Below, in pieces: positions 1 through 63,017 of a stretch of 63,017 nucleotides of DNA. The DNA is from a virus. Position numbers and translations under genes: made by a program. The notes under the pieces are model-generated. The model did no database searches. It worked only from the letters and a program-made list of their open reading frames with translations, and was not told where the DNA came from. The number at the start of each line of letters is the position of its first letter. The stretch's first letter is position 1. Location: IMG/VR virus record IMGVR_UViG_3300032293_001810, positions 1 to 63,017 of that record; one strand, given 5' to 3'.

Positions 1-126
1 AAGAATTACCTTTTTAGAGGGGGGAATTTACCTTTTTAGAGGGTATATTTGATCAAAATTCATGCTTTTTTAGATAGAATTAGGTTTTTAGGGGGGGGAA
101 TTACATTTTTTTAGGTGGGAATTAGA
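1..126. repeat. Left arm of a long interrupted inverted repeat
   Basis: Read on the plus strand, this segment matches 33407-33285 read on the minus strand. Three exact blocks are kept in the same order: positions 1-28, 62-83 and 93-117. The recurring unit is roughly GAATTACCTTTTTAGAGG followed by a G run and AATT, and it also recurs within this segment. The repeat starts at the window edge, so it probably continues upstream. Positions 127-248 hold no gene that I can support. Confidence 0.8.
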
Positions 127-248
127 AAGCATTGTGGACCAGTGGATCATAAAAAAATTTAGCATAGATATATTAAAATCTATATACTACGATCATCTTC
201 TCACTAGGTGCATGCACAATAGACAACCACAAACCGACGAGGTACAAA

Positions 249-440
249 ATGAGAAAAGTAATGGACAAGCAACAAATGATTATTCTACTAGATCAAGCTA
301 GGGCTGATGTATATAAGAAGGTTGCCAAACAACATGGGAAGAATTTGAGTGCATGGGTACGGATCATTTTAGATCAAGCATGTAGATCAAGTGGTGTAGA
401 GCCTGAGAGTGTACTAAATGATCTTTCTCAGCACGATTAA
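249..440 (+). CDS. Small ribbon-helix-helix-like DNA-binding protein
   Basis: A 63-residue protein with a GAGG ribosome binding site eight bases upstream. A short beta-like stretch (QQMIILLDQ) is followed by two predicted helices ending in LSAWVRIILDQAC. That matches the general plan of CopG/Arc-type ribbon-helix-helix repressors (strand, helix, turn with Ser/Asn, helix). It is the first gene of the rightward accessory operon and overlaps the next gene by 23 bases. A role as an autoregulator of this operon is an inference; no operator was identified. Confidence 0.55.
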   Translation: MRKVMDKQQMIILLDQARADVYKKVAKQHGKNLSAWVRIILDQACRSSGVEPESVLNDLSQHD

Positions 441-990
441 AGATTGTCCCTCATGGGTTTATGATCATCCCTTAAAAAGTGATGATGATATCCTTGATCT
501 ACATAGTAAGGTATGCCAAAGAGAAAATGATCTTTGGGTAGAGTATCATCTTGAGATGAGTGAGATGACTATCACTACTGAAGTGAAATTAATGCTTTAT
601 AATCAGCACACTAAGCTAAGACGCATGCGTCAAACCTTAATTGATACACTTAAAGACGAAATGCCCAAAAATTGCTTTATTCGTACAAAGACCGAAGAGA
701 TACTCTATCGTACGGATCCTGAACTAATGCTTACTCATACTCGCTTACTTATAACTAATCGTGTATCACCTCGTCTAATCCATATTTTCCTTATCGCATA
801 CAAGCTAAGCATTCGTATGGATTTACTAGAAAAAGAGATTGCTGAGTATCATGATAAGGGCATGTCTAAAGCGATTGATCTTTACTCTCAAGTCAATGTG
901 CTAAAGCAAGTAAGAGAGTCAATAGAGCGGTGGATTGGTGGATCATCACATGGAGAACTTGCAGCGCTTGCCTCGCTACATTTCAAATAA
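418..990 (+). CDS. Unknown alpha-helical phage protein
   Basis: 190 residues, charged and almost entirely helical in appearance, with no motif that I recognise. It starts inside the 3' end of the upstream gene in another frame, an arrangement typical of translational coupling. The initiation site is weak (GAGAG about 8 bases upstream), so the true start could be a downstream ATG. It ends just before the leader of the gene at 1042. Function unknown. Confidence 0.6.
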   Translation: MIFLSTIKDCPSWVYDHPLKSDDDILDLHSKVCQRENDLWVEYHLEMSEMTITTEVKLMLYNQHTKLRRMRQTLIDTLKDEMPKNCFIRTKTEEILYRTDPELMLTHTRLLITNRVSPRLIHIFLIAYKLSIRMDLLEKEIAEYHDKGMSKAIDLYSQVNVLKQVRESIERWIGGSSHGELAALASLHFK

Positions 991-1041
991 AAAAATATCA
1001 TTTCATGTGTTTATACTTTGTACTCACCAAAGGAGCAAGCC

Positions 1042-1233
1042 ATGTATGGCAATACACTACTAATCAAGCTAGGACTACAAGATAGCATTGTCCTAGATTT
1101 TGAAATCCCTCTCTCATCCTCATGTTCTCTAAACTCACCTGAAGTGATTGACCAGGTGCAAAGGATGAGAAAAGAAATGAAAGCAATCAGTGTTGCATTC
1201 AGACTTGTGCATAAGTTAAAAGGTGCAAAATGA
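1042..1233 (+). CDS. Unknown small protein (63 aa)
   Basis: The start is placed at the ATG at 1042 because AAAGGAG lies directly upstream with good spacing; an in-frame ATA/ATG further upstream has none. The product is 63 residues and ends in a basic helix (MRKEMKAISVAFRLVHKLKG). Its leader carries TATACT and a short CTTTG/CAAAG dyad around the ribosome site, a weak member of the leader-dyad family. The stop codon overlaps the start of the HTH gene at 1230. Function unknown. Confidence 0.6.
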   Translation: MYGNTLLIKLGLQDSIVLDFEIPLSSSCSLNSPEVIDQVQRMRKEMKAISVAFRLVHKLKGAK

Positions 1234-1709
1234 AATATGAATATGACAATGATCATCTACGAATGCTTGAGCAATTGATTGCGACGGGGGAAGTATACAA
1301 GGAGCATAAAAAGGTAAAGCCTTGTCTTAAAATTAGAGGGACTATCTCTGATGAGCAAATTCGTCAAGCTATCGATGATACTAAAACATGGGCTGAGATA
1401 GGTGCATTGGTTGGGATGACGGGGGCGGGGGTGAGAGCAAGAGCAATCGCTTTAGGTATCCAAAAGAAAAAGTTAAATAAGTATGTAACGAATGAGCAAG
1501 TCAAGCAAGCAATGGATGATACTAAGCAAAAGAAAAAGATAAAGGCTGATCAAATCAGATCCGTGTTTGAGCAATATGCTGAAACTAAAACTTGGGAAGA
1601 GATGGGCAACATGCTGGGGATGTCCAAACAAAACTTTACATATCATGCACAAAAATTAGGTTTAGAAAGAAAGAAACTACATAGATCAAGGAATAAGAAT
1701 GATGATTAA
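1230..1709 (+). CDS. Tandem helix-turn-helix protein, two units
   Basis: 159 residues containing two copies of a 25-residue helix-turn-helix unit. One reads TWAEIGALVGMTGAGVRARA (residues about 51-70) and the other TWEEMGNMLGMSKQNFTYHA (about 120-139), each followed by a Leu-Gly cap. The second unit is preceded by a basic linker. The same unit recurs in the proteins at 1699, 7513, 8496 and, more divergently, 41099. This suggests a phage-specific family of DNA-binding proteins made of repeated HTH modules. It overlaps the next HTH gene by 11 bases and stands just before four methyltransferase genes. Sequence-specific DNA binding is likely; target and role are unknown. Confidence 0.7.
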   Translation: MKYEYDNDHLRMLEQLIATGEVYKEHKKVKPCLKIRGTISDEQIRQAIDDTKTWAEIGALVGMTGAGVRARAIALGIQKKKLNKYVTNEQVKQAMDDTKQKKKIKADQIRSVFEQYAETKTWEEMGNMLGMSKQNFTYHAQKLGLERKKLHRSRNKNDD

Positions 1710-2304
1710 GAATGATGATGACCGTCTCAGCATGATTGAGGCTATGATTGCAAGCGGTGAGGTTTATGAAGGATATAGGGAAAAAGGAAGTACTCGTGCA
1801 CCAACACCTACTACTACTAAAAAGGTAAGGAAGAAGCGAGAGACTTATAAGCATATCACTGATGATATGATTTTTAAAGCCTTCTCCCACGATAAGACTT
1901 GGCAAGAGATTGGTGCTGAACTAGGTATGACCTTATTTAGCATACGAAAGCGAGCGATGGCTCTCGGACTTGATAAAGAGAATTGTAGTGGTAAGCATGC
2001 ACAAATTAACCTACCGACCTATGACCAATTGAAAGAACTTGCGATACCTGAACGGACATGGAAAGAGATTGCCAAAATGCTCGGTGTTTCACGATTTAGT
2101 CTAGTGAAATATGCTAAATCGGTAGGGATTACAAAAGAGCGTACCCCCCAGCCGTATCATAAAAAGATTGATCCTCAGCGAATGAAACAATTAGTTGATC
2201 AAAACCTTAGTTGGCAAAAGATAGCCGATACTTTGGGTATATCATGCACCTACGCTTATATGTTTGCAAAGAAACATGGGCTACAGAAAGATAACAAATG
2301 CTAG
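1699..2304 (+). CDS. Tandem helix-turn-helix protein, three units
   Basis: 201 residues with three HTH units: TWQEIGAELGMTLFSIRKRA, TWKEIAKMLGVSRFSLVKYA and SWQKIADTLGISCTYAYMFA. They are spaced about 45-50 residues apart, and each ends in a Gly-Leu/Ile cap. AAGGAATAAGA precedes the start. The N-terminus resembles that of the gene at 1230 (Asp-rich, then an IEAMIASGEVYEGY-type segment matching LEQLIATGEVYKEH), so the two are paralogues. It overlaps the first methyltransferase gene by 7 bases, so the two are probably translated together. A target-recognition or regulatory role towards the methyltransferases is an inference. Confidence 0.7.
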   Translation: MMIKNDDDRLSMIEAMIASGEVYEGYREKGSTRAPTPTTTKKVRKKRETYKHITDDMIFKAFSHDKTWQEIGAELGMTLFSIRKRAMALGLDKENCSGKHAQINLPTYDQLKELAIPERTWKEIAKMLGVSRFSLVKYAKSVGITKERTPQPYHKKIDPQRMKQLVDQNLSWQKIADTLGISCTYAYMFAKKHGLQKDNKC

Positions 2305-3053
2305 AAGAAAACAGAATCCATCTTGGCGATTGCCTTGACCTTATGCCATCCATTCCATCGAAGTCGGTTGATATGATCCTTTGCGATTTGCCTTATGGTA
2401 CAACGGCTTGCGAGTGGGATTCTATCATTGACATGTCTAAACTTTGGCAAGAGTATGAACGAGTTATCAAAGACAATGGGGCGATTGTTTTGACGGCCAA
2501 TGCAAAATTCACTTTTCTTTTAGGTGCATCCAATATCAAGTTGCTTAGATATAAATGGGTGTGGATGAAAACTAGAAAAACTATGTTTTTACAAGCAAAT
2601 AAGATGCCATTAAGACAACATGAAGATGTATTAATTTTTTACAAATCTTTGCCAACATATAACCCTCAAAAAGAACCTTGTGAACCTAAAAAAACATCGC
2701 ATAAAAAAACAACAGTCAAAGATAATCAAACGTGGAATAAGAACCTTATTCGCATAGAAACAAATAATGAGGGTTTAACATATCCGAGCGATTTGTTATC
2801 ACTTGATGATATTGAAAAAACAATCCATCCAACACAAAAGCCAGTGGCCTTGTTTGAGTACCTAATCAAAACCTACTCCAATGAAGGCGAACTAGTCTTA
2901 GATAATTGCAGTGGATCAGGTACAACGGCAATCGCTTGCATGAATACCAATAGAAGGTTTATTTGCATTGAGAGGGATGAAACCTATCACCGCAAGAGCA
3001 TTGAGAGAATGAACAACCATGAACCACTATTCCATTTGGGGGATAAATGCTAG
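2298..3053 (+). CDS. Beta-class N6-adenine/N4-cytosine DNA methyltransferase, copy A
   Basis: 251 residues of the N4/N6 DNA methylase family. Catalytic motif IV (DLPY, residues 30-33) is near the N-terminus, and the SAM-binding motif I region (LDNCSGSGTT) is near the C-terminus. This IV-TRD-I order defines the beta class. The central part, about residues 60-190, is the likely target-recognition region. It is one of a tandem pair with the gene at 3047: the first 55 and last 60 residues are nearly identical while the centres differ strongly. It transfers a methyl group from SAM to an exocyclic amino group; DLPY does not settle adenine versus cytosine. No cognate nuclease is visible, so an orphan modification enzyme is likely. 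Confidence 0.85.
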   Translation: MLEENRIHLGDCLDLMPSIPSKSVDMILCDLPYGTTACEWDSIIDMSKLWQEYERVIKDNGAIVLTANAKFTFLLGASNIKLLRYKWVWMKTRKTMFLQANKMPLRQHEDVLIFYKSLPTYNPQKEPCEPKKTSHKKTTVKDNQTWNKNLIRIETNNEGLTYPSDLLSLDDIEKTIHPTQKPVALFEYLIKTYSNEGELVLDNCSGSGTTAIACMNTNRRFICIERDETYHRKSIERMNNHEPLFHLGDKC

Positions 3054-3811
3054 AAGAAAACAAAATCCATTTAGGCGATTGCCTTGATCTAATGCCATCA
3101 ATCCCATCGAAGTCGGTTGACATGATCCTTTGCGACTTGCCTTATGGTACAACGGCTTGCGAATGGGATTCTATTATCGATATGGCTAGGCTTTGGCAAG
3201 AGTATGAACGAGTGATTAAGGATAATGGAGCTATTGTTTTGACGGCGAATAATGTCTTTACTTTCAAGCTATGGTCAAGCAATCCATACATTTTTAAGTA
3301 TAAAATAATATGGGATAAAATCATGAAGGTTGGACATTTATCAGCAAATAAGATGCCAATGAAACAGCATGAAGATATTTTGATTTTTTATAAACATCAA
3401 CCTTGTTTTAATCCTCAAAAGACAAGCGGTGAGAAATATGTTGTAAAAAGAAACAAAACTATGAAAGCTCCTGAATATCAAATAGGAGCTCCTATCGCTA
3501 GAACAGACACAATTAACGATGGTGATAGATATCCGAGCGATATCATTTGTTTTTCAGCCAACACATTTACTAAAGATATTGGGATGCATCCAACACAAAA
3601 GCCAGTAGCCTTGTTTGAGTACCTAATCAAAACCTATACCAATGAGAACGAGCTAGTCCTAGATAATTGCTCAGGTTCAGGGACTACAGCCATAGCTTGC
3701 ATGAATACCAATAGACGGTTCATTTGCATTGAGAGGGATGAAACCTATCACAAGAAGAGCATTGAACGAATGAATAACCACGAGCCATTATTTCACTTAG
3801 GAAAATCATGA
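3047..3811 (+). CDS. Beta-class N6-adenine/N4-cytosine DNA methyltransferase, copy B
   Basis: 254 residues, paralogue of the gene at 2298 and overlapping its end by 7 bases. Both open with the same 5' sequence after a GATAA element. The DLPYG catalytic motif and LDNCSGSGTT SAM motif are intact, as is the conserved HPTQKP block just upstream of motif I. The central segment differs from copy A in sequence and length, so copy B probably methylates another site. Strong ribosome site GGGGGATAA. The following HsdM-like gene overlaps by 4 bases (ATGA type), so one operon is likely. Confidence 0.85.
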   Translation: MLEENKIHLGDCLDLMPSIPSKSVDMILCDLPYGTTACEWDSIIDMARLWQEYERVIKDNGAIVLTANNVFTFKLWSSNPYIFKYKIIWDKIMKVGHLSANKMPMKQHEDILIFYKHQPCFNPQKTSGEKYVVKRNKTMKAPEYQIGAPIARTDTINDGDRYPSDIICFSANTFTKDIGMHPTQKPVALFEYLIKTYTNENELVLDNCSGSGTTAIACMNTNRRFICIERDETYHKKSIERMNNHEPLFHLGKS

Positions 3812-4854
3812 ATGAAACTCAATTGATGAAGGTTGCTACGCTCTTGCGTGGGAAGATGGAAACAACACAATATACTAATTTTATCTTGTCCCTTATCGCT
3901 TACCAAATGCTTGCTCCCCAGCACAAGCTTGAGTGCGATGTTTATGAAGGTATGCAGCAATTAAATGCATTGCTCCCACATGCTCAAGGGATTGATCTTT
4001 TTGATTGCGACCTATTCAAAGATCAAGCTTTAGTAGATCAGATCTTACCTGAGCTGGATATCTCAAAGATTGATAGTCATTCTTTTGGGGATATCTATGA
4101 GATGATACTAGGCTTTTTTAGTAAGGGCAATTCAGCGATTTTTGGGGAATTCTATACGCCAAAAGAACTTGCTCAGCTACAAGCTACTCTCACAATTACC
4201 GATCAAGCTAAATCTATTTATGATCCTACTTGTGGTGCTGGTGGGCTGATCTTACAAGGTGTTGGGAAAGTGGATAAATTCTATGGTCAAGAACTAAATA
4301 AAGAGACCTTCAAGATTTGTAGGAAGAATTTACTCATACATGGCCTACGACCAGATCAATGTGATATTCGTTGGGGGGATACCTTAGCTGATCCTCAGCA
4401 CAAGGATCTAAAGTTTGATGCAATCCTAGCAAATCCACCTTTTTCAGTAGCATGGGAGCAAGCAAAGTTTAAGAATGATCCACGCTTTGGCGGGATACTA
4501 GCACCTAAATCAACCGCCGATCTTGCTTTTGTTCAGCATATGATGCACCACCTATCTGATGATGGGATATGCTCCATTGTCCTACCTCATGGCGTCTTGT
4601 TTAGAGGTAGTAGTGAGCAAAAAATAAGGGAGGATTTGATTAAGAAGAATTACATTGATACGGTGATAGGTCTACCTCCAAAGATATTTCAACAAACCGA
4701 TATCCCTACTTGCATGCTCATCTTGAAGAAGAATAGAGTCAATACAGATATTTTATTTATAGACGCAAGTGACGAGTGTGAGAAGGTTGGCAAGAAGAAC
4801 AAATTATTGACCGCCAAGATCATAGAGGCGGTTAAGAATAGGGGGCAAGTATGA
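3808..4854 (+). CDS. Type I HsdM-like N6-adenine DNA methyltransferase, truncated at the C-terminus
   Basis: 348 residues with the type I modification-subunit plan: a helical N-terminal domain, GEFYTPKEL before the SAM fold, motif I IYDPTCGAGGLI (about 138-149) and catalytic NPPF (209-212). The later block IVLPHGVLFRGSSEQKIRED is typical of HsdM. The product is shorter than usual HsdM proteins (about 500 residues). It ends where the family's C-terminal helical tail would begin, and that tail is encoded by the next gene at 4851, which starts within the stop codon (ATGA). No HsdS or HsdR gene is visible in the window. Adenine methylation is likely; specificity is unknown. Confidence 0.85.
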   Translation: MNETQLMKVATLLRGKMETTQYTNFILSLIAYQMLAPQHKLECDVYEGMQQLNALLPHAQGIDLFDCDLFKDQALVDQILPELDISKIDSHSFGDIYEMILGFFSKGNSAIFGEFYTPKELAQLQATLTITDQAKSIYDPTCGAGGLILQGVGKVDKFYGQELNKETFKICRKNLLIHGLRPDQCDIRWGDTLADPQHKDLKFDAILANPPFSVAWEQAKFKNDPRFGGILAPKSTADLAFVQHMMHHLSDDGICSIVLPHGVLFRGSSEQKIREDLIKKNYIDTVIGLPPKIFQQTDIPTCMLILKKNRVNTDILFIDASDECEKVGKKNKLLTAKIIEAVKNRGQV

Positions 4855-5060
4855 AATCGCATATTGTAACACTAGAAGAAATCAAAAAGAATGATTTTAA
4901 CTTAAATATCCCTCGATATATCTCAAATTGTGCACCTGAAGAAATTATCGATTTAGATCAGACATTAAATGAGTTGATTGAGTGTAATAGGGATATCAAG
5001 AAAGCAACCGAACAAATCAATGTATTCCTACGAGAACTAGGGATGAAAGAGATTGAATGA
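4851..5060 (+). CDS. Detached C-terminal tail of the HsdM-like methyltransferase
   Basis: 69 residues. The pattern FNLNIPRYI followed by a Glu/Asp-rich stretch and a helical ending matches the C-terminal segment that follows the catalytic domain in HsdM proteins. There it packs against the specificity subunit. Here it is a separate reading frame joined to the upstream gene by a 4-base ATGA overlap. The intact second HsdM-like protein at 9059 carries the equivalent segment (FNLSPSQYL) in cis. It may work as a two-chain enzyme or may result from an old frameshift; the coupled start favours a functional split. Confidence 0.65.
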   Translation: MKSHIVTLEEIKKNDFNLNIPRYISNCAPEEIIDLDQTLNELIECNRDIKKATEQINVFLRELGMKEIE

Positions 5061-5061
5061 T

Positions 5062-5304
5062 ATGTTTTTCCTCAGCCTTTTAAATATGTTCATCATGTGG
5101 ATGATCGTAAAGCCATTCGTGGATTTATCCATGAGCCTCGCTCTTAAAGAAGAGAGCATGATGTTGGTACTTACCACACTGATGAGTTTAGCAAGCCTAT
5201 TTTCGCTATGTGTACTAGCACCTATCCCCATGTTTAGCACAATGACTTTGCTTACAATCATGGAACAAGGGTATGCCTTCTGGACGAAGAGGAAACTAAA
5301 ATAA
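5062..5304 (+). CDS. Small membrane protein
   Basis: About 80 residues with two hydrophobic segments, near residues 2-25 and 32-65, separated by a short polar stretch, and a basic C-terminus (WTKRKLK). The ATG at 5062 is chosen; an in-frame TTG at 5053 overlaps the stop of the preceding gene and is an alternative. It could be a membrane-active accessory protein, and a holin-like role cannot be excluded. Nothing beyond topology supports a function. Confidence 0.5.
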   Translation: MFFLSLLNMFIMWMIVKPFVDLSMSLALKEESMMLVLTTLMSLASLFSLCVLAPIPMFSTMTLLTIMEQGYAFWTKRKLK

Positions 5305-5380
5305 AAAAAAAAATGAAGCATGATGAAAACAAATAACTTACTTTAGTGTTTTTATATTTACCTCATACAAGGAGACAAAA

Positions 5381-5563
5381 ATGAGTGAACATGAAAAACT
5401 GATCAAGATCAATAGCCTTTTGATTTTGATCCTACATTACCGACTTGATAAAAGTATTGAACCTGATGAAACCTTTAGAGCAAGCGTATTTGAACTACTT
5501 GGTGATATTGGTTTCTTATTTCCTCAAGAGAATACCTACCACAAAAAAATTGTATTGTATTAG
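5381..5563 (+). CDS. Unknown small protein (60 aa)
   Basis: 60 residues, preceded by a strong AAGGAG site and an AT-rich leader with a TGTTTTTATA element similar to other unit leaders in this window. The N-terminal half is hydrophobic and helical (INSLLILILHYRL); the rest is mixed. Nothing recognisable. It starts a new small transcription unit after a 76-base gap. Confidence 0.5.
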   Translation: MSEHEKLIKINSLLILILHYRLDKSIEPDETFRASVFELLGDIGFLFPQENTYHKKIVLY

Positions 5564-5589
5564 TACATACTCACAAGGAGCAAAAAATC

Positions 5590-5850
5590 ATGCTGATCAT
5601 TTTACATCATATATTCAACACAGCACTTCTTATCTATTTTACACCATCGGTAACAAGTGCCTTAATGGAACAACAAGACCCACCTGTATCAAAAAGATAT
5701 AGACAAGCAACTGTCTATACTTGGTATGCACTTTTACCTGTGCATTCTTTCATTTTCTTTAAAGATTATCCACTAGTACTAACTTTCGTAATCTTTTGGT
5801 TTTATATGATTTCACTATCTTGGGAACAAGATGACAATTCAAATCATTAG
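5590..5850 (+). CDS. Small membrane protein, two membrane segments
   Basis: 86 residues with a clear CAAGGAG ribosome site. A hydrophobic N-terminus (LIILHHIFNTALLIYF) and a second hydrophobic stretch near residues 45-78, rich in Phe and Trp, suggest a membrane protein. The charged tail ends in WEQDDNSNH. No family recognised. Confidence 0.5.
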   Translation: MLIILHHIFNTALLIYFTPSVTSALMEQQDPPVSKRYRQATVYTWYALLPVHSFIFFKDYPLVLTFVIFWFYMISLSWEQDDNSNH

Positions 5851-5874
5851 AAAATCAAAAAGCTACGCATTGCT

Positions 5875-6036
5875 ATGGATTTATACGGCAAGCTAATCAG
5901 AAGCTTTTTAGATGAAGTTTCTGATATCCATGAGGGTATGCCACGATTGACCGAATATCATCAAGCCTATCACAAACAAGTAACTCAAAAGCAAAAAGAC
6001 TTTGACGCTTTAAGAGAGTTGAATAAAGAAGAATGA
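5875..6036 (+). CDS. Unknown small protein (53 aa)
   Basis: A 53-residue reading frame starting MDLYGKLIRSFLDEVSD and ending in a charged helix (KQKDFDALRELNKEE). Its stop codon overlaps the start of the gene at 6033 (ATGA), an arrangement used by many real gene pairs here. The ribosome site is weak. It fills what would otherwise be an unusual gap in a dense operon. Confidence 0.45.
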   Translation: MDLYGKLIRSFLDEVSDIHEGMPRLTEYHQAYHKQVTQKQKDFDALRELNKEE

Positions 6037-6338
6037 AAGATAAGAAACAACAAGTGACTACACCAGTCACAAAAAAGCATATGAAGCAAAAGTTTAAAGA
6101 GTTAAGAGAGGTAATCTTTACCCCAGAGCATGAGCCAAACGAGAAAGAGCTTGAGATGTTTGAGGTTGTAAAGGATGTAATTGCTTCACCTGAATTTAAA
6201 CCTACAAAGAAAGATTTGAAGAAACAAATCAAATCCCTACAAGATCAAGTATTCAAACTAGAGGATGATGTCTTATTTTGGAAGGCTCAATTAGAAGAGT
6301 TTAACCGTTGGATTGGTGACGCTAAAAAAACTCAATGA
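6033..6338 (+). CDS. Coiled-coil protein of unknown function
   Basis: 101 residues, highly charged. A Lys-rich N-terminus is followed by two Glu/Lys helices with a repeated motif (EVIFTPEHEPNEKELE and DVIASPEFKPTKKDLK), then a coiled coil around residues 64-95. The internal repeat suggests a small duplicated helical module. It starts within the stop codon of the preceding small gene. Function unknown. Confidence 0.55.
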   Translation: MKDKKQQVTTPVTKKHMKQKFKELREVIFTPEHEPNEKELEMFEVVKDVIASPEFKPTKKDLKKQIKSLQDQVFKLEDDVLFWKAQLEEFNRWIGDAKKTQ

Positions 6339-6351
6339 GAGATTTAAAATT

Positions 6352-6456
6352 ATGGTAAAACATATTTATCAGCTCCTCACCTTTTTGAGGGAATATAAGA
6401 ACAACGATGACGACACTTGTGTAATGCGTAGCACCTTTGGAGCTGATACTATCTGA
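6352..6456 (+). CDS. Candidate micro-protein (34 aa)
   Basis: A 34-residue reading frame (starts MVKHIYQLLTFLREY) preceded by GAGAG. Its TGA overlaps the ATG of the next gene as TGATG, a classic coupling signal. It is too short for composition to be a test, so it could be a leader peptide. Confidence 0.35.
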   Translation: MVKHIYQLLTFLREYKNNDDDTCVMRSTFGADTI

Positions 6457-6860
6457 TGGCTAAACAAAAAGAAAAACAAATTCTATCTGAACAAGAGATA
6501 GAATATATGCAAAAATTAAAGCGGGCAATTATCACTGAGCCAAATATGAGAAAAATTGATATCTGGGGGCTTAGTCATGTATTTGTCCCTATTCTTATGC
6601 AACCTGAAAACACAATCACTACATTGCGACGATTGCTTGCGATTGTAGAGTACCCCCATGATCTAGTGGATATGGAGGATCATGTGATTTCCATACAAAA
6701 AGATATGACAATTAAATTTAAGATGAGTTGGCAAACATTGGATTTACTACTCGTCTTTGAGAAGATGATCGGTGAGCGAGTATTCCTAGAGGATGGAAAG
6801 GTTAAAATAGGGACTTTTTTTAAAGAGGATTTTGAAAAAATATTACACCTACATTTATAA
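6456..6860 (+). CDS. Unknown cytoplasmic protein (134 aa)
   Basis: 134 residues, soluble, with a charged helical N-terminus (EKQILSEQEIEYMQKLKRAI) and a mixed C-terminal half. No motif recognised. It lies directly upstream of the serine recombinase, and its stop is followed by the recombinase leader dyad. Confidence 0.55.
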   Translation: MAKQKEKQILSEQEIEYMQKLKRAIITEPNMRKIDIWGLSHVFVPILMQPENTITTLRRLLAIVEYPHDLVDMEDHVISIQKDMTIKFKMSWQTLDLLLVFEKMIGERVFLEDGKVKIGTFFKEDFEKILHLHL

Positions 6861-6872
6861 AAAAACGGGTAT

Positions 6873-6911
6873 CCATGTGTTTTTGTAGAAACTCACTACA
6901 AAAGGACATGG
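6873..6911 (+). promoter_or_regulatory. Leader dyad enclosing the ribosome site of the recombinase gene
   Basis: The arm 6873-6888 (CCATGT-GT-TTTTGTAG) pairs with 6896-6911 (CTACAAAA-GG-ACATGG), leaving a 7-base loop. That is 14 perfect pairs with one two-base internal mismatch. The mismatch holds the GG of the AAAGG ribosome site at 6901-6905. In RNA this would sequester initiation of the gene at 6914; as DNA it could be an operator. Confidence 0.65.
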
Positions 6912-6913
6912 AC

Positions 6914-7504
6914 ATGTTAATCGGTTATGCTCGCGTCTCTACTGATGACCAATCACTTGATCTTCAAATTGACTATTTAAAATCCGTCGGTTGCCTAAAA
7001 ATATATCAAGAAAAATTTACGGGAAAGACAAAAGAACGACCTGAACTAAAGAAGGCTCTCAAGTCATTAAAAGCTGGTGATACACTTGTATGCTTAAAGC
7101 TTGATAGGCTTGGTAGATCTATGAAGGACTTGATTGAACTAGTGGAGCAAATCAAAGCAAAAGGTTGTCACTTTAAGACTAGCGACGGGATTGATACAAG
7201 CACACACATGGGCGTATTCATCTTTCATATCTTTGGGGCTTTGGCTGAAATGGAATTAGGCTTGATCAAGGAGAGAACAATCTTGGGATTGAAAGCAGCA
7301 AGAGAGCGAGGACGAATAGGTGGACGACCAAAAGGCCTATCACGAAAACTTGAAAGTGTGAAATATACGGTCAAAGAGATGTATCTAAATGGTAGTAGCA
7401 CGGATGAAATATGTAAAATATGTAGTGTATCAAAAGGTTCTCTTTATAGAATGCTACGGGATTTAAAGATTGATCTAAGAGTACCAAAACACGCTGAGGT
7501 TTAA
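6914..7504 (+). CDS. Small serine recombinase (resolvase/invertase type)
   Basis: 196 residues. The start at 6914 is chosen because AAAGG lies 8 bases upstream and the catalytic motif follows at once (MLIGYARVSTDDQ, nucleophile Ser9). Further family blocks are KLDRLGRSMKDL and LAEMELGLIKERT, and a C-terminal HTH follows GRPKG. Size and order fit Tn3 resolvase or Gin/Hin invertases, not the long serine integrases. It makes paired double-strand breaks at a short crossover site by a phosphoserine intermediate. Possible uses are dimer or concatemer resolution or inversion of a segment; no crossover site was identified. The dyad at its own start could be one. Confidence 0.9.
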   Translation: MLIGYARVSTDDQSLDLQIDYLKSVGCLKIYQEKFTGKTKERPELKKALKSLKAGDTLVCLKLDRLGRSMKDLIELVEQIKAKGCHFKTSDGIDTSTHMGVFIFHIFGALAEMELGLIKERTILGLKAARERGRIGGRPKGLSRKLESVKYTVKEMYLNGSSTDEICKICSVSKGSLYRMLRDLKIDLRVPKHAEV

Positions 7505-7512
7505 TTTAAATA

Positions 7513-8085
7513 ATGGACGATCGACTCAGCAAAAGAAAATATTCAAATAGGTCTCGTAGTGTTTGGGAAGTTTTGGCAAGCATGCCTATTGATCCAGATG
7601 ATCCACTACTAGCCTTGGAGCAAAACATAAAAAATAAAATGTATGACAAGCAATTCTATAAGCGAAAGCGGGCAAGCACACATAAGCACAAGATTGAGAT
7701 TGATATCCATAAAGTCCGAGAACTATGTAGCCAACCGCTTACTTGGGGGCAAATCGGTACTATACTAGGTGTATCAGATAGTAAGGTCAGAGCATTTGCT
7801 CAAATACATGGGATAAAGAAAACACATACACCTAGAGGGATAAAAAAGACGGGGACGGCTCTCACGAGTAAAGACTACCAACAACGCTACTATGATAAAA
7901 ATAGTCCGTCCGTTGAAGAGCTAGACAATTTGATGATTATCTATAAAGGCTTTATCGGATTACTAGCATACAAACTTGAGAAAAGCTTTCACATAACAAG
8001 GAACATGCTGAAATTTCGAGGTAGATATGAAGCTTGGCTCGCTTACAATAAAATCCACCGTGAAGAAATTTGTGGAAAATCTTAA
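7513..8085 (+). CDS. HTH protein of a phage-specific paralogous pair, copy 1
   Basis: 190 residues. The N-terminal segment VWEVLASMPIDPDDPLLALE is followed by the HTH unit TWGQIGTILGVSDSKVRAFA (about residues 76-95). A C-terminal domain then carries the signature SPSVEELDNLMIIYKGFIGL and ITRNMLKFRGRYEAW. Copy 2 at 8496 shares all three parts. The HTH unit belongs to the same class as the arrays at 1230 and 1699. It follows the serine recombinase by 8 bases. DNA binding is likely; the conserved C-terminal domain may be a dimerisation or partner-binding module (inference). Confidence 0.65.
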   Translation: MDDRLSKRKYSNRSRSVWEVLASMPIDPDDPLLALEQNIKNKMYDKQFYKRKRASTHKHKIEIDIHKVRELCSQPLTWGQIGTILGVSDSKVRAFAQIHGIKKTHTPRGIKKTGTALTSKDYQQRYYDKNSPSVEELDNLMIIYKGFIGLLAYKLEKSFHITRNMLKFRGRYEAWLAYNKIHREEICGKS

Positions 8086-8175
8086 TCTTTCTTCTTAGCT
8101 TTATACTTTTCCCACAAACCTTGTTCAGCGATTAAACTAACCGCCTCTGGTACATAAAAATATTTCATATAAAAA

Positions 8176-8225
8176 TCCTTTGTGCGTGTTTATATACAAA
8201 CCTAGCATATCAAAAAAGCAAAGGA
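8176..8225 (+). promoter_or_regulatory. Promoter and leader dyad before the gene at 8230
   Basis: TTGTGC (8180-8185) and TAGCAT (8203-8208) are 17 bases apart and could act as a weak sigma70-type promoter. The arm TCCTTTG (8176-8182) is complementary to CAAAGGA (8219-8225), which is the ribosome site of the next gene. The loop is long (36 bases), so pairing in RNA is less certain than in the other members. Confidence 0.4.
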
Positions 8226-8229
8226 CAAA

Positions 8230-8499
8230 ATGAATAATCAAGAAGAAAAGATCAAGATCAACATGGATTTGCGTGCAATTGAGCATTCATCAAGGCTTGG
8301 GGAAGATCAAGACAAGCTTATACTTAGATATCAAGCATTAGCTGATCATTGCACCACCTATTTACTAAAGAGCGATTTAACCGTTGAACAACAAACATAT
8401 GCACAAACCGTTAAAGATAGTTGTTTACTACAAATTTATTTCATGACTATGTCTAGTGATGAGAAAGCTAAGCATGCAAATATGTGGAGTAGAAGATGA
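8230..8499 (+). CDS. Unknown helical protein (89 aa)
   Basis: 89 residues, probably three or four helices (IEHSSRLGEDQDKLILRYQA, then a Cys-containing helical pair). Good AAAGGA ribosome site. It overlaps the start of the HTH gene at 8496 by 4 bases, so it probably belongs to the unit that includes the second HsdM-like methyltransferase. No function recognised. Confidence 0.55.
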   Translation: MNNQEEKIKINMDLRAIEHSSRLGEDQDKLILRYQALADHCTTYLLKSDLTVEQQTYAQTVKDSCLLQIYFMTMSSDEKAKHANMWSRR

Positions 8500-9062
8500 A
8501 GACATATAAAGTACAATCTGATGTACGAACAATGTTTGATGTTTTACAATCCATGCCTATGGATCCTGATGACCGTCTTTTAGAGATTGAGAAAAAGATG
8601 GAAAACAATGAATATGATGACGGCTTTTATGAAAAGCGAAAATCAAGAAAAGTACTAGCAAATCGCAAGCATTTTCTTGATAAAGATGAAGTTGCGAGCC
8701 TATGTAGCCAACCTCTAACTTGGAAACAAATTGAGGAAAAGCTAGGTGTACCCTCGCAAATAATCATGGATTTTGCTCGCAGTCATGGTATTGAGAAGGT
8801 GCATACACCAGCAGGTAGAAAAAAGACCGGCACAGCTATGACACAAAAAGAAATTGCTCGTAGGTACTATGAGAAAAACTCACCGTCCGTTGAAGAACTA
8901 GATCGTCTTATGCACCTTTACGGTGGCTTTATAGGATTACTAGCTTTTAAACTAGATAAAAGTTTCCAAATCACTCGTAACATGCTCAAGTTTCGAGGTA
9001 GATATGACGCTTGGATTAAATACAATTATCATTTAGGGAAAGGTGGCAAGCCACAAAAATGA
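8496..9062 (+). CDS. HTH protein of a phage-specific paralogous pair, copy 2
   Basis: 188 residues, paralogue of 7513. It has VLQSMPMDPDDRLLEIEKKM at the N-terminus, the HTH unit TWKQIEEKLGVPSQIIMDFA, and a strongly conserved C-terminal domain (SPSVEELDRLMHLYGGFIGL, ITRNMLKFRGRYDAW). It overlaps the HsdM-like gene at 9059 by 4 bases, so the two products are made together. HsdM enzymes need a DNA-recognition partner, and none of the usual HsdS type is visible. This protein is therefore a plausible but untested candidate for that role. Confidence 0.65.
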   Translation: MKTYKVQSDVRTMFDVLQSMPMDPDDRLLEIEKKMENNEYDDGFYEKRKSRKVLANRKHFLDKDEVASLCSQPLTWKQIEEKLGVPSQIIMDFARSHGIEKVHTPAGRKKTGTAMTQKEIARRYYEKNSPSVEELDRLMHLYGGFIGLLAFKLDKSFQITRNMLKFRGRYDAWIKYNYHLGKGGKPQK

Positions 9063-10417
9063 AAGATCAAATAGCATCACTATATAGAAAGTATGTGTAT
9101 TTCTACACGGAAGAAAGCATAGCTAAAATCATCGTTCAAAGCCTACTACTTCGTATGCTTTTAGGTGAGAATGAAGAGTATGTATCTCACTATGCTTTGA
9201 GAGATAAGCTAAGGCAAGTTGCCTATCAGCAGTATGACTATAGTTACTTGATTGAGCCTGAAGTCTTTAACTCTGAGAAATCCCTTGAAATTTACAATCA
9301 AGTCAAGGACTTTGATTTGATGGGGGATGTTGACGATCTGGGGATTGTGTTTGAAGGCTTGATGAGTAGAGCGGATGCCCAAAAGCTTGGGGCTTTCTAT
9401 ACTCCCCCAACACTCGCTAGCCTTATCATTCAAATTAGCTTACTAGATAAAGACAAGGAAACGGATCTAAAAATCTATGATCCAGCTATGGGGACGGCGG
9501 GCTTACTTGTTATTGCACACAAGCATATTCTGAGAGTAAGACAAAACCTTGATGTTGATTACTATGGGCAAGAGTTTAACTCAACCTCATGGAAGATAGC
9601 TTGTATCAATGCTCTACTTTATCAAATGAGTTTCTACTTTGGTAATCTACCAGGTAGCACAATGTACGATGATAAGCATAAGGATTTACGAGCCGATATT
9701 ATCCTAGCAAATCCACCTTACAATCAAAAGGCATGGGATATAGGTTTAGATTTAGCTAATGATCCACGCTTTAAAGACTTTCCCAAACCACCGTCAAGCA
9801 ATGGTAATTTTGCTTGGATACTTCATTGCTTGTACCACCTAAATCATAAGGGTATTGCATGCATTGTCATGGCTAACGGCTCACTCACTACAAATCAAAA
9901 AGATGAGCTTATTGTAAGACAATACCTAATTAAGCATGATTTGATAGAGGCTATCATCACACTACCGCCTAAACTCTTTGTAAGTACGGGAATACCTTGT
10001 TGTATATGGGTACTAAACAAGAAAAAGATAAGAATAGGTCAAATGCTTCTTATTGACATATCAAGTCAAGGTCAGCCTATTAGCAAGAAACAAAATGAGC
10101 TGAGTGCTGATACAATCAATAAGGTGCTAGAGGATATTAGCAAGTGGAGAGAGGGACATGAGATACAAAATATCAATAATCTTGTGAGTATTGATTACAC
10201 ACGAGTTTTTGAGAAGAATTTCAATCTATCACCTAGTCAATACCTTGAGGTGGATGTTGAGAGAGTAGAGATTACGGAAGAAAGCTTTATTGAAAAGCTT
10301 AGCAAATTAATTTACGACTTTGAGAGGCTAGCCGATGAAGAGAAAAAATTATCTATTGAGATTATCTCTAACCTGAAGAAGCTAAAGTACGAACAAGCTG
10401 ATAACGATGAAATTTAA
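9059..10417 (+). CDS. Second HsdM-like N6-adenine DNA methyltransferase, full-length
   Basis: 452 residues. A helical N-terminal domain is followed by LGAFYTPPTLASL, SAM motif IYDPAMGTAGLLV, catalytic NPPY (218-221), the HsdM block IVMANGSLTTNQKDELIVRQ, and a C-terminal tail with FNLSPSQYL and a coiled-coil ending. The tail that is detached in the gene pair 3808/4851 is fused here. It shares only the family core with that first enzyme, so the two were not recently duplicated. There is no HsdR or HsdS neighbour; the gene immediately upstream is the HTH protein at 8496. Role: modification of phage DNA, probably against host restriction (inference). Confidence 0.85.
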   Translation: MKDQIASLYRKYVYFYTEESIAKIIVQSLLLRMLLGENEEYVSHYALRDKLRQVAYQQYDYSYLIEPEVFNSEKSLEIYNQVKDFDLMGDVDDLGIVFEGLMSRADAQKLGAFYTPPTLASLIIQISLLDKDKETDLKIYDPAMGTAGLLVIAHKHILRVRQNLDVDYYGQEFNSTSWKIACINALLYQMSFYFGNLPGSTMYDDKHKDLRADIILANPPYNQKAWDIGLDLANDPRFKDFPKPPSSNGNFAWILHCLYHLNHKGIACIVMANGSLTTNQKDELIVRQYLIKHDLIEAIITLPPKLFVSTGIPCCIWVLNKKKIRIGQMLLIDISSQGQPISKKQNELSADTINKVLEDISKWREGHEIQNINNLVSIDYTRVFEKNFNLSPSQYLEVDVERVEITEESFIEKLSKLIYDFERLADEEKKLSIEIISNLKKLKYEQADNDEI

Positions 10418-10437
10418 TTTTAGTGACTTGTGTTATT

Positions 10438-10456
10438 GATCTGAAAGGATCCACAC
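10438..10456 (+). promoter_or_regulatory. GATC-paired dyad before the gene at 10458
   Basis: GATC at 10438-10441 and GATC at 10448-10451 flank TGAAAG, which holds the ribosome site; GTGT at 10430-10433 can add pairs with ACAC at 10453-10456. It is weaker than the other leader dyads but in the same position. Confidence 0.35.
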
Positions 10457-10457
10457 T

Positions 10458-10766
10458 ATGTTCACACTACAAGATATATCAAGCGGGGAACTATTCCAAA
10501 AGGTTGCATTAGCAATTACCCCCAAAGAAGAGCAGCAAGATTTCATTGCTGATATTTGCCTAGTCTATGACGAGCTTGCAAAGCTTAGTTATACACAAAT
10601 GAAACTCAATCAATTCACAAGGACTAAGTCCGTACTTCATCCAGTGATAGAGGATTGCTTTGAACTTATTCTTAAAACAATCCTCTTAGTAGGTGCACAA
10701 AATAGCATCCATGTACTTGTCCGCCCATCTCTATTAACCGTACTAAGAAGTAGAAATCATGTTTGA
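10458..10766 (+). CDS. Unknown protein (102 aa)
   Basis: 102 residues with good AAAGGA initiation. The sequence looks helical, with a hydrophobic C-terminal half (ILKTILLVGAQNSIHVLVRP) too short and polar to be a sure membrane segment. It overlaps the next gene by 8 bases. Not recognised. Confidence 0.55.
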   Translation: MFTLQDISSGELFQKVALAITPKEEQQDFIADICLVYDELAKLSYTQMKLNQFTRTKSVLHPVIEDCFELILKTILLVGAQNSIHVLVRPSLLTVLRSRNHV

Positions 10767-11943
10767 CGATAGAGCATTAGCCTTAGAGGATAGGATCAAA
10801 GAAATCCAAAGAGAAGAACAAGACAAAGCAAAGGCTAAACTTGTCCTGATGATTAAGGGCGGTCAGCTTGATGGGATTAATCGAGCAATCCAAAGATTTG
10901 AGAAAGCCTTAGATATCCCCGTTATTCAAGCGATTTGGCACGATTGTAAGCATGACATATCAATTGATCCAAACATGAGAATACCACCTAAATTTGCGGT
11001 GTACTTGAGTAAGACTCTAGCACAATATAGCGACAAGCTAGAACTATGTGATGACGCAATCAAGTGTGGTGCAATTGGGGCTTTTTCACTAGAAGAAATT
11101 GCAAGTATTACACAATGCACAATCAATCAAGTCAACGAAGCAATTTTAAAACACATGCAAGGGAAGATCATGCAACAACCAAAAGAAAATCTAATTCCTA
11201 GTGAACTTGTACCCTATTTCAAGAGGCCTCAAGAAGAGTTTTTCACGATGAGTAGAACGGCAATCGTGAGAGAACTACAAAAGAACGGTATCTTTGAGTT
11301 TTTCAGCCAAACCACCGTCGCAAGGCTACTTCAAGTATCAGAGCGAACGGTAAGATATGGCCTTGAAAATCCACAAGTACCACCAAAAGGTGATGAACTT
11401 TCACCTCTTGCCTTAGAACTAAAGAATGATCCAGATTTTCAAAGGCACAAGTTTGTAACTCGTAACTCTCTTTTAAGTGCGATTTATCGTCATCCTAGAT
11501 ACACCTTACTCAGAACTTCCGAGATTGCTAAAATAGTGAATTGTCCCCTTAGCAATGCCTCAAATATAAAGGCAAAAGTACTTGATCAGAAAATACAAAA
11601 GGAAGAGGAAGTTATACAAAAGGAACAAGAACAACCTAAGCCTAAACAAGCTGAGCCTATTGTTGAGACAATCATTGAGCCAAAGCAAGCTGAGCCTATT
11701 GTTGAAACAATCATTGAGCCTAAACAAGCTGAAACAAAACAAGCTGAGCAAAAACAAGCTGATCCTATTGTTGAGACAATCATTGAGCCTAAAAAGATCG
11801 GTCAAGGCAAGAAGATCGTATATAAACAAAAAATTGATGATCTTCTACTCATCCTATATCCTGATGGTATCTCAAGAGAGCAAATTAGCAATCTAAGCAA
11901 AGTAATGAAGCACCTAAATCGTGCGATAAGATCGAAAGGATAG
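10759..11943 (+). CDS. Multi-HTH protein with a repeated acidic linker
   Basis: 394 residues. An N-terminal helical part is followed by several HTH-like segments: SLEEIASITQCTINQVNEAI (about 114), SQTTVARLLQVSERTVRYGL (about 190) and RTSEIAKIVNCPLSNASNIK (about 252). A low-complexity linker then carries three copies of a 13-residue unit (KQAEPIVETIIEP), and a small C-terminal HTH-like domain ends the protein. This design suggests a DNA-binding scaffold with a flexible tether. A replication-initiator or transcription-regulator role is possible, since it lies upstream of the primase-helicase, but this is an inference. Confidence 0.6.
   Translation: MFDDRALALEDRIKEIQREEQDKAKAKLVLMIKGGQLDGINRAIQRFEKALDIPVIQAIWHDCKHDISIDPNMRIPPKFAVYLSKTLAQYSDKLELCDDAIKCGAIGAFSLEEIASITQCTINQVNEAILKHMQGKIMQQPKENLIPSELVPYFKRPQEEFFTMSRTAIVRELQKNGIFEFFSQTTVARLLQVSERTVRYGLENPQVPPKGDELSPLALELKNDPDFQRHKFVTRNSLLSAIYRHPRYTLLRTSEIAKIVNCPLSNASNIKAKVLDQKIQKEEEVIQKEQEQPKPKQAEPIVETIIEPKQAEPIVETIIEPKQAETKQAEQKQADPIVETIIEPKKIGQGKKIVYKQKIDDLLLILYPDGISREQISNLSKVMKHLNRAIRSKG
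11644..11790 (+). repeat. In-frame 39-base coding repeats
   Basis: Within the gene at 10759 a 39-base unit encoding KQAEPIVETIIEP occurs twice in tandem. A third, slightly changed copy (QADPIVETIIEP) follows after a short KQAE-rich spacer. Shadow reading frames on both strands here come from this repeat. Confidence 0.85.
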
Positions 11944-11950
11944 AATGATC

Positions 11951-12151
11951 ATGGCAATTTATACACTCCAGTGCAAAAAATGCCGAACTGAAAGCACAAA
12001 GAGAATGAGCATGGATGATAAAATCCCTTCTACATGCGATAGTATCAATCATAACGGTTGTGATGGTGAGCTTGTTAAAATCATCACTGGCTCACAATTT
12101 GCCCTCAAAGGTAGTGGATGGTTTAGGGATGGATATTTTAAGCAAAGGTAG
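11951..12151 (+). CDS. FmdB-type zinc-ribbon protein
   Basis: 66 residues. The ATG at 11951 gives MAIYTLQCKKCRTE and is 10 bases from AAAGGA; an ATG at 11945 is too close. The layout matches the FmdB zinc-ribbon family: a start of the MPIYEYxCxxC type, a second Cys pair (STCDSINHNGC), and the end ALKGSGWFRDGYF like the family's LKGSGWYKTDY. Zinc binding is likely; the biochemical role of the family is poorly defined. Confidence 0.75.
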   Translation: MAIYTLQCKKCRTESTKRMSMDDKIPSTCDSINHNGCDGELVKIITGSQFALKGSGWFRDGYFKQR

Positions 12152-12198
12152 ATACTAAATTTGTGTTATTCATGTAGAACTTTTACACGGAGCGATAC

Positions 12199-12495
12199 AT
12201 GACTACTACCTTGCACGACCAGATACTTGAAGCAATTACCTCACAATTAAAATTAATCGAAGGGATTGCAGCAAAGCCCACATTTCAAAACTTACTCAAG
12301 CTAAATCAAATTGCTGATGATCTTTACACTTTGGCAAAGCAAGGTGATGAGTATAACCGCCTTGTGATTGATGGTATCAAAGAAGAATGGCTCAAGCCTC
12401 TCAGTGTATTAAATCAATTAAAGACTTTACTCAAGGACGGTGTACTACCCCCAAATCCTACGGAAAATGTAGACGAGATTTCGCCTAAAAAGTAG
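12199..12495 (+). CDS. Unknown helical protein (98 aa)
   Basis: 98 residues, acidic and helical throughout (LEAITSQLKLIEGIAA, LNQIADDLYTLAKQGDEY), with a Pro-rich tail. CGGAG precedes the start. It lies ahead of the primase-helicase unit, and its leader has a GTGTTATTC element as in the gene at 10458. Function unknown. Confidence 0.55.
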   Translation: MTTTLHDQILEAITSQLKLIEGIAAKPTFQNLLKLNQIADDLYTLAKQGDEYNRLVIDGIKEEWLKPLSVLNQLKTLLKDGVLPPNPTENVDEISPKK

Positions 12496-12507
12496 GATGC
12501 AAATACA

Positions 12508-12660
12508 ATGCTGATCATCGTAGTTTTAACTTTTTTTTTAATTTTATCTTGCTTTTATATAGATAAATTTTTATATTGTCCTAATCAAATGATTTCACCG
12601 AACAACCTCACAACATGGTGGATCATCATATATACTTGGAGCATGTCAAATGAGAACTAG
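12508..12660 (+). CDS. Single-span membrane micro-protein (50 aa)
   Basis: 50 residues. It begins MLIIVVLTFFLILSCFYI, a strong membrane segment, and a second Trp/Ile-rich stretch (TTWWIIIYTW) lies near the end. GTAGGATG precedes the start. It overlaps the primase-helicase start at 12650 by 11 bases. Such small membrane genes recur in this phage; function unknown. Confidence 0.5.
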   Translation: MLIIVVLTFFLILSCFYIDKFLYCPNQMISPNNLTTWWIIIYTWSMSNEN

Positions 12661-15600
12661 CTTTAAATCTCTCAAAAAAGAAGATAAAGATCAAGGTATT
12701 GTAAAATTCAAGCAAGCCTTGGGGATTGGTGCGGTAGGTAGAAAGAAATGGCAAAGCCCTTACGATTATGCAAATGCTGATCATAAGCTAGGCTCTGAGA
12801 GCATTTACGATCTTAATGTACTTGATAGCCTTAATAAGGTAGGTATTGGACCAGGTCAAGCTATTGTGAAGTTAAATGGTAGTGATTTGAATATGTTCGT
12901 AACTACTGGGGCATATGCTAAGCGAGGGATTGAACAAGCTAAAACATCCCCCGATTATGTTGCTTTAGATGGTAAAGATTGCCTCAAGGTTTTAAATCTA
13001 TTCTTAGAGATTGATTTCAAAGGTGCTGATAGAGATTGGTATCACGATCAAGTAAAGCATGGTACATATTCTCACGATTTAGGTCAGAAGATAGAAGCTG
13101 AAATAGCATATTTAAAGACTATCAAAGAAATCAAACAAGCCCCCTCTATGATTGTCTTATCAAAGAATGGTATCCATATCCATTTTGCTCTTAGTCTTGC
13201 CTCTGGTTGGTCACATGCTGGCATTCAATACCTACTTGATCTACCAACACAAGAGCAAGAACAATTTTGTATAGATGCGGGTATCTCAAGCATTGGTGAT
13301 TTAGAGCCTCAATATTTCGATGGTAAGGAAAGTAATTGTATTAGAAATTGGTGGAAAAAGGTATTTGAGAGCAACAATTTGAAGGATCGTAATTATGATG
13401 ACGCCGTACTAGATATAGGCTCACGCAAGTGTAGAGAGGTGGGGATGTACCACACTAAAGACTTGAACAATCCTTGGTTAATGGAGCCGTTCTTTTCATC
13501 AAGTTATAGTCAAAATCCTATCAAGCCTACAATCGAGCAACCTACAAAAAAAGATGAAGAGAAGAAGACTAGATTGCTTATGGAAAAAATTGTGGACGGT
13601 AAGACACCTCACCGTCATTTAGATGGATCAGAGCTTATCTCTATCGGTGCTACTGGTAAAAAGACACAAGTAAAGCATGAACAAATTACCGTTCAAGAAC
13701 TAGTGGACAATTGGGATAAGTACAATAGCGAATATGGTATGAAAGGTGATAAAATTCAAGCATGCTTAGATTTCCTATCTCCAGAGATGCCAAAGCCTTA
13801 TGAGTCAATCGGTGGTGCATTTGTGAATAAGAGTGAGGACGGTGCATTACTCATTCACCTCGTGCATCCTATGAAACCTAAAACATCAAGTGGTAATCAA
13901 ATCAGTTTATTTGTGCTACCTACTGACAAGCAAGCAACAAAGATGAAGAACAAGGCTATCTCAGCCGCTCTCGCTCTTGATATTGATGCTAAGACGGGCA
14001 AGATTGAAAAGACCGAAACTAATCTAAGAATTATTTTGCAAAAGGATCAGCTTATCACCTCAATCTATAAGCTTGATATCTTGCGGGGGCAAATGGTTGT
14101 CCATCATGCAATTAAGACAAGTTCTACAAGCCCATCATCATGTATTGAACTTGATCAACCTATTGCTGATCAGATCAAGGGAAAGATCAAGAATAAAGCC
14201 TTTTGTAAGATGAAGGCTAGGGAAATGCAAGATGAGGACTTTATCGTTCTTCAAGCCCATATCAAACAAATCTATGGGGTAGAATATCCACGCCCCCAAA
14301 TCATTGAGAATATCAAGGCTTGTTTCAGTACTAATCCCTCTATGGATGTTAAGTTTAATCTCGTGCATGAGAAATTCTTAGGTCACTATGAAAAATGGGT
14401 AAAGGCTGGTCGTCCCCAAATGCTAGATACTTGGCTACCAGATACACTACAAGTTAGTAAAACAATCAATCCCGAATACTATGCTCACCTCTCAATGGTT
14501 GGTCGTAAGCTTTTAATAGGTCTTACCGCTCGTGCATACTCTTTCTCTGATCCTACAAAACTTGAAATGATGTTATGTATTACGGGCAAATCTCAAGGGA
14601 CGGGGAAGAGTACTTTCTCTGAAACTTTAGTTAGATCATTACTTGACCTTTTCGGTGTAGAGACATCCACCGCCGGCCATATGGATAACCGCTTTATCCT
14701 TAGCACAAGACAAGATGACAATAAGAGCGGGGATAAGATTTTAAGCTATGAAGGTAAATTGATCTATCAGCTTGAAGAGTTTGGCACGGATCAAGTAGGT
14801 AAGAAATCAGCAAATCAATTAAAGAATGCAATCTCTGAGAAGAGTGTTGAAGGTCGATCAGCTTATGAAAGATTTAATCGCTCTCTCAATTACACTCACT
14901 TTATTGTCAGTACTACAAATGATAGATACTTCCTACATGAAGGTGATGGTGACCAACGCCGTTTCTTAATCCTTGATCTTGATTATGTAGGTACGGACGG
15001 CTACTATGCTATCCCCCTAGACGGTATCAAAAAGCCCGTGAATTTCTTAAAAGGCAATGAAGGCTTCATTGATCGTGATTTGATGGCAAGCTTACTTAAC
15101 CTTGCTTTTGGTGAAGCTTTTGCTCGTGCTATCCATGGTGAAATTCAATCAGGCACCGCTAAGGATTTACTAGCCGTTCGCTCAGCCAAAGATGTCCTCA
15201 CTGGTCAACCTACCGATCAAGAAATTGTGTGCGAAATGCCTCGCTTATCTCATGAAGAAAAAGCTAAGGTAGCCGTATTTAATAAGCGTTATGAAATGGG
15301 TAGTGAGAGAATGAAAGACGCTTTAATCAAGTTCTTCAAAGATCAAGGTGAGAACAATTTCAGCTTCAAGTATCATGCTTTAGAAGCTGGTGTAAAAGAA
15401 GAGGTTGGATTTATCAAGCACCAAAATCAAGTGATTGAGGCTATGGGTAGCCTTGAATATCCTCTTGTAAAAGTAGAGCGTAAGGTTGGCGGTACTTGCT
15501 GGCAATTCGTAGCTAAGGATGGTAAGAGCTTGCTTGATTTCAATCCTTATGCTGGACTTCGTGATGATGAAGAAGAGAGCAAGACCTTGAGAGCGGTAAG

Positions 15601-16072
15601 AGAGCATGACTTGACCGTTCGCTCACTAGAACAAAAGATCAAAGAACTTGAAGAGGCTCTTAAAAAACAACAAAGCATTGTAGTAAAAGAACCAGAGATT
15701 ATTATCCTCGACAAGTCTGAGTCCTTTGATACCTTTACCCCAGAGATTGAAGAAGACGATGATGATGATTTCAAGTGGGAAATTGTCCCGTCTATTGCTC
15801 AAATCACCTCTCAATCAAGCTATACTCCTATCAAGGTGGATGCTGATGTGAAAACACTACTTGCACATAATCAAGCGGTGCAAAAAGCGAACATAGAACA
15901 AGGTGCACAACATCTTGCACAACATAGCAGCAAGCCTAGAGTAGAGATACCTACACCACCACCAAAGCAAAAGATTAAGGCAACAGATCCATTTGTCAGC
16001 CCACTAGATGATATTGATGAGAATGATCCAGAAATCATTAAAAACATCTTAAAAGTCTTCTCAAAAGATTGA
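12650..16072 (+). CDS. Primase-helicase: AEP-like primase fused to VirE/D5-type superfamily 3 helicase
   Basis: 1140 residues. The N-terminal third has archaeo-eukaryotic primase features: FLEIDFKG with the acidic pair around 120-122, and NGIHIHFAL (His near 176). The middle and C-terminal part holds a VirE/D5-like NTPase with Walker A GKSQGTGKST (about 646-655) and the downstream block LIYQLEEFGTDQ. A block VSTTNDRYFLHEGDGDQRRF, typical of the family's sensor/arginine-finger region, follows. The C-terminus is an acidic tail (EIEEDDDDDFKWEI) and linker. It would unwind the replication fork as a hexamer and make primers. GGAG lies upstream of the ATG. The promoter for the next gene overlaps its stop codon. 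Confidence 0.85.
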   Translation: MRTSFKSLKKEDKDQGIVKFKQALGIGAVGRKKWQSPYDYANADHKLGSESIYDLNVLDSLNKVGIGPGQAIVKLNGSDLNMFVTTGAYAKRGIEQAKTSPDYVALDGKDCLKVLNLFLEIDFKGADRDWYHDQVKHGTYSHDLGQKIEAEIAYLKTIKEIKQAPSMIVLSKNGIHIHFALSLASGWSHAGIQYLLDLPTQEQEQFCIDAGISSIGDLEPQYFDGKESNCIRNWWKKVFESNNLKDRNYDDAVLDIGSRKCREVGMYHTKDLNNPWLMEPFFSSSYSQNPIKPTIEQPTKKDEEKKTRLLMEKIVDGKTPHRHLDGSELISIGATGKKTQVKHEQITVQELVDNWDKYNSEYGMKGDKIQACLDFLSPEMPKPYESIGGAFVNKSEDGALLIHLVHPMKPKTSSGNQISLFVLPTDKQATKMKNKAISAALALDIDAKTGKIEKTETNLRIILQKDQLITSIYKLDILRGQMVVHHAIKTSSTSPSSCIELDQPIADQIKGKIKNKAFCKMKAREMQDEDFIVLQAHIKQIYGVEYPRPQIIENIKACFSTNPSMDVKFNLVHEKFLGHYEKWVKAGRPQMLDTWLPDTLQVSKTINPEYYAHLSMVGRKLLIGLTARAYSFSDPTKLEMMLCITGKSQGTGKSTFSETLVRSLLDLFGVETSTAGHMDNRFILSTRQDDNKSGDKILSYEGKLIYQLEEFGTDQVGKKSANQLKNAISEKSVEGRSAYERFNRSLNYTHFIVSTTNDRYFLHEGDGDQRRFLILDLDYVGTDGYYAIPLDGIKKPVNFLKGNEGFIDRDLMASLLNLAFGEAFARAIHGEIQSGTAKDLLAVRSAKDVLTGQPTDQEIVCEMPRLSHEEKAKVAVFNKRYEMGSERMKDALIKFFKDQGENNFSFKYHALEAGVKEEVGFIKHQNQVIEAMGSLEYPLVKVERKVGGTCWQFVAKDGKSLLDFNPYAGLRDDEEESKTLRAVREHDLTVRSLEQKIKELEEALKKQQSIVVKEPEIIILDKSESFDTFTPEIEEDDDDDFKWEIVPSIAQITSQSSYTPIKVDADVKTLLAHNQAVQKANIEQGAQHLAQHSSKPRVEIPTPPPKQKIKATDPFVSPLDDIDENDPEIIKNILKVFSKD

Positions 16073-16132
16073 CCTTATATAAAGATTTTGATATACTTTG
16101 ATCATAACAAAGCCGTCAACACTAATCAAAGT
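16069..16132 (+). promoter_or_regulatory. Sigma70-like promoter and dyad before the gene at 16143
   Basis: TTGACC (16069-16074), a 17-base spacer and TATACT (16092-16097) make a good promoter. Its -35 lies over the stop codon of the primase gene. ACTTTGAT (16095-16102) is complementary to ATCAAAGT (16125-16132), and AGTGAG next to it is the ribosome site. The left arm overlaps the -10, so here the dyad more likely acts in DNA than in RNA. Confidence 0.6.
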
Positions 16133-16142
16133 GAGTTTTTTT

Positions 16143-16652
16143 ATGGCAAAGCAAAATCAAAATGATGATATCTTCAGCTCTGATCCATTCCTTGATGAAA
16201 TTGCAGGTGCTAAACCTACAAGACAATCAGAGTATTTTGTTCCCGGTCATTTCCTCGTTCAGATCATCGATTTCAAGCGTGCTGAAACTAGAAAGAGAAG
16301 ACCGTTCATCGTTCTTGAAACTACCGTTCTCGATAGCGATGTAGCTGAACTTGGTACTGGATCAGAAGCTTCTTGGATGCAAATGCTTGATAGTGACCTT
16401 GCACCAGCAAATTTAAAGAATTTTATTCAAAGAGCCTTGAATTTGTCCGATAAAGGTGTTACTAAAGAAATCATTGCTAAAGCATTAGCACAAAATCCCG
16501 AAACTGGTCGGTCTTTCCTCTCAGGTCTCAAGATCGAAATCGTTGCCAAAGAGATTACCACTAAGGCCGGGACACCGTTCACCGTACTGAACTTTATCAA
16601 TGTCCCCGCTGACAAGCAAGATCAAGCGAAGAGATTAGCTGATCTAAAGTAA
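16143..16652 (+). CDS. Putative DUF669/single-strand-binding-like replication protein
   Basis: 169 residues. ATG at 16143 is chosen because AGTGAG precedes it and an upstream ATG lies inside the dyad. The core reads YFVPGHFLVQIIDFKRAETR then RPFIVLETTVLDS, followed by a helical part and a final beta pair (EIVAKEITTKAGTPFTVLNF). This pattern resembles phage DUF669-type proteins found beside replication genes and often suspected to bind DNA. It has its own strong promoter, as expected for an abundant ssDNA-binding protein. Family call tentative. Confidence 0.45.
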   Translation: MAKQNQNDDIFSSDPFLDEIAGAKPTRQSEYFVPGHFLVQIIDFKRAETRKRRPFIVLETTVLDSDVAELGTGSEASWMQMLDSDLAPANLKNFIQRALNLSDKGVTKEIIAKALAQNPETGRSFLSGLKIEIVAKEITTKAGTPFTVLNFINVPADKQDQAKRLADLK

Positions 16653-16689
16653 AAAAAAAAAAATCAAGCATGCTCCTTTTGGATGTTGT

Positions 16690-16790
16690 GTTGTTGATGC
16701 TTTGTAAAGCATGGGATAGGTGCAAGCTTGTCCCATGTGAATAATAAAATCCGTTTCGCATGCTCCACATACAGCGGATGAGTGAGATAG
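16690..16790 (+). ncRNA. Candidate structured small RNA upstream of a terminator
   Basis: Between two genes lie three potential hairpins: ATGCTT/AAGCAT (16697-16702 with 16707-16712, loop TGTA), CATGGGA/TCCCATG (16710-16716 with 16731-16737, with CAAGCTTG inside) and ATCCG/CGGAT (16749-16753 with 16775-16779). They are followed at once by a strong intrinsic terminator. The first two overlap by three bases and would be alternatives. It could be a phage small RNA, an attenuator or simply the 3' untranslated region of the upstream gene. Confidence 0.4.
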
Positions 16791-16822
16791 AAAAGCCTCG
16801 TTGAAAAGCGAGGCTTTTTTAT
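16791..16822 (+). terminator. Rho-independent terminator
   Basis: AAAAGCCTCG (16791-16800) pairs with CGAGGCTTTT (16810-16819) around a 9-base loop and runs into a T tract. This ten-pair stem is the clearest intrinsic terminator in the window. It ends the unit that starts at the 16069 promoter. Confidence 0.9.
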
Positions 16823-16875
16823 TTGTGCTGAGATTAAATCAATTTTGTATGCTTGGGGGAAGAAGGAGAAAACAA

Positions 16876-17166
16876 ATGCAAGTACAAATACCTGGTAAGA
16901 GAAAGATCATGGGCACACCTATCACAAGCCTAAATTTCTTTACCCCTCAACAATATAGTTTTTCTGATTTTGACTCATCCAACATACAAGCCTTTTTCTA
17001 TGTCCCTATGACTCAAATGCTTACCGTTCTTTTCGTTCGTGGTGCGGTGTATGAATACTTCGGCGTACCTTGGCACATTGTGCAAGCTTGGAATGGGGCG
17101 GGTAGTAAAGGGCAATACCACTATTATTTAATTAGAATGAAATACTATTATAAGAGAGTAGCATAA
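16876..17166 (+). CDS. KTSC-domain protein
   Basis: 96 residues. ATG at 16876 follows GAAGGAG; earlier in-frame codons lie in the terminator. The segment SSNIQAFFYVP, then LTVLFVRGAVYEYFGVPWHI and GSKGQYHYYLIR match the KTSC domain pattern (SSNI, hydrophobic strands with G.VYEY.GVP, SKG..F). KTSC is a small domain seen in phage and bacterial proteins, sometimes beside RNA or nucleotide enzymes; its activity is not settled. It is convergent with ThyX, two bases apart. Confidence 0.8.
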   Translation: MQVQIPGKRKIMGTPITSLNFFTPQQYSFSDFDSSNIQAFFYVPMTQMLTVLFVRGAVYEYFGVPWHIVQAWNGAGSKGQYHYYLIRMKYYYKRVA

Positions 17167-17168
17167 AC

Positions 17169-17894
17169 TTATTTGATCTTGCCTAGTGTTTCCCAAAGCT
17201 CAGCCTTTTGCTCAGCTAATTCTTGATCTATCTTGTGAGCAATTTCCCACATTTTAGTAGCTTCAGGGAAAGCGATTGAAACGATGTTGTGCACCTCTTT
17301 GGCAAATGCTCTAATCTCTTGTTGTGCATGTGGATCAAGTCTTAGTGTAAGGAAATTGAATACGGCTTGTAAATCAGCCTTCCAAATGCATTCACTATAC
17401 ATCCCAACGGGCAATTGTATTCTCGCTTGCTCTCTACAAATACCTTGCTCTAGCATCCATCGGTAATTACGATAGGCAATTTCATAGCTTTCACTTAGTC
17501 TATCAAAGGCTTGATTCGAGACATGTGGATCTACTTCCCCATAGCTTGATTGCTTAGAACTAGGATGTTGTAATCTCCATGTTTGAGGTGTAAAAAAATC
17601 ATTTTCTTCAATCTCAGTGTATCGAGCTGAGGCTTCATTCCATGTACAACCTACAACATGTTTCATCCATTGGCGTAGCACAAAGATGGGGGCTTTGATC
17701 TTGAATTTGAGAGTAGTCATTCTAAAGGGGCTTGTATGCTCATGTTGCCAAAGGTATTTCATCAAGCGAAGATCTTTTAAAGTCATGTAGGTTGACTCTT
17801 TATTAAAACTCACTCTAGCAGCATTCACAATATCCAGATCAGTCCCTAGCTGATCGATCATAATCACATAACCTAAATCTAAATCATCACTCAT
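17169..17894 (-). CDS. thyX: Flavin-dependent thymidylate synthase ThyX
   Basis: 241 residues. The start at 17894 is chosen because AAAGGATC lies 7 bases upstream. It converts dUMP to dTMP with methylene-tetrahydrofolate, NADPH and FAD. The signature region reads FVLRQWMKHVVGCTWNEASA, followed by RYTE. The classical RHR of the ThyX motif is KHV here while the following NE-S-RY positions are kept. The late part, QARIQLPVGMYSECIWKADL, agrees with the family block containing the substrate-binding Gln and Arg and the Leu-Pro. It is the only minus-strand gene in the first 43 kb and diverges from the polymerase gene, so it has its own regulation. Confidence 0.9.
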   Translation of the reverse strand: MSDDLDLGYVIMIDQLGTDLDIVNAARVSFNKESTYMTLKDLRLMKYLWQHEHTSPFRMTTLKFKIKAPIFVLRQWMKHVVGCTWNEASARYTEIEENDFFTPQTWRLQHPSSKQSSYGEVDPHVSNQAFDRLSESYEIAYRNYRWMLEQGICREQARIQLPVGMYSECIWKADLQAVFNFLTLRLDPHAQQEIRAFAKEVHNIVSIAFPEATKMWEIAHKIDQELAEQKAELWETLGKIK

Positions 17895-18000
17895 ATTTGA
17901 TCCTTTCATTTGATCTATCTCATAACACAAAGAGCAATCTCTTTTTAGAAAAAATCATTGTGGATCTATCAGCACATTTTAAAAAATTTTTTAATCATGC

Positions 18001-18029
18001 TTGATCTTATATATAAAAAAGTTTATATA
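18001..18029 (+). promoter_or_regulatory. Promoter of the DNA polymerase gene
   Basis: TTGATC (18001-18006), a 17-base spacer and TATATA (18024-18029). The same hexamers with the same spacing precede the clamp gene (34523-34551). The -35 contains a GATC site. It lies in the 167-base divergent region between ThyX and the polymerase. A mismatched ATCTTATATA/TATATAGAT dyad spans the spacer and -10. Confidence 0.55.
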
Positions 18030-18061
18030 GATTATCTCACTTTTAAAATGGAGCAATACCC

Positions 18062-20281
18062 ATGAAACTAGAAAACATTGCTAAGCGATTGTCTTCTCAT
18101 CTTGATCAGTATGAAATCATAGGCTTTGATACTGAAACTTTTCTCATCCCTTCTACTGGGGAAATCCCCCGTCTTGTGTGTGGGACTTTTGCCCTACCAG
18201 ATACCCCATGCAAGAGCCTTTTCAAAGGTGGTGTTTTGGATGTCACTGATGAACTACTTGATCAAACTTTGATCCTAAATGCTACGGAAACCGTTGAGAA
18301 ATTCAGAGAGCTACTTGATAAGAGAAATTGCATTATTGCTATACACAATGCACAATTCGATCTTTTAGTCATGCTAAAGCAAGATTACTCTCTTCTCATT
18401 CCTATTGTAAAAGCCTTGAAAGATGGTCGTATTGTATGTACGGCAATCGGTCAAGCTATGATGAATGCAAGCCTTCCATCGCTTTGGTTACATAGTCAAG
18501 TATCTTTACTTGAGAGCATGAAGCCGTTTCTCAGTGAGGCTAAGTACAATCACTTGAAGAAGATCAAAGAGGGCGGGAAGAGTAAGAAATCTGATGATAA
18601 TCTATCACTCTTTGAAGAAGATACTAAGAAGTCAGGTATTAGAACAAGCTTTGGGGATTTGATTGATACCCCAATAGATGAATGGGATGAGGTAGCCGTT
18701 GCCTATGCTAAGGAAGATGCTATTTTTGCACGAGTTTTATTTTATATTCAGTGGGCAAGGTCTTGTAGATTGGGGGAAACAATAGGCATGTACTTTTTGG
18801 AAGATTTACCTCGTCAAACCTATGCTGATTTTGTACTTGCTTTTGCATCGGTTTATACGGGTATCCACCTTGATCGTACTATGCACGCAACGGCTGATCG
18901 AGAACTTGAGATTAGGCAGCAAGAACTTGCTACTCAAATCGTTGCAAAGGGCTTCATGATCAAGGATAGGGACGGTTACAAAATCCCCCCAAAACCACTA
19001 CAAGACAAATTTGTAGAAATCTATGACCTACTCAAAGTATCCCATAGGGATAGGAAACGAACAAACGGCGGGGATATCTCTATTGATGAAGAAGCTACTG
19101 AGAACTTAATCTTTTTGATGAATAAGGCCACTGGTCATGATTTTAAAGATATCCTTGAAATCCTTGATTTGATCGATGAATACCGAGATATCACTAAGCA
19201 ACGCAATACCTATCTAAAGAATTTCTCTAAAGCCTTCGATTGTGCTGATAATAGGCTTAGGTATCGTTTCAAGGGATATGGGGCGGGGACGGGTAGAACA
19301 AGCTCTAGTGACCCAAACCTACAAAACTTACCACGCTCTGGCTCAGTCCGTAATGTCATTCGTGCTAGTAAGGGACATATACTTGGCTTGTGCGATTATA
19401 GTAATGCTGAGATGAGGACTCTCAGCCAAATTCATATTGATGAAGGTAGGAATAGTATCTTGGCCCAGAGATATCAGGCTGATCCTAATTTTGATCCTCA
19501 CTTATTCGTATCAGCTCAGTTTTGCGGTGTTACATATGAGCAAGCGATTGAGTACTACGGTGATAAGAAACATCCACTATACAAAGACTTGAAAGAGAAG
19601 AGAAATCTTGCAAAGGTTTTGAACTTTGGCTTGGCGGGGGGGCTTGGGGTAAAGAGTTTTATCTCTTATGCTAAAGGCTACGGTTTCAAAGGTGCAAATA
19701 TCCTCAAGTTTCATGAGGTGGACAAGTCAATCAAAGCATGGAAACAAGTTTATTCTGAGATGGTGGATTACTTTAAAGTGAGAGCCGAGAATGCACCTAA
19801 AAACGAAGAACTTCACCGTAAAAATATTGCTTGGAATGGTGGGGCTTTCAAAGCCGTTTTCCAATATCCTAGATCAAACCGCCTTCGCTTTTGTGATGGG
19901 TATACGAATGCATGCAATTCACCGTTTCAGGGCATGGCTAGCGATGGGGCTAAGAATGCTCTAATCCTCGTATTTGAAGAGAGCATGTTTCACAAGCTAT
20001 CACCTCTCTTTGGCTCTCGTATTGTGTGTTTTATCCATGATGAAATCATCATTGAAATCCCCGTAAGCGATGTAGATAACGAACATTACACACAACAAGG
20101 TAAAGACGCCGTAGATAGGCTATCTGATTTGATGAAACGGGGGATGGAAATCATGACTCCAGATATTGAGGCCGTATGCGAGACTACTTTATCGTATCGT
20201 TGGGATAAAGAAGCACACTCACCTACACGAGGGGATAGGCAACAAGTTTACATTTCTAAGATCGATTTTAAAAACTTTTAA
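18062..20281 (+). CDS. Family A DNA polymerase with 3'-5' exonuclease domain
   Basis: 739 residues. The proofreading domain shows Exo I FDTETF, Exo II HNAQFD and Exo III YAKED. The polymerase domain has the block GTGRTSSSDPNLQNLPR, motif A CDYSNAEMR and motif B RNLAKVLNF. Motif B has the Arg, Lys and Phe at the spacing of E. coli R754/K758/F762; Phe rather than Tyr predicts discrimination against dideoxynucleotides. Motif C is CFIHDEIII. All catalytic residues are present and no 5' nuclease domain is. It is the replicative enzyme of the phage and probably works with the clamp at 34579 and the primase-helicase. GGAG precedes the start. Confidence 0.95.
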   Translation: MKLENIAKRLSSHLDQYEIIGFDTETFLIPSTGEIPRLVCGTFALPDTPCKSLFKGGVLDVTDELLDQTLILNATETVEKFRELLDKRNCIIAIHNAQFDLLVMLKQDYSLLIPIVKALKDGRIVCTAIGQAMMNASLPSLWLHSQVSLLESMKPFLSEAKYNHLKKIKEGGKSKKSDDNLSLFEEDTKKSGIRTSFGDLIDTPIDEWDEVAVAYAKEDAIFARVLFYIQWARSCRLGETIGMYFLEDLPRQTYADFVLAFASVYTGIHLDRTMHATADRELEIRQQELATQIVAKGFMIKDRDGYKIPPKPLQDKFVEIYDLLKVSHRDRKRTNGGDISIDEEATENLIFLMNKATGHDFKDILEILDLIDEYRDITKQRNTYLKNFSKAFDCADNRLRYRFKGYGAGTGRTSSSDPNLQNLPRSGSVRNVIRASKGHILGLCDYSNAEMRTLSQIHIDEGRNSILAQRYQADPNFDPHLFVSAQFCGVTYEQAIEYYGDKKHPLYKDLKEKRNLAKVLNFGLAGGLGVKSFISYAKGYGFKGANILKFHEVDKSIKAWKQVYSEMVDYFKVRAENAPKNEELHRKNIAWNGGAFKAVFQYPRSNRLRFCDGYTNACNSPFQGMASDGAKNALILVFEESMFHKLSPLFGSRIVCFIHDEIIIEIPVSDVDNEHYTQQGKDAVDRLSDLMKRGMEIMTPDIEAVCETTLSYRWDKEAHSPTRGDRQQVYISKIDFKNF

Positions 20282-20299
20282 AAAATATTTAAATTTTAT

Positions 20300-20328
20300 T
20301 TGACAATATACATAAATCTATATATATC
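20300..20328 (+). promoter_or_regulatory. Strong promoter, copy 1 of a three-copy family
   Basis: TTGACA (20300-20305), 17 bases, then TATATC (20323-20328). The upstream tract AAAAATATTTAAATTT and the downstream tract CTATAAATAACAAAGCAAA are nearly identical to those at 42141. This points to a duplicated promoter with its initial transcribed region. A TGATC-TGAG-GATCA dyad (20356-20369) sits in the leader. Confidence 0.8.
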
Positions 20329-20384
20329 TATAAATAACAAAGCAAACAACAAAAATGATCTGAGGATCAGAAAGAAGATGCAAA

Positions 20385-20837
20385 ATGCAAATTCAAATTA
20401 TCGATATCCAAACTCAAGAAATCGTCGCTCAAGGCTCAGTAGATCAAATCAAGGCTCTCTATGAAGAAGAAGAAGTCTTAGAAGCAATCGATCAAGCAAT
20501 TGAAACACAAGAATCAGTCGTTGTCTATGGTTTTGTAGGCAATGGTATCGAAATCACCGCAACCGAAGAAAGCAGCAATCAAATGCAACAACAACAATCC
20601 CCAGTCGCTCAAATGCTCATGGCTGATAGCAAGAAATTTGAATGTGACTTTAGCGAAGGCGATGCTCTCGTTATCCCAAACAATGAAATCGCATATGGCA
20701 AGCCACTATTCAGAGTCACTGAAAGCGAAATCTTCTTACTCAGTGTAGACGGAAAGATTTGGGATGAATATGACATGCCAGAAGACGGTGATGTTGTAGC
20801 ATACATTGAAACTCTACTCTCAAGCTTTGGTCTTTAA
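20385..20837 (+). CDS. Unknown acidic protein under a strong promoter
   Basis: 150 residues, very acidic (runs such as YEEEEVLEAIDQAIETQESV, and FSEGDALVIP). A Gln-rich linker (NQMQQQQSP) separates the N-terminal beta-alpha part from a C-terminal domain. The leader and promoter match those of the gene at 42217, so both products are probably abundant at the same stage. Acidity and abundance might fit a DNA-mimic or inhibitor protein, but this is speculation. Not recognised. Confidence 0.55.
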   Translation: MQIQIIDIQTQEIVAQGSVDQIKALYEEEEVLEAIDQAIETQESVVVYGFVGNGIEITATEESSNQMQQQQSPVAQMLMADSKKFECDFSEGDALVIPNNEIAYGKPLFRVTESEIFLLSVDGKIWDEYDMPEDGDVVAYIETLLSSFGL

Positions 20838-20857
20838 ACCTAAAGGAGCATGACAAG

Positions 20858-21094
20858 ATGAACAAGTTTAATTGCGGTCTCTGGACCAAAGTACAACCTC
20901 AAGATATGGCTGAAACAAAAGAATTTCCTCGCGTTAAGCCTCTCGCTCAATGGTCACCTTACATTGATTATAGCGAAGAGCAAGAGAGACAAGAACAAGA
21001 ACAAACAAAGGCTTTCTTCTTGGGGACTCTCTCAGAACTAGCTTCTCTCACAATCCTATGCACAACAATTTACATTCTCATCAAGATGATGTAA
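20858..21094 (+). CDS. Single-pass membrane protein (78 aa)
   Basis: 78 residues. The soluble N-terminal two thirds has a Glu/Gln-rich helix (EEQERQEQEQTKAFF). A C-terminal membrane segment (LASLTILCTTIYILI) follows. Strong AAAGGAG. Tail-anchored topology is likely. Function unknown. Confidence 0.5.
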   Translation: MNKFNCGLWTKVQPQDMAETKEFPRVKPLAQWSPYIDYSEEQERQEQEQTKAFFLGTLSELASLTILCTTIYILIKMM

Positions 21095-21109
21095 GAAAAG
21101 GAAAGCATC

Positions 21110-21328
21110 ATGACTACTAAAACTACTAGATCATATGTCATCACCGAAAAAGGTCGTCTCCTTAGAGAAAAGACCGGCTTGCCACTAAGAGAAATCGCTA
21201 AACAATTGGGGTATACCAACACAATGCTCTCTCTTGTATGCTCAGGTAAAGCACAACCTTCATGGGACTTAGCTCGTAAGCTAGGACAATTATGTGACAA
21301 GCCCGCTGAATATTTTTTATTACCTTAA
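21110..21328 (+). CDS. XRE-family HTH regulator
   Basis: 72 residues forming one Cro/CI-type HTH domain: LLREKTGLPLREIAKQLGYT, NTMLSLVCSGKAQPS and ARKLGQLCDK. This is a minimal Cro-like regulator with no extra domain. It lies in the unit started by the 20300 promoter. No integrase accompanies it, so a lytic-cycle switch is more likely than lysogeny control. Confidence 0.8.
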   Translation: MTTKTTRSYVITEKGRLLREKTGLPLREIAKQLGYTNTMLSLVCSGKAQPSWDLARKLGQLCDKPAEYFLLP

Positions 21329-21378
21329 CTGAATAAATATCGCATACTTGTGCTAAACTTACAAAAGAATGGTGCAAG

Positions 21379-21753
21379 ATGATAATAGAACTAGGATTAC
21401 ATGACTCCCCGCTTGAGCTGATGGACGAGATAGAATTTTATACAAATTTACGAAGCGGGCTGAGGTTAAAAGAACAAGTAGCAAGTGATAACACAATCAC
21501 CTTACATTTTGATTGTTTAGAGCAAATACACCAGATACGAGTCTTAGTAGATGATCTAAATACACTAGCACCGCTCTCTAAAGTCTTTGAGCGAACGGCG
21601 ACAGTCAAGTTTAGAGCATGGACTGAAATCGTTCTTCCCGCTTGGTACTATATCCATGACCTGGTCATAGAAAAAAATCCTCTTGAATCAGAAAGTTTAT
21701 GGCAAGCTAATTTTAAAGTTACCGTTTCACTAAAGGATAAAATAAATGTCTGA
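21379..21753 (+). CDS. Unknown protein (124 aa)
   Basis: 124 residues of mixed beta and alpha character (TITLHFDCLEQIHQIRVLVD, VKFRAWTEIVLPAWYYIH). The ribosome site is weak (GGTG). It overlaps the next gene by 8 bases. Not recognised. Confidence 0.5.
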   Translation: MIIELGLHDSPLELMDEIEFYTNLRSGLRLKEQVASDNTITLHFDCLEQIHQIRVLVDDLNTLAPLSKVFERTATVKFRAWTEIVLPAWYYIHDLVIEKNPLESESLWQANFKVTVSLKDKINV

Positions 21754-21979
21754 TCTACAACCACCACAAGACTTTTGGGTCCTTGCAGCAAAGAATAGCG
21801 AGAGTCTTGGCTTGCTTGTGCTTGCCTATGTCGCTAAACAAATCATCCCTATTTTTGATCGATATGTATCTCTCAAAGAAAAACAAGATCCGATTGTTGA
21901 TCGGTTATCTGAGAAAATGCAAGATTTAGAGCTGAAGATTGAAATCTTGATTGAAAAAAGTAAAATTAGCGAGAAATAA
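21746..21979 (+). CDS. Small membrane-anchored coiled-coil protein, holin-like candidate
   Basis: 77 residues: a polar N-terminus, a moderately hydrophobic helix (SLGLLVLAYVAKQIIPIF) and a C-terminal coiled coil (VDRLSEKMQDLELKIEILIE). AAAGGA site present. Size and topology are compatible with single-span holins or haemolysin XhlA-like proteins, but the endolysin is far away (43106). This stays a weak inference. Confidence 0.4.
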   Translation: MSDLQPPQDFWVLAAKNSESLGLLVLAYVAKQIIPIFDRYVSLKEKQDPIVDRLSEKMQDLELKIEILIEKSKISEK

Positions 21980-22004
21980 AACTAAAAATATAAATGAATA
22001 TTAG

Positions 22005-22034
22005 TATAATCTCTATGAAAGAAACGAGATTATA
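22005..22034 (+). promoter_or_regulatory. Leader dyad containing a -10 hexamer before the nuclease gene
   Basis: TATAATCTC (22005-22013) and GAGATTATA (22026-22034) are perfectly complementary, nine pairs with a 12-base loop. The left arm contains a consensus TATAAT, and the right arm carries GAGA just before the ATG at 22036. If TATAAT is the -10, the left arm is not transcribed and the dyad would act as DNA. Confidence 0.6.
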
Positions 22035-22035
22035 C

Positions 22036-23178
22036 ATGACTAGCAAATTTTCCCACCTCTCAGCCTCCCAGATCAACCTATTCAAGGATACTTGCCAACG
22101 CAAGTGGTATGAAATCTATATCAATGGGGAAACTCAACCTACAAGTACGGCTCTTGAGCGTGGGAAGATTGTCCATGCACATATTGAGAATTATATCTTA
22201 AAGGGCATTCACCCCCCACAAGATACGGATGAAGGTTTGATTGCGACGGCTGGTTTAGCTTTCTTACCAAAATTCGAGCAAGGTAAAGTTTTTGTCGAGC
22301 ATTCACTTGACGCATTCCCCCCGCTCTCACCTACGATCAAATTCAAAGGTTTTATAGATTGTTTGATTGTGGGAGATGATTACATTGAAATCCTAGATCA
22401 TAAGACAACCTCAGCAAAAAAGTATATGCTCACCGAACTTGATTTGATGACTAATACACAATTGATTATCTATGCTCGTCATGCAATGCAAATGTACCCC
22501 CATGCTAAATTCAAGTTATCGCACATTTACTACCTCACTTCAGGCAAAAAATATGCAGAAAAGCGAAGTGTAGAGGTAGATAGAGAGCATATCATGAAAG
22601 TTTTCACGGATATGGTGCCAACGATTAAGAGCATGATTAAAGCTTATGATCAACAAATAGACGATATGGAGAAGAATGAAGCTTCATGTTTTGCCTATGG
22701 TCAGCGATGTCCATTCTACCTACGATGTAAAAGAGATAACCTAAATGACTTGAACGAACTACTTACACCACCACAAGAGAAAGAATTGCAAATGACTAAT
22801 ACTAATACAGATCTACTAAACCGTATATTTACACAAAAAGGCTCTGAAACTATGCAACAACAATCACAAACTATCACTAATCAAATTCAAGAGATTGATC
22901 CTTGTATCCTATTTGTGAGTGCACATGTAGTAAAAGGTATGCAACCTATGCTAGCCTTGGATGCTCTCAAGCCCTTTATTCAAGAGATTTGTACAAGAGA
23001 GAAAGTACCTCATATCTCTACAATACAATACGGACGAGGCTATGATATGTTATGCACCTTACTCACACAACAAGGTAAATTACCTTGCTCTATGCAAATT
23101 GACGCTAGATCATTTGAATACCAAAAGCTTGGTGCAACACTTGAAGCCTTAGCTGATATTGTTGTGAGAGGTGTATAA
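22036..23178 (+). CDS. Cas4/RecB-type PD-(D/E)XK exonuclease with extra C-terminal domain
   Basis: 380 residues; ATG at 22036 is the first after the dyad, and upstream ATGs lie inside it. The N-terminal nuclease domain shows LSASQINLF, an early Cys (20), GKIVHAHIE, FKGFIDCLI and EILDHKTTS (D and E-x-K type catalytic residues). The three late cysteines CFAYGQRCPFYLRC, with Cys20, suggest a Cas4/AddB-like iron-sulfur cluster. About 130 further residues form a separate, unrecognised domain. It overlaps the helicase gene by one base, suggesting a nuclease-helicase pair for end processing or recombination. No CRISPR array is present. Confidence 0.8.
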   Translation: MTSKFSHLSASQINLFKDTCQRKWYEIYINGETQPTSTALERGKIVHAHIENYILKGIHPPQDTDEGLIATAGLAFLPKFEQGKVFVEHSLDAFPPLSPTIKFKGFIDCLIVGDDYIEILDHKTTSAKKYMLTELDLMTNTQLIIYARHAMQMYPHAKFKLSHIYYLTSGKKYAEKRSVEVDREHIMKVFTDMVPTIKSMIKAYDQQIDDMEKNEASCFAYGQRCPFYLRCKRDNLNDLNELLTPPQEKELQMTNTNTDLLNRIFTQKGSETMQQQSQTITNQIQEIDPCILFVSAHVVKGMQPMLALDALKPFIQEICTREKVPHISTIQYGRGYDMLCTLLTQQGKLPCSMQIDARSFEYQKLGATLEALADIVVRGV

Positions 23179-24863
23179 TGGATAAAAGCCTTGTGGATAT
23201 GTTCTTATCTGGGGGACTATCGGATAAGGTAAAAATTAGCGATGATGTTAGGATTAATAGAATACCACCTAGCACAACGAAAGAGCAAATACCAGATTAC
23301 ACTACTCGTTTCAAGACTGAGCAAGGGACAATGAAACTACGGCATATTCAAAATTCTATGCTCTTTGAATTTGAGAAGGCTGAGGGATTGGTCGCTCTCG
23401 CTGGTTGTGGTACTGGTAAAACACTGACAACCTTTCTTCTTCCTCTTATTGCCAAAGCTACAAATCCTCTCTTGATTGTCCCCGCTTCACTGAGAGATAA
23501 GACTAAGAACGAATGGTTAGGCTACTCTAAGCATTTCAATTTGATACCGATCGAGGTGATTAGTTACGAGCAAATTCAAACACCAAAAGGTAAGGACTTG
23601 CTCTTTAAGTTATCCCCCGATCTGATCATTTGTGATGAAGCACACTACCTAAAGAATTTACGATCAGCTAGAGCCTCAAGGCTTGGCTTGTATCTAGCTA
23701 AAAAACAAGATACTAAATTTGTTGTTCTCTCAGGTACGCTCATGAATAAGAGCATTGCTGATATTGCTCACCTCTCAGATTGGGCGTTACTTGATCGTTC
23801 ACCTTTCCCTCGTGAGAGTAGGCAAGTGCAAGTTTGGGATAGGCTGATCAACGGTGAGGCAAGCGGTTTTGAATACATAGAATTTAAAAGACATTGGCAA
23901 GTAGACGGTCTAGCCGTTAAAGAGAGTATTTATAAGAGGCTTGCTACTTGTGACGGCGTAGTACTTACGGGCAAGGATGTTGTGCCGTCATCTCTCAATA
24001 TGTATGCAAGTAAACTACAAGTACCCAAGAGTTTAACGCAAGCAATCAATCAAGCCTTCAATGAAAAACGCATGGCTGATGCTTTGGGGGATTTTGAACT
24101 TGATATTAAGATGATCGAGGATAGTCAACATTTATGGAAAACTACCGACGCTTTTGCTCTTAGAGCATACTCTCAAATGATGATGGGATTTCTCTATGTT
24201 TGGGATTGGCCACATGGTCCAGATGAAGAGTGGCTAGCTACTCGCTCTCTCTATGGTAAAGCAATCCGACAAGTACTTGACCTTGATCTTGAGGGGATTG
24301 ACTCCCCCGCTATGGTTGAGCAAAATGTTGATATCTTGCCAATCGCTTTTCAACGGTACTTTCTCATGGCTCAAAGTGCATGGGAAGCACAAAAGCATAA
24401 AGAGAAACCGCCAACTAAATGTATCTGGCTAGATGACTATTTTGTAGACGCAATCAAGGCTTGGGTAGCTACTAGGGAAGATGATTTTATTATATGGGTA
24501 GGTATGTCAGAACTAGGTAGTAGACTAGAACAAGAGCTTGGGATACCTTATTATAAAGGTGGATCAGAGATACCAAATACGAAATCTCACCGTTGCATTG
24601 CCTCCATCAAGGCTCATGGGACGGGGAAGAATTTACAAGCATGGAATATCAATTTAATTGCTCATCCCTTATCTGATCCTAGTATGTGGGAACAACTACT
24701 TGCTCGTACTCATAGGCATGGGCAAGAGGCTGATGAAGTAGAGATGCATTACTTTTCTCATGGTCTATTTGGTAGTGCAATGTGGAAAGCAAGGCAAGGT
24801 GCTGATACAATCTCTAGGATTACGGGGCAAGAACAACGGCTTAAATACGCAACATATAGCTAG
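23178..24863 (+). CDS. SNF2/DEAD-type superfamily 2 helicase
   Basis: 561 residues with Walker A GCGTGKT (76-82), motif Ia LLIVPASLR, DEAH box (153-156, ICDEAHYLKN), motif III LSGTLMNKS and motif VI ARTHRHGQ. Motif IV-V region SIKAHGTGKNLQAW is also clear. The ALxNL-type arrangement and THRHGQ ending fit phage SNF2-like helicases. These act on double-stranded DNA in recombination or remodelling. It is probably co-translated with the Cas4-like nuclease. It is shorter than cellular SNF2 proteins but both RecA-like domains are complete. Confidence 0.9.
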   Translation: MDKSLVDMFLSGGLSDKVKISDDVRINRIPPSTTKEQIPDYTTRFKTEQGTMKLRHIQNSMLFEFEKAEGLVALAGCGTGKTLTTFLLPLIAKATNPLLIVPASLRDKTKNEWLGYSKHFNLIPIEVISYEQIQTPKGKDLLFKLSPDLIICDEAHYLKNLRSARASRLGLYLAKKQDTKFVVLSGTLMNKSIADIAHLSDWALLDRSPFPRESRQVQVWDRLINGEASGFEYIEFKRHWQVDGLAVKESIYKRLATCDGVVLTGKDVVPSSLNMYASKLQVPKSLTQAINQAFNEKRMADALGDFELDIKMIEDSQHLWKTTDAFALRAYSQMMMGFLYVWDWPHGPDEEWLATRSLYGKAIRQVLDLDLEGIDSPAMVEQNVDILPIAFQRYFLMAQSAWEAQKHKEKPPTKCIWLDDYFVDAIKAWVATREDDFIIWVGMSELGSRLEQELGIPYYKGGSEIPNTKSHRCIASIKAHGTGKNLQAWNINLIAHPLSDPSMWEQLLARTHRHGQEADEVEMHYFSHGLFGSAMWKARQGADTISRITGQEQRLKYATYS

Positions 24864-24872
24864 GGGGATAAC

Positions 24873-25478
24873 ATGACAAGAAAAGCAAATTACAATTATT
24901 CACTACTTGAGAGACAACTCAATGATCCAGATGCAATTATAGAGCCGATTGAAAAGCTTGTTGCTGAAAAGGTGCATCCTATTCTAGTAGGTCAAGATGT
25001 CCCACCTCTTCCATACGATGATCTAAATAAAGAACGGTGGATGATTATCATTGAATATATCATTGGGGTACATAGGATTTTTGCAAGTAGTGCCATCGCT
25101 GATATCACGGGCTTATCATTCTCTACCACAAGCAAGCTTATTGATGAACTTAAAATCAGGTGGAGCAAAACACTCACCCCCGCACAAGCAAATTCACGAA
25201 GAGAAGCTTTATATCAAGAATGTGAACGGATCAAAGCTTTAGCTTGGGATGAGGTACAAGTCAATGACAAGGATAAGATTGCATATATGAAGCTTATCAT
25301 TGAGGCCCAAAAGAGACAAGCTACCTTATGTGGACTAGACAAGCTTGAGATTGCGATTGAGCAAATCACTACTGAAAAGAAAGAACTTGCAATAGACGCA
25401 TCACCTGAAACACTTGCACAAATAGGGCTTATGCTTGCCAAAACAATTTCATCCCAAAAGAGAATAAATGATGAATGA
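24873..25478 (+). CDS. Putative terminase small subunit
   Basis: 201 residues directly upstream of, and overlapping by 11 bases, the large terminase gene. It contains an HTH-like segment (IFASSAIADITGLSFSTTSK, then LIDELKIRW), a helical middle (KIAYMKLIIEAQKRQATLCG, a pattern common in small terminases) and a variable tail. It would bind the packaging site and regulate the large subunit. The assignment rests mainly on position, size and HTH plus helical layout. Confidence 0.7.
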   Translation: MTRKANYNYSLLERQLNDPDAIIEPIEKLVAEKVHPILVGQDVPPLPYDDLNKERWMIIIEYIIGVHRIFASSAIADITGLSFSTTSKLIDELKIRWSKTLTPAQANSRREALYQECERIKALAWDEVQVNDKDKIAYMKLIIEAQKRQATLCGLDKLEIAIEQITTEKKELAIDASPETLAQIGLMLAKTISSQKRINDE

Positions 25479-27156
25479 AAAAATTCATGAATTAATGCAA
25501 ACAAAAGAGGGTAGGCAAATGCTTGCCAAACACTCACCTAGCTTTTTCGCTAGTTATTATCTCGGTTATTCCTACACAAATCATCAAGATCGTTGGCTCA
25601 AGCTGATTGACAACCTAGTCACTGAGGGTAAGAAAACAAATGAGAAAAAGAAGCTTCTCTTACTTGCACCTCGTGACCACGGTAAGAGTATGTTATGTGT
25701 AGCCGTTACTCTTAGGGCTTTATGCCTTGATCGTAATACTCGTATCCTTTGGTTATCTAAATCTATGGGGCAAGCTGAGAAGAGAGTAAGAGTATGCAAG
25801 AACTACCTTCAGAGCCAAAAACTAATTGATGATTGGGCAAGCGAAGAGCCGTTTCAAAGAAAGAATGAAGATAAATGGACTAGCACCCAAATCTACCTCA
25901 ATCGCTCACTCAATAGTATTGACCCTAGCGTTGAGGCTATTGGTAGCGGTGGATCTATTACGGGCGGTCACTTTGACATGATTATCATAGATGACTTGGA
26001 GGATGAGAAGACGGTTTTTAGTGCAACCCAAAGGCAAAAAACAAGGGATTGGCTTAGGGGTACATGTATGCCTATGCTCACTAAGGGCGGGACTATGGTC
26101 GTTGTAGGTACAAGAAAGCATTATGATGATGCATACAATATGATGATTAAGGATCCTACTTTTCAAGTAGTAAATACGCCAGCAATTATCAAATGGCCTA
26201 AATCTTATAAGCATGTTATCAAAGAGGTGGATGGTCGTGACTTGTGGCAAGATGTTTTGATTGAAGGTGACTATGAAGTACTTTGGCCGGAAGAGCGAGG
26301 GATTAAACTATTACTCAAAGAATTGTACTCAGCTGGCTCGCTATCATTCACAAGAGAATTTCAAAATCAAGTGCAATCTGATGCTGATGCAATCTTCAAA
26401 ATCTCATGGCTTGATCAAGCTAAAGAGCGAGGTTTTTTCTATTCATATGGTGAGATACCACCAGTAGAAAGAATGGTAGTAGTGCAAGCTTGGGATTTAG
26501 CTTTAAAAACTGATAAGAAGTCAGCTGAAGAACAAGATAGTGACTATACCGTTGGGATTACACTAGGGAAAGATGAAAAGGGTAATCACTACATTCTAAG
26601 TATGTTTAGGGATAGAGGTTTAACACCTTCCCAAATCTATCAAGCTATTATTGATGAGTACAACAAATTCAAAAAATTGTGCCATGTCATCTCTATTGAA
26701 AAGAATAACTTCGGTCAATTACACACCTTTACTCTTCAAAAGAATACGGACTTACCTATTAGGGAACATGTCACAACGGCGGGCAATAAGAATAGTGCAT
26801 GGATAGGCGTACCCTCTCTTACTACTCTCTTTGAGAATGGTAAAATGATCTTGCCCTCCAAAACCCCAGAAGATATAGATAAGTCAGATTTACTATGTCA
26901 AGAACTTTATGGGCTTGGGAAAGAGAAACATGATGATACGGTCATGAGCCTTTGGATAGCCGTATCAGCTATGAGAGATAGCGATTTTCAATACTCAATA
27001 TCAATAGGTGATTATATGATAGATGCACATGGTGAAAAAATGACAAGCTCAAATAACAATTTTGATTATCATAAACAAGCTGAGTCTAGCTCTCTTCAAT
27101 CACTTTGGGATAGCCTAGATGTAGATTTTAATATTGATGATGATGGAGAATACTGA
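25468..27156 (+). CDS. Terminase large subunit
   Basis: 562 residues. ATPase domain: Walker A APRDHGKS (67-74), Walker B MIIIDDLED and coupling motif VVVGTRKH. Nuclease domain: VVQAWDLALKTD carries the first catalytic Asp, a later acidic block is VISIEKNNFG, and HDDTVMSLW lies near the C-terminus. It drives ATP-dependent DNA packaging and cuts the concatemer. The sequence alone does not tell the packaging type. Unusually, it lies on the strand of the replication genes and far from the capsid operon. Confidence 0.95.
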   Translation: MMNEKIHELMQTKEGRQMLAKHSPSFFASYYLGYSYTNHQDRWLKLIDNLVTEGKKTNEKKKLLLLAPRDHGKSMLCVAVTLRALCLDRNTRILWLSKSMGQAEKRVRVCKNYLQSQKLIDDWASEEPFQRKNEDKWTSTQIYLNRSLNSIDPSVEAIGSGGSITGGHFDMIIIDDLEDEKTVFSATQRQKTRDWLRGTCMPMLTKGGTMVVVGTRKHYDDAYNMMIKDPTFQVVNTPAIIKWPKSYKHVIKEVDGRDLWQDVLIEGDYEVLWPEERGIKLLLKELYSAGSLSFTREFQNQVQSDADAIFKISWLDQAKERGFFYSYGEIPPVERMVVVQAWDLALKTDKKSAEEQDSDYTVGITLGKDEKGNHYILSMFRDRGLTPSQIYQAIIDEYNKFKKLCHVISIEKNNFGQLHTFTLQKNTDLPIREHVTTAGNKNSAWIGVPSLTTLFENGKMILPSKTPEDIDKSDLLCQELYGLGKEKHDDTVMSLWIAVSAMRDSDFQYSISIGDYMIDAHGEKMTSSNNNFDYHKQAESSSLQSLWDSLDVDFNIDDDGEY

Positions 27157-27479
27157 TGATTATGAAGACAATCGAACTAGTCCCTCAAGATGGCGGACCA
27201 GTGGTTTTTGATAAGGCAAGCATGGGCTTCAGTCCCGCTGATATCCTCTCAGCTTGTCAAGTGCATTGCACCGGCTTAGATGGTGGTACTTATTCCGTTA
27301 AGATCCTCCCACCTCAAGGTTATGATTATATCTCTTATCAAGATAGTGCTACCGAACTTGACGGCGTACTTGTGACTGAACAAAGCTTTATCTTTGAAGC
27401 TCTCAAGGTAACATTCAGTGATTTAGGTGCAAGTGCTGAGCCAAAAGTAAAAGCCAACTTCTTCAGAAGGAGAATGTAG
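27156..27479 (+). CDS. Small protein between terminase and tail fibre
   Basis: 107 residues, start coupled to the terminase stop, TGGAGAA upstream. Beta-rich sequence (IELVPQDGGPVVFDKAS, GGTYSVKILPPQGYDY, ELDGVLVTEQSFIFEALKV) ending in a basic NFFRRRM. It looks like a small beta-sandwich virion or fibre-associated protein. It is followed by the long fibre gene two bases later. Not recognised further. Confidence 0.5.
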   Translation: MIMKTIELVPQDGGPVVFDKASMGFSPADILSACQVHCTGLDGGTYSVKILPPQGYDYISYQDSATELDGVLVTEQSFIFEALKVTFSDLGASAEPKVKANFFRRRM

Positions 27480-27481
27480 TC

Positions 27482-30400
27482 ATGCCCGTTTTACAAGGAA
27501 ACAATTCAACCGTTAAACCAGGTACTGAAACTCAATCAGGTGTTGTTCGTCTTGCTACCGCTCAAGAAACACTTGACGGTACATCTACTACTATTGCATC
27601 CACCCCCGCTGGTGTATCCCTTGCGATTGGTGCCGTTGTAGCTGATGCACCAACTTCACTAGATACCTTAGAAGAACTTGCTCAAGCCTTGAACAATGAC
27701 CCAACCTTTGGCGTCACTACACTAGCTCGCTTGGATGCTCTTGAAGCTGGTGGATCAGTGGATATTCAAGCTCTTCAAGATGAACTTGATGATACTCAAG
27801 TAGGTGCTGGCTTAGGTGTGGACGGATCTTATTCAGCTGATGCTACTACCGTTTTTATCTATCAAGCGACTTCTCTCAAGAATGCTGATAAAAAACTAGA
27901 CACACAATTAAGTCTAGTGAGTAGTGCCGTACAAACTCAAGGTGGTATTTTGAGTAGTGTACAATCAGATTTGACAAGTCTTGACAATCAGGTATCTACT
28001 TTAGATGCAAGTGTTAGTACTCTAACAAGTGATGTTGCGGATGTAGTCTCGGATGTCTCGACACTCTCAGCTACCGTTTCAGCACATGGGGATACTATCA
28101 GCGAGCATACAATCGATATCGCTTCTTTAGAGTCTAGCCTTGCAACTATCTCAACAAATACCAGTGCAAATTCAAATGCAATTGCTCTCTTAGATCAAGC
28201 TTTATCGCAAGAAATACAAGATAGACAATCAGCGGTTTCCGTCGTTAGTGGTAATCTGATGGACGAAATCACAAATCGTGAACAAGCTGATCAAGCTTTA
28301 CAAACAAGTATTAATACTAAAGCATCCAGTTCCGATCTTACCGCTTTGACTAGTCGTGTAACAATTGCTGAGTCTGATATTGATACTTTACAAGCTGATG
28401 TACTTGGGCTTACCGCTGGCGTTGATCTACGGGCTTTAGAAACTGATCTACAAAATGAAATTAATGCACGAGTCAGTGCTGATCAATCTTTACAAGCTAG
28501 TGTTACCGATCTAAATTCTCATCATTTACATAGCAATTCATACTATGCAAATGACGGCCTCGTAGATATTCAAACTCAAGTAGATGCAATCGGCACAAGT
28601 CAAGGTAAAGTAATTTATGCTTCTTCTGGCTCATATGGTGGATCTACTTTAACCCTCAGTGATAAAGCAAATCTCGCTATTGTTGCTCCAAAAGTAGGTA
28701 ATACAATTTGTGAACTTGCGGGGGGGAGAGGACTCACAATTGACGGTACAAGTGAAAGAATAAGAGTAGCAAATCTACAAATTGAAGGTGCCGTCACTAT
28801 CTCAGGGACTAAAGGCCGTCATATTTTTAGCGATTGCGATATCTTGGGGGGCGTAAGTATCTCTAATGTAACTGATAGCACCTCAACCTTCATCGTGTTT
28901 CAAGATTGTGAATTTAGTAGCCAAAATATTACTATCTCTAATCTTACAAATTGCACCGTCTATTTCAATCGTTGTAATTTCACAAATGTAAGAGTATTGC
29001 CAACTTCCGTAGCATCACCTTTCTTGATCATCCTTTCAGAATGTGCTGGTCTCAACTCACTTCAAACTAATCTCACAAGTGGTGTTGCAATCGTTGGTCG
29101 TACTGGTTATTCAAGTGGTACCGTCAAGGTCTTCTCAACCTCATCAAATTTCATTAGTGCTTTAGGTGTTGAAACTTCCTTCACTGGTAGTTATTCCGAA
29201 CTTAGGGACAAGCCTAGTCTAGTAACCGCTAGCACACAACTAAGTGACTCATCAAGTTTGCTCAGAACAAGTGATAAAGGCGTTGCGGGCGGTGTAGCCG
29301 AACTTGATGCCAACGGCTTAATCCCAAATCATCACATTCCCCCCTTGGCTCTTTCAAAGCCTTATGTCGTGAATACAATTGCTGATCGTGATGCTCTCAC
29401 TGGTATCAATACGGGGGATGTTGCGATTGTCACAAGCGATAGTACTCCATCTAATAACGGCAATTACATTTATGATGATACAATCCCTTCTTGGATTGCT
29501 CTATATAATCCAACCGCCCCCGTCAATAGTGTAAATGGTCAAACGGGTACAATTACTTTATATACTGGGGATATTGCTGAGGGGCAAGGTGCACAAGGTG
29601 AAAGCAGCAAGCTTTATTTCACTGACTCTAGGGCTTTAAGTGCATCCGTTACAAGTAGTATTAATACGGACGATAAAGCACCAACAACACAAGTAGTTAA
29701 AACTTATGTGACTGGTATCACTGATCCACTAGATACAAGACTTGATAGTGTAGAGAGTAACATTACAACATTTGCTACTACGACCTATGTGGATAACGGT
29801 TTATCAGCTAAACTCAATGCATCTAGTTATACCGCAAGCGATGTATTCAATAAGGTCTTATCTTTGGATGGTAGTGGCTCAGGTCTAGAAGCTGATCTTT
29901 TGGACGGTTTCCATGCATCTAGCTTTGTTCAAACTACGGGTACTCAATCCATTGCGGGCGTAAAGACTTTCTCAGATGCACCTATCGTACCCGATCAAAG
30001 TGCTAGTGATAATTCAACTAAGTCAGCTAATACCAAATATGTAGATAGTGCAATCGCAAGTGTACAAGCAAATATTGGTGCAAGTGGTGCATTAGTATAT
30101 AAAGGTACATATGATGCTACCGCCAATTCACCTAGTCTTGCTTTGGCAAAAAAAGGCTTCTTTTATCAAGTTTCCGTAGGGGGTACTCTTGCGGGGATTA
30201 CTCTTACTACAAATGACCAAATTGTTTTTGTTGCTGATGTGAGTGGTGGCGTAGTTCAAGCTACTGATTTCATTGTGATTGACAATACTGAGAGCGGTTT
30301 ATCAAGTGGTGGCGTTGCTCTAGCAAATATTAGCAACGGTACAACAATGCAAGCGGGTATCTACTATATCTATGACGGCTCAACAAATATCGCTATTAAT

Positions 30401-31351
30401 GTTCCCGCTCGTAGTGTTACTCAAGGAACAGGTGCAATCACTTGGCTTCGTATTCGTGGAACAGGGCAGGTTACTTTGAATGCTACAGGCGTATCTGGTG
30501 GTGAATTTATCGTATACGCAGATAGTGGTACACTCAACGGCGTAAAATCCGTAGTCTTGACAAAAGCTGGGGAGTATAAACTTGTATGTACTAGACGAAC
30601 AGTTAGCGGTACAGTTTATGCCCAATGGGATGTTACCGTATCAAATGATAGAGCATTAAGAACAACCGACGATCTTGCTGAGGGTACTACAAATAAATAT
30701 GCTAGTGCTACAAATGTAAGAGCCTTGATCAGTGCTACTTCCCCAATCGTGTATACTCAAGCTACGGGGGTAATTAGTACAACCTTGACTCAGTACACTG
30801 ATGAACTTGCTCAAGATGCCAGTGCAAGCCTCTTAACTACTGGTACTCATACGGGGATTTCATACTCTTACAATGACGCAAGCAATAAGATTGACTCAAC
30901 CGTTTCTCTTTCTGGTTTCTCTATTAATGCTCTCTCCGATGTAGATACCGCTAGTGTAGCACCTACAAATGGACAATCATTAGTTTGGGAAAGTGCCAGT
31001 TCTCAATGGAAACCGGGTACCGTTTCAGGTGGTGGTGGTGGTGGTAGTTTACCTACTATTGTGAGTACTACAAGCAATGCATATGTCCCAACCGCTCCAT
31101 CATCAGGTACTTTAGAAGTGACTTACTTGCTTAGTCCTACCGCTAACGGATCCGTTACCTTGACCAACATTGTACCTAGTGTAAGCAATGCGGGGATGAA
31201 ACTGAACTTTAAGAAATTAACATCATTCCTCATTACCGTAAATCCTAGTGCTGGTGTATCTATTGACGGCCTCACCGCTGGTACTGATATCGTTCAGCAA
31301 TATGCTTGCTTGACAATTCAATCTACTGGTACAAATTGGATCATCATCTAA
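27482..31351 (+). CDS. Long tail fibre / receptor-binding protein
   Basis: 1289 residues, Ser/Thr/Ala-rich. The N-terminal module (GNNSTVKPGTETQSGVVRLA) is typical of fibre attachment regions. A long coiled-coil-like part with repeated SxVxxLxSDVxD heptads covers about residues 110-350. A beta-helix-like part with parallel-strand repeats (about 380-560) comes next. Fibre motifs follow: LYTGDIAEGQGAQGESSKLY, YVDSAIASVQ and EGTTNKYASATNVRAL. A Gly-rich hinge (SGGGGGGS) precedes a C-terminal domain ending INWIII-like (GTNWIII). A trimeric receptor-binding fibre is likely. AAGGAG precedes the start. Confidence 0.85.
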   Translation: MPVLQGNNSTVKPGTETQSGVVRLATAQETLDGTSTTIASTPAGVSLAIGAVVADAPTSLDTLEELAQALNNDPTFGVTTLARLDALEAGGSVDIQALQDELDDTQVGAGLGVDGSYSADATTVFIYQATSLKNADKKLDTQLSLVSSAVQTQGGILSSVQSDLTSLDNQVSTLDASVSTLTSDVADVVSDVSTLSATVSAHGDTISEHTIDIASLESSLATISTNTSANSNAIALLDQALSQEIQDRQSAVSVVSGNLMDEITNREQADQALQTSINTKASSSDLTALTSRVTIAESDIDTLQADVLGLTAGVDLRALETDLQNEINARVSADQSLQASVTDLNSHHLHSNSYYANDGLVDIQTQVDAIGTSQGKVIYASSGSYGGSTLTLSDKANLAIVAPKVGNTICELAGGRGLTIDGTSERIRVANLQIEGAVTISGTKGRHIFSDCDILGGVSISNVTDSTSTFIVFQDCEFSSQNITISNLTNCTVYFNRCNFTNVRVLPTSVASPFLIILSECAGLNSLQTNLTSGVAIVGRTGYSSGTVKVFSTSSNFISALGVETSFTGSYSELRDKPSLVTASTQLSDSSSLLRTSDKGVAGGVAELDANGLIPNHHIPPLALSKPYVVNTIADRDALTGINTGDVAIVTSDSTPSNNGNYIYDDTIPSWIALYNPTAPVNSVNGQTGTITLYTGDIAEGQGAQGESSKLYFTDSRALSASVTSSINTDDKAPTTQVVKTYVTGITDPLDTRLDSVESNITTFATTTYVDNGLSAKLNASSYTASDVFNKVLSLDGSGSGLEADLLDGFHASSFVQTTGTQSIAGVKTFSDAPIVPDQSASDNSTKSANTKYVDSAIASVQANIGASGALVYKGTYDATANSPSLALAKKGFFYQVSVGGTLAGITLTTNDQIVFVADVSGGVVQATDFIVIDNTESGLSSGGVALANISNGTTMQAGIYYIYDGSTNIAINVPARSVTQGTGAITWLRIRGTGQVTLNATGVSGGEFIVYADSGTLNGVKSVVLTKAGEYKLVCTRRTVSGTVYAQWDVTVSNDRALRTTDDLAEGTTNKYASATNVRALISATSPIVYTQATGVISTTLTQYTDELAQDASASLLTTGTHTGISYSYNDASNKIDSTVSLSGFSINALSDVDTASVAPTNGQSLVWESASSQWKPGTVSGGGGGGSLPTIVSTTSNAYVPTAPSSGTLEVTYLLSPTANGSVTLTNIVPSVSNAGMKLNFKKLTSFLITVNPSAGVSIDGLTAGTDIVQQYACLTIQSTGTNWIII

Positions 31352-31361
31352 GGAGTAGCGA

Positions 31362-31778
31362 ATGAGTTTTTTAATCAAGCCTTATGATGGGCATGTTGGC
31401 GTATGTATCCTAAACCGAACAACGGCTGGGGCTAGCAATACATGGACAATTCAAGGTGGTACTTTTACACCTACAATCAATGCCGATGATACCGTTAGCC
31501 TTCAAGGTGGCTTTCGCTATTTCATCACATGGAATTGGGCTTTCTCTAATACTACCACCGCTTTTCTTCAACGAACATTGTCAGCTACTCGTACTACGGA
31601 TTTGTCCACAATAGGTTCTATGCTTTTATCTTCTAGACCCGGCTCATCCTCAAATGTTGTACAAGCAACTGAGGCAACTATTGTTTTTGACTCACCTTGT
31701 GATAGCTATGTAAACACACTGAATCCGAGTTATGAATGCCCTTCCTCTTCTCTCTTGATCTGGAGATTTCCACTATGA
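31362..31778 (+). CDS. Fibre-associated virion protein 1
   Basis: 138 residues, beta-rich with many Thr/Ser (TWTIQGGTFTPTINADDTVS, RYFITWNWAFSNTTTAF). Ten bases after the fibre gene with its own AAGGAG. The sequence looks like a jelly-roll or C1q-like head domain. A role as accessory adhesin or fibre tip is inferred from position and composition. The next gene overlaps by 4 bases. Confidence 0.55.
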   Translation: MSFLIKPYDGHVGVCILNRTTAGASNTWTIQGGTFTPTINADDTVSLQGGFRYFITWNWAFSNTTTAFLQRTLSATRTTDLSTIGSMLLSSRPGSSSNVVQATEATIVFDSPCDSYVNTLNPSYECPSSSLLIWRFPL

Positions 31779-32152
31779 GCTATGACGGCCAAACATCACG
31801 CAATCATAAATTTGTACAACATTACTACGGTAATGCCTACACTCAGATTTTCCCAAATATGATGACTTTTCACAATTTACGGAGACATACAAATACTTTT
31901 GGTGTTACTATTCTTCGTTTACAAGCCGATGCGGGATACACAGCCACGAGTTTTAGTTACAACTTTGAAAACACTTTAGGCTCAAGCAATCACTTAACAC
32001 ATAGATCTATGTGGTATACAAATGGTACACCGGGTGAAAAATATTATCCTCATTTCTCACAAGGTCTTGCATCTAGTCGGTATTTCTCATGGGATAATTT
32101 CGCAAATACAACGGGCAATAGTCAAAATATTAGAACTGATTGGGAGATTTAA
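31775..32152 (+). CDS. Fibre-associated virion protein 2
   Basis: 125 residues; start at 31775 within the preceding stop (ATGA), with GGAG upstream. An earlier in-frame ATG at 31736 lies inside the previous gene. Rich in Tyr, Asn and Phe (HYYGNAYTQIFPNMM, SMWYTNGTPGEKYYP), like small fibre tips or adhesins. The series of three small genes after a large fibre suggests separately made tip modules. No family assigned. Confidence 0.55.
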   Translation: MSYDGQTSRNHKFVQHYYGNAYTQIFPNMMTFHNLRRHTNTFGVTILRLQADAGYTATSFSYNFENTLGSSNHLTHRSMWYTNGTPGEKYYPHFSQGLASSRYFSWDNFANTTGNSQNIRTDWEI

Positions 32153-32156
32153 GATT

Positions 32157-33068
32157 ATGTCATATATTCCTAATCGATCAACAAGCCAGTCAGTTTTTGC
32201 ACTTGAAACAAGCTTTCAATCAGTACCTGGTACTCAAGATGCTACATACAATCCTCGTATTTTGGATGGTGTAGAACTTCATCAATTTTTCACTACTCAA
32301 TCACACTATGTAGGTAGGTATGTTGATGGTATCACAACAAGTACAAGTGGGATTACCTTCCCTCAAGGTTGGTATTTTGTACTTGATCCGTATATGTACT
32401 ACTCTTCAGGGACGACATATGTTGCAACGCCCTATTTAACTTGGAATATTAACGGCGTGGATGTGTTACCCCGCTTTCAAAGTCATTACCTTAGCGACCA
32501 AACAACTGGATCAAATGCTTCATATCGTGGGCTTAGATTTTTGGATTGCTCAGCAAGTAGCCAAACCGTCAAGATCATTGCAAGAGGTGCGGGATGGGCA
32601 AGCATGGGTGATGTCTATTTTGATAATCAGCAATCCTCAGCAACTCCTACCGCTAATCATAGATCAAATATCATGATTTATGCAATCAACGCAACAACTT
32701 ATCAAAACCCAACGGTCCGAACTTTAGACGCGTCAGAAGCTCAAGGTGCATGGGCATCAGGTAATACAATCCCGCAAGAAGGACTGAACAAGTTTTGGGT
32801 AAATACAATTGCTAAGACGGGGACAATTACAGCACCTACTCCCACACAAGCGGGGGATTGGTTTGGCTTTATGCAACTACAAAATGACACGACATCACTA
32901 ATTACAATTGTGGGCAATGGGCAAACGCTTGTGAGTAATTCGGTAGGATCATCCAGCAGAACAAGTACAACTGATTTGGGTGGTAGAAATACATGGAAAT
33001 GGGTATGGACTGGGATTAGGTGGGTTGAAGTTCCTATCTCTCAAGATGAATTTATAAAGTTTGGATAG
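32157..33068 (+). CDS. Fibre-associated virion protein 3, putative adhesin
   Basis: 303 residues; ATG at 32157 is preceded by GGGAGATTTAAG, whereas the longer in-frame start lies inside the previous gene. An N-terminal beta domain is followed by a C-terminal half with TPTQAGDWFGFMQL and the end TWKWVWTGIRWVEVPI. That end is like the terminal domains of phage fibres, where a Trp-rich strand closes the fold. Probably a second receptor-binding protein. The last plus-strand gene before the repeat-rich region. Confidence 0.6.
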   Translation: MSYIPNRSTSQSVFALETSFQSVPGTQDATYNPRILDGVELHQFFTTQSHYVGRYVDGITTSTSGITFPQGWYFVLDPYMYYSSGTTYVATPYLTWNINGVDVLPRFQSHYLSDQTTGSNASYRGLRFLDCSASSQTVKIIARGAGWASMGDVYFDNQQSSATPTANHRSNIMIYAINATTYQNPTVRTLDASEAQGAWASGNTIPQEGLNKFWVNTIAKTGTITAPTPTQAGDWFGFMQLQNDTTSLITIVGNGQTLVSNSVGSSSRTSTTDLGGRNTWKWVWTGIRWVEVPISQDEFIKFG

Positions 33069-33072
33069 TATG

Positions 33073-33120
33073 AAAAAAGGTTAAAAAAGGTTAAAAAAGG
33101 TTAAAAAAGGTTAAAAAAGT
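33073..33120 (+). repeat. Tandem 10-base repeat
   Basis: Four exact tandem copies of AAAAAAGGTT followed by a partial fifth. The tract starts just after the stop codon of the last fibre-associated gene. Confidence 0.95.
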
Positions 33121-33284
33121 ATCTCTCAAATGACAAAAGAATTAGGTTTTTAGAGGGTAGAATTTAAGATTTTAAGCACAGAATTAAGCAAAAATAGATC
33201 AAAATTGAACTAAAAGCATGTTGAAATAGAGCAAATTTAAGCTAAAAATCCTACTTTTTGCCAAAAAACATTAAAAAGCACCTA

Positions 33285-33407
33285 AATTCTCACCTAAAAA
33301 AATGTAATTCCCCCCTCTAAAAAGGTAATTCTCACTTGAAAAAGGCTAATTCTATCTAAAAAAGCATAGATTTCCATGTAATTCCCCCCTCTAAAAAGGT
33401 AATTCTT
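33285..33407. repeat. Right arm of the long interrupted inverted repeat
   Basis: The minus strand of this segment matches positions 1-126 in three exact blocks of 28, 22 and 25 bases in the same order. The middle spacers differ by small insertions. The two arms face each other across the 33-kb rightward module. Confidence 0.8.
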
Positions 33408-33439
33408 TTGTGATTTTTGCACCCCTTTTTTAGTGATTT

Positions 33440-33766
33440 TTACCCCCCCCTCCCCTCACTACTTTAGCATATGTATGTATGTATCATCTAAACTACTGAA
33501 ATATATAAACAAAACAACAAAAATAAATAAAGTAAATAATAGTAATTAAGAGAGGGGGGGGAGGGGGGTATTTTTTAAGGGGGTAGTGTATATTTTTTTT
33601 AGTGATACACCCACATGATACACAAGCATGATATTTTTTAGCTAGTATAGAGATACCCCCCCTCCCCCCTAGCTACTATTTCCCACCTATTTAAAAAATG
33701 CTTTATTTCTCAATACTTAAACAACATTGATTTTTTCTAAAAAGTAGGAGGGGGGGAGGGGGGTAC
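33440..33766. repeat. Four G/C tracts with G-quadruplex potential
   Basis: C tracts lie at about 33442-33455 and 33654-33669. G tracts of the form seven or eight G, A, six G lie at about 33554-33568 and 33749-33763, and a further GGGGG at about 33579. They alternate between strands. Such runs are very unusual in AT-rich DNA with otherwise dense coding. Each could form a G-quadruplex or triplex structure on one strand. Confidence 0.7.
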
Positions 33767-33992
33767 TAAAAACGATAAAAAAGTATCTCAAAAATCATAA
33801 AAGAATTAGGTTTTTTATAGGTAGAATTTAGGCTTTTTTACCTATGAATTGATACAAATAGGTAAAAATCACTACAATTCTACTCAAATTCAAAGAGAAT
33901 TTGAACATAATTAGAACAAATTAAATCTTCCTCTGAAGCCTTTTTAAGCTATTCATATATAGCCCATCGATTTAATAGAGAGGTGATAGAAT

Positions 33993-34526
33993 ATGACTCG
34001 CAAAAGAGGATTTATGAGGACAACCCCAACGGCAAGGAGTAATGCTGGACTACGTGCCCAAAAGCAAGGTAAGACGGCTGAGGAACAAATCTTAGAGATA
34101 GGTGCTTTCTATCTGGAGCATAAGATTGCTGAGATAAATAAAAGACATGAGCCTTATAAAAGAGTAGGTAGTGGAAAGAATTGCTTCCATGCTATTTACT
34201 CTGACAAGGCGGGATGTGACTTTGAGATTTGGCTACCAGGTGGACGAGGTGGCTATTTAGAATGTAAATCAAGGGAAGGCATGAGAATACAAAAATCAGC
34301 GATTGATCCATACCAACAAGAGCAACTTGACCGTAGACTTGCATGGGGGCAAATAGCCGTTGTGCTTGTAAGACTTGACGGTGTTTGGTTTGCATGCTCG
34401 TGGCAAAAGTTTAGAGATTTTGAAAAGAAGAGTTTTACGGTTGCTGATCTTCTTCAAGTAGGTAAGCCCGTCCCCATGCTTGCCAACTTGCTACCAGATT
34501 TCATTAAGGTGCTAGATCAAATTTGA
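33993..34526 (+). CDS. RecU-like Holliday junction resolvase
   Basis: 177 residues. Basic N-terminus, helix with GKTAEEQILEIGAFYLEH, then CDFEIWLPGGRGGYLECKSR, which gives the D, E and K of a PD-(D/E)XK active site. PYQQEQLDRRLAWGQIAVVL follows, a helix-strand pair as in RecU and PF03838-type resolvases. It would resolve branched recombination or replication intermediates before packaging. AGAGGTGAT precedes the start. The gene opens the second rightward replication module. Another PD-(D/E)XK endonuclease type is possible. Confidence 0.7.
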   Translation: MTRKRGFMRTTPTARSNAGLRAQKQGKTAEEQILEIGAFYLEHKIAEINKRHEPYKRVGSGKNCFHAIYSDKAGCDFEIWLPGGRGGYLECKSREGMRIQKSAIDPYQQEQLDRRLAWGQIAVVLVRLDGVWFACSWQKFRDFEKKSFTVADLLQVGKPVPMLANLLPDFIKVLDQI

Positions 34527-34570
34527 TCTGATATAAATTCTTTGATATATAAAGCTATCTTTCATCAAAG
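34523..34570 (+). promoter_or_regulatory. Promoter and dyad before the sliding clamp gene
   Basis: TTGATC (34523-34528), 17 bases, TATATA (34546-34551): the same boxes as the polymerase promoter. CTTTGAT (34540-34546) is complementary to ATCAAAG (34564-34570), which runs into the AAAGGA ribosome site. The left arm touches the -10, so a DNA-level role is likely for this copy. Confidence 0.6.
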
Positions 34571-34578
34571 GACAATCC

Positions 34579-35682
34579 ATGAAAATCACTATTGATCTGA
34601 CTAAGAATGTTGCGATTGTTAAATCAATCATCGCTCTTGCATCACAACTAACATCTCCAGAATACTTATCTTATATCTATGTAGGTGTATCAGATACTAT
34701 CCTCACACTAAAATCCACAAATCTTGAAGCTACCAAAATCGCTCAATTTGATCTTGATCAAGCGGTGAGTGAAAAAATTGAAATCTTGATGCACCACCAA
34801 TCACTGGCTCAAGCAATCTCTATCTTTAGTGGTAAAATCACAATTGATTTTGACAAGCAAGTCATTTCTCAAGGCTCAGTTAAGATTTACTACAAGGCTC
34901 ATGATCCTAAAGAATACCCCGAGATTTTTAGTGATTTTGAGATTGATGAGTCTACACCCGTATGGAATGAAGCTGAATTGATTGATCTAAAGAAAGCGAT
35001 TGACCTAACCGAGCCTTGTGCCGATAAGACTGGTCAGAGAGCAAGGCTCGGTGCACTTCATCTTTCAACAATCGGTGATAACTTGTTAATTGAGGCTACA
35101 AATGGGTATACTCTCGCTCGCGTCACACTTGAAAAAAAGAGTTACATTGATTTCAATACCCTCATCCCAATCTCTTCGCTAAAGCATGTAAAGAGTTTCC
35201 TTGATACTACAATCTACCCCACAATTACACTTGCTAAAGGTCATATCATTTTCAAGGATGTGTCTCAATTTGTAGCCGTAAGACTCATTCAAGAGGACTT
35301 CCCAGATACTCGCTCAATCATCCCCAAAGAGTATGAAAATTCACCTATTGTGTACGAATTGAATGCAACCTTGAAACAATGCTTGAAACAAGTCGCAAAA
35401 GTTCAAACGGATAAAGAGGTGAGTCATATCATGCTATCCGTGGACAAGCAAAACAACTTTCTCATCGTTGGTAGTGATACTAGTGGACATGATTTATACG
35501 AATATGCTGATGATGATTTTGTAGAAGAAGGTTGTGCTTCTTCCAAATTCTCAACCGCCTATTTTGGTCACGCTATTGCACATACTACTAAAGCCTATCA
35601 ATCTGGCGTACTCACTCCTCTTGTATGTGAGGATGATAATAAGAAAATCTTAATCCTTGTCATGGCTCGTAGGAGCAATTAA
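34579..35682 (+). CDS. dnaN: DNA polymerase III beta subunit-like sliding clamp
   Basis: 367 residues, the usual bacterial beta-clamp length. The three-domain layout is recognisable: the first domain holds SLAQAISIFSGKITIDFDKQ, the second RARLGALHLSTIGDNLLIEA with ATNGYTLAR, and the third MLSVDKQNNFLIVGSDTSG and a final beta strand. The ATNGYTLA block is typical of DnaN, and the C-terminal pocket region is intact although the ending is charged. It would encircle DNA and hold the phage polymerase. Phages with family A polymerases rarely carry a bacterial-type beta clamp, so the partner deserves attention. Confidence 0.85.
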   Translation: MKITIDLTKNVAIVKSIIALASQLTSPEYLSYIYVGVSDTILTLKSTNLEATKIAQFDLDQAVSEKIEILMHHQSLAQAISIFSGKITIDFDKQVISQGSVKIYYKAHDPKEYPEIFSDFEIDESTPVWNEAELIDLKKAIDLTEPCADKTGQRARLGALHLSTIGDNLLIEATNGYTLARVTLEKKSYIDFNTLIPISSLKHVKSFLDTTIYPTITLAKGHIIFKDVSQFVAVRLIQEDFPDTRSIIPKEYENSPIVYELNATLKQCLKQVAKVQTDKEVSHIMLSVDKQNNFLIVGSDTSGHDLYEYADDDFVEEGCASSKFSTAYFGHAIAHTTKAYQSGVLTPLVCEDDNKKILILVMARRSN

Positions 35683-35694
35683 AAAATAATCATA

Positions 35695-35738
35695 CCCCTT
35701 GTGATTTAGCTACTATGAAAATCCACTCACACAAGGGG
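35695..35738 (+). promoter_or_regulatory. Perfect nine-pair leader dyad before the reductase operon
   Basis: CCCCTTGTG (35695-35703) is fully complementary to CACAAGGGG (35730-35738), with a 26-base loop. The right arm contains the AAGGGG ribosome site 11 bases before the ATG at 35750. This is the most GC-rich arm of the family. Confidence 0.7.
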
Positions 35739-35749
35739 AAATTTAAAAA

Positions 35750-37468
35750 ATGCAATTCTCAGATCATGCTCTATCACTTTTGAAGAGCTACTATCTACTA
35801 TCTTATGAAACTGAAATTGATCAAGCATTTGAGCGAGCAAGCAAGGCTTATTGTGCTGATGATTATGCTCTAGCTGATCGTATCTATCACTATGTGCGAC
35901 AAGGTTGGTTTATGTTCTCATCCCCAATCCTATCTAATGCAAGGATCAAGGATGAGGAAAAGGCTAAAGCTGGCTTACCTATCTCTTGCTACCTCACCTA
36001 TGTAAGCGATGATCTTGACGGCTTAATTGCACATACAAGTGAAAACCGTTGGCTAGGTGTGCTAGGTGGTGGGGTAGGTGGCTATTGGGGACATGTGCGG
36101 GCGGTATCCCAAAAAGCCCCCGGTCCTATCCCATTCATTAAGACGATTGACTCGGATGTGGAGGCTTATAGACAAGGTAAAACTCGACGGGCAAGTTATG
36201 CTGCTTACCTTGACATTGATCATCCTGATATTATTGAATTTCTAAATCTAAGATTACCTACTGGCGGTGATACCAATCGCAAGGCTTTCAATCTTCATAA
36301 TGCTATTTGTTTAAGTGATGCATTCATGCAAGCGGTGATAGATAATAAACCTTGGGACTTGATAGATCCTCATACAAGCGAAATAAGAGAGACGGTACAA
36401 GCAAGAGAACTTTGGGAAAGAATTTTAGAAGTACGATTTAGAACTGGAGAGCCTTATCTCATGTTCAAGGATACCGCTAATAGAGCCTTACCCCAAAACC
36501 TAAAAGATCAAGGATTACAAATACATAGCTCAAACCTATGCTCAGAAATTTTCTTAGTGACGGCTAAAGATAGATCCGCTGTTTGTTGTCTATCTAGCCT
36601 CAACCTTGAATATTTTGATGAGTGGAAAGATACAAGCATTGTTGAGGATTGCATAACCTTTTTGGACAATGTCCTTCAGTATTTCATTGATCATGCACCT
36701 CACCAACTGAAGAATGCGATACATGGAGCAAGGCAAGAGAGAAGTCTTGGACTTGGTGCTATGGGCTTCCATTCGTACCTACAACGCAAGAAAGTATCCT
36801 TTGAGTCAGTAGTAGCGAAGAGTTTGAACAATAAGATTTTCAAATTGATTAAAGAGAAAGCCGTTGCTCAAAGTGAAAAGCTTGCAATTGAACGAGGTGA
36901 ATATCCTGATGGTTTAGGTACGGGTAGACGCAATGCACATTTACTTGCGATTGCTCCAAATTCAAACTCTAGTATCATCCTAGATACATCACCTAGTATT
37001 GAGCCATGGGTAGCTAATGCATTCACTCACCGCACAAGAGCGGGGACATTCCTTACTAAGAACAAATACCTTGATCAATTACTACTATCTAAAAAACTAA
37101 GTGAAACTCAATATGAAGAGGTTTGGCAATCCATCATCATTCATGAAGGATCCGTTCAGCATTTAGATTTACTCACCGATCAAGAAAAACAAATTTTTAA
37201 GACGGCTTTTGAGATTGATCAACAATGGATTATCTCACATGCTGGGGATAGGCAAGTACATATATGTCAAGGTCAATCCACTAATCTTTTCTTCCCCTCT
37301 GGTAGCTCAAAATCCTATGTCAATGCTTGCCATCTTCAAGCGTGGAAACAAGGTTTAAAGTCAGTGTACTACCTTCGTACTACGGCGGGGACTCAAGCTG
37401 AAAAGATCAGTAAGCCAGTGGTTAAGCAAGTGACAAAACTCGATGAATGTATTGCATGTGAGGGATAA
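35750..37468 (+). CDS. nrdA: Class I ribonucleotide reductase large subunit
   Basis: 572 residues, shorter than typical NrdA because the regulatory ATP-cone domain is absent. Catalytic features are present: Cys80 in LPISC, the N-x-C-x-E triad at 262-266 (SNLCSEIF), the partner cysteine region SAVCCLSSLNL and the C-terminal redox pair CIAC. It reduces ribonucleoside diphosphates to deoxynucleotides with NrdB. Without an ATP cone, overall dATP inhibition is probably weak, which would suit a phage that needs large dNTP pools. The gene is two bases upstream of nrdB. Confidence 0.93.
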   Translation: MQFSDHALSLLKSYYLLSYETEIDQAFERASKAYCADDYALADRIYHYVRQGWFMFSSPILSNARIKDEEKAKAGLPISCYLTYVSDDLDGLIAHTSENRWLGVLGGGVGGYWGHVRAVSQKAPGPIPFIKTIDSDVEAYRQGKTRRASYAAYLDIDHPDIIEFLNLRLPTGGDTNRKAFNLHNAICLSDAFMQAVIDNKPWDLIDPHTSEIRETVQARELWERILEVRFRTGEPYLMFKDTANRALPQNLKDQGLQIHSSNLCSEIFLVTAKDRSAVCCLSSLNLEYFDEWKDTSIVEDCITFLDNVLQYFIDHAPHQLKNAIHGARQERSLGLGAMGFHSYLQRKKVSFESVVAKSLNNKIFKLIKEKAVAQSEKLAIERGEYPDGLGTGRRNAHLLAIAPNSNSSIILDTSPSIEPWVANAFTHRTRAGTFLTKNKYLDQLLLSKKLSETQYEEVWQSIIIHEGSVQHLDLLTDQEKQIFKTAFEIDQQWIISHAGDRQVHICQGQSTNLFFPSGSSKSYVNACHLQAWKQGLKSVYYLRTTAGTQAEKISKPVVKQVTKLDECIACEG

Positions 37469-37470
37469 AA

Positions 37471-38418
37471 ATGAGTGATTTACTAAAAGAGAGCAAAACC
37501 TACAAGCCTTTCAGATATCCTTGGGCTATGCAAATCGCTGAAGAGCATGAGAAGATGCACTGGGGGACATGGGAGGCAAAACTACAAGAGGATGTAAAGC
37601 AATGGAAGAGCAACTCGCTATCACCTGATGCTAAGAAATTCATCACTCAAATCCTTAGAATTTTTACTCAATCGGATGTAGCCGTAGCTGATAACTATGT
37701 GGATCAATTCTTGCCCATATTCAAGAATAATGAAATCAGAAACATGCTGCTGAGTTTTGCCAACCGAGAGGGTACTCACCAAAGAGCCTATGCTTTACTT
37801 AATGATACACTGGGCCTTGATGAGAGTGAGTATGCATACTTCTTAAATCACAAGCCTATGCTCGATAAAATTCACAATATGCAATCAATCAATCCTAGCG
37901 ATTTCGTTCAAACGGCTTATTCACTTGCTCAAGCGGTATGCAACGAAGGGATGTCTCTTTTCTCAGCTTTTGTCATGCTCCTCCACTTCCAACAACAAGG
38001 CAAGATGAAAGGCATGTGCGAGGTTGTGGAATGGTCTATTAAAGATGAAAGCTTGCATGTAAAAGCAATGACTCAGCTCTATCAAACCTATGTAAAAGAG
38101 ATGAATATCAAGGTTGAGCAAGCGGAAATACAAAACCTATTTACACAAGCCGTTGATTTAGAAGATCAGCTGATTGACATGATCTTTGGGGAGGCTCAAG
38201 TAGTGGAAAGCCTCGTGAAAATTGAAGTCAAGATGTTCATTAGGTATCTAGCCGATCGTAGGCTCATGCAACTTGACTGCCTACCTATTTACCACATTGA
38301 TAAAAATCCACTACCTTGGCTTGACTGGATTGTGAACGGCGTATCTTTCAAGAATTTTTTTGAAGGTGTAGTCACTGATTATTCGGCAAGTGGTATGACT
38401 GGAGCATGGGGATGGTAG
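37471..38418 (+). CDS. nrdB: Class I ribonucleotide reductase small (radical) subunit
   Basis: 315 residues. Metal ligands are visible: Asp69 (TQSD), Glu100 and His103 in EGTHQRAY, a Glu near 157 (NEGMSLFS), and Glu and His in KDESLHVKAM near 191-194. Tyr107 lies four residues after His103, exactly the position of the radical tyrosine of E. coli NrdB. A normal di-metal tyrosyl-radical subunit is therefore expected. GGGATAAAA precedes the start. It forms an operon with nrdA; a weak AT palindrome follows. Confidence 0.93.
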   Translation: MSDLLKESKTYKPFRYPWAMQIAEEHEKMHWGTWEAKLQEDVKQWKSNSLSPDAKKFITQILRIFTQSDVAVADNYVDQFLPIFKNNEIRNMLLSFANREGTHQRAYALLNDTLGLDESEYAYFLNHKPMLDKIHNMQSINPSDFVQTAYSLAQAVCNEGMSLFSAFVMLLHFQQQGKMKGMCEVVEWSIKDESLHVKAMTQLYQTYVKEMNIKVEQAEIQNLFTQAVDLEDQLIDMIFGEAQVVESLVKIEVKMFIRYLADRRLMQLDCLPIYHIDKNPLPWLDWIVNGVSFKNFFEGVVTDYSASGMTGAWGW

Positions 38419-38544
38419 TCAATCGGACAAGGTAAAATGATCGTATTTTTATAAAAATATAAAAAAACATATATACAATTTAAGAGGAACATGTTAAAAA
38501 TAGATTAAAGCATCCAACCGTATTCATATTCACAAAGAGGACAT

Positions 38545-39117
38545 ATGAGCTTTAAATCTTATTTGCCATCCATCAAGGCTTTGATCAAACAAAAGCTTGA
38601 GGACAATACCCGTCTCTTAAACATGTTCATACACATGACCTTCTCAGAAACACCAAAAGAGATTGATGACGGGATTGCGATGAAAGAACTTGCTCTCAAA
38701 GATAGAGCCAAACTTGTTGAGATTGATCAAGATACCCGTTGTATCTACAATCTTACCCCTCATGACATTCACTTTATGGATGATGATCAAGCAATTCTAG
38801 CAACAATCAAGCCGTCTGGGCTTGTTGCTCGTCTTGAGGCCTCTAATCCACAAGATCAAATGAGCATGCACAATTTTGTTGTAGCACCCGTTGATTTAAA
38901 AGGCTTATACCTACCTATCATTAAAGCCAAAATCACTACTAAATCACCGCTTGATAAGGTCATTGATTTACCACCTTTTGAAGAAGGCGTTTACTACATT
39001 GTATCCATGCCTATCTTCATGGCTTTCCCTCTCAGAACTGATCTTTTACAAGTCGATCCAGTGAGAGATAGCAAAGGCTTTACAATTGGGGCAAAAGGCT
39101 TCTTTAGTCATCCATAA
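38545..39117 (+). CDS. Conserved phage protein with NLTPHDI motif
   Basis: 190 residues. The C-terminal domain has IYNLTPHDIHFMDDDQAILA, SGLVARLEAS, YYIVSMPIFMAFPLRTDLLQ and VRDSKGFTIGAKGF. This pattern recalls a conserved bacterial/phage protein family of unknown function with an LTPH motif and an RxD loop. It lies between ribonucleotide reductase and nucleotide-pool genes, so a nucleotide-related role is possible but unproven. AAAGAGG precedes the start. Confidence 0.5.
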   Translation: MSFKSYLPSIKALIKQKLEDNTRLLNMFIHMTFSETPKEIDDGIAMKELALKDRAKLVEIDQDTRCIYNLTPHDIHFMDDDQAILATIKPSGLVARLEASNPQDQMSMHNFVVAPVDLKGLYLPIIKAKITTKSPLDKVIDLPPFEEGVYYIVSMPIFMAFPLRTDLLQVDPVRDSKGFTIGAKGFFSHP

Positions 39118-39196
39118 GATAATCTATATTATATTATTGTATCTATACCTATTATATGTATATATGTGTTTCAAACTTATAACAAAGGAACAATCT

Positions 39197-39463
39197 ATGA
39201 GTAGTGAGTTAATTGATAGTTTTGCTTATATCACACCAACACCTGGTCATCTCTTCATTGATATTAAATTAGTGGAATCAGCTGGTAGAGTAGTCGGTAA
39301 AGTAATGTCAACAAATAAAGAGGATAATATTCTTCGTTATGGTGCACATGTACTAGTGGATACTCAACCTGATGATGTCATTGATTTTTGGTTTAAGGGC
39401 AAGCAATACCACCGTATTAAATATGACTATATCATTGCTATACTACATAAGGGAGAAGAATAA
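39197..39463 (+). CDS. GroES-like co-chaperonin candidate
   Basis: 88 residues; ATG at 39197 follows AAAGGAACA, while earlier in-frame codons lie in the AT-rich leader. ITPTPGHLFIDIK at the N-terminus, AGRVVGKVMSTN, a mid-region GAHVLVDTQPDDVI and the end YDYIIAIL follow the beta-barrel order of Cpn10/GroES (start strand, glycine-rich strand, final DIxAIL). The mobile loop is poorly conserved. It would cap the host GroEL for capsid folding, as T4 gp31 does. Recognition is tentative. Confidence 0.4.
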   Translation: MSSELIDSFAYITPTPGHLFIDIKLVESAGRVVGKVMSTNKEDNILRYGAHVLVDTQPDDVIDFWFKGKQYHRIKYDYIIAILHKGEE

Positions 39464-40042
39464 ATGCTAAATGCAACTACTGTAAAACAATACCTGATCG
39501 ATTATTTCTCAGCTTCATCACTAGCTAAGAAGCTACAATATGCCGATATGTGCACTTCACTAGATCAAGAGCCAACATTGCTCAAACCTCTATATGATAT
39601 CAGCTTGGAAGGTGTGCTACTACAAGATAATAACTTGATCAAACCTCTTTATAGGTGGAGTGACTCTATCGTGGGGCAAAATGAAGATCAAATTGCTATG
39701 CTTAAATCTTTGGATAAGGTTGCCTTCTATGTCCCTCTTATCCCATCACTAGATACTATTACTCAACAAATTTGGGGATGGCAACAACAATTTGATGGAC
39801 GGGCAACAATCCCCGGCGTACTCAATCACTTAAAGAATGAGATTGCTGAATTTGAAGAAACTGACGTAGGTAGTGAAGATGCTGAAAAAGAATTTGCTGA
39901 TCTTTACATTCTACTTATGCACCTTGCTGCACTTTCAAACATTGATGTAAGAACGGCGGTATCCAACAAGCTAGCGACCGTACAAAAGCGAGATTATAGC
40001 GGTGAGCCTGATGCTGAAGGTTGTATCACTCACAAAAAATAA
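39464..40042 (+). CDS. MazG-like dNTP pyrophosphohydrolase (DUF550 type)
   Basis: 192 residues. The C-terminal half holds PGVLNHLKNEIAEFEETD followed by DAEKEFADLYILLMHLAAL, the E-x3-E and E-x2-x-D metal-binding helices of MazG-type all-alpha NTP hydrolases. EGCITHKK at the end is typical of the DUF550 group, which includes dATP/dGTP diphosphohydrolases. The N-terminal 90 residues are an unassigned helical domain. It would trim dNTP pools or remove unwanted nucleotides. It sits with NrdAB and the DUF1599-like gene. Confidence 0.7.
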   Translation: MLNATTVKQYLIDYFSASSLAKKLQYADMCTSLDQEPTLLKPLYDISLEGVLLQDNNLIKPLYRWSDSIVGQNEDQIAMLKSLDKVAFYVPLIPSLDTITQQIWGWQQQFDGRATIPGVLNHLKNEIAEFEETDVGSEDAEKEFADLYILLMHLAALSNIDVRTAVSNKLATVQKRDYSGEPDAEGCITHKK

Positions 40043-40066
40043 AAATATCTAAAATATATATTTGAT

Positions 40067-40097
40067 CTTGTGTTTATGAGTATCTCTCAAACACAAG
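40067..40097 (+). promoter_or_regulatory. Perfect nine-pair leader dyad before the gene at 40107
   Basis: CTTGTGTTT (40067-40075) is fully complementary to AAACACAAG (40089-40097) across a 13-base loop. The right arm contributes AAG of the AAGGA ribosome site. The spacing suits an RNA hairpin. Confidence 0.7.
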
Positions 40098-40106
40098 GAT
40101 TTACAC

Positions 40107-40532
40107 ATGAGCGAAGAAATCTTACAATCGCAAGAAGATGCATATCTCGATCAAGAGGCTTTCCACAAAGAACTTGATATGATCTTTACTCTTATTGAAA
40201 CTCAACAATCAAATCGCATGTATGTCAAGGGACTTTCATTTGTCTTTTTGATCGTATGTATCCTCTCAAAATCCCCCCATGCAAGTTATATCTTTTGCTT
40301 CGCTACCTTGCTCTTACTCTCTCTTGAAATTGAATGCAAGAACAAGCTAAACCGTCTTGGATGGCTCTATGACTGGACAATCGTCAATAGACAAACTGGC
40401 GATACTTCCTACCGATACTCTTTTGATACCGAAAGATTTAGAGCATATGATCGAGATTTGTATTCTTACCTAGATTTTGATAGTGTCCCATTCTTCGTTC
40501 TTCAAATCTTGAATTTTTACATTCTTTCCTAA
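40107..40532 (+). CDS. Membrane protein, two membrane segments
   Basis: 141 residues. An acidic N-terminal helix comes first, then two hydrophobic segments (GLSFVFLIVCILSK and SYIFCFATLLLLSLEI) joined by a short turn. A soluble, aromatic-rich C-terminal part follows (TGDTSYRYSFDTERFRAYDR). Function unknown; the leader hairpin suggests controlled expression. Confidence 0.55.
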   Translation: MSEEILQSQEDAYLDQEAFHKELDMIFTLIETQQSNRMYVKGLSFVFLIVCILSKSPHASYIFCFATLLLLSLEIECKNKLNRLGWLYDWTIVNRQTGDTSYRYSFDTERFRAYDRDLYSYLDFDSVPFFVLQILNFYILS

Positions 40533-40542
40533 GGATCCGATC

Positions 40543-40713
40543 ATGATGTTACTTATTGGCCGTAAAGGCAACCTCGTATATTTTGATGATAAAGGTCAGG
40601 CTCATACTAGAGCTTTCCCCAAATTCAGCCTTAATCAAGCTCAAGTATTCATTCAGCTTGGGCTTAGTAATCAATACATGAATGTCTTGGGGCAAATTGT
40701 GACTTATGGTTGA
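40543..40713 (+). CDS. Small protein (56 aa)
   Basis: A 56-residue frame with AAGGATCC upstream, starting MMLLIGRKGNLVYFDDKGQA. It looks like a small beta-alpha fold with a FSLNQAQVFIQLGLSNQYMN helix region. It overlaps the next start by 8 bases. Good initiation and coupling support it as real. Function unknown. Confidence 0.6.
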   Translation: MMLLIGRKGNLVYFDDKGQAHTRAFPKFSLNQAQVFIQLGLSNQYMNVLGQIVTYG

Positions 40714-40984
40714 GTCCGATTTCCACAAGATTGCTAGTGATTTAGCTACACTACTGGAGCAAAAGAATTTAGCCTACGGTGATGCTTTCGCTAAAACTAC
40801 CCAAATCCTTGAACTTCTTTACCCAGAAGGGATTAAAGTAGAGCAATACAAAGATGTTCATGTGATTGTTCGTATGCTAGATAAGATTTCTAGGATTGCA
40901 AAAGACAATGATCCTATGGGGGAAAGTCCCTATCAAGACTTGGCGGGCTATTGTCTCCTTGCACTGAAGCAAATGAACAAGTAA
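40706..40984 (+). CDS. DUF1599-like (nucleotide modification associated domain) protein
   Basis: 92 residues, all helical: LLEQKNLAYGDAFAKT, then VHVIVRMLDKISRIAKDNDP and ESPYQDLAGYCLLAL. The K-x2-YG, R-x-DK-xxRI and ES-x-xD-x-AGY signature matches DUF1599, a small domain that occurs with nucleotide-modifying or dNTP-metabolism genes in phages. Fits its neighbours MazG-like and NrdAB. The catalytic activity is not established. Confidence 0.7.
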   Translation: MVESDFHKIASDLATLLEQKNLAYGDAFAKTTQILELLYPEGIKVEQYKDVHVIVRMLDKISRIAKDNDPMGESPYQDLAGYCLLALKQMNK

Positions 40985-41098
40985 AAATTATTGCACCAAA
41001 AATAAAAAGTTTTTTTAATTAGTAGTATTTTATATATATAAGTAGTTTTTAAATTGTTTATCCTACAAATAAATAAATAAAAAGAGGATAAATAGATC

Positions 41099-42133
41099 AT
41101 GGACGATTTACAACTCTTGGCGTCGTATATGGAAACGCCAAATGATGCACAAATACTAGAGAAATTAGCAATTAGGTGCAAGCCTGTGCTAGAGAGCATG
41201 AGGCTAGATGAAAAGGTGGAGGCTCAAGTCGTCCGTAAGATCGGTTTAGATGCTTGGTGCGATATCCATAAAATAGACGGGACAATAGCAAGGCTGATCT
41301 ATGTCTACTTGGGGCAAGTGAAGATCAAGAAAGCTGCTAAGGCTAGCATGTCCCCCAAAGATATCCATAGAATGATCCTAGCGGGGAAATCAACGGCTTA
41401 CATGGCTCGCAAGCTGAATGTCCATCGTGACTCAGTGAGAAGAGCAATCGTAAAATTTGGATATGTAGAGCTTTATGATAGTAACCGAAAGAGAAGCAAG
41501 GTCGCAAAGATCGTTCATTTACTTGAGAGCGATGGGCAACTGACTAATCTACAAATCGCTAAACAAGTAGGTACACAAGAAAGCTATGTAGCGAAAATCA
41601 GACATACTCACGGCTTTACACTGAAAACAAGAAAACCCCCCGCTGAGTACCTCCAGATGAAACTTGATGAGGGCTTGTGTGCTAAAGAGATAGCGAGCGA
41701 ACTTGGGCTATCGCACCGTACAATCCAAACTTATCTTTCTGGCTATGGCATACGAGTAGGTGACTCCCCCGCTTATAGATCAGTCCCCGCTCTTAGAATA
41801 GAAGCTATGCTCATAGATAAAAAATCAATCCCTGAGATAGCTGATGCACTATGTAAGGCTGAGAGTACAATCAAGACCTATATTTATCACTACAAGCTCT
41901 CTCATCTCATCCTAAGAAAATTTGATGATCCTGAGCTACCTAAGAGAATACGGGCAATGCGAGATGAGGGGCTTACAAATATGTTCATTGCTCATTCTCT
42001 CAATGTTTCCGTGAGTTATGTTTGTGCGGTAGTCAAGAGATTGGGGATGCCGTCAAGACGATATCCACCTAGTACCCAACCGAGTTTATTTGAAAACTTT
42101 GATGATCTAAAAAAACTTTTAAAAAATATTTAA
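41099..42133 (+). CDS. Five-unit HTH array protein, possible transcription factor
   Basis: 344 residues. The N-terminal 85 residues (CKPVLESMRLDEKVEAQVVR, then DAWCDIHKIDGTIARLIYVY) faintly recall sigma factor region 2. Five HTH units follow: STAYMARKLNVHRDSVRRAI, TNLQIAKQVGTQESYVAKIR, CAKEIASELGLSHRTIQTYL, SIPEIADALCKAESTIKTYI and TNMFIAHSLNVSVSYVCAVV. They are spaced about 45-50 residues. This is the longest member of the HTH-array family in the window. It could read an extended operator or act as a late activator; both are inferences. AAAGAGG precedes the start, and a strong promoter follows its stop. Confidence 0.65.
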   Translation: MDDLQLLASYMETPNDAQILEKLAIRCKPVLESMRLDEKVEAQVVRKIGLDAWCDIHKIDGTIARLIYVYLGQVKIKKAAKASMSPKDIHRMILAGKSTAYMARKLNVHRDSVRRAIVKFGYVELYDSNRKRSKVAKIVHLLESDGQLTNLQIAKQVGTQESYVAKIRHTHGFTLKTRKPPAEYLQMKLDEGLCAKEIASELGLSHRTIQTYLSGYGIRVGDSPAYRSVPALRIEAMLIDKKSIPEIADALCKAESTIKTYIYHYKLSHLILRKFDDPELPKRIRAMRDEGLTNMFIAHSLNVSVSYVCAVVKRLGMPSRRYPPSTQPSLFENFDDLKKLLKNI

Positions 42134-42140
42134 ATTTAGT

Positions 42141-42169
42141 TTGACAATATAAGAATTTTCATATATAAC
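42141..42169 (+). promoter_or_regulatory. Strong promoter, copy 2 of a three-copy family
   Basis: TTGACA (42141-42146), 17 bases, TATAAC (42164-42169). It is flanked upstream by AAAAAATATTTAAATTT and downstream by CTATAAATAACAAAGCAAA, both shared with 20300. It drives the gene at 42217. Confidence 0.85.
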
Positions 42170-42216
42170 TATAAATAACAAAGCAAAACAAAACCTCTTC
42201 CAAAAGGAAAAAAATC

Positions 42217-43104
42217 ATGTTCTTAGATTTCAACGCAATGATTGCACAAGAAGCTCAAGCAAATCCATCCAAAACTCTTCGCACCTATGTAGATATCAAG
42301 GGCGTAAAGCATACCGTAGAACATTTCTCAAATGACATGTTCGCAATTGTCCGTGAAGACGGTCACTATACCACTACCCCATGTAACTCACTTGTCATGA
42401 CCTTTACACTTGCAAATCAATATGGCCTTGTAGAAGAAGGTCAAATCGTTGTCGCACAAGCTCAAGCCGTTGTTGCTCTCGATGATGAAATCAAAGCTTT
42501 GGAAGAGAAGCTTGCACAAGTGAAGGCTGAGAAGCAAGCAATCGTAGATGCGGTTGAAATCAAGACCAGCACCATGCATGTAAACGGTTTCACTGTGGAT
42601 GTTCATGTTCATGCAAGAGGCTTTACTGAAATTCAAGTGAGCCAAAAGGTGAGTCGTGGTTGTAAGTTCGGCTTTAACAAGTTCACTCATTCGACCGTAG
42701 GTAAGAAAGATTATATCAAACTCTTAGCTGCAATCAAGAGAGCGACCAGTATGCAAGGATTGATTGATAGCCTCAAGGATGAGGGGATTGACTGGTTTGT
42801 GACTCTCTCAGCTGATCAGTGTGATGTATCTGCATCCATGCACAAAGATTGTGTATATGTGCAAGGTCATGACATTGAGGCTAGCTATCACAATCCCATC
42901 AATATCGCGTCCGTCACTCATGCCCTTGGTTGGATGACTGATTGCATGCTTGGCTTGTATGAAGAATTGTGCCTTGATTGTGATAATACAAGCAAGCAAG
43001 ATGTGTATGATCTATGCCAGATGGCTCAAGATTGTGGTGCTACCGAAGTCTTGGATGATCAAGAAGAGTTTAGCGAAGATGATGCATGGAAGCGATGGGA
43101 ATAG
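42217..43104 (+). CDS. Unknown protein under a strong promoter (295 aa)
   Basis: 295 residues. A coiled coil (LDDEIKALEEKLAQVKAEKQ) lies near residues 90-110, with a beta-rich middle (GFTVDVHVHARGFTEIQVSQ). The C-terminus is very acidic, with several Cys residues (LYEELCLDCDNTS). AAAAGGAAAA upstream. High expression is predicted from the promoter shared with the acidic protein at 20385. Function unknown. The stop lies two bases from the stop of the convergent endolysin. Confidence 0.6.
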   Translation: MFLDFNAMIAQEAQANPSKTLRTYVDIKGVKHTVEHFSNDMFAIVREDGHYTTTPCNSLVMTFTLANQYGLVEEGQIVVAQAQAVVALDDEIKALEEKLAQVKAEKQAIVDAVEIKTSTMHVNGFTVDVHVHARGFTEIQVSQKVSRGCKFGFNKFTHSTVGKKDYIKLLAAIKRATSMQGLIDSLKDEGIDWFVTLSADQCDVSASMHKDCVYVQGHDIEASYHNPINIASVTHALGWMTDCMLGLYEELCLDCDNTSKQDVYDLCQMAQDCGATEVLDDQEEFSEDDAWKRWE

Positions 43105-43105
43105 C

Positions 43106-43525
43106 CTAGCCTACCCACTCAACCAAATGCGGGGTATCTCTAATATCTACATGTATCCATCCACGATCATAAAAGCCTAGTCCCTTAAAATTCCATTTTT
43201 TGGCTTTGATACCTTCCCTCACGAATTTGTGAAATGCTTGCACGGTCAAATTTTTAGCATAGCAATCCACCGCACAAGCCGTAAGATGTTGGCTCTTCGT
43301 TGCTCCTCCAATCTCTTGGTTGTACTCTGCTGCTCTATATCCACTTGTGATGATGATAGGACTACCTAAAGCGTCTCTCACTTTTTGCAATTCGATAAGT
43401 AGCTTTTTTGCATTGCCTAAATACTCATCTGGTATCACTGATCTAAACTCAAGCTCACTCAAATTGAAATTTGTAGTCACTTGCAAATCGTGCTTCTCTT
43501 CTGATTTTAAAAGTTGCGGTTTCAT
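43106..43525 (-). CDS. M15-family peptidase, probable endolysin
   Basis: 139 residues; ATG at 43525 is chosen because AGAGGA lies 6 bases upstream, and a longer frame lacks a site. Zinc ligands are visible: SQHLTACAVD gives His and Asp (H-x6-D), and GWIHVDIRD gives the third His. SGYRAAEYNQEIGG is the family block before the first ligand. It resembles D-Ala-D-Ala carboxypeptidase-type L,D/D,D-endopeptidase endolysins that cut peptidoglycan cross-bridges. No signal peptide, so a holin would be needed. It lies at the end of a small minus-strand unit. Confidence 0.88.
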   Translation of the reverse strand: MKPQLLKSEEKHDLQVTTNFNLSELEFRSVIPDEYLGNAKKLLIELQKVRDALGSPIIITSGYRAAEYNQEIGGATKSQHLTACAVDCYAKNLTVQAFHKFVREGIKAKKWNFKGLGFYDRGWIHVDIRDTPHLVEWVG

Positions 43526-43625
43526 GTGCATTCCTCTATTCTTATGTAGGCAATCAAGCCAGTGTTTCTGAGGGGGTAGGTGCAACGCCTCCCCCTCTTG
43601 AATTTTAAATATTTTTTAAATTTTG

Positions 43626-43654
43626 TTGACTCACATATACCTATAGTATAGTAT
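43626..43654 (+). promoter_or_regulatory. Promoter, copy 3 of the family (divergent from endolysin)
   Basis: TTGACT (43626-43631), 17 bases, TAGTAT (43649-43654), followed by TATAAATACAAAGCAAAAAC, close to the other two copies downstream of the -10, and preceded by an A/T tract. It drives the gene at 43698. Confidence 0.7.
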
Positions 43655-43697
43655 ATAAATACAAAGCAAAAACAAATTTCAACACATTGGAGTCCCC

Positions 43698-44267
43698 ATG
43701 TTACAAAAAAGAGATATGCTAGCACCTATTCCAGATGAAATTATGGATAAGTGTAAAAAAGTGGCAAGAGTCAGAACAAATCAAAATCTTGCTCGTTCTT
43801 CATGGACAAATACTAAAAAATCCCATGAGTCACAAGAGACAATCGAGCTGAGAGGGATTGTATGTGAGGCTAGTCTAGCTCTCACGCTTGAGGTTGATGT
43901 TGAGCAAGTTTTTAAGACGGGTAATCGTTCAGCAATGAGAGGCTCAGATACTGGGGATATCGTCTATGACAATTGCTATATTGATGTCAAAGGTGTCAAG
44001 CTTCCCTACTCAAATTTGCTCATCAGCGTGGCAAAGAAGAATACCCCTATTGATGTTTTTGTGCTTGTGCATGGAAGCGAATGGGGAAATCGCTTTTTAG
44101 GTGCTATCCCCTTCCACAAGGCCTTTGGGCAAAACATTACCACCGCATACGGTGAAGATTTAGGCAACGGCGTGAGACAAGAGGATTTACTTGATCTTGA
44201 AACGGCTATCAAAGAAGCCAAAGAAGAGCGATTACGAATTAGAAATGCGATGGCTCAACGGCTATAA
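43698..44267 (+). CDS. Possible PD-(D/E)XK nuclease-fold protein
   Basis: 189 residues with TTGGAG upstream. GIVCEASLALTLEV, RGSDTGDIVYDNCYIDVKGV and LLISVAKKNTPIDVFVLVHG form a pattern of helix, D..D-V-K core and strand pair seen in PD-(D/E)XK proteins (Glu in the helix, Asp, then D-x-K). The ending is a basic helix (AKEERLRIRNAMAQRL). It overlaps the last gene of the minus-strand late operon by 29 bases in convergent orientation. A phage DNA-processing or anti-host nuclease is possible; not certain. Confidence 0.5.
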   Translation: MLQKRDMLAPIPDEIMDKCKKVARVRTNQNLARSSWTNTKKSHESQETIELRGIVCEASLALTLEVDVEQVFKTGNRSAMRGSDTGDIVYDNCYIDVKGVKLPYSNLLISVAKKNTPIDVFVLVHGSEWGNRFLGAIPFHKAFGQNITTAYGEDLGNGVRQEDLLDLETAIKEAKEERLRIRNAMAQRL

Positions 44268-45045
44268 TATCACCGAAAAAGCCTAAATTAGAATTATAGA
44301 TTGATGAAAAAATCTGAGGTGCACCTTCTGGTGTCCATTCCCTAGATAATAATTTCCCATGAATACCCGCTGATAAGATTTGTTCCCACGCATAGGCTAT
44401 CACTGATGAGATATCACTTGATGCAAAATAGAGAGCGGGGGTATCACCTGATCCTTGTGCTTGTGGTACAAGGATACCGCCATTTGGCTCATTGTCTCTT
44501 GGCTCTCCATCTTCTCTCAGATATGTTATCGGTGCATTAAAAATTGATCCGTCCACATATACGGCAAATATGCCCTTATCATCTTGTGCTATCCAAAAGG
44601 GAAGAATTTTGATTGTGTATGTTTGCCCACTTACAAAACTTGCTTTTGTCCACATACTTGTAGCGATATCGCTAAAGATCAAATCAGTAGATCCACTCAC
44701 TCGCTCAAGATAATAAATTTTGTTATCTATCTCTACCCACCTACCTTCATATCTAGTATGAAAGTTTGTGCTTTGTAGTGTACGGCTACCTATTGCGACT
44801 ACATCTTGAGAGGTGCTATCAGTCCATCCTTGTAGCAAGTGTTTGAAAAAAGCGAAAGCGGTGCCAACCGTCCCCCTTGCACCATAGGCAACGGATCTTA
44901 AAGCTTCCCTTACATATTGCTCGGGGATAAAGGGCAAGCGGTGAAAGCCGTAAATCCCTAAAATCCTTTGGAAGTCAATACCACTTGCTCTATGTAATAA
45001 AGTTTCATTTTTGATCTGATCAGCTTTAGATATCGGATATAACAT
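44239..45045 (-). CDS. Distal tail/baseplate protein A
   Basis: 268 residues. The N-terminal part RILGIYGFHRLPFIPEQYVR followed by YGARGTVGTAFAFFKHLLQG looks like gpI-type tail proteins or a fibre-attachment domain. A beta-rich part (IDNKIYYLERVSGSTDLIFS) follows. It is the last gene of the leftward structural operon and overlaps the upstream gene by 20 bases. Role as a distal baseplate or fibre-network protein is inferred from position. Confidence 0.55.
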   Translation of the reverse strand: MLYPISKADQIKNETLLHRASGIDFQRILGIYGFHRLPFIPEQYVREALRSVAYGARGTVGTAFAFFKHLLQGWTDSTSQDVVAIGSRTLQSTNFHTRYEGRWVEIDNKIYYLERVSGSTDLIFSDIATSMWTKASFVSGQTYTIKILPFWIAQDDKGIFAVYVDGSIFNAPITYLREDGEPRDNEPNGGILVPQAQGSGDTPALYFASSDISSVIAYAWEQILSAGIHGKLLSREWTPEGAPQIFSSIYNSNLGFFGDIIAVEPSHF

Positions 45046-45862
45046 AAGAAACTACCCCCCCTCTTAAAATAGGTGATGCAAGCTTAGTAAAGTTCAATCC
45101 CATAAAGCTTGTGCTTGTCTTGCTTGTGTATGTAAAGAGCCTATTTTCTACGAAGAGATTGCCTTGATCGGGAAAGCCGATTGTACTCTCAACATGCAAA
45201 ACTTGATCGATTAGATCATCAAAATCAAGGGATAGGATTGTAGTAGGTTGACCTACTAGATTATGGATTTGCTCCCCTACGGTCAGAAGCATGCTCTCAA
45301 GTACGCCAAAAGCATATTCATCTTGTGAAATCTTATCTACACGGCTATCTCGTGGACCAGTGGCTAAAGATGGCGGGATTTGCTTTCTCATAGAATAGAC
45401 GGCTGAGGCTCTAAATCGATCTACCACTACAAGAGAGTCATTAAGCCTTAAACTTTGGTAATTGCCCCACTCTACTAAAATCGAGTATGTTCCTTTAGTT
45501 AAAGGTGGTACATAGCACACGACCATTGTTTGCCAAACATCAGTATAACAACGGCTTTTAGAGTTGGGAAATCCGCCATGAGATATTGCTTTCACAAGCC
45601 CCATGCTATCAAGGAAAGAAACCTTGAAACCACCTACTACAAAAGGGTATCTCGTAGTATTAGCTAGTGTTTTCCAATCAGCATAGATATGAAGACGGAC
45701 GCCTCCATGATTAGGTACTACGGCATGACTAAGCGAGCTAGTAGCTACCACTTGATCATAAGGTGAGCCAAAGCCTGAATCCCTTTGAGTTGTGCTATAA
45801 GGTGAGCCAAAACCTAAATCGAAAACTGATGGATAGGTTGGTGAGCCAAAGCCTGTTTCCAT
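45026..45862 (-). CDS. Distal tail protein B with GFGSPY repeats
   Basis: 278 residues with an AAGGAG site. The N-terminus contains three near-copies of GFGSP(Y/T) (residues about 4-34), followed by a beta-sandwich-like part (VVPNHGGVRLHIYADWKTLA, LVVVDRFRASAVYS). A C-terminal helical/beta part is typical of tail proteins. Probably a minor tail or fibre-linker protein. No exact family. Confidence 0.55.
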   Translation of the reverse strand: METGFGSPTYPSVFDLGFGSPYSTTQRDSGFGSPYDQVVATSSLSHAVVPNHGGVRLHIYADWKTLANTTRYPFVVGGFKVSFLDSMGLVKAISHGGFPNSKSRCYTDVWQTMVVCYVPPLTKGTYSILVEWGNYQSLRLNDSLVVVDRFRASAVYSMRKQIPPSLATGPRDSRVDKISQDEYAFGVLESMLLTVGEQIHNLVGQPTTILSLDFDDLIDQVLHVESTIGFPDQGNLFVENRLFTYTSKTSTSFMGLNFTKLASPILRGGVVSYVISDI

Positions 45863-45872
45863 GACTTACTCC

Positions 45873-47237
45873 TTACACTACATAGGCGGTGATAGTACCA
45901 CCTAGACCATAGCCATGATGGAAGGGATGAGTGAGAGTACGAATACCAAACCATTCACCATTTCCGATAGTGATAGGATTTGATGATAAATCTAAACTAC
46001 CAGGTAATGGACGATGATTTTTGAAATTCACATTTGTAGATCGTAGCACCGAGATTGTAGCACTTTGACTTGTCCATGTGTTTTGAGCCAATGCACCTTC
46101 GTCATTAATGCACTTCACTAGATCAAAGGTATAATCATTTATCCCGCCGTCTTTAGATCCACCACTGAAAACAACAAGATCAATGTATGTGATTTTAATG
46201 CTTGATCCAGTATTGTTTCTCCAAATAAGATGAGGATGAAGGGCGATTTCATCAGTAAAGTCTTTTGATAAAGTACCCTCATTGAAAACGCCCGTAATAT
46301 TTGTATTGCCTATATCTTTAGAGCCTACCAAAATTGTTGTGGTAGTTTGTTGGCTATATGTAATCCATGAAACGGGTAAAGTGATATTTGAGCTTGTGCT
46401 GATTGTGATTGCTGCACTACCGTCAAAGCTGGCTGATCCACTGACGGCACCACTTAAAGCGATTGATCTAGCGGTAGCGAGTTTGGTGGCGGTGCTTGCA
46501 TTTGCATTAATTGAGGATGGCAAGGATAGAGTGATACGAACATCGTTATCAACCTTTGATCTAGCTACTTCAATTTCATTTGTAGTCCCATGAAAAGAAA
46601 GCTTATCATTTGCCAAATCTACGGCGGTGATAGGCAAGATTACATCATTTGCACCTACATTTAGATTAGGACTTGGGACGGTTGGCAAGTCCTGATTTTT
46701 CCATTCACCTAAAATATCATCATATCTTAAAGCTTGACCATTAGTTGGTACACTAATTGCAACATCTGATAATTCATTCAAGCTTGTCGCACCGCTAAAA
46801 CCCTCTACCTCATCCACAAGATCATTATAAATTGTTGACCAATTCTTTTCACCAATAGAAGGCTTCTGAAGGCCTTTGTTCTCAGATAATACACGAACAT
46901 GCACAAAAGAAGTAGCTGGGGCAATGATTGCATCAGTTTGACTACTTTCCCCCGTGCTAGTGTTTGTAGCGATTAAGAAGAGGCGGTAATTTCCCCATGT
47001 ATCCACATTGTTAAGAATAGGATTTTGAACGGTTGCACTACTCAAACTTGCACTACTACCACTTGGCTTTGATAGAGACCATGAATAGAGAAAGCTTGCA
47101 CTTGGATGATTGCTATCTTGTGCTTGACCATACAATTGAATATTTGTTTGAGGTAAGTTTACACCAGCTAGATCAATGACCTTGTCATGTTGGCTAGCTA
47201 TGGGACTTGTTTGGCTACTTGTATATGTGATGATCAT
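45873..47237 (-). CDS. Tail fibre-like protein with Ig-like N-terminus
   Basis: 454 residues. N-terminal PKD/Ig-like segment (NLPQTNIQLYGQAQD, SFLYSWSLSKPSGSSASLSS). The fibre motif NELSDVAISVPTNGQALRYD is shared with the long fibre at 27482 (ALSDVDTASVAPTNGQSLVW). The block TATKLATARSIALSGAVSGS is typical of gp37-like fibres. A C-terminal beta domain (AQNTWTSQSATISVLRSTNV) ends the protein. A short tail fibre or baseplate-attached adhesin is likely. Confidence 0.7.
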   Translation of the reverse strand: MIITYTSSQTSPIASQHDKVIDLAGVNLPQTNIQLYGQAQDSNHPSASFLYSWSLSKPSGSSASLSSATVQNPILNNVDTWGNYRLFLIATNTSTGESSQTDAIIAPATSFVHVRVLSENKGLQKPSIGEKNWSTIYNDLVDEVEGFSGATSLNELSDVAISVPTNGQALRYDDILGEWKNQDLPTVPSPNLNVGANDVILPITAVDLANDKLSFHGTTNEIEVARSKVDNDVRITLSLPSSINANASTATKLATARSIALSGAVSGSASFDGSAAITISTSSNITLPVSWITYSQQTTTTILVGSKDIGNTNITGVFNEGTLSKDFTDEIALHPHLIWRNNTGSSIKITYIDLVVFSGGSKDGGINDYTFDLVKCINDEGALAQNTWTSQSATISVLRSTNVNFKNHRPLPGSLDLSSNPITIGNGEWFGIRTLTHPFHHGYGLGGTITAYVV

Positions 47238-47239
47238 GA

Positions 47240-48613
47240 TTATCCTACTACTACATCGATTGAAAGCATGGCTATATTATAGATATCTTGAGCATAGCTA
47301 GTATTTAAAAAATCTCTTCGTCTAATCTTAAAGCCGTAGCCCGTTTGAGTTGTCCCGCTTGCATCAGTATATTGCACAAGCTTGATCTTATTTGCGGTGG
47401 CAACATTAGATACATTACCATCCATAAGGATATCAAAGCCCTTAGTATCTTGGTCTCTAAAATAGATCGTACCTACACCGTCCACGATATCAGTCATAGG
47501 GATAAGTGTGTTAAGTGTACAAGTGAAGAGTTTATCAAAATAGCTTTGATCCACAAGGACAACATAACTCGCAAGCATGCATTGTACGGCGTCGCTACTA
47601 GCATTAACTTTTTGAGCGGTGTAAGGCGTTGTGATTGTGCCTAAATGCTCGACTGGCTCATAGTCTTGTCTGATATCAAGGTTGAAATCATCAGCGGTAT
47701 TTTGGGATATAGTGAGAGCATTTGAATAGGGATTACGAAGATCTAAAATATGTTTGAGAGTAGCTGAGCCACGCTTCTTCTTGGCAATAAAAGCATTTAA
47801 ACTAGCGGTGAGAGCGGTGAGCGAAACATTGATATCATTGATCTTTGATTTGAGATGCTCCATGCCTTCTTGTAAGCCCCCAATACCAGCGGGGCTATCA
47901 TTCGCAATCCATTCACTTGTATTGTCCGTTGTGGATGAATTACCTACTAGCTGATCGGCTAAGTAGTAGGGGGTAATACCAGATAGCGATAATTGCACGG
48001 TGCTACCTGAAAGCGTCCATTGAGTGATACGACCAATGAGCGACCATGATTCACCGTCATCACCTAAATCACTAGGTACGCCAACATGAAACAAGGTGCT
48101 TTCAATTTGTCTAGTAGCGATTGCTTGGGTAATCTCAGCACCGTCTACTACCGACCAAAAGCGTCTATTTTGTGTTGATCCACTACTGAGTACTCTCTTT
48201 GCATAGATAGGTGGATAATATTGTGCATGAGTACCTGAGATATAACCTACACTTGTGGGGGTAGGTGGCAAGGCTGAATTTGTGTTATAGTAGATTTGAG
48301 TAAGAGCTTGGGCGGTGGTAAAATCACAATTACCATTTGTAGCCGTTGTTCTATGTACACATACACTACCTTGAGTTGCATCATCCCCGCTAATTGTACG
48401 AGCAAAAAAACTGAAATCACTAAAGGCAATCAATTTGCTTGAATTGTTAATCGTACTTGAGTTATCCCACTTCTTTAGCAAGCCTCCCCCAGTTGTGACA
48501 AGTCCACCGAGCAAGCGACTTACTTGATCATGCACAATGTTTTGGATGCCTTGAACATCTTCAAGGTCAAGTCTTTCAAGTGGTTGTAGTAGTACTTTTT
48601 TTTCAATAGCCAT
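47240..48613 (-). CDS. Baseplate/tail appendage protein
   Basis: 457 residues, with GTAGGAG upstream and a start 2 bases from the baseplate J gene stop. The N-terminus LERLDLEDVQGIQNIVHDQV is an attachment-type helix; the rest is beta-rich and Ser/Thr/Gly-rich. A short coiled coil (MEHLKSKINDINVSLTALTA) lies near residue 250. It lies between the J-like baseplate gene and a fibre gene, a position used for fibre-connector proteins. Function inferred from position. Confidence 0.6.
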   Translation of the reverse strand: MAIEKKVLLQPLERLDLEDVQGIQNIVHDQVSRLLGGLVTTGGGLLKKWDNSSTINNSSKLIAFSDFSFFARTISGDDATQGSVCVHRTTATNGNCDFTTAQALTQIYYNTNSALPPTPTSVGYISGTHAQYYPPIYAKRVLSSGSTQNRRFWSVVDGAEITQAIATRQIESTLFHVGVPSDLGDDGESWSLIGRITQWTLSGSTVQLSLSGITPYYLADQLVGNSSTTDNTSEWIANDSPAGIGGLQEGMEHLKSKINDINVSLTALTASLNAFIAKKKRGSATLKHILDLRNPYSNALTISQNTADDFNLDIRQDYEPVEHLGTITTPYTAQKVNASSDAVQCMLASYVVLVDQSYFDKLFTCTLNTLIPMTDIVDGVGTIYFRDQDTKGFDILMDGNVSNVATANKIKLVQYTDASGTTQTGYGFKIRRRDFLNTSYAQDIYNIAMLSIDVVVG

Positions 48614-48615
48614 GT

Positions 48616-50004
48616 TTATGCTCCTACTCTAATCGTGATAGAGTCTGATTTAATTCTAGTTGGGGAAGAGGTTTGAGGCTCAATGTTTTGTAAAGGTGAG
48701 CCGTCAGTATTGATAAAGGCAATGTCTAGCACGCCGTCAATATCCATGCACACATTAACAAGTTGCGAGATATAAAGTGTTTCAGTAGGTGCTAAAGAAT
48801 TTATATAGGCAACCAAAGCTTGAGTAACGGCTGATTGTACAATAGATGATGAATATGTAGGCTTGACCTTGAGATTGAGTAAAAGAGAAATGAGAGTAGG
48901 CGTAATCGCTTTCACTACCACCCTTGTCCCCGCTGATCTAAAGCCCGTCATTCTTGTAGGCTCATTCAAATCACCTTCTATCTCTTTTTGAATTTCAGCA
49001 ATAATCCCCGTATAAACTCTATAAGGTGAGCTTTCTCCAATCGTCCATTCATCACCAGCTTCTAAACCTTGAACATATACAATTCCTCGCTCTGGTAAAG
49101 AGATGATACGGCTAGAAGCAATTGATGATCCATTTACACGAATTTGGCTTGTTGTGATAGGTGCGGTTGCTGGTGCTTCATGATACAAAACTCTTTGGCC
49201 ACCAACGGGGACAATACCGCCAACGGCTTTACCTACTCTTGAGCGAGTATTAACACTCATCTCAGCCGTACCATCATCAACATACAATTCGGAATATGCT
49301 GGCTTATCCTCTGGCTCTACCAGCTTGGCATATCTAAGCCTTTCCCCCGTACTACCTACAAAAGAAACGGCTAAAAATTCTAAAGCTGACTTTTGAGAAC
49401 GAGAAAGCGAATTGAGATATGTCTTTGCTCTTGCTCTCAAAGTAGCATCATCCTCTTCGTCAAATCCGTTGTTTAGAGCAAGTGTATTTGTACAAGTGAG
49501 AATTGTATCTGGCATTGATTTGATTGTATCTATCTCACCGATTGCACAATTCCCCAAACTACCTGGTTGACTAGCTACCACAAAAATACCTGAGCGAGTA
49601 GATGCACCTACAACCATAGTATAATCATCAATCGTTCTATATGTCATACTTGTGCGAGAGCATACAACCTCACTACCAGCGGGGATTGTAAGGCTCTCAC
49701 TTGTATCATCTCTAGTCACTTCAATGACGGCACCGCTTGCATGACTTGCTTGTAATCGTCTGACTGTTCCTAGTGGTAGCTCTCTCACTCTTTCATCTAA
49801 ATCAATACCTGAAACGGTATCCAAAAAATAAGACTCACGAATAGTCACAAGCTTTCTCTCTACACTAGCAAGTTCTTGTGCAATCGCTGAGTACATAGTA
49901 GTCAAGATTGATCCGTTTGATATATCATCAAGGCTTGTTCTACCTACCGTCATTGCGGTGAGGTCCCTTAGTATCTCAAGGGCTGATTTGGGGGTATATG
50001 GCAT
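48616..50004 (-). CDS. Baseplate J-like (wedge) protein
   Basis: 462 residues. The N-terminal plan SALEILRDLTAMTVGRTSLD, then ELASVERKLVTIRESYFLDT and GIDLDERVRELPLGTVRRLQ, is a clear baseplate J/gp47-like pattern: early helices, then a domain with the xGxxLDxxAxxxGxxR-type block. A beta part with SLTIPAGSEVVCSRTSMTYR follows, and LNNGFDEEDDATLRARAKTY is another hallmark. It would form the baseplate wedge that triggers sheath contraction. Confidence 0.9.
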   Translation of the reverse strand: MPYTPKSALEILRDLTAMTVGRTSLDDISNGSILTTMYSAIAQELASVERKLVTIRESYFLDTVSGIDLDERVRELPLGTVRRLQASHASGAVIEVTRDDTSESLTIPAGSEVVCSRTSMTYRTIDDYTMVVGASTRSGIFVVASQPGSLGNCAIGEIDTIKSMPDTILTCTNTLALNNGFDEEDDATLRARAKTYLNSLSRSQKSALEFLAVSFVGSTGERLRYAKLVEPEDKPAYSELYVDDGTAEMSVNTRSRVGKAVGGIVPVGGQRVLYHEAPATAPITTSQIRVNGSSIASSRIISLPERGIVYVQGLEAGDEWTIGESSPYRVYTGIIAEIQKEIEGDLNEPTRMTGFRSAGTRVVVKAITPTLISLLLNLKVKPTYSSSIVQSAVTQALVAYINSLAPTETLYISQLVNVCMDIDGVLDIAFINTDGSPLQNIEPQTSSPTRIKSDSITIRVGA

Positions 50005-50015
50005 AATATAAAATC

Positions 50016-51776
50016 CTAGATCGGTGCAATAAGGCTGATATTATCATCATTTAAAGTTGTACGGCATGTTAAATCTACCGCTACTCCATCGCTATCCATG
50101 ATCATAGAAAGAGATGGGATATCAATAATTCTAGTATCACTGAGTATTTGCTCTTTGATATCCACCGCTAGGTATGAACTTACCTTAGCAACATTCTTTG
50201 AGCCTACAATCTTTTGAATACCGAAATTAGGGAATAGCGTGATTTGCCCTTTCTCAGTAGTTACACGGTAGATCAAAGATTGCTTGATAGCTTCACGCCC
50301 TGAAACAAGGACAAGATCATCGCTACCTAGTACAAGGTCACCGTCAATCAATTTCAAATCGCTTGTGAATTGCTGAGGTGCAAAGCTTGGTGTTGTCTCT
50401 TCGGTAGGTACTAGAATAATATCCCCCGCTTGTAGTACGGATCCGTTCGCTTTAGTATGTGCATCAATACACGAATTTAGCTTGGCTAGTTTGATCCAAT
50501 CTGAAGGTGCATTGAGTAAATCTGAGGCAACCGTAAGTAAATTCTCACCTATCCGTAGCATATATTCAAAGGTAGGATAAGGCTCTTGTTCGGTACTCGG
50601 CACATTATCAAAACCTTGATTGAAAGCTGAAAGTTGCTTGAAACCTCGATCCGTTCTAAGAAAGCCTTTAGCTAGATCATCACTCTTCAAACTTGGGGTA
50701 ATGTAGCCTTGTAGTAACTCTAGGGAATAAGCTAAATCCTCTAAATTTTGGGTAAGGATCAATAGATTTAGATCGATAGGTGTAGCATCAATCTGATTAG
50801 GGATATTGCTATTCTTCCATTGTACTCTAATAGCATCACCGAAAGACAAGCCTTTGATTTCCCAGCTTGCTTGAGCGGTTGTTCTATCCCCCGTTGCCTC
50901 GTCATCCCCATAGGCTGATTTGATTTGCTTGATTGCGTCCTTGATTGTATCAATCACGCCCCCCAGTGTTTTCCATGCATTTTTAAAATCGTTCTCTACG
51001 GTAATCGGTAGCAAGGCAACATTCTTGATTGCATTGCTCACACTAGAAACTACATTGCTTGCGTTGGTGGCTACATTGTTTGCAACCGCCCCAAAGGCTC
51101 TAATTGCATTAGTTGTTTTCTCTACCTCTTTCACTACATCAATGACTTGATCGTACCATGATTTCTCTGGTGGGACGGCTTGATCATAGGCTTCTAAATC
51201 AAGCGTCCAATCGTATGACAACCTTGTTCTATCAGCACGCCAACGCTTAACCTCAACCTTTGCATTGACTTGCTCTTGCACCGCTCTAAAAACTAAGGTT
51301 GTTCGCTTATCCTTTAGGAAGGTATCTAGTTCAGTGAAATCAATAAATAGCTTGTTCTTCTCTGATCTAGCTTTCTCACCATATTCATGTAGGAAATCCC
51401 CAAACTCTTGCACGAGTTGATCTGGTGTGAGAAAGCCAATGATACCACTTGATTTGCTCCCGAGCCTAGCACCTAATCCTATTTTCCCTTTGATAGAGAT
51501 ACTAGCCTTGCGAGGTGTACCGATTTGCCTAAACACTGATTGATCATCAAAGGTATACTCAAGCTTGCTCGGTGTTTCTCTCTCTATGCTAAAGTTTTGG
51601 GGCTGAGAAGGTAGCACAACAACCTTAATTCTCTTCCCCCCTTGGTAAAGTTCAAGGTAGTAGTCAATAGGTAATCTAACTACACTATCAACAACATCCA
51701 TCACCTGATCTATGACTCCACCGACCTTGTCGAATATCCCTTTTTTCTCGACCTTGCCTTTGATACCTAATTTCAT
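50016..51776 (-). CDS. Baseplate protein: LysM-like domain fused to a gp25-like domain
   Basis: 586 residues. The N-terminal tail domain (YYLELYQGGKRIKVVVLPSQ, PQNFSIERETPSKLEYTF) resembles gp53-type proteins. A helical linker comes next, then a LysM-like segment (MLRIGENLLTVASDLLNAPS, SVLQAGDIILVPTEE). The C-terminal 120 residues (SLIYRVTTEKGQITLFPNFG, VKSSYLAVDIKEQILSDTRI-like) match gp25/W-type baseplate wedge domains. In most myoviruses these are separate genes. It connects the hub and wedge. GGAG precedes the start. Confidence 0.75.
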   Translation of the reverse strand: MKLGIKGKVEKKGIFDKVGGVIDQVMDVVDSVVRLPIDYYLELYQGGKRIKVVVLPSQPQNFSIERETPSKLEYTFDDQSVFRQIGTPRKASISIKGKIGLGARLGSKSSGIIGFLTPDQLVQEFGDFLHEYGEKARSEKNKLFIDFTELDTFLKDKRTTLVFRAVQEQVNAKVEVKRWRADRTRLSYDWTLDLEAYDQAVPPEKSWYDQVIDVVKEVEKTTNAIRAFGAVANNVATNASNVVSSVSNAIKNVALLPITVENDFKNAWKTLGGVIDTIKDAIKQIKSAYGDDEATGDRTTAQASWEIKGLSFGDAIRVQWKNSNIPNQIDATPIDLNLLILTQNLEDLAYSLELLQGYITPSLKSDDLAKGFLRTDRGFKQLSAFNQGFDNVPSTEQEPYPTFEYMLRIGENLLTVASDLLNAPSDWIKLAKLNSCIDAHTKANGSVLQAGDIILVPTEETTPSFAPQQFTSDLKLIDGDLVLGSDDLVLVSGREAIKQSLIYRVTTEKGQITLFPNFGIQKIVGSKNVAKVSSYLAVDIKEQILSDTRIIDIPSLSMIMDSDGVAVDLTCRTTLNDDNISLIAPI

Positions 51777-51786
51777 GCTTATGCTC

Positions 51787-52479
51787 CTATGGCAATTCTA
51801 TTCTTTGGTTTAGTGTAGCAATTAAAGCATCTCTCACTTGGCTTGTTGGCACATGCTCACTTAGATTGAGAGCGGTGCTATTTGTGATAGTAGTAGTGAG
51901 AGCTGAAGCTTCTTGGGGGGTAAGAACGGCTTTACTTGCTAGACTTGCGATTATGCTCAATAGAACTGAATTTTGAATGATCATGTGATTTACATAGAAC
52001 ATAAGCTGATAAGTGAGGGCATCAATAAAAGCTTGTCCATTGATAGCCAAATCGCTCGTAGATCCATCGTGAGAAATCCTAAGTTTATTCAGTTGCATAC
52101 GAATGATATCGCTATCTAGTGTAAGCCCATTGATACCTAGATTGATACTTGCTCTAGCATTAGATAAATGTGTGTCTTGATAAGAGATTGTATTTAAATC
52201 ACTTGTGATAGGCTTGGTTGATATACCTAAACCGACGCTTTGCCTATCTGGTACATCAGCAATACATCCTAGTATAATAGGGATGAATTTTTGATCAAAG
52301 ATGAGTACAATAATTGCCCCCTCAATAATAGGTTGTATACTAAACCTTGTTTCACTACCACCGCTACTAAGTTGCCGTGCATTGCTCACAATCAAGCCGT
52401 CATCCAATTGCACCTGATAGAGTAGTTCACCGCTATCATTCTTTGAGATTGATAAAACCTTGCCCTTACAAATTTGCAT
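51787..52479 (-). CDS. Baseplate spike protein (gpV/gp5-like OB domain)
   Basis: 230 residues; the ATG at 52479 is 7 bases from GAGG and is preferred over 52485. The first 90 residues form an OB-like domain (GKVLSISKNDSGELLYQVQL, PIIEGAIIVLIFDQKFIPII, LGCIADVP) as in gpV/gp5N spike proteins. The rest contains a NLGINGLTLDSDIIRMQLNK strand region, then a helical part. It forms the membrane-piercing tip with the hub protein. Confidence 0.75.
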   Translation of the reverse strand: MQICKGKVLSISKNDSGELLYQVQLDDGLIVSNARQLSSGGSETRFSIQPIIEGAIIVLIFDQKFIPIILGCIADVPDRQSVGLGISTKPITSDLNTISYQDTHLSNARASINLGINGLTLDSDIIRMQLNKLRISHDGSTSDLAINGQAFIDALTYQLMFYVNHMIIQNSVLLSIIASLASKAVLTPQEASALTTTITNSTALNLSEHVPTSQVRDALIATLNQRIELP

Positions 52480-52481
52480 GA

Positions 52482-53972
52482 TCATCCTCGCTTTTCTACT
52501 TGTGATTTAGGGATAGGATTTATAGCCTTATCCGTTGCGTTTTGGGGATAATCTTGCTTGACTTGCTTGGGATAGAATAGAGGCAATCGCCTATTACTAC
52601 CTCTCTCAAAATGTAGATCGATTGAGCCTTCTTGGATACCTGAAGGTGAGAGGCTGATCTTGTATTCAAGTTTGTTTATATACCCCGTAAAGCCGTTGAA
52701 TGAGAACCACTGACCGATTGTTAAAGCTTGAGTAAATGACAAGGCAAGCTTGATAACCCCCGTACTATAATATGCACCATCACCATGTAGACAAAAGCCT
52801 AATTCCGTAAGTTTAGCTGATACTTGGGGGGATGTATCTTCAACATAAAAATTAGTGATAACCTTATGGGATATCCCAAATTGCTCGGCGTCATCCTCAT
52901 TCATGATCAGGTGATTTAGGCTCTCAGCTAAGGAAAAGGTAACACTAGAATTACTCTCACTCACCCCATTATAAACCGAGATTGTATTGATTTGATCATC
53001 ATCTAAGTCATAGGCAATGGATAAGACCTGATGCGGTGGTATCTCTAGGTATTCGATCTTTGATCTATCGCTACTATCCTCAGTGAATGTTTTTTCTACC
53101 ACTGGACGCGAGATGATACGAGTATCACGGACTTTCTCAAGGGATTTTTGAGAGATATTAAATTGAGGTGGTAAAGGCTTGTACCTAAAAACAATCGTAG
53201 GTACTGCCCCCAAAGACTTGTAAAGTACCTTCTTCGCTTGATCTATTTTGTAGTCATCTTGGTAGGGTACAAGTAAGAAGAAAAACTCTACTAATTCCGG
53301 CGTTTGTTGGAATATCGTCATAAATTTTTGAAGAGTTAAAATCTTGTCATTTGGATTGACTAAACCTTGCTTTAGGATAGAGTAAACCTTATTACTTGCA
53401 TTTGAATACTGAGCAAGTTGGGGGAGATGATAACCTTGTACCCCATCGCATACATTGATCAGATCAGATACTTTTAAACCTTGTTCGAAGAGGGAAACGG
53501 GGATTTTGGCAAAAGAGAATTGATCAAGTGTATATTGTAGGATTTTACTTAGATCATTCTCTTGTCTGAGATATGCACCATAATCAGCTAGCTTTTCACT
53601 TGTGATTGATCCAAAGATACGAGTCGTATTTGAATGGATAATCTCCGCATTGAGCATTCTAGTGAAGATACTATCACAACCTATTCTACATGTGCTTATC
53701 TCAAGCCCCATATCATCATAGATTGTATCCACCGAGATACTATCAATGAAGCCCCAATAGACAAGCTGATCCATGTATTTGATCGTAATTTGCTTGCCCT
53801 TTAAAATGTCATTCTCACCGTTTGAGAATATTGTACCGACACTTGCACGAAAAAGCTGAAGGCTTACACTTGCCTTGTTACCGATCAAATCGATTGATTG
53901 ACTAAATGATATGTCCGTAACAAGTGAAGAGATATCAAGCCGTTCAAGGCCTAGAATTTCAAGTTTAATCAT
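52482..53972 (-). CDS. Baseplate hub protein (gpD/gp27-like)
   Basis: 496 residues. The N-terminal beta domain LEILGLERLDISSLVTDISF and DQLVYWGFIDSISVDTIYDD, then a helical domain and later GQWFSFNGFTGYINKLEYKI, follow the late-control-D/gp27 tube-like fold. It sits between the tape measure and spike genes, as hubs do in many myoviruses. Its start overlaps the tape-measure stop. Confidence 0.75.
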   Translation of the reverse strand: MIKLEILGLERLDISSLVTDISFSQSIDLIGNKASVSLQLFRASVGTIFSNGENDILKGKQITIKYMDQLVYWGFIDSISVDTIYDDMGLEISTCRIGCDSIFTRMLNAEIIHSNTTRIFGSITSEKLADYGAYLRQENDLSKILQYTLDQFSFAKIPVSLFEQGLKVSDLINVCDGVQGYHLPQLAQYSNASNKVYSILKQGLVNPNDKILTLQKFMTIFQQTPELVEFFFLLVPYQDDYKIDQAKKVLYKSLGAVPTIVFRYKPLPPQFNISQKSLEKVRDTRIISRPVVEKTFTEDSSDRSKIEYLEIPPHQVLSIAYDLDDDQINTISVYNGVSESNSSVTFSLAESLNHLIMNEDDAEQFGISHKVITNFYVEDTSPQVSAKLTELGFCLHGDGAYYSTGVIKLALSFTQALTIGQWFSFNGFTGYINKLEYKISLSPSGIQEGSIDLHFERGSNRRLPLFYPKQVKQDYPQNATDKAINPIPKSQVEKRG

Positions 53973-55513
53973 AGCTTGCTACCTTCCCCCGCTTTACGGT
54001 TTTCTTGCTTTACTTTTGTTGGCTCGCTCTTAAATGGATTACTAAAGCCACTAAAACTAAATTTCTCAGTGAGTTTTTCCACCGCTTCAATCGTTTTATT
54101 CATAGCCCCCGCAAGTGTATTTACCCCCTTAGAAAGTACGGTAAGACCTACACTTAAAGCTTGTGCTGCCGTCTCCCCCGTCTTGCCTAAAGCCTCATAG
54201 TCTTGTTGTGTAGATATATTCGTTCTTCTTACTCTTGTATCAGCTTGGATAGCTTGGATAATTGAGCCAGCATTACCTAAAGCTGAATTAATAATTTGCA
54301 TTTCAGCACTTGCTTGAGCTGATGATATTCCACCTCTTCCAATCGCACTAAAATCACCTTTACCTTTACCTAGTATAAGAGGCAATTCTTTGAATGCGTC
54401 CATTAGATCAGAGGGTAGGGATTGCCCCATAAAGTTGTATCTTGATAGTTGTAATTGTTGGGATAAACTTAAATCTGGACGAGCCTTAATCACATCAGCT
54501 TGTTGTTGTGCAAGTAGTAAGCTTGCTTGTTGCGTGGATAGCTTACGATTGAATGTCTCAATAGGATCAGAGGCAATAATCCCTTTCTTTAGAGCATCCT
54601 CTTTTTGAATATCACTGATTGTTTGAAGTAGACTTGTGCCTTTACTAGTAGCATCGCTAATTCTCTTTAACAATTCCGTTGTGTTGGTACTTGCAAGCGA
54701 TAAATCCCCACTCATCATTCTTTGAGATAGCATGCCTTGAATAGATGATAATCCAGCTCTTCTTTGCTCTGGTGATAAATCTTGACCCATTAGAGAGGTA
54801 GCCAAAGAGACGCCTAAATTTGATTGCTTGCCTAGTGTATCACCTAGCTTTTGTATACTAGCGACAAGCCCCGCCCCTAGTCCCCTTTGCTCGCTTGCGA
54901 TTGCTTGATCAACACTTAAAGCCCCACCACTCATAGCGATTGCTTTTTGAATAGAGAAGGCTTCACCTGATTTATACCCTCTACCCGCAAATCCTTGTAT
55001 ACCACTACCCCCAAGACCCTTTAGATCAGCAAGGCTAGAACTATAACCAGCTACTTGGTCGCCCGCTCCCATTAAAGTTGAGAATTGACTAGCTAAGAGG
55101 TTACCTATACCAAAAGGGATAGCTGATAATTGACCGGCAAATCCATTGCTTAGTCCACCTACTTGTCCTGCTCTTGCCATAATCTGAGATATTTTTTGTT
55201 CAAGTTGTTGTAGGTTTTGCCCACCATCCTTGTCAGCTTTCTCAGCCTTTACTTGTGCTTGACCTTGTGCCGTTGCTTGCTTGGTAGCCTCAGCACTGGC
55301 CGTATTACTTGCGACAAGCTTTTGATTTATCTCTATGAGTTGTTTAAGTACCGCTGAGAGATTATTCATAGCGGTGATAATACCCGTTGATCCAGTAGCT
55401 TGTGGTGTGCTAGTAGGTGGTGCAACGGTTGGTTGTGCTAGTGGTGGCTCAGTGAGTTGTGGTTGAGCTACCCCCATAGGCATATTATTGATTGTAGGTT
55501 GCGAGGTAATCAC
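53969..55513 (-). CDS. Putative tape-measure protein
   Basis: 514 residues with a GTG start (55513) 11 bases from AGAGGAG; the next ATG lacks a site. An N-terminal Pro/Gln-rich stretch, a helical Ala/Gln-rich part (TASAEATKQATAQGQAQVKA), a hydrophobic middle and a helical C-terminus with a Lys-rich end are seen. Position after the chaperone pair and before the hub is diagnostic. At roughly 0.15 nm per residue a 514-residue tape measure implies a short tail of about 75 nm. Confidence 0.75.
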   Translation of the reverse strand: MITSQPTINNMPMGVAQPQLTEPPLAQPTVAPPTSTPQATGSTGIITAMNNLSAVLKQLIEINQKLVASNTASAEATKQATAQGQAQVKAEKADKDGGQNLQQLEQKISQIMARAGQVGGLSNGFAGQLSAIPFGIGNLLASQFSTLMGAGDQVAGYSSSLADLKGLGGSGIQGFAGRGYKSGEAFSIQKAIAMSGGALSVDQAIASEQRGLGAGLVASIQKLGDTLGKQSNLGVSLATSLMGQDLSPEQRRAGLSSIQGMLSQRMMSGDLSLASTNTTELLKRISDATSKGTSLLQTISDIQKEDALKKGIIASDPIETFNRKLSTQQASLLLAQQQADVIKARPDLSLSQQLQLSRYNFMGQSLPSDLMDAFKELPLILGKGKGDFSAIGRGGISSAQASAEMQIINSALGNAGSIIQAIQADTRVRRTNISTQQDYEALGKTGETAAQALSVGLTVLSKGVNTLAGAMNKTIEAVEKLTEKFSFSGFSNPFKSEPTKVKQENRKAGEGSKL

Positions 55514-55808
55514 TTAAATCTTCTCCTCTTGCTAGAGCTTGCTCCATCATGTCTATCTCGCTAATCCCCGTCATAGCGATACCGTCTTGGATTTGGATTT
55601 TAGCATAAAGATGGGGGAAAGCTTGCTCAAATGTTTCTTGTGTGCAATGGAGCATAGCAAGCTCTAAATTTTCCCATGAATAATAGTTTTCAATTGAGAG
55701 GTGGTATTTAATTCGATCTGGTAATAAACTTTGTAGTAATGGAAATTCGCCTTTGTCCCTTAGCTTCTTGACCCTCTTTGGTGCTTGCTCCAAAAAAAAG
55801 AGATTCAT
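55485..55808 (-). CDS. Tail-assembly chaperone, downstream frame (probable frameshift product)
   Basis: 107 codons open in the frame +1 (or -2) relative to the gene at 55708, overlapping it by 101 bases. A weak ATG at 55808 exists, but it has no good ribosome site. The T-run at 55792-55799 lies at the start of the overlap, so a slipped ribosome would enter this frame there. A fusion of about 230 residues would result, the usual size of a long chaperone form. Sequence: RVKKLRDKGEFPLLQSLLPD, then helical and acidic. It ends inside the tape-measure start. Confidence 0.7.
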   Translation of the reverse strand: MNLFFLEQAPKRVKKLRDKGEFPLLQSLLPDRIKYHLSIENYYSWENLELAMLHCTQETFEQAFPHLYAKIQIQDGIAMTGISEIDMMEQALARGEDLSDYLATYNQ

Positions 55809-56181
55809 GCTCGACCAATGTATTCAAAATCTGAATGAGTAATTGATTATCTTGACCAATCCATTCAGTTAGCCACTCTGGTGGATCTTTGAGTTGAACT
55901 AGACAACGAGCAAGACCTTGTAGGCGGTATTTTTCCTCAGTAGGCAAGTTTTCAAAGACTACCCCCATGCACAAGGATTGAAGTACCCTATTCATAGCTA
56001 GACGGCTTTCGGTATCCATTACACAAGAGAGAAGATCAGCTCTAAATTGCTTGCCTGTTGGGGCTACATATTCAATAGAAAAGCTCTCTTCTCTACTCAC
56101 TAAATCTTCTTCTTTTTTCTCTACTAAAGACTCAGCATCAGCCTTGATCTTTCTCAGATCAATTGTTTCTTTCTTTGTCAT
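55708..56181 (-). CDS. Tail-assembly chaperone, short form
   Basis: 157 residues, helical. It reads DLRKIKADAESLVEKKEED and EYVAPTGKQFRADLLSCV, then a helical core (SRLAMNRVLQSLCMGVVF, LARCLVQLKDPPEWLTEWIG). It lies between the tail tube and the tape measure, as chaperones of the gpG/XkdN type do. GATTTCAC-like end elements are absent; AAAGGATC precedes the start within a dyad. It would bind the tape measure during tail assembly. Confidence 0.75.
   Translation of the reverse strand: MTKKETIDLRKIKADAESLVEKKEEDLVSREESFSIEYVAPTGKQFRADLLSCVMDTESRLAMNRVLQSLCMGVVFENLPTEEKYRLQGLARCLVQLKDPPEWLTEWIGQDNQLLIQILNTLVEHESLFFGASTKEGQEAKGQRRISITTKFITRSN
55791..55801 (-). other. Probable programmed frameshift site (T8 run)
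   Basis: On the minus strand the short chaperone reads TCT CTT TTT TTT GGA; the second frame reads CTC TTT TTT TTG GAG. Eight consecutive T allow a ribosome to slip by +1 or -2 with codon-anticodon pairing kept, or RNA polymerase to slip. Only 3-9 codons separate the run from the start of the overlap. Whether slippage occurs is not shown by sequence alone. Confidence 0.6.
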
Positions 56182-56223
56182 GTTTTGATCCTTTCAAAAT
56201 ATATAAAAAGATATATCAAAACA
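56181..56223 (-). promoter_or_regulatory. Leader dyad of the chaperone gene
   Basis: On the minus strand TGTTTTGAT (56223-56215) and ATCAAAACA (56189-56181) are complementary, nine pairs with a 25-base loop. The loop holds TATA-rich sequence and the AAAGG ribosome site next to the right arm, and the first base of the ATG lies in the right arm. This is the only clear minus-strand member of the dyad family found. Confidence 0.6.
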
Positions 56224-56280
56224 TTTAGTTTTTATCCTAAAAATTAAACTCAATACTAAATTTGAACATTCAGATCATTA

Positions 56281-56310
56281 ATTGTTCAAAAACAAGCTTT
56301 TTTGAACAAT
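56281..56310. terminator. Perfect 12-pair hairpin between tail tube and chaperone genes
   Basis: ATTGTTCAAAAA (56281-56292) and TTTTTGAACAAT (56299-56310) pair perfectly around a 6-base loop, eight bases past the tail tube stop. There is no T-run beyond the stem on the minus strand, so it is more likely an RNA stability or attenuation hairpin than a full terminator. It could lower expression of the chaperones relative to the tube. Confidence 0.6.
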
Positions 56311-56317
56311 AGCTAGA

Positions 56318-56800
56318 TTAACCGAGTTGTTCGGTATCTTTGATTTCAATCAGCTTCAAGGCTTGGAAGTTAATGTTTGTTGCCATGAGAGTTTGACGAT
56401 TGACGGTAAAACTTTGGCTTTCTGGCTTACAACCTTTGATCAAATATCTTGACTTTTGCCCAGCACCAAAATCAGCTGAATCAGCTAATTCTAAATCAAT
56501 GCCTTGAGTGAAGAAATTGACTACATCAACGGTTCTTTGTTGATTTGTAGCGGTAGCGAGGTGGCTAGGGACTAAACCTTGTGATGCTGATCCACCATCT
56601 GGAACTACTCTCATAAAGCCTACTTGACAAGATACTGTTCTACCTACTGGTTCAATATCATAGCTATCAATAGATCCTAAAACATCCACTCTTTGAAGAG
56701 TATATGTTTCGGTAACGGTGATGTTTGTGCAATAGCCGATTGCCTTACCATCTTTTTTTACAATTGCGGATGCACCGCTGATTACTCTAGGTTGTACCAT
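56318..56800 (-). CDS. Tail tube protein
   Basis: 160 residues, beta-rich (GYCTNITVTETYTLQRVDVL, VSCQVGFMRVVPDGG), starting two bases after the sheath stop. Position after the sheath and size fit gp19/FII-type tail tubes of contractile tails. It polymerises to form the inner tube. GGGAGAA upstream. Confidence 0.85.
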   Translation of the reverse strand: MVQPRVISGASAIVKKDGKAIGYCTNITVTETYTLQRVDVLGSIDSYDIEPVGRTVSCQVGFMRVVPDGGSASQGLVPSHLATATNQQRTVDVVNFFTQGIDLELADSADFGAGQKSRYLIKGCKPESQSFTVNRQTLMATNINFQALKLIEIKDTEQLG

Positions 56801-56802
56801 GA

Positions 56803-58740
56803 CTAAATTCTCCCAACATTAGCGGTGATTGTGATGAAATTGAGAGGCTCAACACCTGCTACTGAGTACACTACACTAAGAACATCACCTGATTGACGGA
56901 CTACAACATCTTTGAAATCAAGGATTAGTCCGCTATCTCTTTGAAAGCTCAAGCGATTGATTGTAAGCCGTTGAACATTGTCTTTTTGTGCAACGGTTGA
57001 TTTACTACCAATTTCAGTATCAAGGAAGAGTCTTAAATCTCTAATGCTAAGGTTAATGCTTTCATTCGCTGAAACCTCAGTATAGAATGGATTGTTGTCC
57101 TTCAACCACGTTGTGATTGATCGTTCTACCTTGAGGCCACGATCTTGACCGTTCAAAACTACAATACCTTTTTGGATTGCAAGGCTAGCGTCTGACTCAG
57201 CATTAAAGGCTTGAACGGTATCAAAAATCTTAGGTTGTTTTCTTGTGAGAGGGGTAGCAACACCTAGTGAAGCTTGAAGGCAAGCCATAAAGAAAGCTAA
57301 GGCTTTAGGTGCTAAAGTCTTTTTCTCACCATTGATTAACACGATAGGGGATTGACCTACTACGGCACAATTACGGTCATTCAAAACTTTTACATATTGA
57401 GCATTGATCTGGCTAAGTGTTAAATTTGCACTTGTACCTACCCATGCGTTTCGTTCAAGTCCCGCTTCTACTGAAGCCTTTACACAATGTTCTTTAACAA
57501 GTGTATGGATAGCAATGTCATCAGTGTATGCAACAACGATATTAATTTGCTTGTACACTAAAGCATCAAGAGCCGATTGCCAATCGCTAGAGGTAAGTGA
57601 GCCTACGGATCCACCAATCAAGCTAAAGCCTACGGTTGAGCCTACTGGTCTATCACCGCTTACGATTTCACCTTCTACTACAAGGCTTCCATCTAGGAAA
57701 TCTTTGAGGAAAGAGCAATCACAAGTGAGAGATAGAGGACTTGATGTAATGCTAAGATTTGCAACATTATCAAGTTGTTCACCGCTTACAATGGATTCGG
57801 GCAAAACTACATCAATATCAGAATTGATCTGATTGATTGTTGTGAGTGTGCTGCTTAAATTAGAGATATCGGAAAGCTTCACGGAATACAATGCACCGCT
57901 GATTTCAATACTACCAGCATAATCACTTGCACCATCCAAAACAATGCTTGTGATTTGTGAGTATTCTTGACTTGTTGTGATTGTTGTACCTATTGCACCT
58001 GAAGGCAAGGTGGTAGTAGTAGTGATTGTGCTACCTGATTCGGATAAGCCGTGAATAGTAATCGCAACGGCTGAAGGTGTGCTACTTGTTCTTTGGGTAA
58101 AGGTAAGTGTACCGCTCACAATCAATCCACCGAAATCAATAGAAGTACCGGGGATGATGATTGATGAGGTAACATTCTTGATAAAATTGACGGCAAGTTT
58201 ATCAGTAGCTTGATTGATCAGTAATTTTGCATCGCTGAGTAAAGTACCAGTGTATTGTAAACTTGCAATCTTGCCTTTACCAATACCTAGATTTTTCTCT
58301 ACGAGATTACCGCTTTCATATACATAAAGATCGTACAAGTCAGCATCATCACCGTTTTCATCCAAAGCAACAAAAACACGATTACCACATGGACCGTAAT
58401 GTTTGGCTTTGATCTTGAGACCGTTGATTGTCTTACTTGCTTGTGTTGTATTGCGAGCATTCACGATTGTGATACTTGTGGGATTGCCACCTAAATCGGC
58501 TCTAGGTGAGAAACCGATCTGACCGAGTACATCTAAACCGTATTCCCCCCCAGTAGCTTCTAAGAAGGCTTCTAGGTTGTCATAGGTGTTGACGCTATCT
58601 TTTTGGAAGAGGGGGAAATCACCGACAAGAGCTACTGCACCGCTTGCAATGCTTGGATTTGTAGTAGGTGCTTGTTTGATTTCACCGTAGACGCCGGGAC
58701 GATATTTTCTTCCACCTTGAAAGATGATAGATGAAGGCAT
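56803..58740 (-). CDS. Tail sheath protein
   Basis: 645 residues. The N-terminus RKYRPGVYGEIKQAPTTNPS and SGAVALVGDFPLFQKDS are typical of phage sheath proteins, whose N-terminal arm links subunits. The C-terminal part has GVATPLTRKQPKIFDTVQAF, IQKGIVVLNGQDRGLKVERS and a TTWLKD-type block, as in the sheath core domain. Inserted beta domains explain the length. It contracts on infection. AAGGAGA lies upstream. Confidence 0.93.
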   Translation of the reverse strand: MPSSIIFQGGRKYRPGVYGEIKQAPTTNPSIASGAVALVGDFPLFQKDSVNTYDNLEAFLEATGGEYGLDVLGQIGFSPRADLGGNPTSITIVNARNTTQASKTINGLKIKAKHYGPCGNRVFVALDENGDDADLYDLYVYESGNLVEKNLGIGKGKIASLQYTGTLLSDAKLLINQATDKLAVNFIKNVTSSIIIPGTSIDFGGLIVSGTLTFTQRTSSTPSAVAITIHGLSESGSTITTTTTLPSGAIGTTITTSQEYSQITSIVLDGASDYAGSIEISGALYSVKLSDISNLSSTLTTINQINSDIDVVLPESIVSGEQLDNVANLSITSSPLSLTCDCSFLKDFLDGSLVVEGEIVSGDRPVGSTVGFSLIGGSVGSLTSSDWQSALDALVYKQINIVVAYTDDIAIHTLVKEHCVKASVEAGLERNAWVGTSANLTLSQINAQYVKVLNDRNCAVVGQSPIVLINGEKKTLAPKALAFFMACLQASLGVATPLTRKQPKIFDTVQAFNAESDASLAIQKGIVVLNGQDRGLKVERSITTWLKDNNPFYTEVSANESINLSIRDLRLFLDTEIGSKSTVAQKDNVQRLTINRLSFQRDSGLILDFKDVVVRQSGDVLSVVYSVAGVEPLNFITITANVGRI

Positions 58741-58754
58741 GAGAGTCTCCTTGA

Positions 58755-59369
58755 TTAAATTTTCTTGTAGGTTGTGATATCCCCACCATTAAGATCAAGT
58801 TGCACAAAGATAGGCAATTCAATCATTGATGTTGTGGATATTGTTGGCAAGTACATGTGATGAATTGCGGTAAATTTGAGCCTTCGCTTGAAATTTGCAA
58901 GTGAGTTAGACTCAGCACTCAAGGTTGTCTCTTGATCCATATCAGTACTTGATACAAACCTAAGATTATCATATCCAACCTTGATTAAGGCTGATTTGTA
59001 TTGCATGAAACTAGCATGTGTAATTGCATGTAGGATACGGACTAAATCTTGATCTTGTGCATAGATATTGATATCCACCGATTGTAAGGTTAAAAGATGA
59101 TGATGAGTTTCATCGCTCATATCACCCAAACCTTGAGTTTCAAAAGCTTGTTCCGTCAATTTGATACTGATCATAGGCAAGCTCTGAACTTTACCCTCAT
59201 TCGCTAGATCGATTGAGATAGGACGCTTGGCTTGGGTATCCATAAAGAGCTGATAGAATTTAGATTGTAAGCTTGTCGCAATCGTAGGGAATAGCTGATT
59301 AAACCTTGTTTGATTAGAATACAAGGCTAAACCATTTCTCAGTATGTGACTAAAGTGAAGATCAAACAT
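58755..59369 (-). CDS. Putative tail terminator/completion protein
   Basis: 204 residues, mixed alpha-beta (SKFYQLFMDTQAKRPISIDL, VQSLPMISIKLTEQAFETQG), with a C-terminal strand pair (FVQLDLNGGDITTYKKI). The gene lies just upstream of the sheath, where the gp15/U-like terminators lie in many myoviruses. Its start overlaps the preceding gene. The function is inferred from position and size. Confidence 0.6.
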   Translation of the reverse strand: MFDLHFSHILRNGLALYSNQTRFNQLFPTIATSLQSKFYQLFMDTQAKRPISIDLANEGKVQSLPMISIKLTEQAFETQGLGDMSDETHHHLLTLQSVDINIYAQDQDLVRILHAITHASFMQYKSALIKVGYDNLRFVSSTDMDQETTLSAESNSLANFKRRLKFTAIHHMYLPTISTTSMIELPIFVQLDLNGGDITTYKKI

Positions 59370-60168
59370 TGAAGAAATCCAGTGATGCGGTGGCTTGAGT
59401 AAGTAGCGGTGTATGTAGCTCAGTAGGTTGCTTGTAAATTACCTTAGTATCCCTAATGCTATGAGGATAACTACCAATCTTATAAATAGGATGCATGTAA
59501 TAAGAGATAGAGAATAATGTGTTAGGTTGGGGGGCAAGGCTAGGAGATAGACTAAAATCAATCTTACCGTCATTTGTGATAGTGAAATGCTCATCTTGAA
59601 CGAGTGTAGCACCCACAATTCCCAAACCTTGAGCATTTGCTTTTTGAAGGTAAAGTACACCAATTTCAACCTCCCCCGATGCTAAATTCATTGATCTTTT
59701 AATGATGGGGTAACGAGTACTAGCGACTAATCCACTACTTGGCATTGTCACGCTCTCAGTGTATCTCATGACGGAATGCTGAAGAATAAGCTTATCCCCA
59801 AAAGCAAGTAAATGCTCTGGATGTGTTGTGATATTAACTTTCTCATCACGATATACACCATACTCACTCACGGAATACACGCCCCCCATGCTTGTGATAA
59901 TAGCCATGATGATTTGGGGGGAATGTAGGATAATCCCTTGACCTTTACATACGGGGCAAGAGTTATTAAAGCCAGTGGTGCTACCTACGGTGCTTGAGAT
60001 AGTGGATAAATCTAAACCTAAATCACTACCTTGTTGTCTACACGGACATTCAGCCGTTTGATACCACAAGACTTCTTGCCCTTTTTGATCAACCAATTGC
60101 TTAAATTGCTTGTCCATGAAATCAACACGATTTTTCCGTTGATCCATTTGATTAAGAGGTAATTGCAT
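59362..60168 (-). CDS. Neck/head-tail connector protein with Cys pairs
   Basis: 268 residues; ATG at 60168 is 7 bases from AAAGG, and an upstream TTG lacks support. It has AECPCRQQG and NNSCPVCKGQGIIL, two Cys-x-Cys/Cys-x2-Cys pairs about 36 residues apart that may bind a metal. A beta-rich domain follows (IKRSMNLASGEVEIGVLYLQ). Its place between the 321-residue connector and the terminator candidate suggests a neck protein. No exact family. Confidence 0.6.
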   Translation of the reverse strand: MQLPLNQMDQRKNRVDFMDKQFKQLVDQKGQEVLWYQTAECPCRQQGSDLGLDLSTISSTVGSTTGFNNSCPVCKGQGIILHSPQIIMAIITSMGGVYSVSEYGVYRDEKVNITTHPEHLLAFGDKLILQHSVMRYTESVTMPSSGLVASTRYPIIKRSMNLASGEVEIGVLYLQKANAQGLGIVGATLVQDEHFTITNDGKIDFSLSPSLAPQPNTLFSISYYMHPIYKIGSYPHSIRDTKVIYKQPTELHTPLLTQATASLDFFNV

Positions 60169-60180
60169 GCTCAAGCCTTT

Positions 60181-61146
60181 CTAAATGATTGCGATATTCA
60201 TAGCACGATATTTAGCTTTGAGTTGAGGGATAACTTGAGCAAGCTCAGCTTGGTATTGCTTGATCAAAGCATTGTAAGCCCCCGCATCACCTGATTTAGT
60301 TGTGCTAATACTTTGAGACAAGCCGTCAACACCTAAACTAAAATTAGATATACCCGCACCGAAAACGAGATTACCACTTACACCGAGAGGAAGAATGCTA
60401 GCCATCAAGCTAATTGCCTTAATCAAAGCTGGCTCAACGGTTGTAAGTTTCCATGTGATTTGTGTATCTTGAGTAGGTGCTTGTGAGACGCCTATAGTAA
60501 AAACCTTTGTGCCAGCTATTTTCATCTTCGGGTTGAGTGCACCATTGCTTGCACCAGTAAATTCACATTCAACAATAGGTTTAGTTGATAGCGTAGCACC
60601 TGGTATTGTCACATCTACACTTGTTTCCCCCGCCTTAATTATGGCAATACCTTCTTCAAATCTAAATCCCGCAATGTAATCCACGCCCCAATAGCCCGGG
60701 ACATTTACATAAGGATTGAAAATATCCCCAAAGACAAGAGGCATACCACTTCTAAAGAAATATGAGCCTATGCTTTCGCTAGTAGGTACTAAATTGACAA
60801 TCCCCGCCTCTGGCTCAATCACATTAAACCACGAGATAGGCATGACCATAAACGGATTATTACCTATTTGTAGTTTAACCTCAGTGACATTCACTACTGG
60901 ACGGTGATTAAGATGCCATGGCCAAAAGCTTTCTCTATCTTTGATATTAGCATCATGTCTTTCCCCTACTACTCGTAGAGGATCAATCACAATCCCTAAT
61001 TCCATCTCAAGAGATGAGACGGCTTGCTTGATTGCATCAGTGAGTAAAAAATCACTAAACGGACTACCTTGATCCGTTGTTAAGTCAATTCCACCTAAAT
61101 ATGTTTGTCTTAGTCTTTGGGGGGTAACAAAATCAAATATGCTCAT
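60181..61146 (-). CDS. Head-tail adaptor/connector candidate
   Basis: 321 residues. The N-terminal helical part (SDFLLTDAIKQAVSSLEMEL) followed by FWPWHLNHRPVVNVTEVKLQ and a beta-rich middle resembles gp6/HK97-gp6-type adaptors with an inserted beta-domain. A long helical C-terminus (GAYNALIKQYQAELAQVIPQ) could form the ring helix. Located two genes after the capsid. TGGAG lies upstream. Confidence 0.65.
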   Translation of the reverse strand: MSIFDFVTPQRLRQTYLGGIDLTTDQGSPFSDFLLTDAIKQAVSSLEMELGIVIDPLRVVGERHDANIKDRESFWPWHLNHRPVVNVTEVKLQIGNNPFMVMPISWFNVIEPEAGIVNLVPTSESIGSYFFRSGMPLVFGDIFNPYVNVPGYWGVDYIAGFRFEEGIAIIKAGETSVDVTIPGATLSTKPIVECEFTGASNGALNPKMKIAGTKVFTIGVSQAPTQDTQITWKLTTVEPALIKAISLMASILPLGVSGNLVFGAGISNFSLGVDGLSQSISTTKSGDAGAYNALIKQYQAELAQVIPQLKAKYRAMNIAII

Positions 61147-61166
61147 AGATACTCCACTAAGGTGGG

Positions 61167-61472
61167 CTATGATCCACCCTTCTTTTTAGATTTCTTAGGC
61201 TTGGCAACCTCAAGCTCTTCATCCCCTACTATACTTAAAAATAAATTCTCTTGCTTATCTTCAATTTGTGGTTGCTCTTCTTTTGAGCCTTCCTCTCTCT
61301 TATCCTCGTACCATGTGAAGAGAGATGGATTTAATTTGATGTAGGCTTCTTCAGTTGAATGGAATTTAGTTAAAACCCTACCACTTGGCATCTCAACCAT
61401 AAATTTAATTCCTCTAAATTGTGTGATGAATGCACCACTTCCCATAGTAAATTTTCTATTATAGATCCACAT
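61167..61472 (-). CDS. Small capsid-proximal protein (101 aa)
   Basis: 101 residues. Basic start with MVEMPSGRVLTKFHSTEEAY and YIKLNPSLFTWYE, then an acidic linker (KREEGSKEEQPQIEDKQ) and a Lys-rich tail (KPKKSKKKGGS). Such small acidic-basic proteins near the major capsid gene may be decoration or assembly factors. Not recognised. AAGGC-like site upstream. Confidence 0.5.
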   Translation of the reverse strand: MWIYNRKFTMGSGAFITQFRGIKFMVEMPSGRVLTKFHSTEEAYIKLNPSLFTWYEDKREEGSKEEQPQIEDKQENLFLSIVGDEELEVAKPKKSKKKGGS

Positions 61473-61499
61473 GTGAGATGCCTTATCTAGTTATTTATC

Positions 61500-62990
61500 T
61501 TAGAAATTAGCGTTTAAATAGTTTGCTGCAACACCTGATGCATTGTTTGTACCAGCATTACGGACAACCCAAAACTTGTTAGGTGTCTTAACCATGAGTG
61601 AGCCGAACAACATGAGCAAGAAAGGCTTGGTTGTAGAAACTTGTGCTAAATCTTTTCTCATGAAATCCATCAATTTAGCGAAAGCCATTTGACCAGGATC
61701 ATGATTTGCAAAAATGATATGTGAGCAACCATACATAAAGTGATTGAAATCAGCGAAGCTATTACCTTCAAGTTGGCTTGCGGATACTTCCATGATGAAT
61801 TTCAATGTATCGGTATTGACGGCTGCGGTTGAGCTAGCCTTAGCGGTACGATATAAGCGATAAGAGATTGCTGGATTACCAGTACGAGTAATCTTCATGC
61901 TTACTTTATCACCTGATGCAATTTGAACGGCATCAGAAACGATAGGCAAAGTCATACCGAGTTTGTTTACGGCTACTACTGCATATTTGTAATAACCAGC
62001 ATCACCAGCCTTGAACTTGCTCTTGTTGGTGGTGTCATTTGCTGCGGTTGGTTGTGTACCAAAAGAAGCGGAGATACCATGACCAGCAAGTTCAATTGAA
62101 TTAGGCTTTTCTGATCTTTCAAGGAAAGGTGCACTAACAATTTCTACTGGACCATATGGAGCCATAACGGTGATAGATTTAACACCTGCAACAATGGAAT
62201 TACCGCTTACGGAAATGTCATAACGACCTTGTTCATTGAATTGTTTTTGTAATTCAGCATAAACATTAGGAGTTACATAAATAGTATCTGGTTCACCGAA
62301 ATTTGGGCTTGAATAGACGGCACCGAGAATTTCTTGGAGCAAGAGAATTGTAGGTGCACTACCTTCCAAATCCCAAGTATTTGAGCGATATGGACGACCT
62401 TGACCATCAACAATCGCACCGCTTGTACGTTCAATTTGCTTGATCAAACCATCAAAACCATCTGGATTAACATCTTCATCACCAAACCAAAGAGCCTTTT
62501 CCATCTTCTTGAGAAGAGTTAAAGTACCTCTTTCGGTTTCTTCAGCGAGAGCGGTTGAATTGCCACCGAGAAGAGAAAGCATAGAAGCCATATCAGAAAC
62601 TTGGCGTCTTTCAGCCATGAACTTGATCTTGACAAATTTTCTTTCATAAACGGATTGATTTGTAGAAAGAGTATCGCTACCGCCTTGACCTTCAGAGATG
62701 AATGGAGAAGAATCTAAACCATTTTCAATGACTGAGGTATATTCATGAACAAAATTATTAGCGGTTGTTTTTGCTAATTTTTGCCATAAGGTGAGGTGCT
62801 TGGTTTGGAAGGTTGCGATTGCTAAGTTTGGTTCAATGCTTTGAAGAGCAAGAGGACTTAAAGAGCCATCACCCATTTGAGCGGGAGTTTGATAGCCAAC
62901 GAAACCGGGGGTAGCTTTACGAATAGCGTCATTTAAACGAACTAAATCGCTTACATTGACCATATCGTTATTTTGTGGTAAACCGAACAT
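61500..62990 (-). CDS. Major capsid protein
   Basis: 496 residues. It starts MFGLPQNNDMVNVSDLVRLN, then FVGYQTPAQMGDGSLSPLAL and ATFQTKHLTLWQKLAKTTAN. The latter recalls SPO1/Twort-type capsid proteins (TPAQMGD-like, then a run of helix and strand). A region with an Ig-like pattern lies near residues 310-410 (YYKYAVVAVNKLGMTLPIVS, SYRLYRTAKASSTAAV), and the C-terminal part returns to the fold core (LMLFGSLMVKTPNKFWVVRN). TAGGAG precedes the ATG. The HK97-like fold is inferred from family resemblance. Confidence 0.8.
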   Translation of the reverse strand: MFGLPQNNDMVNVSDLVRLNDAIRKATPGFVGYQTPAQMGDGSLSPLALQSIEPNLAIATFQTKHLTLWQKLAKTTANNFVHEYTSVIENGLDSSPFISEGQGGSDTLSTNQSVYERKFVKIKFMAERRQVSDMASMLSLLGGNSTALAEETERGTLTLLKKMEKALWFGDEDVNPDGFDGLIKQIERTSGAIVDGQGRPYRSNTWDLEGSAPTILLLQEILGAVYSSPNFGEPDTIYVTPNVYAELQKQFNEQGRYDISVSGNSIVAGVKSITVMAPYGPVEIVSAPFLERSEKPNSIELAGHGISASFGTQPTAANDTTNKSKFKAGDAGYYKYAVVAVNKLGMTLPIVSDAVQIASGDKVSMKITRTGNPAISYRLYRTAKASSTAAVNTDTLKFIMEVSASQLEGNSFADFNHFMYGCSHIIFANHDPGQMAFAKLMDFMRKDLAQVSTTKPFLLMLFGSLMVKTPNKFWVVRNAGTNNASGVAANYLNANF

Positions 62991-63007
62991 ATGTATCGCT
63001 CCTAGAG

Positions 63008-63013
63008 ATTATA
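63008..63013 (-). promoter_or_regulatory. Possible -10 box of the capsid gene
   Basis: On the minus strand TATAAT lies 17 bases upstream of the capsid ATG, followed by CTCTAGGAGCGATA. The -35 would be off the window. The leader would be very short, so this is a weak call. Confidence 0.25.
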
Positions 63014-63017
63014 TTGT

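Follow-up and report, generated by a model that had tools for sequence, protein, structure and literature searches.

A putative tail assembly chaperone with a +1 frame step at a T8 run that likely replaced a UUU_CGN shift site, in an uncultured contractile-tailed phage

How two overlapping frames in the tail gene region of a virus are connected, and what a run of eight T in their overlap contributes to this connection, is the question raised by the locus described here. The locus belongs to a 63 kb virus record from IMG/VR (IMGVR_UViG_3300032293_001810), which was analyzed over its entire length of 63,017 nucleotides and is referred to as the window. On its minus strand, genes for a major capsid protein (SU10-like), a sheath and a tube-like protein are followed by ORF1, an overlapping frame and the gene for a 514-aa protein (Table 1). 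The window represents an uncultured contractile-tailed phage with a bacterium or an archaeon as host. The 514-aa protein did not yield any profile matches in Pfam or PHROGs and is named by its tape-measure position alone.

Neither TAC1, the product of ORF1, nor TAC2, the product of the overlapping frame, matched any family in Pfam and PHROGs, libraries which may lack the family of these proteins. The two were folded apart and not as a fusion. For TAC1, an AF2 model with a mean pLDDT of 83 was compared by Foldseek with the predicted structures of BFVD and matched annotated tail assembly chaperones (TACs) of 521B, JL, LP65 and LfeInf with E-values of 1e-3 to 2e-3, and orf17 of LpeD with an E-value of 7e-5. 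The annotated TACs among these matches are mainly from herelleviruses. No significant chain was found for the TAC1 model in the PDB, no structural match was obtained for the TAC2 model (pLDDT 77.5), and a sequence search with TAC1 retrieved none of seven herellevirus TACs. Taken together, gene order, overlapping frames and a predicted fold common to annotated TACs clearly point to tail assembly chaperone as the putative function of the locus, which agrees with the preliminary description of this DNA.

Table 1. Features of the tail locus in the window.
Feature	Coordinates	Strand	Basis
TAC1 / ORF1, frame 0, G-like short product	55708..56181	-	157 aa ORF, Shine-Dalgarno, AF2 + Foldseek
TAC1 Shine-Dalgarno AAGGA	56189..56193	-	sequence
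+1 frame, stop-to-stop opening	55485..55823	-	ORF2 frame
T8 run, presumed shift site TCT CTT TTT TTT GGA	55792..55799	-	register with TTT_CGN of relatives
TAC2, T-like C-terminal extension presumably read post-shift, 102 codons + stop	55485..55793	-	+1-frame constraint; homologues in diverged lineages
ATG in +1 frame upstream of T8, without Shine-Dalgarno, rival ORF2 start	55806..55808	-	
514-aa gene that follows TAC2, in tape-measure position, starting with GTG	53969..55513	-	position + Shine-Dalgarno
AGGAG Shine-Dalgarno of the 514-aa tape-measure-position gene	55523-55527	-	
Tail tube-like protein	56318..56800	-	PHROG 3776 7.5e-8; phrog_365 'tail protein' 0.0015
Tail sheath protein	56803..58740	-	phrog_279 tail sheath 2.7e-44; PF04984

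The frameshifting of the lambda G/GT-type tail assembly chaperone is reportedly described by Xu, Hendrix and Duda (2004). Like lambda G/GT, the locus has its overlapping frames between the tube gene and the gene in tape-measure position, and a short product together with a low-level fusion would be expected. Unlike in lambda, the step is +1 and not -1. The second frame (55823-55485) is offset from ORF1 by +1, equivalently -2, as had been noticed before, and the -1 frame soon stops, closing 14 codons past the ORF1 stop, so that a lambda-type -1 downstream frame is absent. Any shift is confined to the 38 codons that extend from 55823 to the stop codon of ORF1 at 55710-55708, in the following called the shift window. 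Within it lies the T8 run (A8 on the plus strand), where TCT CTT TTT TTT GGA in frame 0 becomes CTC TTT TTT TTG GAG in the +1 frame. The overlap does not begin at this run, as the preliminary description had it, since the +1 frame opens 24 nt upstream and includes the ATG at 55808 in that stretch. The same description was right in that the second frame lacks a good start: this ATG has no Shine-Dalgarno sequence, whereas ORF1 is preceded by AAGGA and the gene of the 514-aa protein by AGGAG.

The T8 run is the only sense-strand run of at least eight T in the approximately 55 kb of coding sequence in the window. Synonymous shuffling predicts 1.26 such sense runs genome-wide, of which about 0.3% would land in the shift window, so that the location of T8 goes beyond chance. 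Nine other contigs contain TAC1 at 92-100% identity, one of them ending before the shift site. All nine close-clade contigs that cover the site (the window and L002-L009), which come from different metagenome datasets, have exactly T8, and when IMG/VR was scanned by pattern for runs of another length in this sequence context, only T8 and no T7 or T9 variant of the locus turned up. To some degree, coding in two frames enforces this conservation, and it constrains the exact run length too. A separate run, a sense A8 at 48596-48603 near the start of the ORF 48613-47240(-), is one of two A/T homopolymers of at least eight inside the coding sequence of the window; about five sense A8 runs are expected from synonymous shuffling, so that A8 seems to be avoided. 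An intergenic region at 33443-33756, which adjoins a T8 run, contains a motif, C7-8/T/C4-6 or its complement G7-8/A/G4-6, in four near-copies of either orientation; these are possible inverted-repeat structures or terminators.

Substitutions counted among five sequences of the T8 clade reveal in which frame the DNA is constrained. Upstream of T8, frame 0 exhibits 262 synonymous to 83 nonsynonymous substitutions. Between T8 and the ORF1 stop, where divergence amounts to under half of its overall level, the +1 frame has a ratio of 20:9 and frame 0 one of 6:23; beyond that stop, 107 synonymous and 54 nonsynonymous substitutions were counted in the +1 frame. The ratios flip at T8, and therefore the +1 frame takes over protein-level constraint from frame 0 near this run. 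Such a switch is what a frameshift fusion predicts, but a separate ORF2 starting few codons upstream would look similar. In such a case, TAC2 would be a protein of its own, started at the ATG at 55808 by translational coupling or reinitiation. This in-frame ATG stands 9 nt before T8 and recurs in those T8-clade sequences that were examined; it is, however, a by-product of conserved His-Glu codons and, in contrast to the starts of ORF1 and of the gene in tape-measure position, has no Shine-Dalgarno sequence. In the diverged relative L038, moreover, the +1 frame has no start codon from the shift site to well inside the conserved ORF2 domain, yet both this domain and a UUU_CGN site are conserved. 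We consider separate initiation unlikely.

Six diverged lineages with a TAC1 of 34-42% identity (L035/36, L037, L038/40/11, L039, L012-15/L041-44 and L061) were found, in which homologues of TAC2 are present as well. ORF2 is in the +1 frame in all 20 family loci examined, nine with T8 and 11 others. None of the six lineages has an A/T homopolymer of at least seven in the shift window. Instead, all 11 non-T8 loci contain TA[CT]_TTT_CG[AC] (Tyr-Phe-Arg), which aligns codon for codon with TTT_TTT_GGA of the window, whereas the window and the T8 clade have no in-frame TTT_CGN in the shift window. As the relatives share a +1 step at UUU_CGN in the register of T8, the TAC appears to have been +1 ancestrally, with its shift site swapped for T8. 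In a tree of the fusion proteins, the T8 sequences form a single branch (100/99), which falls within the UUU_CGN lineages when the tree is rooted at its midpoint; branches are long, and the placement of T8 has a support of 82/82. This midpoint-rooted tree suggests that T8 is likely derived from the UUU_CGN state. Loss of CGN and gain of T8 over the same codons would be the simplest history.

Relatives were found neither in cellular genomes (two scans of genome contigs) nor in plasmids, and the one weak match of TAC1 in a phage database was judged spurious. An apparent avoidance of TTT_CGN elsewhere in the genome of the window (4 versus 7.6 expected) was no stronger than the depletion of TTT_CNN (47 versus 80).

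The site of the relatives is familiar from other systems. A +1 frameshift at UUU_CGN is found in plant amalgaviruses as well as in influenza A virus. For PA-X of influenza A, protein sequencing established a +1 shift at UUU_CGN: while CGN occupies the A site, tRNA-Phe slides from UUU onto UUC, and the shift is lost with UUC_AGA (PMC3498833). In the TAC overlap of HF1-group haloviruses UUU_CGN has been pointed out as a suggestion (PMC7230728), and the halovirus HSTV-2 has TCC_TTT_CGC in a TAC which is annotated as a join. Every diverged relative of the window's TAC resembles the influenza, amalgavirus and halovirus sites in having TTT_CGN with ORF2 in +1; the clade of the window differs from the PA-X site by TTT_GGA inside T8.

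The same combination recurs in a second TAC family. The best matches of the sheath protein among named phages are myophages of about 90 kb (Aeromonas ST4, Bordetella PHB04, Morganella Mecenats66, Pseudomonas Dolphis and others). Sequence homology of their TAC family, that of Dolphis and ST4, to the TAC1 family of the window was not detected (hhalign probability 0.4%). In all 30 loci of this second family an in-frame TTT_CGN lies in the shift window with an open +1 frame beyond it, and in the records examined the two TAC frames either lack an annotation or are listed as hypothetical proteins with no link between them. For 30 representatives drawn from both families, the chance product is about 10^-52, and about 10^-20 if only codon choice is counted (TTT given Phe, CGN given Arg). 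Common descent of the loci makes both products overstate the evidence, and when the family of the window is taken by itself, codon choice reaches only 10^-3. Long genes from these loci contain TTT_CGN at its expected density (6 versus 6.1; 17 versus 20.3).

Herelleviruses provide a third case. The second frame is +1 in all seven that were checked (LP65, LpeD, Iacchus, LfeInf, 3-521, Grass and Goe8), and near the end of ORF1 five of them have TTT_CGN and two TTT_CTN, namely TTT_CTC in LP65 (L129:3556-4173) and TTT_CTG in LfeInf (L132:892-1536), whose TAC is annotated as a join. The latter two sites suggest that UUU_C may be more important than the Arg codon. Herellevirus TACs are thus like the locus in the predicted fold of TAC1 and in the direction of the second frame, but unlike it they lack T8 and have no sequence match to the TAC1 of the window. 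Judged by the reading frames, +1 holds for each examined member of the three TAC families, and to call the direction unusual, as was done at the outset, was too strong. Candidate +1 TAC fusions with TTT_CGN that are not annotated as such were seen in Dolphis, ST4, PHB04, Mecenats66, fHe-Yen8-01, phiT5282EW and Touem01 (among L073-L106) and in the herelleviruses LpeD, Iacchus, 3-521, Grass and Goe8 (among L129-L135); the second frames of these phages are listed as separate genes or omitted.

Programmed transcriptional realignment at A/T runs is known from dnaX of T. thermophilus and from T3SS genes of Shigella. The T8 clade shares with these a conserved A/T homopolymer of at least eight at the frame junction. 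We know of no TAC that is made by transcriptional realignment. With about even confidence we read the locus as a G/GT-type TAC in which an ancestral +1 slip at UUU_CGN gave way to a T8 run that acts mostly by slippage of RNA polymerase over one T. According to this model TAC1 alone would be the abundant product, and a small fraction of expression events would shift inside T8 into the +1 frame and yield a TAC1-TAC2 fusion. In the ancestor, tRNA-Phe in the P site would have moved from UUU to UUC with CGN waiting in the A site. In the T8 clade CGN would have become GGA, and the +1 re-pairing would have been destroyed because the change from C to G removes UUC; the codons over the old site would have become the T8 run, by which access to the same frame was kept. 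RNA polymerase would now drop one T, and the resulting T7 transcripts would be read straight through as ...S-L-F-L-E-Q..., while a ribosomal +1 slip inside the run would give an identical peptide and may contribute.

Slippage of this kind, which the preliminary description had offered as an option, is indeed a live one: in a reporter with T8, rescue by slippage of E. coli RNA polymerase amounted to about 10% for the deletion type and to as much as 10% for the insertion type, with a minimum of 7 T (PMC6260861), rates which may not be those of the host, as they vary with polymerase and context. No long ORF resembling a phage single-subunit RNA polymerase was seen in the window. Slippage by RNA polymerase stands first in our ranking for T8, about evenly poised, followed by a +1 ribosomal slip and by a -2 slip, with most of the remainder going to separate initiation. 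It counts against the polymerase that UUU_U is itself a plausible +1 ribosomal slip site. Within U8, tRNA-Phe, or tRNA-Leu on CUU_U, could move forward by one base with UUG read next, its re-pairing being perfect or near-perfect and its direction going back to the UUU_CGN ancestor; in all relatives this step is made in the same register at a +1 ribosomal site, and CCC and UUU are cited by the authors of PRFect as the codons next in +1 slipperiness ahead of the RF2 stop codon (PMC10885494). However, the A site offers neither a slow codon nor a stop (UUU, then GGA), a slip at UUU_G requires a wobble mismatch on UUG, and by inspection there is no Shine-Dalgarno-like stimulator close upstream of the run. 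Such a ribosomal slip as the main route is possible but doubtful.

A tandem -2 slip on UUU_UUU in the style of Mu gpGT, which would add one Phe to the fusion, was named first in the preliminary description. TAC frameshifts of -1, -2 and +1 are already known (PMC5009743), the -2 shift being established for Mu (PMC5009743, PMC3498833). The window reaches the same new frame as the gp41-type TAC of Mu (net -2 = +1), and both tRNAs-Phe would re-pair perfectly. Yet a -1 slip on this run would be shorter, pair just as well and end in the early stop beyond ORF1; the relatives use a site that is proven to be +1 in influenza; and the shift region of Mu holds CGG GGG CGA, a G-run which has no counterpart at T8. 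Furthermore, no stimulatory RNA structure was detected 3' of T8, this region being less structured than shuffles (z = +1.4 to +1.9). The -2 reading is not supported as the leading one and appears quite unlikely. That the gene is in truth a single ORF with a T7 or T10 misread as T8 is highly improbable: homopolymers are error-prone, but the run is the same in contigs of different datasets, is free of length variants in IMG/VR, and the relatives without any homopolymer have the same frame step. As RNA polymerase deletion and a +1 ribosomal slip share one peptide and -2 adds one Phe, protein and cDNA data together would separate the mechanisms.

Well-established programmed +1 signals in bacteria and phages are few, for example RF2 and CCC_UGA of Listeria phages. 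The Listeria phages PSA, A118 and A500 have +1 frameshifts in tail and capsid genes, with CCC_UGA as the tail site. The locus is similar to these in that +1 recoding would occur in a phage structural gene, by the ribosome in the Listeria phages, but site and gene are different and no stop codon takes part in the shift of the window. If UUU_CGN drives +1 shifts in bacterial ribosomes at the level required for tail assembly, a signal of influenza and plant viruses would work in eukaryotic and bacterial ribosomes alike, and many pairs of 'hypothetical proteins' in front of phage tape measures would each be one frameshifted gene. This generalization of +1 shifts at UUU_CGN across TACs is probably under-recognized. 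Open-access literature yielded no report of UUU_CGN in TACs of bacterial phages or of a TAC made by transcriptional slippage. Tentatively, and with somewhat less than even confidence, we propose that UUU_CGN is a standard TAC site in several groups of contractile-tailed phages and that the clade of the window switched to RNA polymerase slippage at T8, exchanging translational for transcriptional recoding with an unchanged frame step, as the first TAC known to do so. The T8 clade represents a natural experiment, in which the same codon of the same gene occurs with and without UUU_CGN and in which +1, -2 and transcriptional slippage can be compared. Apart from the tail region, the window contains at 2298-3811 two adjacent and closely similar N6/N4 DNA methyltransferase genes (PF01555), which look like the result of a tandem duplication, their central regions having diverged.
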